Both the position numbers and the translations under genes were made by a program. This document shows, in pieces, positions 1-19,201 of a stretch of 19,201 nt of DNA. This DNA comes from Pseudomonadota bacterium. GTDB taxonomy: Bacteria > CALINM01. The DNA lies in the NCBI GenBank assembly GCA_026415985.1, contig JAOAGA010000025.1:1-19201 (forward strand), written 5' to 3'. The notes under the pieces were generated by a model. It searched no databases. It saw nothing but the letters and a program-made list of their open reading frames with translations, and was not told the origin of the DNA. The number at the start of each line of letters is the position of its first letter. The first letter of the stretch is position 1.

Positions 1-67
1 TCTCTAACTCGATTGTTATCATATCAAGAATTAGCTTCTCATCGTCAACTACAAGTATATTAGCCAT
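1..67 (-). CDS. Response regulator, receiver domain N-terminus (partial)
   Basis: Only the first 22 codons are inside the window; the gene runs off the left edge. The visible N-terminus, MANILVVDDEKLILDMI, is the beta1 strand and acidic DD(E) pocket that starts CheY-like receiver domains, where the two acidic residues help bind Mg2+ next to the phospho-accepting Asp. A good Shine-Dalgarno (TAGGAG, about 6 nt before the ATG) lies in the 17-nt gap after the last pseudopilin gene, and the strand is the same, so it is probably the distal gene of the secretion operon. The output domain is not visible, so it could be a stand-alone CheY-type protein, a NtrC/PilR-type activator or another class. Confidence 0.85.
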   Translation of the reverse strand, partial: MANILVVDDEKLILDMITIELE

Positions 68-84
68 GGTTTCTCCTAACTTTT

Positions 85-546
85 CTAATTCTTTTTAGGT
101 GTAAAAACAAACTCCCACTCGCTATATCTGTTTTTATTTTCAAAATGCCTGTATTGGTAAGGAAACCCTTTCTTTTTCAGAGGTTCTTTATCGCTTTTGC
201 TTCTTACCCCTTTAATTCTACCCGATTCATCTCTAATTATATCCCATTCTCCGTCTTCTGTCATCGGGTCTTTATAAATTTTTCTAATGTGGCGTTTTAT
301 ATTTAAAAATCTGTTGTCCTTAATAAGATCCTCAAGCTTTCTCGGTAAAAAATTTACCCCTCCGTGTCCGCTACTATAATAACTTTCAAGTCCCTTTACT
401 ATTTGATCACCTCGGAACAATAGTTCTTCCTCTTTTTCTCTCTGAACCGCCGTTTTCCAGACTTTTCCTGCCGATGCAAGTCCAATCCCTATAAAAACCA
501 TAATTATTATAACAAATATGTAAGTAAATCCCCTGTTACCAGTCAC
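85..546 (-). CDS. Atypical pseudopilin lacking the position-5 glutamate
   Basis: A 153-residue protein with a very short leader (MTGNRG) followed by FTYIFVIIIMVFIGIGLASAG, a class III (prepilin-type) signal with a Gly-Phe cleavage junction after residue 6 and one hydrophobic helix. Position 5 of the predicted mature protein is Phe, not the usual Glu. Absence of Glu5 is known for tip-type minor pseudopilins such as GspK, so a tip or initiator role is possible. The remaining 125 residues are charged and end in an aromatic patch (YSEWEFVF). The start is a GTG that overlaps the preceding pseudopilin gene by 11 nt, which suggests translational coupling. Pseudopilin class is well supported; the exact subunit is not assignable. 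Confidence 0.8.
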   Translation of the reverse strand: MTGNRGFTYIFVIIIMVFIGIGLASAGKVWKTAVQREKEEELLFRGDQIVKGLESYYSSGHGGVNFLPRKLEDLIKDNRFLNIKRHIRKIYKDPMTEDGEWDIIRDESGRIKGVRSKSDKEPLKKKGFPYQYRHFENKNRYSEWEFVFTPKKN

Positions 547-925
547 GATAGGGAGTTCCAGAAAGACTTATCTTATTACTGCCACTTTTTACATCATAAA
601 TACCCTGCTCGTCAGGTATTGGAGAGTTTACCAGGATCCATGTGGTATTTGAATCAGTAAAGGGATCTTTAGGTATAGCCCTCAGATATCCTTTGGTAAC
701 AAGAGCATCAAGAGAATCCGGATACTTCTGATTGTCTGCATAATACTGATCTATGGCGCTTCTCATAGCAAAAAGATTTTCCCTTAAGACAGTTTCTTTC
801 GCCTTAGTAACAGAGTTTTTATAAGTTGGTTGGGCTATCGTTAAAAGTATCCCGATAATAGACACAACTATTATCAACTCAAGTAAGGTAAAACCTTTTT
901 CACCAATCTTTGTAGTATGTCCCAT
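536..925 (-). CDS. GspG-like pseudopilin
   Basis: A 129-residue pseudopilin. The leader MGHTTKIGEKG is followed by FTLLELIIVVSIIGILL, giving a prepilin-peptidase site after Gly11 and the conserved Glu5 of the mature protein. After the N-terminal helix comes an alpha-helical stretch with AKETVLRENLFAMRSAIDQYYADNQKYP, then L..LV.KGYLRAIPKDPFT and a C-terminal YDVKSGS segment. These are hallmarks of major pseudopilin GspG/OxpG-type proteins. It would form the periplasmic pseudopilus filament pushed by GspE. The gene overlaps the upstream pseudopilin gene by 26 nt and is preceded by a purine-rich AGGAAAAGG, so it belongs to the same transcript. It is the best candidate for the main filament subunit of this system. 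Confidence 0.88.
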   Translation of the reverse strand: MGHTTKIGEKGFTLLELIIVVSIIGILLTIAQPTYKNSVTKAKETVLRENLFAMRSAIDQYYADNQKYPDSLDALVTKGYLRAIPKDPFTDSNTTWILVNSPIPDEQGIYDVKSGSNKISLSGTPYRDW

Positions 926-1388
926 CTATTGCCTTTTCCTCGCTTAAAGAATATACATCAAACACATCATCACCTTCTTTAGGATTATCTGGTTCGCTTG
1001 AGTAACTTCTTATCCCCCAAGTCTCCTCAGGTGATTTATTGTAGTCTGTATTAAACGGATCTCTTGGTATCCTTCTTAAAAAAAATATCTTTTTTCCCGG
1101 TACCGGTGAAGTAATATCTTCAACCCCTTCTACGAGCGTTTTCAAATCAGGTGGATAACCGGACCCGCCTAACTTCTGAGTAATTCTTTTTTCATCGTAG
1201 GCCCGTTTATAATCATCTATTGCCTTTCTTATTATTCTTAAATTATATCTTAATTCCATCTCTTTAGTTCTTTTGACAGCCATTCTCGCCACCGGAAAAA
1301 CAGCCGATGCAAGAATGGCAAGCACAGCCACCGCTACAACAAGCTCTATAAGAGTAACTCCCCTTTTATTACCCCCTTTAAAGCCCAT
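900..1388 (-). CDS. GspG-like pseudopilin (first of three)
   Basis: A 162-residue pseudopilin. The leader MGFKGGNKRG precedes VTLIELVVAVAVLAILAS: cleavage would fall after Gly10, leaving Val as residue 1 and Glu at mature position 5. Past the helix it keeps the GspG-type layout: NLRIIRKAIDDYKRAYDE, YPPDLKTLVEG, then RRIPRDPFN and a C-terminal DVFDVYS motif, with about 30 more residues in the globular domain than the next pseudopilin. An in-frame TAA lies 6 nt before the ATG, so the start cannot be further upstream. No convincing Shine-Dalgarno is seen. It is the first gene after the cohesin-like fragment, 124 nt downstream of it; that gap holds no gene I can support. Probably a second major or minor pseudopilin. 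Confidence 0.86.
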   Translation of the reverse strand: MGFKGGNKRGVTLIELVVAVAVLAILASAVFPVARMAVKRTKEMELRYNLRIIRKAIDDYKRAYDEKRITQKLGGSGYPPDLKTLVEGVEDITSPVPGKKIFFLRRIPRDPFNTDYNKSPEETWGIRSYSSEPDNPKEGDDVFDVYSLSEEKAIDGTYYKDW

Positions 1389-1512
1389 TATTTATTGCCA
1401 CCGGATTTCTTCATAAACATCTAAGTATAATTTGTTTACCTTCCAATAATTTTACAGCTGGTGACCCTTACTTTCTTTTCAACTCATAAGTTCATTATGA
1501 TATAAACTGAAA

Positions 1513-1938
1513 CTATCTAACATCAATTATAGCACCATTTGTTCTTAATGAGTAAATCTTGCCATTCATAAGTCTTATCTTAACGCTATTAAAGCTTACT
1601 GCTTCTATATTTGATCCTTTATTTTTGCCTTTAAGTGAGAGCCTGCCAACCGATACATTTGCAGGTAGCTCATCTTCAAACTTTCCGTATAACCTAAAAA
1701 CCCCGGTTTTCGGATCAATACTCGCCTTATAGACATCATTGTCACTCCTTTTTAAATCCTCTTCAATAAGTTTAATCGCCTCCGTATAGACTCCGTTAAT
1801 ACTGCCGGTAACCTCGAACTCAACAATATCCTGAACACCCGAAATAAGCAGATCAACTTCAAACTCCTCACCAACTCCTACCGATTCAGGGCCAATCGCT
1901 ATAATGTAGGCGTTCTCATCGCTAATCTGACCTGCTAC
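1513..1938 (-). pseudogene. Cohesin-like domain in frame with the secretin but separated by a TAA
   Basis: Reading straight on in the secretin frame after its TAA (1939-1941) gives 141 uninterrupted codons ending in TAG. The peptide has a beta-rich, cohesin-like pattern: VGVGEEFEVDLLISGVQDIVEF near the start, a middle DPKTGVFRLYG strand pair, and VGRLSLKGKNKG..IEAV at the end, like the cohesin-type tails (dockerin-binding fold) that I recall on some TPR-secretins of pilus-like systems. There is no in-frame ATG or GTG near its beginning; the only ATG is about 25 codons from the end, so it cannot easily be translated alone. It is either the C-terminal domain of the secretin cut off by a recent nonsense change, a base-call error, or a readthrough extension. 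The domain name is my judgement from the pattern. Confidence 0.6.
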
Positions 1939-3798
1939 TTAACCTGTTATGGCCTCTCTTTTCTGAACATCTTCCGTTGTCTCCTGACTTTCAACAATCG
2001 ATCTCAACATCGGTTTAGCAGAAAGCCTGTCTTCTGTTCCGGACCAGATATTAGTTACATCTGCTGTAGGATAGATTACTCCTTTTGTTATTCTCGGGGT
2101 TATTGATATAAAAATATCTGCCTGATCTATTTTGTTGGTATAACTTGTAAAAAGCGAGCCTATTACCGGTATATCACTAAGAAAGGCTATACCAGACCTT
2201 GCCCTCTCTAATCTGTTTTGTATTAACCCACCCAAGACTGTAGTTTCACCGTCTTTAACCCTAAGGGTTGTCTTCGCATTTCTGGTTCCTATTCTGTAGA
2301 CGGTTGTCCCGTTCTGAGTCTTTGATTCACTCACTATATTGCTGACCTCTGCCTCAATTTTTAATTCAACCTCATCATTGGAAAGAATTTTCGGCTCTAC
2401 ATTAAATTTCACACCAACATCAACATACTGAACATTTTCAGACCTCTGATCGGCACCACTCACAGTCACCGTAATTACCGGTACTCTATCTCCAACAAGT
2501 ACCTGAGATTTACCACCATCAAGAGTTTTTATCTGAGGGTTTGCAAGCGTTTTGGTTACACCATTTTGTTTCAGAAAGTTTATAGTAATATAAGGCAAGG
2601 TAAAGAGAATATTTCTGTTAATCTTTGCGATCTCAAGATCTTTGATTGTAAGTAGAGTGTCACCTGTTTTAATGTTAATATTTGAGTTTTCCACTATAGC
2701 GGTTGGGTTTCTGCCTTTACCAAACCCTGCCCCGATTGAGTAGGGATTAAAATCTACCCCCAATCTTTCTAAATCATTTCTGTTAACCTCTACAAACTCT
2801 AAATCAAGCAAAACCTCTGCCTTTGCCATATCGTTTGCCTGAATTATCTTATCTGCCAGTTCTAAGCTATCAAGATCTGATCTCACTATTATTGAGTTGG
2901 TATCTTCGTTAACAAAAATCTGCCTTGCTTCTATAAGATTTCTCAAAGTATTAACAACTTTTTTTGCATCTGCATATTTAAGGAAAAAGGTCTTTATATA
3001 ATACTCATCATACTCCTTTCTCTTTTGCTTATTATCTGGATAAACTATGGCATTTTTCTGATTTATCACTTTTAAGGCTAATTTATTGGTAAACAAAAGA
3101 AGTTCAAGTGCCTGAACAAAGGATGCCTGCTCAATAAAAATGGTCACTTTATTATCTCTTATCTGCTCATCGAAAAGAAAATTCACCCCTGAAAGTTTGG
3201 AAAGAATCTCAAAGACATCTTTAATGGGGGCATCTTTAAACTTTAAAGTAACCGGTTTGGTTGATTTAATATTGAGTTCATACTCGAGGGGGCTCTTCGC
3301 ACTTTCTTTTAATAACCTGTCTGCAAGGGTTTTTGCCTCTACAAGCTCTGTATTTAATGAGTAGGCTCTTTTTGCCTCATCAATGGCTTCCTTGATCTTG
3401 TTTGATGAATAAAAAACCTTTGCCTTTTCCAAACTTAACATAGCCTCTTTTTTTATCTTGATATCCTGCAAAAACTCAAAGGCCCTTTTAAAGGTAGGGT
3501 CTAAAACGAGAACTAAATTAAACTCTTTCTCTGCCTCATCAAGTTTGCCATCTGAAAGAAGCTTTCTTCCCTTGTCAAAATGTAGCTGAGCAGATGCTTC
3601 CTTTGCCCTTGCAAGCTTAATAACATATTCAATATCCCCGGGACTGTCCTGCAGAGCCTTATTGTAATATGTTATTGCCTCGTCATATTTTCCCTGAGAC
3701 ATAAGATTTTCTGCAGTTCTGTAAGCTCTGTATGAAGAGCATGAAGAAAACAAAATAACAGATAATAACAGTAAAATAACTTTAATCTTTCTTCTCAT
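1939..3798 (-). CDS. gspD: TPR-containing secretin lipoprotein (GspD/PilQ/OxpQ type)
   Basis: Outer-membrane channel of the secretion system, 619 residues. It begins with a lipoprotein signal (RRKIKVILLLLSVILFSSC, lipobox Cys20), so it probably reaches the outer membrane without a separate pilotin. Residues about 25-165 are TPR-like helices (GKYDEAITYYNKALQDSPGD; GKLDEAEKEFNLVLVLDP). Residues about 180-250 form an N0/STN domain (LKFKDAPIKDVFEILSKLSG), then an N1-like domain (FFLKYADAKKVVNTLRNLI). The secretin barrel follows at about 330-580, with LANPQIKTLDGGKSQVLVGD, VGVKFNVEPKI, and the signature VKDGETTVLGGLIQ...FLSDIPVIGSLF. The gene overlaps its upstream neighbour by 17 nt. It ends at a TAA immediately followed in frame by a cohesin-like domain, so the native protein may be about 760 residues. 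Confidence 0.93.
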   Translation of the reverse strand: MRRKIKVILLLLSVILFSSCSSYRAYRTAENLMSQGKYDEAITYYNKALQDSPGDIEYVIKLARAKEASAQLHFDKGRKLLSDGKLDEAEKEFNLVLVLDPTFKRAFEFLQDIKIKKEAMLSLEKAKVFYSSNKIKEAIDEAKRAYSLNTELVEAKTLADRLLKESAKSPLEYELNIKSTKPVTLKFKDAPIKDVFEILSKLSGVNFLFDEQIRDNKVTIFIEQASFVQALELLLFTNKLALKVINQKNAIVYPDNKQKRKEYDEYYIKTFFLKYADAKKVVNTLRNLIEARQIFVNEDTNSIIVRSDLDSLELADKIIQANDMAKAEVLLDLEFVEVNRNDLERLGVDFNPYSIGAGFGKGRNPTAIVENSNINIKTGDTLLTIKDLEIAKINRNILFTLPYITINFLKQNGVTKTLANPQIKTLDGGKSQVLVGDRVPVITVTVSGADQRSENVQYVDVGVKFNVEPKILSNDEVELKIEAEVSNIVSESKTQNGTTVYRIGTRNAKTTLRVKDGETTVLGGLIQNRLERARSGIAFLSDIPVIGSLFTSYTNKIDQADIFISITPRITKGVIYPTADVTNIWSGTEDRLSAKPMLRSIVESQETTEDVQKREAITG

Positions 3799-4363
3799 TA
3801 TGACCCTCTTTGTCTAATTTTAATATCCTTTTTTCACCTTTAACATCTACAAGAACTACTTCGTTTTTGCTAATTCTTTCAATAAAATAATCTGTATCAA
3901 ACAATCTGTCATTTTTTTTAAAAGATTTTATATCATTTTCTCTTTTTATAAAAGCAAACCTTTTTTCTTTCTTGTCCATAATGCCTAACAAAATAATATT
4001 ATTAAGCTTATCTACCTTTACTTCCTGTTTTTCTTCTTTTAATATTTCCTGCTGAGATGGCAAAATAGGCAGAGGCGGTGCAGGTTTTGGCTCAGGCTTC
4101 TTTTCTTTTTCTGTATTCTTATTAACATTAAGATCTTTTATCAGGTCTGCGAAGATATCCCTTTTAAAACGATATCCTGAAATCATAGGGTATTTAATAT
4201 TTTTTTCCTCCGTGCCTTTTCCTGCTATTAAAGATCTGCTGTTTTCCTGCATTACTGGCATTTGAGGAGATTTAGCCTCCCTCTCCTCTGTAAAAAACAC
4301 CCTGTAAAGGATAAGCACCCCCCATAGTAACAATAAAGATATAGCTATATTCTTCTTGTTCAT
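3782..4363 (-). CDS. GspC/PilP-like inner-membrane connector
   Basis: A 193-residue bitopic protein: a short cytoplasmic start (MNKKN), one membrane helix (IAISLLLLWGVLILYRVFF), a long polar linker with a Pro/Lys/Glu-rich stretch around residues 85-115, and a C-terminal all-beta domain (LNNIILLGIMDKKEKRFAFI ... LFDTDYFIERISKNEVVLVD) of the homology-region type in GspC and PilP. In both families this domain contacts the N0 domain of the secretin and links the inner-membrane assembly to the channel. Its place, directly after a PilO-like gene (its ATG abuts that TAA) and overlapping the secretin gene, is the expected one. Sequence alone does not separate GspC from PilP; the single membrane anchor and absence of a lipobox favour GspC-like topology. 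Confidence 0.8.
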   Translation of the reverse strand: MNKKNIAISLLLLWGVLILYRVFFTEEREAKSPQMPVMQENSRSLIAGKGTEEKNIKYPMISGYRFKRDIFADLIKDLNVNKNTEKEKKPEPKPAPPLPILPSQQEILKEEKQEVKVDKLNNIILLGIMDKKEKRFAFIKRENDIKSFKKNDRLFDTDYFIERISKNEVVLVDVKGEKRILKLDKEGHNEKKD

Positions 4364-4864
4364 TTAAATTACGCCCTTCAAATAGGTGGTTAAAATGATT
4401 GAACCTGTTATTATATCATTCCCTTTCTGAATCTTCAGATTATCAATCATTATAAAATGAGAACCTCCCTCTAACTCATATAAAAACCTTTTTATGCTCT
4501 CATAATTGCCTTCTATGCCGATAGTCAGGATTAATCTGGTAAGATTTAAATCCTTCTTTTCCTCAAAGCTATAATTAATTGTCTTTATATCAACCTTGCC
4601 CGTGAATGATTTTTCGAAGATATAATTAATGATTTTTGAGAAATCTTCTCTTGTTCTCAACCTCTTTTCATACTCACCTATCTTATCCTTTGTCTCATAA
4701 ATATCCTGAAAAGTAAGGAGCTTTTCCTTTGCCTTTTTATCTCTCACTATTTTGTATTCCGATAACTCCCTGGAAAGATCTCCTTCTCTCTTAGGTACAT
4801 AAAAAAACCAGACTAAAACATTAAGAAACAATAGAATTAATAATAAAACCAGAGGTTTTTTCAA
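4364..4864 (-). CDS. pilO: PilO/GspM-like inner-membrane protein
   Basis: A 166-residue protein with an N-terminal membrane helix (LVLLLILLFLNVLVWFFYVP), a coiled-coil-prone charged segment to about residue 80 (ELSEYKIVRDKKAKEKLLTF, then KIGEYEKRLRTREDF), and a C-terminal ferredoxin-like domain (LTRLILTIGIEGNYESIKRFLYELEGG...IDNLKIQ). The phrase pattern 'GNYESIKRFLYELE ... IDNLKI' is typical of PilO. It pairs with the PilN-like protein in the inner-membrane alignment platform. The start is a TTG that overlaps the PilN-like stop (TTGA), served by a strong GGGAGAG about 6 nt upstream; no ATG fits better. Confidence 0.82.
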   Translation of the reverse strand: MKKPLVLLLILLFLNVLVWFFYVPKREGDLSRELSEYKIVRDKKAKEKLLTFQDIYETKDKIGEYEKRLRTREDFSKIINYIFEKSFTGKVDIKTINYSFEEKKDLNLTRLILTIGIEGNYESIKRFLYELEGGSHFIMIDNLKIQKGNDIITGSIILTTYLKGVI

Positions 4865-5415
4865 TATATCTCTCCCTTAATCTCAAAATCGTTGATAAGC
4901 ACCTTTTTTTCGCCCACACGCTGGAAGGTCTGTCTCGTTATCTCAGCCTTTTTTATATAACTGATACCCTGTAATTTTTTAGAAAAGGCTACCGCACTCT
5001 CCGGATTTAGGCTTTCGCCTGTTAAGACAAAATTTTTTCTTGGTATGTCCATATCGAGACTCTTGAGCGACATCCCTCCTACTATTGTATCTTCAATATC
5101 TGTCAGAAAAACTGTTACAAAAAACCTTTTTTCATAAATATCCTTGTAGAATGTCATCTTTTCGTTGAGTTGTCTTATTTCTTCATCAGATACCAGTTTT
5201 CTTCTTTCTTCAATGCCTTTCTGGATCATCTCCTCGATAGCCCTTTTTTCATTTTTGACACGTTCTATTTCCACAGAAAGATTTCCAACCTTCCTAATAG
5301 CTAAAATAAAGAAGGTTAATAAAAAAAAGATGCTAAAAACGTAGAAAATGTTTACAGCAAATGCTTGCTTTCGCTTTACCCTGTTGATCGAAGAAAAATT
5401 GATATTATATCTCAT
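4861..5415 (-). CDS. pilN: PilN-like inner-membrane protein
   Basis: A 184-residue protein starting MRYNINFSSINRVKRKQ. The 'INF' segment just before the membrane helix is the PilN feature that docks into PilM in type IV pilus systems. One helix follows (FAVNIFYVFSIFFLLTFFIL), then a coiled-coil segment (VEIERVKNEKRAIEEMIQKG) and a C-terminal alpha/beta domain (GGMSLKSLDMDIPRKNFVLT... KLQGISYIKKAEI). I place the start at the ATG at 5415 rather than an upstream TTG at 5439: the ATG forms a classic ATGA overlap with the PilM-like stop and gives the expected short N-terminus. Together with the preceding gene it covers what GspL does as one protein in a standard type II system. Confidence 0.84.
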   Translation of the reverse strand: MRYNINFSSINRVKRKQAFAVNIFYVFSIFFLLTFFILAIRKVGNLSVEIERVKNEKRAIEEMIQKGIEERRKLVSDEEIRQLNEKMTFYKDIYEKRFFVTVFLTDIEDTIVGGMSLKSLDMDIPRKNFVLTGESLNPESAVAFSKKLQGISYIKKAEITRQTFQRVGEKKVLINDFEIKGEIY

Positions 5416-6272
5416 AAATCCAATACCCCGAGACCACAAACATAGGGCGCTACCTTTAACTCCTCCGATGGATTCAGTAACTTCTCTTTTATATTTAAAA
5501 CCTTTACCTTTTCTGAAAAATAATTTTCTATACCAATTCTTTCCATCTCGTCAAATATTGCCATTTCCTGTGGTTCAAAATCACCGAATCTCTCCCTGAT
5601 ATTCGTTAACATACTCATTGTTTCAAAATCTATTCTCGAAAGTTCCAATGGTCTATCAACCTCTCTTATTGAGATGGGTAAATCATCCTTTATAATAATC
5701 TGGGAAAAATCCTTTTCTCTTAACCAATAAACAACGCCGTTTCTGGGAAGGGATTTCTCGAAGACATTCATAAAAGAAAGTGAAGGTGTTATCATTAAAA
5801 CAGGTTCTACACCAAGCTCTATGAGAAGGTTTTCTAAAGATTTTAAAAATCCCTTGAAGGTAGCGACAATAAGAAGTTTGGTTACTTCTTTCTCTTTTTT
5901 AAGAAGCTGTATCCGGATTTCTACATAATCTTTCGGAATAGGCATTATCTTTTGTATCTTCCACATTACAAACTCAATCGCTTCGTTTTCGTTTTTAGGA
6001 TAGGTCTCAACTTCAAGATAATGATACCACGATAGGGCATGCGGTAAAATTACACATGACTCCTTAAGCTTACACAACGACTTATTTTTTAGCTCTTCTA
6101 TAAGCCCCTTCAGAACATCATAGTTAAGCAAAACATCCTTTTCTGTCCTTTCATAGACCTTTTTTTCCTTTGACCTAACCTTGTGTAAATCACCGACAAA
6201 ATATTGCCCTTTCCGTAACTCACCACAAAGATGGAGTAAATATTCGCTATCAAGTATTATTACACTTTTCAT
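5412..6272 (-). CDS. pilM: PilM/GspL-like actin-fold cytoplasmic protein (degenerate)
   Basis: A 286-residue soluble protein placed exactly where PilM sits (gspE, pilM, pilN, pilO). The N-terminus (MKSVIILDSEYLLHLCGEL) corresponds to the first beta hairpin of the actin-like fold but lacks the glycines of the usual nucleotide-binding 'DxGxxxxK' loop. The middle contains a PilM-like segment (CVILPHALSWYHYLEVE, then EAIEFVMWKIQKIMPIP and LIVATFKGFLKSLENLLIELG VEP). The end (APYVCGLGVLDL) resembles the last helix of PilM/GspL. The weak nucleotide loop suggests a structural adaptor rather than an active ATPase, as in GspL. A GGAA lies 8 nt before the ATG, and the gene starts 3 nt after gspE ends. 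The family assignment rests as much on order as on sequence. Confidence 0.78.
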   Translation of the reverse strand: MKSVIILDSEYLLHLCGELRKGQYFVGDLHKVRSKEKKVYERTEKDVLLNYDVLKGLIEELKNKSLCKLKESCVILPHALSWYHYLEVETYPKNENEAIEFVMWKIQKIMPIPKDYVEIRIQLLKKEKEVTKLLIVATFKGFLKSLENLLIELGVEPVLMITPSLSFMNVFEKSLPRNGVVYWLREKDFSQIIIKDDLPISIREVDRPLELSRIDFETMSMLTNIRERFGDFEPQEMAIFDEMERIGIENYFSEKVKVLNIKEKLLNPSEELKVAPYVCGLGVLDL

Positions 6273-6275
6273 AAT

Positions 6276-7979
6276 TTATTCCACAAAAGTTACTCTATTT
6301 ATTTCCTTAAGGGTTGTAACACCCTCAAAAACCCTTTTTAATGCAGACTCCCTTAAAAAGACCGTTCCCAACTCCTTTGCCTTCTTTTTCAGGATTTGAA
6401 TGGGAGCCTTCTCAATTATAAGTTCCTTTATATCATCGTTCAATACCAAAAGTTCTCCGATGGCAATTCTGCCTTTATAACCCGTATAGGAACATTCTGA
6501 ACAACCTTCTCCTTCATAGAAAACATAATCTTTATATTTATCATCAATACCGGAGAGTCTCAAGAAATCTGGAACATAGTTAACAGCTCTCTTACAGTTT
6601 TGACAGAGTGCCCTTATGAGCCTCTGAGCAAGAACACAGTTCAAAGATGATACAAAATTGTATGGAGATATACCCATATTCAAAAACCTTGCTATTACAT
6701 CAAATATGTTGTTTGCATGAACAGTTGTAAATACAAGATGTCCAGTAAGGGCGGATTGAATGGCTATCTGTGCAGTTTCCGGATCCCTAATCTCACCAAC
6801 CATTATCTTATCCGGATCGTGTCTGAGAATAGACCTTAACCCTCTTGCAAAGGTTAACCCCTTTTTCTCATTGACGGGAATCTGAACAACCCCCTTTAGC
6901 TGATACTCAACGGGGTCTTCAATAGTTACTATCTTATCTTCTCCGGAGTTAATCTCACTTATTGCAGCATAGAGTGTAGTTGTTTTTCCGGAGCCGGTAG
7001 GGCCTGTAACAAGAACCATCCCATAGGGCTCTCTTATCTTTTTTCTGAATGCTTCCACCAAGTCATTATCAAAACCTAAATAATCAAGCCTTAAGTTCTT
7101 TAAATCAATCATTATACTTTCTTTATCAAGAACCCTGATTACCGCGTCTTCACCAAAAATTGTAGGCACTATAGAAACCCTGAAATCAACATATTTTCCC
7201 CTGATCTTGAGCTTAAACCTTCCGTCCTGAGGGATTCTTTGTTCAGCTATATCAAGATCTGACATTACCTTAATTCTCGAAATTATGTGGCTTTGATATT
7301 TCAAGTCAATGGGACCTAAAATTTTTTGAAGAATACCGTCAATCCTAAAACGAACATACACACCTTCCTGAGAAGATTCAATATGAATATCACTTGCCCG
7401 TTTCTGCAGTGCATCGTATATGGCAGTGTCAATAAGTTTAACAACAGGACTCGTATCCTCGGTGAGCTTTTCTAAGGATAGAACCTCCTCTCCCTGTTCC
7501 GTTTCCTTAATGAGTAAAACTCTGAAATCTTCTGTTACCTCTTCCAGAATCTTTGAGGCGCTTTCAAGCTTCGCCAATGCTTTTTCTATTCTGCTTTTTG
7601 GGGAGACGATAATCTCAATGGGCTTACCCAAAATAAGATACAGCTCGTCAATAGTTAAGACCCTGATGGGATCTGAAAAGGCAAAATAATACTTTCCTCC
7701 TTCTTCCCTGATAAATACAATCTGATATTTCCTCATTAACTCAACTGAAATTCCTGAAGGCAGTTTATCCGGCGGGATATACTGAGAGAGGTCATCGTAC
7801 GGGAGTTTTAACTGTTCTGCCAGTGACTTATATAAATCATCTTCCGTTATATAGCCGAGATTAATAAGAACATTACCGACCTTTTCCCTGCTTTTTTTAG
7901 CCTCTTCAAGCCCCCTCTTTAACTGCTCCTCTGTAAGTAAACCTTTTTCTATGAGGATCTCACCGATCTTTTTTCGCAA
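6276..7979 (-). CDS. gspE: Secretion/pilus assembly ATPase GspE (PilB family)
   Basis: A 567-residue cytoplasmic hexameric ATPase that powers pseudopilus extension. Residues 1-150 form the MshEN/GspE N-terminal domain (IGEILIEKGLLTEEQL; VGNVLINLGYITEDDLYKSL). The motor domain begins near 175 (RASDIHIE). Visible motifs: Walker A GPTGSGKTT at 326-334, Asp box VTIEDPVEY at 351-359, Walker B IMVGEIRDPE at 392-401, His box TGHLVFTTVHAN at 412-423, and a zinc-binding tetracysteine CQNC (459-462) plus CSEC (493-496) typical of GspE/PilB extension ATPases rather than PilT. Start is TTG with a near-perfect GGAGGA about 6 nt upstream, inside the end of gspF; only 1 nt separates the genes. All catalytic motifs are intact. 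Confidence 0.96.
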   Translation of the reverse strand: MRKKIGEILIEKGLLTEEQLKRGLEEAKKSREKVGNVLINLGYITEDDLYKSLAEQLKLPYDDLSQYIPPDKLPSGISVELMRKYQIVFIREEGGKYYFAFSDPIRVLTIDELYLILGKPIEIIVSPKSRIEKALAKLESASKILEEVTEDFRVLLIKETEQGEEVLSLEKLTEDTSPVVKLIDTAIYDALQKRASDIHIESSQEGVYVRFRIDGILQKILGPIDLKYQSHIISRIKVMSDLDIAEQRIPQDGRFKLKIRGKYVDFRVSIVPTIFGEDAVIRVLDKESIMIDLKNLRLDYLGFDNDLVEAFRKKIREPYGMVLVTGPTGSGKTTTLYAAISEINSGEDKIVTIEDPVEYQLKGVVQIPVNEKKGLTFARGLRSILRHDPDKIMVGEIRDPETAQIAIQSALTGHLVFTTVHANNIFDVIARFLNMGISPYNFVSSLNCVLAQRLIRALCQNCKRAVNYVPDFLRLSGIDDKYKDYVFYEGEGCSECSYTGYKGRIAIGELLVLNDDIKELIIEKAPIQILKKKAKELGTVFLRESALKRVFEGVTTLKEINRVTFVE

Positions 7980-7980
7980 A

Positions 7981-9183
7981 TTATCCTCCTACCGCCCCTG
8001 CAAGACTGAAAATTGGTAAATACATAGCTATAACAATTATACCTACAACAAAACCCATAACAATCATCAGTGCAGGCTCCACAAGGGTTGTTACCATAGT
8101 TAAGGCATCTACTACAAGATTATCATAATATTCTGCAACTTCGTCAAGCATTTCCGAAAGCGAACCCGTCCCTTCTCCTGATTTTATAAGTCTGAGGGCT
8201 ATGGATGGAAAAAGATCGGTTTCTTCAAGTGATAGTGAAAGAGAGTTACCTTCCTCTACAAGCTTCGTAGCCTTTTTCAATTTTTCAGAAAAACTGGCGT
8301 TTGTTGACACGTTAGAAGTAATCTTTAACGCGGTTACTAAAGGTATTCCGCCTTTGACTATTGCAGAAAGAGTTCTGGCAAAATTGGAAACAAGGTAGTT
8401 TTTATATATAGTCGAGATAAAGGGAATTTTCAGCTTAAAATCATCAATTAACAGCTTGCCCTTAAAAGTGTTCTTAATCCTGTTAACAAAGATAAATCCC
8501 AAAATTATCGCCAAAATAAGGAAAGGAAGCACTACCTTAAATATATCTGTCAGTTTTAATAGTATCACTGTAGCCATAGGCAGGTCTACATTTGCCTCCA
8601 AATAAATCTTGCTGAAATTTGGTATGACGTAGGTAAATAAAAATATTACTGCTGCGACAATTACCGATAATACCATGATAGGATACACAGAAGCAGAAAC
8701 GATTTTTCTTCTCATCTCCTCCGTTTTTTTCATAAATATCTGATACTCTTTAAGTCTTTCAACAAGATTGCCACCCCTTTCTCCCGCCTTGACATTTGAA
8801 ATATAAAGGAGTGGAAAATATTCAGGGAATTTTTCCATAGCCTCTGAGAGAGAATAACCCTGTGCGATATCCTTTCTTATACTCTCAATAACCCTGTAAA
8901 TACCCTTTTTTTGAGGTAGCTTTTCAAGGATTATCTCCAGAGCTCTGACAAGTGGCTGACCCGCTTTTATTAATATATAGAGCTCTTGATTAAAAGTTAA
9001 AAAATCCCTCAGATTAAACCTTCTCTTGGCAATGGTTGAGACAGTATAAACTTCTGTAATATCGAGAAGAAGATAGCCATCTTTTGCAACAAGTTGCTTT
9101 ATCTCATCAATAGAATCGGCAAAATATTTTAAATGTTGAACTTTACCTGATTCTTCTGCAACCTTGCAGTTATAATATGGCAT
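7981..9183 (-). CDS. gspF: Inner-membrane platform protein GspF (PilC family)
   Basis: A 400-residue polytopic protein, normal length for GspF/PilC. It carries two tandem T2SSF domains: the first starts around residue 60 (RDFLTFNQELYILIKAGQPL), the second around residue 265 (NFARTLSAIVKGGIPLVTAL), each with the signature aromatic/Ala-Gly-Pro-Leu helix and a 'GE..G.L...L' turn (AGERGGNLVERL; SGEGTGSLSEML). Three membrane helices are visible near 170-190, 220-235 and 370-390, and the C-terminus PIFSLAGAVGG is the usual family ending. It anchors the GspE motor and the base of the pseudopilus. The ATG at 9183 has no Shine-Dalgarno; a -10-like box sits only 7 nt upstream, suggesting a leaderless start at the head of the secretion operon. 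Confidence 0.95.
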   Translation of the reverse strand: MPYYNCKVAEESGKVQHLKYFADSIDEIKQLVAKDGYLLLDITEVYTVSTIAKRRFNLRDFLTFNQELYILIKAGQPLVRALEIILEKLPQKKGIYRVIESIRKDIAQGYSLSEAMEKFPEYFPLLYISNVKAGERGGNLVERLKEYQIFMKKTEEMRRKIVSASVYPIMVLSVIVAAVIFLFTYVIPNFSKIYLEANVDLPMATVILLKLTDIFKVVLPFLILAIILGFIFVNRIKNTFKGKLLIDDFKLKIPFISTIYKNYLVSNFARTLSAIVKGGIPLVTALKITSNVSTNASFSEKLKKATKLVEEGNSLSLSLEETDLFPSIALRLIKSGEGTGSLSEMLDEVAEYYDNLVVDALTMVTTLVEPALMIVMGFVVGIIVIAMYLPIFSLAGAVGG

Positions 9184-9219
9184 AATTAATATTATGACAG
9201 GAAAAATAGATTTTGTTTA
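9184..9219 (-). promoter_or_regulatory. Candidate promoter for the gspF operon
   Basis: On the minus strand a TAAACA (9214-9219, 4 of 6 to TTGACA), a 17-nt spacer and an extended -10 TGTCATAAT (hexamer at 9191-9196) precede gspF. The expected start site is within a base or two of the gspF ATG. The rest of the 183-bp gap is very AT-rich and holds a 12-bp palindrome TGGAAATTTCCA (9319-9330) and the inverted repeat listed separately, but no gene. Confidence 0.45.
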
Positions 9220-9345
9220 CATCAAACTCAAAATTCTTTTTTAAAATCTCTTTTTTATTATTTATATAAGCCACCCATTCAATTCTAAAACTATTTATCT
9301 TTAAAAATAAAAGAGCAATGGAAATTTCCAATAATATCAGTTAAT

Positions 9346-9365
9346 TTGTTATCATCCTATAACAA
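9346..9365 (-). repeat. Short inverted repeat just after the octaheme cytochrome gene
   Basis: TTGTTAT and ATAACAA (7-bp perfect arms, 6-nt loop) begin 1 nt past the cytochrome stop codon. The stem is almost all A-T and no U-run follows directly, so it is at best a weak terminator or mRNA 3'-end structure that could lower read-through into the secretion operon. Confidence 0.35.
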
Positions 9366-9366
9366 A

Positions 9367-10452
9367 CTATTTTGCATAGCTTTTGGGATTATGCTCCACG
9401 TTGTGACATTTAAGGTAACAACTTCCTCTAAATATTCCTTCTGATTTAAACTCAAGCCTGTTTGTAGTTGTTTCTTTCGTTACATAATCAGGATTAAACT
9501 CTATCAAAAACTTATTTTTTTCTGAACCATGGGGGTTATGACAGGTACTGCAGGATGTGCCTTTCCAGTTTCTTGCCTTTAATCCTTCTATATGTTCACG
9601 ATGAAAGGGAAAACTTTCATTATTCAGAATACTTTCCTTACGATGGCATTCATAGCATAAATCATACTCAGGTTTTAATGTTTCCTCTTTTTTTGTATAA
9701 GGAGAAACGAGAATATAATCATTGTTCGAGCCATGAACCCCTCTTGCTCTTCTGCTACCCTTTGTATCACTGCCGTGGCAATCGGAACATTTTATTATTG
9801 TTTCGTAGGTAAGTCCCTCTTTAAGGCTTGGAAGATAATTATTTTTTCCTTTTTCAACTACAGGATGATATGACGGATTATTCGGGTTAAACTCTCTGAT
9901 CTTGTTTCTCTGATATACAGGCTTATTGGCATCGGCACCATGACATTTAAAACAGACCTCATATTCATAATAGGCTTTCTTTACAAACTTCCCATCAATT
10001 GTTACCCCGCTGACTCCCCAATGGGGGACCTCAGGCAATGAATCGTGGGGGCTATGACAGTCGAGACACTCACTATGTCTTGGCACATTAGGGTTAGTCA
10101 CAGGAAAGACCTCACCATATTTATGTAATCCCCTTTTTTCAACAGGATGTTTATAAGGTTTGTCAAAATCACTTGCCACATCTTTCGATTGTTTAACATT
10201 AATTCTTATCTTTTCAAGCTTTTTTGACGCCTTAGTTTTAGGACCATGGCAGGTATAACACTGAACCTCCTCCTCACTTCCTGAGTATCTGATACCCGCG
10301 TGGCAGGACTTACAACCACCGGGGTTATTTTCTGATAAAAGATGGGTTGGCTTTTTTGCCTGAGCTAAAACATCAATCTCTTCTTTTGTAAGAGAAAAGG
10401 CGTTAAAAGCAAGACTAAAAAAAGTTATCAACATTAATAGGCATTTACTCAT
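9367..10452 (-). CDS. Octaheme c-type cytochrome (secreted)
   Basis: A 361-residue exported cytochrome. A cleavable signal peptide is visible (MSKCLLMLITFFSLAFNAFS). Seven CxxCH heme sites lie at residues 47, 65, 129, 167, 222, 266 and 301, several followed by PH/SPH (CLDCHSPH, CSTCHNPH). An eighth near the C-terminus has the variant spacing CX3CH (CYLKCH, 345-350), followed by NVEHNPKSY. Many spare His residues could give bis-His ligation. The layout resembles the 'doubled CxxCH' cytochromes common in metal-reducing bacteria. It starts 9 nt after the tetraheme cytochrome gene with an AGGTAAG-type site, so the two are co-transcribed. A likely job is passing electrons to the adjacent filament-type cytochrome, or helping form a conduit; that is inference. 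Confidence 0.9.
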   Translation of the reverse strand: MSKCLLMLITFFSLAFNAFSLTKEEIDVLAQAKKPTHLLSENNPGGCKSCHAGIRYSGSEEEVQCYTCHGPKTKASKKLEKIRINVKQSKDVASDFDKPYKHPVEKRGLHKYGEVFPVTNPNVPRHSECLDCHSPHDSLPEVPHWGVSGVTIDGKFVKKAYYEYEVCFKCHGADANKPVYQRNKIREFNPNNPSYHPVVEKGKNNYLPSLKEGLTYETIIKCSDCHGSDTKGSRRARGVHGSNNDYILVSPYTKKEETLKPEYDLCYECHRKESILNNESFPFHREHIEGLKARNWKGTSCSTCHNPHGSEKNKFLIEFNPDYVTKETTTNRLEFKSEGIFRGSCYLKCHNVEHNPKSYAK

Positions 10453-10461
10453 AAAAGCATC

Positions 10462-11319
10462 TTACCTGTTATGACAGTGATTGCAAAAACCATAATTACT
10501 TGCATTAAAATGAGCACAGGACCAGTTGGTAAAAGACATCCTTTCTCTCATAAAATTACCATACTGATTATTATGTGGTTCATGGCAGGTTGCGCACTGA
10601 ACACCAGTTCCATCGGGATTATAACTGCCATTATAACCCGCATAGCCCGTTGGTCTTAACGGATAGATGGGCTCTCCAGCAACTCCACCGACACAATCAA
10701 TATTTGTACTCCCCGCGGTTAACCCGTATTTACCGGTGCCACAGATATTGTTGGTACTGTTTCTCAGCCTCCATACATCTCCATCGGCTATCTTTTTTGC
10801 AATTAATGCATCAGTTACCGCAATGGAAACGGGGTGGGATGGATGATTTCCCGCAGGATCGTTAATATCTGTACCGAAATAAATTCCAACTGCAGTGGGA
10901 AGAATTTTCCCCTCCACATCAACATAATTTATACCAACAACCTGAATATTGCCTTTAATCATATCACCTACAGCGACAGTCCCGTCATGACAGGAAAGAC
11001 AAAGCTTTGAGCCTTTGTCAGGCTGATTTCTGGGACTTCTTAACGTTGCAGAACTAAAGGTGTGGTAAACTGCGGTAGATAATTTGTGCCCCCAAAGGGG
11101 TGCTGTTATGGCACCGTGAGGTACATGACAAAACTTACATATCTGTGTTTCACTTACTGCCTTGACCTTAACTACTGGCCTGTTTGGAGAAGTAGTTGCC
11201 CAACTTGCCAGATTGTGTGGACTTTTGGCAATAGGAGCATTCTGAATATCCACCGCCTTTATAACAGTCGGGATAGCAAAAAGAAGAAAGAAAACTATAA
11301 ATTTCAGTATCTTATTCAA
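10462..11319 (-). CDS. OmcE-like tetraheme cytochrome, candidate nanowire subunit
   Basis: A 285-residue exported protein: signal peptide to about residue 22 (ILKFIVFFLLFAIPTVIKA), then four CxxCH sites at 61-65, 107-111, 242-246 and 279-283. The order of motifs matches the OmcE family as I know it: a His in SPHNL just after the leader (H35), QICKFCHVPHGA, APLWGH, SKLCLSCHDGTVAVG, a NHPSHPVS segment, VQCATCHEPHN.QYGNFMR, and a final CNHCH at the C-terminus. OmcE polymerises into extracellular heme-chain filaments in Geobacter sulfurreducens. The insert between hemes 2 and 3 (about 130 residues) carries two extra Cys (193, 209) that could form a disulfide. Start is TTG overlapping the NHL stop (TTGA) with AGGAG about 7 nt upstream. 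Filament formation is an inference from homology by eye. Confidence 0.88.
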   Translation of the reverse strand: MNKILKFIVFFLLFAIPTVIKAVDIQNAPIAKSPHNLASWATTSPNRPVVKVKAVSETQICKFCHVPHGAITAPLWGHKLSTAVYHTFSSATLRSPRNQPDKGSKLCLSCHDGTVAVGDMIKGNIQVVGINYVDVEGKILPTAVGIYFGTDINDPAGNHPSHPVSIAVTDALIAKKIADGDVWRLRNSTNNICGTGKYGLTAGSTNIDCVGGVAGEPIYPLRPTGYAGYNGSYNPDGTGVQCATCHEPHNNQYGNFMRERMSFTNWSCAHFNASNYGFCNHCHNR

Positions 11320-12371
11320 CTACCCTCTCCTAAATACCTAATAATCTGAAGCCTCTTATTTAAGCTATCTGTCACATAAATATAGTTTTTATTATCAATA
11401 AATATGCCAGAAGGCAAATTGAACTGTCCGGGGAAAATACCTTCTTCACCTAAAACAGCAAGAAGCTTTCCTTCCTTATCAAAAACCTGTATGGAATCCT
11501 GTAGGCTATCAACCACATAGATATTTCCATCTCTGTCAGAACAAACGCCCTTAGGCCTTTCCAGATTACCATCACCCTTTCCCATCTGGCCGATGGAACC
11601 CAAATATTTTCCGTTTAAATCAAAAAACTGAATCCTGAAGTTCATACTATCAGTCACATAGACCTCTTCTTTTTCATCATCTACAAAAATATGAGTTGGA
11701 TAGTTAAACTCTATCTTTTCTTCTCCCCGCCCGCCGATTACCTTCACAGTCTCAAAATCTTTGTTAAAGATTCTCATGTTATGATTCAAGGTATCTACTA
11801 CATAAAACCTTCTTTTCTTCTCAGAGTAAGAGATACCGCTGGGTCTCCAATTAGTCTCCTTTAATGTTTTGTTATCTACAGGATACCCGTTTTTGTCATA
11901 AATTACAATTCTCTTTTTTTCCGGATCGGTCACATAAATTCTTTCCTGTTCATCGACAACGACAGAGGTGGGGAAAAACAGCTTATCTCCATCTTTTGTA
12001 TCCTGTAAAAACTCTACTATACCCTTTCTTATGTCAAAAACTACGACAGATAAAATCCCCTGATCAACCACATAAATCTTTTCATTTTTTGCGAAAACCG
12101 CATAAGGTTTTACAAAACCCATAAAGGGAGACTTTTCTTCACCTAACAGCCACTTAAAAAACTTATCTGTCCGGGTTTCTTCCTTCAGATTTTTTGTGAA
12201 ATCATCTATGTTGTTTATAATTTTAACCAGTTCATATCTTGGCTTTGAAGGTGGAGCAGGCCATTTAAGACCAATCTCGGTTTTATAGAAGGCAGAGGGA
12301 TTAGTAACAGCCACCTGATAGTTACAACCGGTAATCAAAAATAAAATCAAAAAAACTAAACGTCTGCTCAT
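11316..12371 (-). CDS. Six-bladed NHL beta-propeller lipoprotein
   Basis: A 351-residue lipoprotein. The signal MSRRLVFLILFLITGC has a lipobox at Cys16. After a WPAPPSKPRYELVKII segment come six NHL-type blades, each of the form 'P.G(I/V)..D....(I/V)YV.D....R(I/M).(I/V)F(D/N)..G'. Clear examples are FPTSVVVDEQERIYVTDPEK, RPKGVCSDRDGNIYVVDSLQ and LPSGIFIDNKNYIYVTDSLN. I start the gene at the ATG at 12371, not at an in-frame TTG at 12392: the earlier codons lie across a TATAAT box, and the ATG gives a clean lipoprotein signal. Such propellers are often found beside multiheme cytochromes in metal reducers, where an assembly or scaffolding role has been proposed. It is the first gene of the cytochrome operon. 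Confidence 0.9.
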   Translation of the reverse strand: MSRRLVFLILFLITGCNYQVAVTNPSAFYKTEIGLKWPAPPSKPRYELVKIINNIDDFTKNLKEETRTDKFFKWLLGEEKSPFMGFVKPYAVFAKNEKIYVVDQGILSVVVFDIRKGIVEFLQDTKDGDKLFFPTSVVVDEQERIYVTDPEKKRIVIYDKNGYPVDNKTLKETNWRPSGISYSEKKRRFYVVDTLNHNMRIFNKDFETVKVIGGRGEEKIEFNYPTHIFVDDEKEEVYVTDSMNFRIQFFDLNGKYLGSIGQMGKGDGNLERPKGVCSDRDGNIYVVDSLQDSIQVFDKEGKLLAVLGEEGIFPGQFNLPSGIFIDNKNYIYVTDSLNKRLQIIRYLGEGS

Positions 12372-12380
12372 CTTCCGAAT

Positions 12381-12389
12381 ATTATAACA
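12381..12389 (-). promoter_or_regulatory. Extended -10 promoter element for the NHL-cytochrome operon
   Basis: TGTTATAAT on the minus strand: a perfect TATAAT (12381-12386) with a TGn extension. No TTGACA-like box is found 16-18 nt upstream. The predicted start site (about 12374) leaves only about 3 nt before the ATG at 12371, so the mRNA may be leaderless, although a GGAAG touches the ATG. Confidence 0.5.
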
Positions 12390-12414
12390 CAATTTTTTAT
12401 TGTTATTCTTAAAA

Positions 12415-12435
12415 AAATTAGCTTCAAACTAATTT
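12415..12435. repeat. Perfect 7-bp inverted repeat upstream of the NHL promoter
   Basis: AAATTAG, 7-nt spacer, CTAATTT. It lies about 41-61 bp upstream of the predicted start site of the NHL-cytochrome operon, a usual place for an activator, and that promoter has no visible -35. Read as minus-strand RNA it would be a weak hairpin followed by U residues. Either use is unproven. Confidence 0.4.
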
Positions 12436-12534
12436 CTGATACAAGAAAATTAAGAGTAATTCTTTAAATGGGCTTATTAATTATCTGAAAACTTCAACCT
12501 AAACCTATTAAATCATAAATTGTATGTGAAAAGT

Positions 12535-12552
12535 TTTTCAATATATTGAAAA
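12535..12552. promoter_or_regulatory. 18-bp perfect palindrome upstream of gltB (candidate operator)
   Basis: TTTTCAATATATTGAAAA is its own reverse complement over 18 bp and sits 58-75 bp before the gltB ATG, overlapping a TTGAAA that could serve as a -35. It does not match sigma-54, FNR or GlnR consensus sites. A nitrogen- or redox-responsive repressor is possible but nothing in the window names it. Confidence 0.45.
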
Positions 12553-12562
12553 TACTAATTTT

Positions 12563-12591
12563 TTGAATTAATCTAATTTTCTGATTAAAAT
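12563..12591 (+). promoter_or_regulatory. Candidate gltB promoter
   Basis: TTGAAT (12563-12568), 17-nt spacer, TAAAAT (12586-12591, 5 of 6 to consensus). It would start transcription near 12598, giving a 12-nt leader that just includes the TAGGAG ribosome site. An alternative uses TTGAAA at 12546-12551 with a poor -10. Confidence 0.35.
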
Positions 12592-12609
12592 TTTAGTTAG
12601 GAGACATAA

Positions 12610-15600
12610 ATGACGGAAAAAGACTCTTGTGGTGTTGGCTTTATCTCTAATCTGAAAAACATCAAATCCTATGACATCTTAGCTAAGGGTATCGAGGCAG
12701 TCAAAAATCTAACCCACCGAGGTGCGGTAGGTTCCGACGGAAAGACCGGAGATGGTTGCGGTATTCTTTTCGAGATACCAGATAAGTTTTTCAGAGACTA
12801 TCTGAAAAATAAAGGGATAAACACCGATGAGTTTAAAAACCTGGCCATAGGGGTTATCTTTTCAAAAAAACCAATAGATATAAAAAACTTAGAAGATTTT
12901 TTCCGGTGTCTTGGCTTCCCGTCAATATATAAAAGAGACGTCCCAGTAAACCTATCAGCCCTCGGTGATATTTCAAAAACCACTCTTCCCTGCATAACTC
13001 AGATAATAATACTCCACAACTTCTCTAAAGATGAGGCTGAAAAGAGGTTATTTATCACTGAAAGGCTTATAGAAAAAACCCACCCCTATATCAATATTGT
13101 CTCGCTCTCATCCTACTCAATAGTTTATAAAGGAATGTTAATCGCCCCCTATTTAGACACCTTTTACCCCGATCTGAAAAATGAAGAGTTTGCCACATCA
13201 TATTGTGTCTTTCATCAAAGGTATTCAACAAACACAATGCCTAAATGGGAGCTTGCCCAGCCTTTCGGGTTTATAGCCCACAATGGTGAGATAAATACGA
13301 TAAAGGCAAACAGGTTTAAATTCAAAACACTGGAAGAAAAAATCTCTCTGAAAGATTTTGCTGATTACTACGAAAAAATTTGCCCCTTACTTTCCGATGA
13401 AGAAAGTGATTCTGCTTCCTTAGACAAAGTTTTCAGGCTTCTTGTTCTTAATGGTTACTCAACGGAGCTTGCAATAAACCTTCTTATCCCCCCTGCGTGG
13501 GAGAACCTGCCATTTGTTGACAGGAAACTACAGTCATTTTTCCAGTATAATGAGCTTATTTGTGAGCCCTGGGATGGACCTTCCGCAATTATATTCTGCG
13601 ACGGGAAAACAATCGGCGCCCATTTGGACCGAAATGGTCTTCGTCCTTTAAGATACTCAATTTCAGAAGACGGAATAATAGTAGTGGGATCCGAATCCGG
13701 AATGGTTGAGTTTGATACAAAAATTATCAAGGAAGGCAAACTAAACTCGGGAGATACCCTTTCACTAAACATATCTAAAGGTGTAGTAAGAACAAGAATG
13801 GAGATATTAAGAGAGCTATCTTTAAAAAAGAACTTTGAAAAAAAATTAAGCAAATCCTTTAAAAAGGTTGATTATATAGAGGATTATTCTGAAGAATTAA
13901 ATAATAACAACCTTCAGAGGCTTAAAACCGCTTTCGCTTACACCAAGGAGGAGATCGAAGAGATACTCCCCTTTGCAGGTGAGAAAGGTATGGAGTTTAC
14001 CTACTCTATGGGAGATGATACACCTCTTCCACCTTTAGCTAAAAACCCACCCCTTTTATTCAGATATTTTAAACAAAAATTTGCTCAGGTAACCAACCCA
14101 CCCATTGATCCTATAAGGGAGAAACAGGTTATGTCTCTGACAGTTTTTCTCGGAGAAAGGGGTAATTTGCTCAATTATGAAGAACCCTCTCATACAGAAA
14201 AGTTAGCCCTTAAGACACCCATACTTTCAAAAGGAGAGCTAAATAGTATAAAAAGTCATTTCCAAAAAAGATATTGCGAGGTTTCTACAATTTTTTCAGA
14301 AGACAGAGATATCAAAACTGCTATCAAAGAGTTTTGTAAAAAAGTAGAAACTGCACTTATGGAAAACAAAACGATAATCGTTCTTACAGATAAAGATTTG
14401 AGCTCAGGACATTATTATATACCATCCCTCCTTGCCCTTTCTGTAGCTGTAAATTTAGCAAGAAATCTTAAACTAAGCCACAAAACGAACTTTATTATTC
14501 AATCAGGAGAGGTAAGAGATTCCCATCATATAAGCTCTCTTTTAGCCTTTGGAGCATCGGCAGTTTACCCTTACCTTGCATATGAAATAGTGAGAGAAAA
14601 AGGGAAGAATCCCCAGTTGCTCAGGATAGCTTACAACTATGGCTTGCAAAAGATTATCTCTAAGATGGGCATTTCCTGTGTAAACTCCTATATTGGTAGC
14701 AAGCTCTTTGATATTATCTGTCTGGATAAAAATCTTGTTGAGGAGTTCTTCCCCGATACAGATTACTCCTTAAATGGGTCGGATCTTGAAGATATCTTTA
14801 AAAACCATAAGTTTTATGTTGACAGGGCCTTTAAAGAGGAAAAAGATGTTATCACCGGTGGAGATTTAAGATTTATAAGAGATGGCGAGTGGCATGGATG
14901 GTCACCTATGGTGGTATCATCACTTAACAAGTTTCTCAAATCAAAAAATTACGATGACTATATTGAATACACAAAATCTGCAAACATCTACCCTACCTAT
15001 ATAAGGGATTTACTGGATTTTGAAAGAGGTAACAAAGTATCAATTGAAGAGGTAGAGTCTGAAGAAAATATTTTAAAAAGATTCGCCACGGGAGGTATGT
15101 CTATAGGTGCGTTATCACCGGAAGCTCATAGCACCATTGTCAGTTCAGCAAACATACTTGGTATGAAATGTAATAGTGGTGAAGGTGGAGAAGATACTGA
15201 AAAATACTGGACAAAATCAGGAACCTCCATAAAACAGGTAGCGTCAGGCAGGTTTGGGGTAACACCGGACTACCTTGCTTCCGCAGAAGAGATAGAGATT
15301 AAGATTGCCCAGGGGGCAAAGCCCGGTGAAGGCGGACAGCTCCCGGGATCTAAGGTAAGTGCCTATATAGCTAAACTTAGACACTCCCAAGAAGGTATAA
15401 CCTTAATATCACCACCACCACATCACGACATATACTCCATAGAAGATCTTGCCCAGTTAATAAATGATCTTAAAAATATAAATCCAAAGGCGAGAATAGG
15501 AGTGAAGCTGGTATCTGAAAGGGGAATAGGTCAGATAGCCTGTGGTGTAGCAAAAGCCAATGCAGACTTTATTCAGATCAGCTCTGTTGATGGTGGAACA

Positions 15601-16887
15601 GGGGCATCTCCTTATGTTTCAATCAAGAACGCAGGAAGCTACTGGGAGTTGGGCTTATCGGAGGTTCACCTAAGCCTGATTGAGAACGGCTTAAGAGATA
15701 AGGTTACTCTAAGAGTTGATGGTGGATTAAAAACCGGCAGGGATATAATAATATCTGCCCTTCTCGGAGCAGACGAGTTTGCCTTTGGAACACTTTCAAT
15801 GCTTGCTGTTGGTTGTATTATGGACAGAAAATGTCATTTAAACAGCTGTAGTGTCGGTGTTGCTACTCAGGAGGAACATTTAAGAAAACGTTTCAGAGGA
15901 AATGTTGACAATTTCTGCCTTTTCTTTAAAACACTTGCAGGAGAGGTCAGAGAATTACTGTCACAAATGGGCTTCAGAAAGCTTGAAGATATAATCGGGA
16001 GAGCCTATCTTTTAAAGAAGAAAAACTGGGAGAGTTATCCGCTCACAAAAAAGATTAATCCTGAAGAGATTATTAGAAAATATAATAAAACTACCGCTAT
16101 CTTTTGTAAAACCTATAGAACCGAGCCCTCAGGAAATGATCTAAACATCAAAATTGCCAATGAGTTGGAGAATTTTATAAAAGAAAAAAAAGAGGTAGTA
16201 AAAATTTATAAAATAAAAAATACAGACAGAAGTGTCCCTGTAAGGGCAAGCTACCTAATATCTCACTATCACAAAGGTAACTTTACTAAAGATGACATAA
16301 TAAAAATAAGATTTGAAGGGACTTCAGGGCAAAGCTTCGGAGCATTCTGTCAGAAGGGACTTTATCTTGAACTAATCGGAGTTGCCAATGACTATGTCGG
16401 TAAAGGTATGTCAGGGGGAAAGATTGTCATCAGATCAGGTCAGCTGGAAGAGACAAACAAGAACTATTTGGCAGGCAACACACTTCTATATGGTGCTACC
16501 GGCGGTGAGTTATATATAGCGGGCAGAGTCGGAGAGAGGTTTGCTGTCAGAAATAGTGGTGCCATCGCTGTAGTTGAAGGAGCGGGGCATCATCTCTGTG
16601 AATATATGACTGGCGGAACTATCTGCGTGATTGGTGGCGTTGGACTTAACGTAGGTGCAGGAATGACCGGAGGCACAATATACATCTACGATGAACCATC
16701 TAATCTGGACAAAAGGATAAACAAAGATTATGTAAAAATGGATACACTTACGGAAAACGATGAAATGACAATAATTGATTTCTTAACAAGACACTACTTC
16801 TATACCCACAGCAAACGGGCTCTCGATCTTTTAGAAAACTGGCATAAATCAAAAGAGATATTTAAAAAAGTAATCCCTCTTAAATAA
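12610..16887 (+). CDS. gltB: Glutamate synthase large (alpha) subunit
   Basis: Makes glutamate from glutamine and 2-oxoglutarate: ammonia released in the glutaminase domain is channelled to the synthase site. At 1425 residues it is slightly shorter than the usual roughly 1480-1520. Order of domains: class II amidotransferase (1 to about 400) with nucleophile Cys7 after a six-residue propeptide (MTEKDS/CGVGF), HRGAVGSDGKTGDGCG and QRYSTNTMPKWELAQPF; a central domain (about 440-700); the FMN/synthase domain (about 780-1130) with GGMSIGALSPEAH and GEGGEDTEKYW; a [3Fe-4S] cluster at Cys1069, Cys1075 and Cys1080 (CHLNSCSVG; the usual Pro after the last Cys is Ser); and the C-terminal GXGXG helix (VGKGMSGGKIVIR, VGAGMTGG). 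TAGGAG precedes the ATG. No gltD adjoins it, so the electron donor partner is elsewhere, or ferredoxin is used. Confidence 0.97.
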   Translation: MTEKDSCGVGFISNLKNIKSYDILAKGIEAVKNLTHRGAVGSDGKTGDGCGILFEIPDKFFRDYLKNKGINTDEFKNLAIGVIFSKKPIDIKNLEDFFRCLGFPSIYKRDVPVNLSALGDISKTTLPCITQIIILHNFSKDEAEKRLFITERLIEKTHPYINIVSLSSYSIVYKGMLIAPYLDTFYPDLKNEEFATSYCVFHQRYSTNTMPKWELAQPFGFIAHNGEINTIKANRFKFKTLEEKISLKDFADYYEKICPLLSDEESDSASLDKVFRLLVLNGYSTELAINLLIPPAWENLPFVDRKLQSFFQYNELICEPWDGPSAIIFCDGKTIGAHLDRNGLRPLRYSISEDGIIVVGSESGMVEFDTKIIKEGKLNSGDTLSLNISKGVVRTRMEILRELSLKKNFEKKLSKSFKKVDYIEDYSEELNNNNLQRLKTAFAYTKEEIEEILPFAGEKGMEFTYSMGDDTPLPPLAKNPPLLFRYFKQKFAQVTNPPIDPIREKQVMSLTVFLGERGNLLNYEEPSHTEKLALKTPILSKGELNSIKSHFQKRYCEVSTIFSEDRDIKTAIKEFCKKVETALMENKTIIVLTDKDLSSGHYYIPSLLALSVAVNLARNLKLSHKTNFIIQSGEVRDSHHISSLLAFGASAVYPYLAYEIVREKGKNPQLLRIAYNYGLQKIISKMGISCVNSYIGSKLFDIICLDKNLVEEFFPDTDYSLNGSDLEDIFKNHKFYVDRAFKEEKDVITGGDLRFIRDGEWHGWSPMVVSSLNKFLKSKNYDDYIEYTKSANIYPTYIRDLLDFERGNKVSIEEVESEENILKRFATGGMSIGALSPEAHSTIVSSANILGMKCNSGEGGEDTEKYWTKSGTSIKQVASGRFGVTPDYLASAEEIEIKIAQGAKPGEGGQLPGSKVSAYIAKLRHSQEGITLISPPPHHDIYSIEDLAQLINDLKNINPKARIGVKLVSERGIGQIACGVAKANADFIQISSVDGGTGASPYVSIKNAGSYWELGLSEVHLSLIENGLRDKVTLRVDGGLKTGRDIIISALLGADEFAFGTLSMLAVGCIMDRKCHLNSCSVGVATQEEHLRKRFRGNVDNFCLFFKTLAGEVRELLSQMGFRKLEDIIGRAYLLKKKNWESYPLTKKINPEEIIRKYNKTTAIFCKTYRTEPSGNDLNIKIANELENFIKEKKEVVKIYKIKNTDRSVPVRASYLISHYHKGNFTKDDIIKIRFEGTSGQSFGAFCQKGLYLELIGVANDYVGKGMSGGKIVIRSGQLEETNKNYLAGNTLLYGATGGELYIAGRVGERFAVRNSGAIAVVEGAGHHLCEYMTGGTICVIGGVGLNVGAGMTGGTIYIYDEPSNLDKRINKDYVKMDTLTENDEMTIIDFLTRHYFYTHSKRALDLLENWHKSKEIFKKVIPLK

Positions 16888-16888
16888 T

Positions 16889-16913
16889 AAAGGGGAGATA
16901 ACTCCCCTTTTAT
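16889..16913. terminator. Bidirectional rho-independent terminator
   Basis: AAAGGGGAG, loop ATAA, CTCCCCTTT, then TATTTATT on the plus strand; the reverse strand also ends in a T-rich run. The 9-bp G-C-rich stem fills the space between the convergent gltB and rhodanese stop codons and should serve both. Confidence 0.9.
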
Positions 16914-17816
16914 TTATTCCCAGGAATACCTGACAACCGGTAAGTTTGGATCTTTACTCCACTCCTGCATAGAGCCTTCATAGACCTTAACATTCTCATA
17001 GCCAAGTACCTCGCTTAAAACAAACCACCATCCCGTGGAAACCTTTCCGGTATCACAATAAGAGATAATCTCTTTTTTCTTATCCTTTCCAACAACCCCT
17101 TCTGCTATTGCCTGCATCTCTTCTGCCGATCTGTAAACATTGTCTTTTCCGTAAAGCCAGCTCGTCGGCAGGTTTTTGGCACCCTTTATATGTCCTGCCT
17201 TTTCAACAAAATCAAGCTTAGTCACTCCGTAAAAGGCGTCTGACCCTCTATCATCAATGATAATAGCCTTGCCCAGCTGTTTTGCAACATAATCCTTTCC
17301 TACCAAAACACCTTTATTCCAGTTAGGCTTGAAATTACCTGCCTTAGGCTTGACTATCTCCGTTGATGTTGCTCTTTGTTCCTTCAACCATTTGTTAATC
17401 CCGCCGTCAAGAACCGCAGAATTGTTAAAACCTGCATACTTTAATGTCAGAACAACCCTTGTCATATTAACCACATCACTTACACTATCTGCAGGACCAG
17501 CAATAACTACAATGGAGTCATTAGATATACCTGCACCATTTATGATATCTACAAGATCATCATCTTCTGGTAACTCATTTTTTAACCCCTTCTTATCCAC
17601 TGCCCATACTCCGTAGAATACATTTACAGCACCGGGTATATGTCCGTTTTTATAATCCTCTGCCTTCCTGATATCAATAACAACAAGTTTTGGATTACTT
17701 AAATTCTTCTCAAGCCAATCAGTCGAAACAATAGGTGCTATCTCCTTCGCTAAACTAACAGATATAAACATCAAACCCATAATTAAAGCCAGGAATAAAA
17801 CCCTTACCTTTCTCAT
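16914..17816 (-). CDS. Secreted two-domain rhodanese (sulfurtransferase)
   Basis: A 300-residue thiosulfate-sulfurtransferase-type protein with a Sec signal peptide (VRVLFLALIMGLMFISVSLA, cleavage near 23), so it acts in the periplasm or beyond. The N-terminal domain (about 28-145) has the fold motifs VVIDIRKAEDYKNGHIPGA but no Cys in its active-site loop (VVIAGPADS), the normal inactive half. The C-terminal domain (about 165-295) has IIDDRGSDAFYG, KAGHIKGAKNLP and the catalytic loop YCDTGKVST with Cys254. Such enzymes carry sulfane sulfur as a Cys persulfide, and rhodaneses can also handle selenium. A strong AAGGGGGG ribosome site lies just before the ATG, 9 nt after the multiheme cytochrome gene, so the pair forms an operon. 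The in vivo donor and acceptor are unknown. Confidence 0.93.
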   Translation of the reverse strand: MRKVRVLFLALIMGLMFISVSLAKEIAPIVSTDWLEKNLSNPKLVVIDIRKAEDYKNGHIPGAVNVFYGVWAVDKKGLKNELPEDDDLVDIINGAGISNDSIVVIAGPADSVSDVVNMTRVVLTLKYAGFNNSAVLDGGINKWLKEQRATSTEIVKPKAGNFKPNWNKGVLVGKDYVAKQLGKAIIIDDRGSDAFYGVTKLDFVEKAGHIKGAKNLPTSWLYGKDNVYRSAEEMQAIAEGVVGKDKKKEIISYCDTGKVSTGWWFVLSEVLGYENVKVYEGSMQEWSKDPNLPVVRYSWE

Positions 17817-17825
17817 AAACCCCCC

Positions 17826-19067
17826 TTATTTTTTTATTTCTTTTGGCTTATAAATAAGTTTTTCATTGAACTTAGAGCCATTCTTAATGAGAGTATCTTT
17901 ACTTAAGAAATATTTTTTCTCAACATGGCAGGCATCACAGGACCTTGTTCTGTCGGTTCTCTTTTTAATATTGTGAACAGCGGAATCCCAATAGTTTGGA
18001 AGGCTGTCAAAACTCTCCATCTTCAGCCCAGCCTTTTTAAAGGTATCCCTGATTGTTGGAACAACCCTGAGAGTAGTAACGGTCTTTAAATCCCTCGGAC
18101 TAAGTCCTAAAATAAAGTCCGCCTTGGAAAAAGAACCCTCACCATAGTGACAGTCATGACAATTTCTGTAATCCCCACCGGAATGGCAACTATAGCAACT
18201 TAATTTATCCTTATGAATATCGTGGGCATTTTTTGCCTTTTCTGACTTTTCCTTTTTGTAGGGATGGCACCCTATACAACTTGGTTTATTCTTAACATCC
18301 TTGCGGGATTTATAAGCCTTGCCATCACCGTGCATCTCATCAACATTATGGCAGTTCATACACATCATTCCTTTTGTATAATGAACATCCGGGTTGCTAC
18401 CAAAATCACCTGTAAATTCAGGATAGACCCTCCCGCCATGACAGAAATAGCAGGTCTTGGACTCATCCTTACGTATAAACTTATGCCCCTTAATCAACCC
18501 TAAATTTACCCCTCCGATCACCGCTGACTTAACATGACAATCACCACAGGCAGAATGACAGCTTCTGCAGGATTTTTCAAAAACCTTTTCATTAAATACC
18601 CTAAACTCGTCCTTAGAGAATCTATCTTTAACACCCTGTCTCTGCCCTTCTGTAGTATAGTGCAGTGAGCTTTTATACTTTTTTGCAATCTCCTGATGAC
18701 ACTTACCACATAAATCAGGGTTCTGTGAGGGCCTTTTATTAAGCCCCCTATGGGCAGACTCTTTATTTTCCCCTTTCTCATCACCACTATGACAAAAGCT
18801 ACAGCCCTCAGCAAAATGTGGATCCTCTTTTATGATAGTTTTATCAACAAGATAGGCTTTATATAATTCTTCCGCCTTAACTGACGGAACCGCTCCCGCT
18901 CAACCCTCTCCCTCAGCAGGTGGCTGTTCCTTGGGGATGAACAATGATTTTAGCTTATTCTCATCGGTGTGACAGGAAACACAACTATTCTCTGCCATAC
19001 TATCAATAATATAGCCATGCAAAAAAACAAAACAAACAGACAAAATTAAAAATATTTTAACTTTCAC
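17826..19067 (-). CDS. Eleven-heme cytochrome with in-frame TGA (possible selenoprotein)
   Basis: One frame runs from a GTG at 19067 to a stop at 17826, interrupted only by a TGA at codon 56 (18900-18902). Before it: a signal peptide (KVKIFLILSVCFVFLHGYII, probable cleavage after DSMA) and heme site CVSCH (29-33). After it: ten more CxxCH sites beginning at residues 89, 120, 167, 174 and 206 onward (CSFCH, CGKCH, CRSCH, CGDCH, CYFCH, CMNCH, CIGCH, CYSCH, CHDCH, CDACH). With the TGA decoded, the protein has 413 residues and 11 hemes. The TGA lies in a PPAEGEG-x-AGAV linker and a SECIS-like hairpin follows. Without recoding only a 55-residue monoheme peptide results, and there is no good restart site near the TGA. 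A TAA directly precedes the GTG, fixing the start. Selenocysteine is inferred; a nonsense mutation or base error is the alternative. Confidence 0.8.
18870..18902 (-). promoter_or_regulatory. In-frame TGA with SECIS-like hairpin
   Basis: On the mRNA, the UGA (18902-18900) is followed after 10 nt by UUCCG (18889-18885), a bulged U (18884), C (18883), the loop AGUUAAG (18882-18876), G (18875) and CGGAA (18874-18870). The stem has 6 pairs, the loop starts 17 nt after the UGA and has a G among its first two bases. These features fit the general bacterial SECIS model (loop 16-37 nt after UGA, bulged U, early G in the loop), though the loop is not identical to the AGGUCU of E. coli fdhF. A competing GGA/UCC pairing is possible. 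Confidence 0.5.
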
Positions 19068-19076
19068 TTAGTGAAA
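19062..19076. promoter_or_regulatory. Palindrome over the cytochrome start codon (candidate operator)
   Basis: TTTCACT-T-AGTGAAA, 7-bp perfect arms around one base, covering the predicted start site and the GTG start codon of the 11-heme cytochrome. A bound repressor would block initiation; as RNA it could hide the start codon. Confidence 0.45.
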
Positions 19077-19105
19077 AATTTAACCGATTTTTTTTGAAAT
19101 GTCAA
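19077..19105 (-). promoter_or_regulatory. Promoter of the 11-heme cytochrome-rhodanese operon
   Basis: A perfect -35 TTGACA (19100-19105), 17-nt spacer, and -10 TAAATT (19077-19082) on the minus strand. The expected start site is about 3 nt before the GTG at 19067, and there is no Shine-Dalgarno, so a leaderless mRNA is likely. Confidence 0.65.
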
Positions 19106-19186
19106 GTAAAGGTAAGTTTAAATGCCCAAATAGGTATAGACATATTAACCAGTTAAAAGATAAAAGAGTAGAAGAGGTAATTTTAT

Positions 19187-19201
19187 ATGAAGAGTTTCAT
19201 A
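19187..19201 (+). CDS. Possible start of a divergent gene (partial)
   Basis: An ATG near the right edge is preceded by AAGAGG about 10 nt upstream and opens a five-codon reading frame (MKSFI) before the window ends. It would be divergent from the 11-heme cytochrome. Too short to identify; the start call rests on the ribosome-site spacing alone. Confidence 0.3.

Follow-up and report, generated by a model that had tools for sequence, protein, structure and literature searches.

An in-frame TGA predicted to encode selenocysteine in an eleven-heme c-type cytochrome that is paired with an exported rhodanese

The window analyzed here, i.e. the whole stretch of 19,201 nucleotides, contains an apparently broken gene for a multiheme c-type cytochrome, followed on the same strand by a gene for an exported rhodanese (Table 1). 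Translation of the minus-strand frame 19067..17826 gives 413 codons with a sole internal stop, the TGA at codon 56 (18902..18900), and so bears out the initial annotation, which had described a frame open on both sides of a lone TGA; the start codon is a GTG immediately 3' of an in-frame TAA, and the terminator is a TAA at 17826. The heme count was also right: one of the 11 CxxCH motifs precedes the TGA and 10 come after it. PF14522 and PF14537 both match the protein above cut-off, and its N-terminus is by inspection hydrophobic and signal-like, as befits an exported multiheme c-type cytochrome. The selenocysteine (Sec) predicted at codon 56 would be placed between hemes 1 and 2, on the glycine-rich loop GxGU[A/G]G. 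TGA is the normal terminator of four other open reading frames in the window, where it had already been recognized as an ordinary stop, and the code is therefore not reassigned.

Table 1. Coordinates of the features of the cytochrome-rhodanese locus in the window
Feature	Position	Strand	Basis
Predicted Sec-containing 11-heme c-type cytochrome, 413 aa	17826..19067	(-)	Open frame with one TGA, 11 CxxCH, 54 homologues
Predicted Sec codon TGA, codon 56, motif GEG-U-AGAVPSV	18900..18902	(-)	TGA in 53/54 homologues at this column
SECIS-like hairpin, 7 bp, 6-nt loop AGUUAA, loop 17 nt past UGA	18870..18889	(-)	Folding, family comparison
Exported tandem rhodanese (sulfurtransferase)	16914..17816	(-)	PF00581 5.8e-34, two stretches

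Elsewhere in the window, two more genes for multiheme cytochromes (PF09699 and other CxxCH families) lie at 9367-11319 and adjoin an NHL-repeat gene (11316-12392); a glutamate synthase gene stands between the Sec cytochrome and this 9367-12392 group. A type II secretion/type IV pilus-like cluster at 536-9183 includes two pseudopilin-type genes, a secretin, a PilO/T2SM-like protein, an ATPase and T2SF genes. A search of a plasmid collection gave no match.

A striking conservation of the TGA is evident from the homologues of the cytochrome. One scan of genome contigs, together with profile searches, covered about 400 genomes and returned 54 alignable homologues with 29-95% identity (median 37%); the Sec column holds TGA in 53 of these and a Tyr codon in one (L065), while Gly, Arg and Trp, the residues that had been named as evidence against selenocysteine, do not occur there. 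The conserved in-frame UGA expected of a bacterial selenoprotein is thus present (53/54), and the aligned Cys form that is also looked for in selenoproteins was found in 0 of the 54. Cys homologues aligned at the Sec site are usual for bacterial selenoproteins, not obligatory. G55, just before Sec, is invariant, the motif GxGU[A/G]G is kept in most homologues, and one of them, L022, has TGA internally and again as the gene terminator. In the sampled phylum, ~48 of 395 genomes carry the family (about 12%, weak partial hits excluded); in the window's own phylum, a poorly sampled lineage, all three of the genomes sampled have the Sec cytochrome. The Tyr homologue (L065:255-2387, minus strand), the only one with a sense codon (TAC) at this column, is a cytochrome-rhodanese fusion, and its genome still has selB.

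The machinery for selenocysteine insertion, on whose presence the initial annotation had made its proposal depend, is complete in the genome of the window (161 contigs, 84% complete): selA (377 bits), selB (373 bits), selD (324 bits) and selC were all found, the last as a tRNA-Sec of 76.6 bits with anticodon UCA according to ARAGORN. The selD gene (L018:1486-2589) has an in-frame UGA of its own near the N-terminus, in the motif SGUAAK; the selenophosphate synthetase of this organism is thus itself a predicted selenoprotein, giving the organism one or more predicted UGA-Sec genes besides the cytochrome. Among the genomes that carry the cytochrome, selB is present in 45 of 48, compared with 353 of 395 (89%) in the sampled phylum overall; since selB is common across the phylum, this co-occurrence is weak evidence, consistent with Sec decoding but not discriminating. 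The three carrier genomes with no selB match are possibly incomplete assemblies. The genomes of L022, L024, L025 and L028 have a tRNA-Sec; none was found in the two carrier MAGs G003 and G005, the genomes of L021 and L023, where 150 of 230 and 254 candidates, respectively, were scored, and G005 does have selB.

According to the published bSECIS model, the hairpin should have a stem of 4-16 bp, a loop of 3-9 nt with a G within its first two positions, a spacing of 16-37 nt from the UGA and an energy of at most -7.5 kcal/mol (PMC13188914). The window hairpin, UUCCGUC-AGUUAA-GGCGGAA (18889..18870), agrees with the model on every point, having seven pairs of which one is U.G, a G at loop position 2, and an energy of -8.6 kcal/mol under strict bSECIS scoring; folded with its flanks it reaches -9.4 kcal/mol (z -2.7), equalled by 2 of 200 shuffles. 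Folding thus confirms the SECIS-like hairpin with a G-containing loop at the right spacing that had been noticed in the sequence; the bulged U ascribed to it does not stand, because the stem has a U.G wobble and no bulge. Across the family 34 of 52 members pass the strict criteria and 18 fail; the pass rate is 4% at other positions within these genes (72 of 1795) and 5% at ordinary terminal TGAs (6 of 121). An unconstrained search places the apical loop 17 or 18 nt past the UGA in 38 of 52.

The hairpins fall into three types that follow clades, with the position kept in all three. The arms of type II, GGCUCC-GUU-GGAGCC, occur swapped as GGAGCC-GUU-GGCUCC, the protein alternating between APLEP and EPLAP at this point, and L078 and L075 show additional paired changes; 92.5% of type II cells pair, compared with 34-48% when the arms are slid, and the covariation score was reached by 0 of 500 shuffles. 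Since covariation cells count sequences, we read the compensatory changes as at least three independent events. In type I, to which the window hairpin belongs, 94% of cells pair and there is little variation or covariation, and the clade L079-L083 has a third type built around CCCC-AGGU..GGGG. Scanned with the strict criteria, the Tyr homologue L065 proved to have lost the SECIS-type hairpin. Against a null of synonymous codons, the hairpin energies show a modest excess of structure (mean z -1.02 vs -0.16 for controls); the shift is modest since much of the stem is already dictated by the amino acid sequence, and the tests of pairing and of the bSECIS criteria carry more weight. Rfam gave no family within the window, and at the Sec site a chance match alone.

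The Sec machinery, the conserved TGA and the conserved SECIS-type hairpin together support what the initial annotation had raised as a possibility, and we are confident in predicting that the TGA at codon 56 is decoded as selenocysteine by way of the bacterial SECIS hairpin directly behind it. An in-frame stop within a fragmented draft assembly of 161 contigs could suggest a nonsense mutation, a pseudogene or a sequencing error, with TGA as a true stop, but a TGA column identical in 53 of 54 homologues refutes this reading, as do ten heme sites intact after the TGA and residues conserved throughout; its probability is negligible. Sequence by itself cannot identify the residue inserted, which leaves room for suppression or reassignment in which another tRNA, e.g. 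for Trp, reads the UGA; we reject this as scarcely credible, given that TGA terminates other genes in the window and homologue L022 itself, that tRNA-Sec(UCA), SelA, SelB and SelD are all encoded in the genome, that the hairpin 3' of the UGA shows compensatory changes, and that no homologue has Trp. Sec insertion and termination compete in known systems, and the gene might accordingly be programmed for two products, the UGA mostly acting as a stop to give a short one-heme peptide with a role of its own, with rare Sec insertion giving the long form. The pre-UGA portion of L067, which includes a rhodanese, would suit such an arrangement; in most members, however, the pre-UGA product is ~30 mature residues with one heme, and the strong constraint downstream of the UGA also speaks against it, making a two-product gene very improbable. 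Decoding as selenocysteine is thus the reading we adopt: on the sequence evidence this is a real selenoprotein family, neither pseudogene nor error, and the apparently broken gene almost certainly encodes a secreted 11-heme electron carrier with one selenocysteine.

The rhodanese gene starts 9 nt past the cytochrome stop codon; its product has an active-site-like motif, YCDTGKV, in its C-terminal part, and its closest solved relatives are rhodanese/thiosulfate sulfurtransferases. It resembles the rhodanese/3-mercaptopyruvate sulfurtransferases of PF00581/PRK11493 in its tandem rhodanese architecture with a C-terminal active-site-like Cys, and differs from these enzymes in being exported and coupled, in some relatives by fusion, to a multiheme selenocytochrome. 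The number of loci with a rhodanese downstream, nearby or fused is 51 of the 52 that could be assessed. When the count is confined to rhodaneses that lie downstream, no more than 1.2 kb from the last heme region, fusions included, it is 49 of 52, two of the matches (L085, L086) being weak; the rhodanese is upstream of the cytochrome in L045, fused N-terminally in L067 and fused C-terminally in L025, L065 and L066. L084, alone among the 52, has no rhodanese match, and L084, L085 and L086, where the rhodanese is weak or absent, are 10-heme relatives. Some loci have single-domain rhodaneses, and the clade L079-L083 has two tandem rhodanese genes after the cytochrome. In L067 (L067:5119-8694, minus strand) a rhodanese domain before the UGA and a 10-heme cytochrome after it share one frame; the product would be just the rhodanese part if translation stops at the UGA, and a fusion if Sec is inserted. 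No further widely conserved neighbor was found around the pair in the neighborhoods of the family loci, so the unit is a two-part module. Synteny and fusions support a functional link between cytochrome and rhodanese, one that, as genomic predictions go, is solid.

The known Sec multiheme cytochrome to which this protein invites comparison is ExtKL of Geobacter and the Desulfobacterota (PMC1914089; PMC5877670; NF040886 in PMC13188914). It too is an exported c-type cytochrome with several hemes, its gene contains an in-frame TGA that is predicted to specify Sec, and a rhodanese-like gene, extH, belongs to its cluster. The two differ in that ExtKL has 5 hemes and, in the C-terminal domain that follows them, Sec at ~residue 310 (motif PDGUPTPNR), whereas the window protein has 11 hemes and Sec at residue 56 in GEGUAG. 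Membership in ExtKL was rejected, as the window protein has neither the 5-heme/PDGUPTPNR features nor an NF040886 score: against this model (cut-off 250 bits) the cytochrome gave no match at E up to 1, and a search of the window genome with it did not return the cytochrome locus. An hhalign match between ExtKL and the window family covers the CxxCH repeats, with the Sec sites left unaligned, and the window rhodanese scores 78 bits against NF040901 (ExtH), below the cut-off of 200 bits. Of the 395 genomes, 40 carry ExtKL and one of these (G279) also has the window family. The initial annotation had mentioned related cases near ext clusters of Geobacter; an ext Sec cytochrome with a rhodanese does exist, but ExtKL is not the protein described here, and its Sec lies at another site.

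Other catalogued families do not account for the cytochrome. The Sec form of the tetrathionate reductase family octaheme cytochrome (TIGR04315) is a Sec multiheme cytochrome annotated in GenBank (PMC13188914); that family has 8 hemes, and the window cytochrome does not match TIGR04315. No curated NCBIfam model (June 2026) covers the family at cut-off, and we did not recognize it among the 119 families of a 2026 review (PMC13188914), which include those of Haft and Tolstoy 2025. A 'cytochrome c family protein' appears in an older review under PF13435; we take this entry to be ExtKL, since some ExtKL members match PF13435 and the 2026 table gives it that name, though some doubt remains, because PF13435 is matched by members of the present family as well. 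The selenoprotein family thus appears to be uncatalogued.

With Sec on a loop close to the N-terminal hemes, a partner that forms persulfides and a wire of eleven hemes, the pair would suit transfer and redox chemistry of sulfur (or selenium). The rhodanese would carry sulfane sulfur (or selenium) as a persulfide, which the low-pKa selenol of Sec could take over or attack to give a Se-S intermediate, with the eleven hemes delivering or removing electrons for this step; the pair might thereby reduce (or oxidize) a periplasmic sulfur compound (thiosulfate, polysulfide, sulfur) or a selenium oxyanion. We give transfer of sulfur or selenium from rhodanese to Sec a little less than an even chance, and the substrate, direction and chemistry suggested here are likewise conjectural. 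AlphaFold folds the rhodanese part of the L025 fusion with high confidence; models of the cytochrome have pLDDT about 38 or lower.

Nine conserved His residues lie outside the heme motifs, for 11 hemes, so that one or two hemes may lack His as sixth ligand. This count would accommodate a plain electron carrier in which Sec, a structural or axial ligand of a heme, tunes a potential, with the rhodanese serving in maturation or protection, and thiosulfate dehydrogenases do have Cys/His-ligated c hemes (PMC9562282). In TsdA, sulfur chemistry takes place at a chalcogen residue near a c heme; the likeness is offered as an analogy, not as a claim of sequence relationship, and the window cytochrome has Sec rather than Cys, and 11 hemes. 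Against Sec as a ligand alone, its near-universal presence, the absence of a Cys form and the sulfurtransferase linkage would point to reactivity beyond ligation, and we consider the plain carrier possible, with the balance clearly against it. Somewhat less likely still is a bolder combination in which Sec would be the reactive or axial ligand of a c heme and be fed sulfur by the rhodanese, making a selenium-sulfur-heme relay for multi-electron sulfur chemistry on the eleven-heme wire. Reduction of selenite or tellurite, as proposed for the Geobacter ext cluster, is the most doubtful of these: the ext theme is likewise a rhodanese plus a Sec cytochrome (PMC5877670) and there is weak profile similarity to ExtM, ExtN and ExtH, but the ext profiles all score far under their cut-offs and the pair here has no other conserved neighbor. 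Transfer from rhodanese to Sec therefore remains the function that we put forward, tentatively.

The prediction would add a widespread selenoprotein family, present in about 12% of 395 genomes of one phylum and in the window's small phylum. Many selenoprotein searches depend on Cys homologues (PMC13188914), and the family, which has none here, may have been missed for that reason; standard annotation would render such genes broken, with the cytochrome lost or truncated. Besides ExtKL, it would be a separate case of selenocysteine within a multiheme cytochrome, and the near-obligate pairing with a rhodanese offers a concrete, testable connection of selenium with sulfane sulfur and with electron transfer through multiple hemes in anaerobes.
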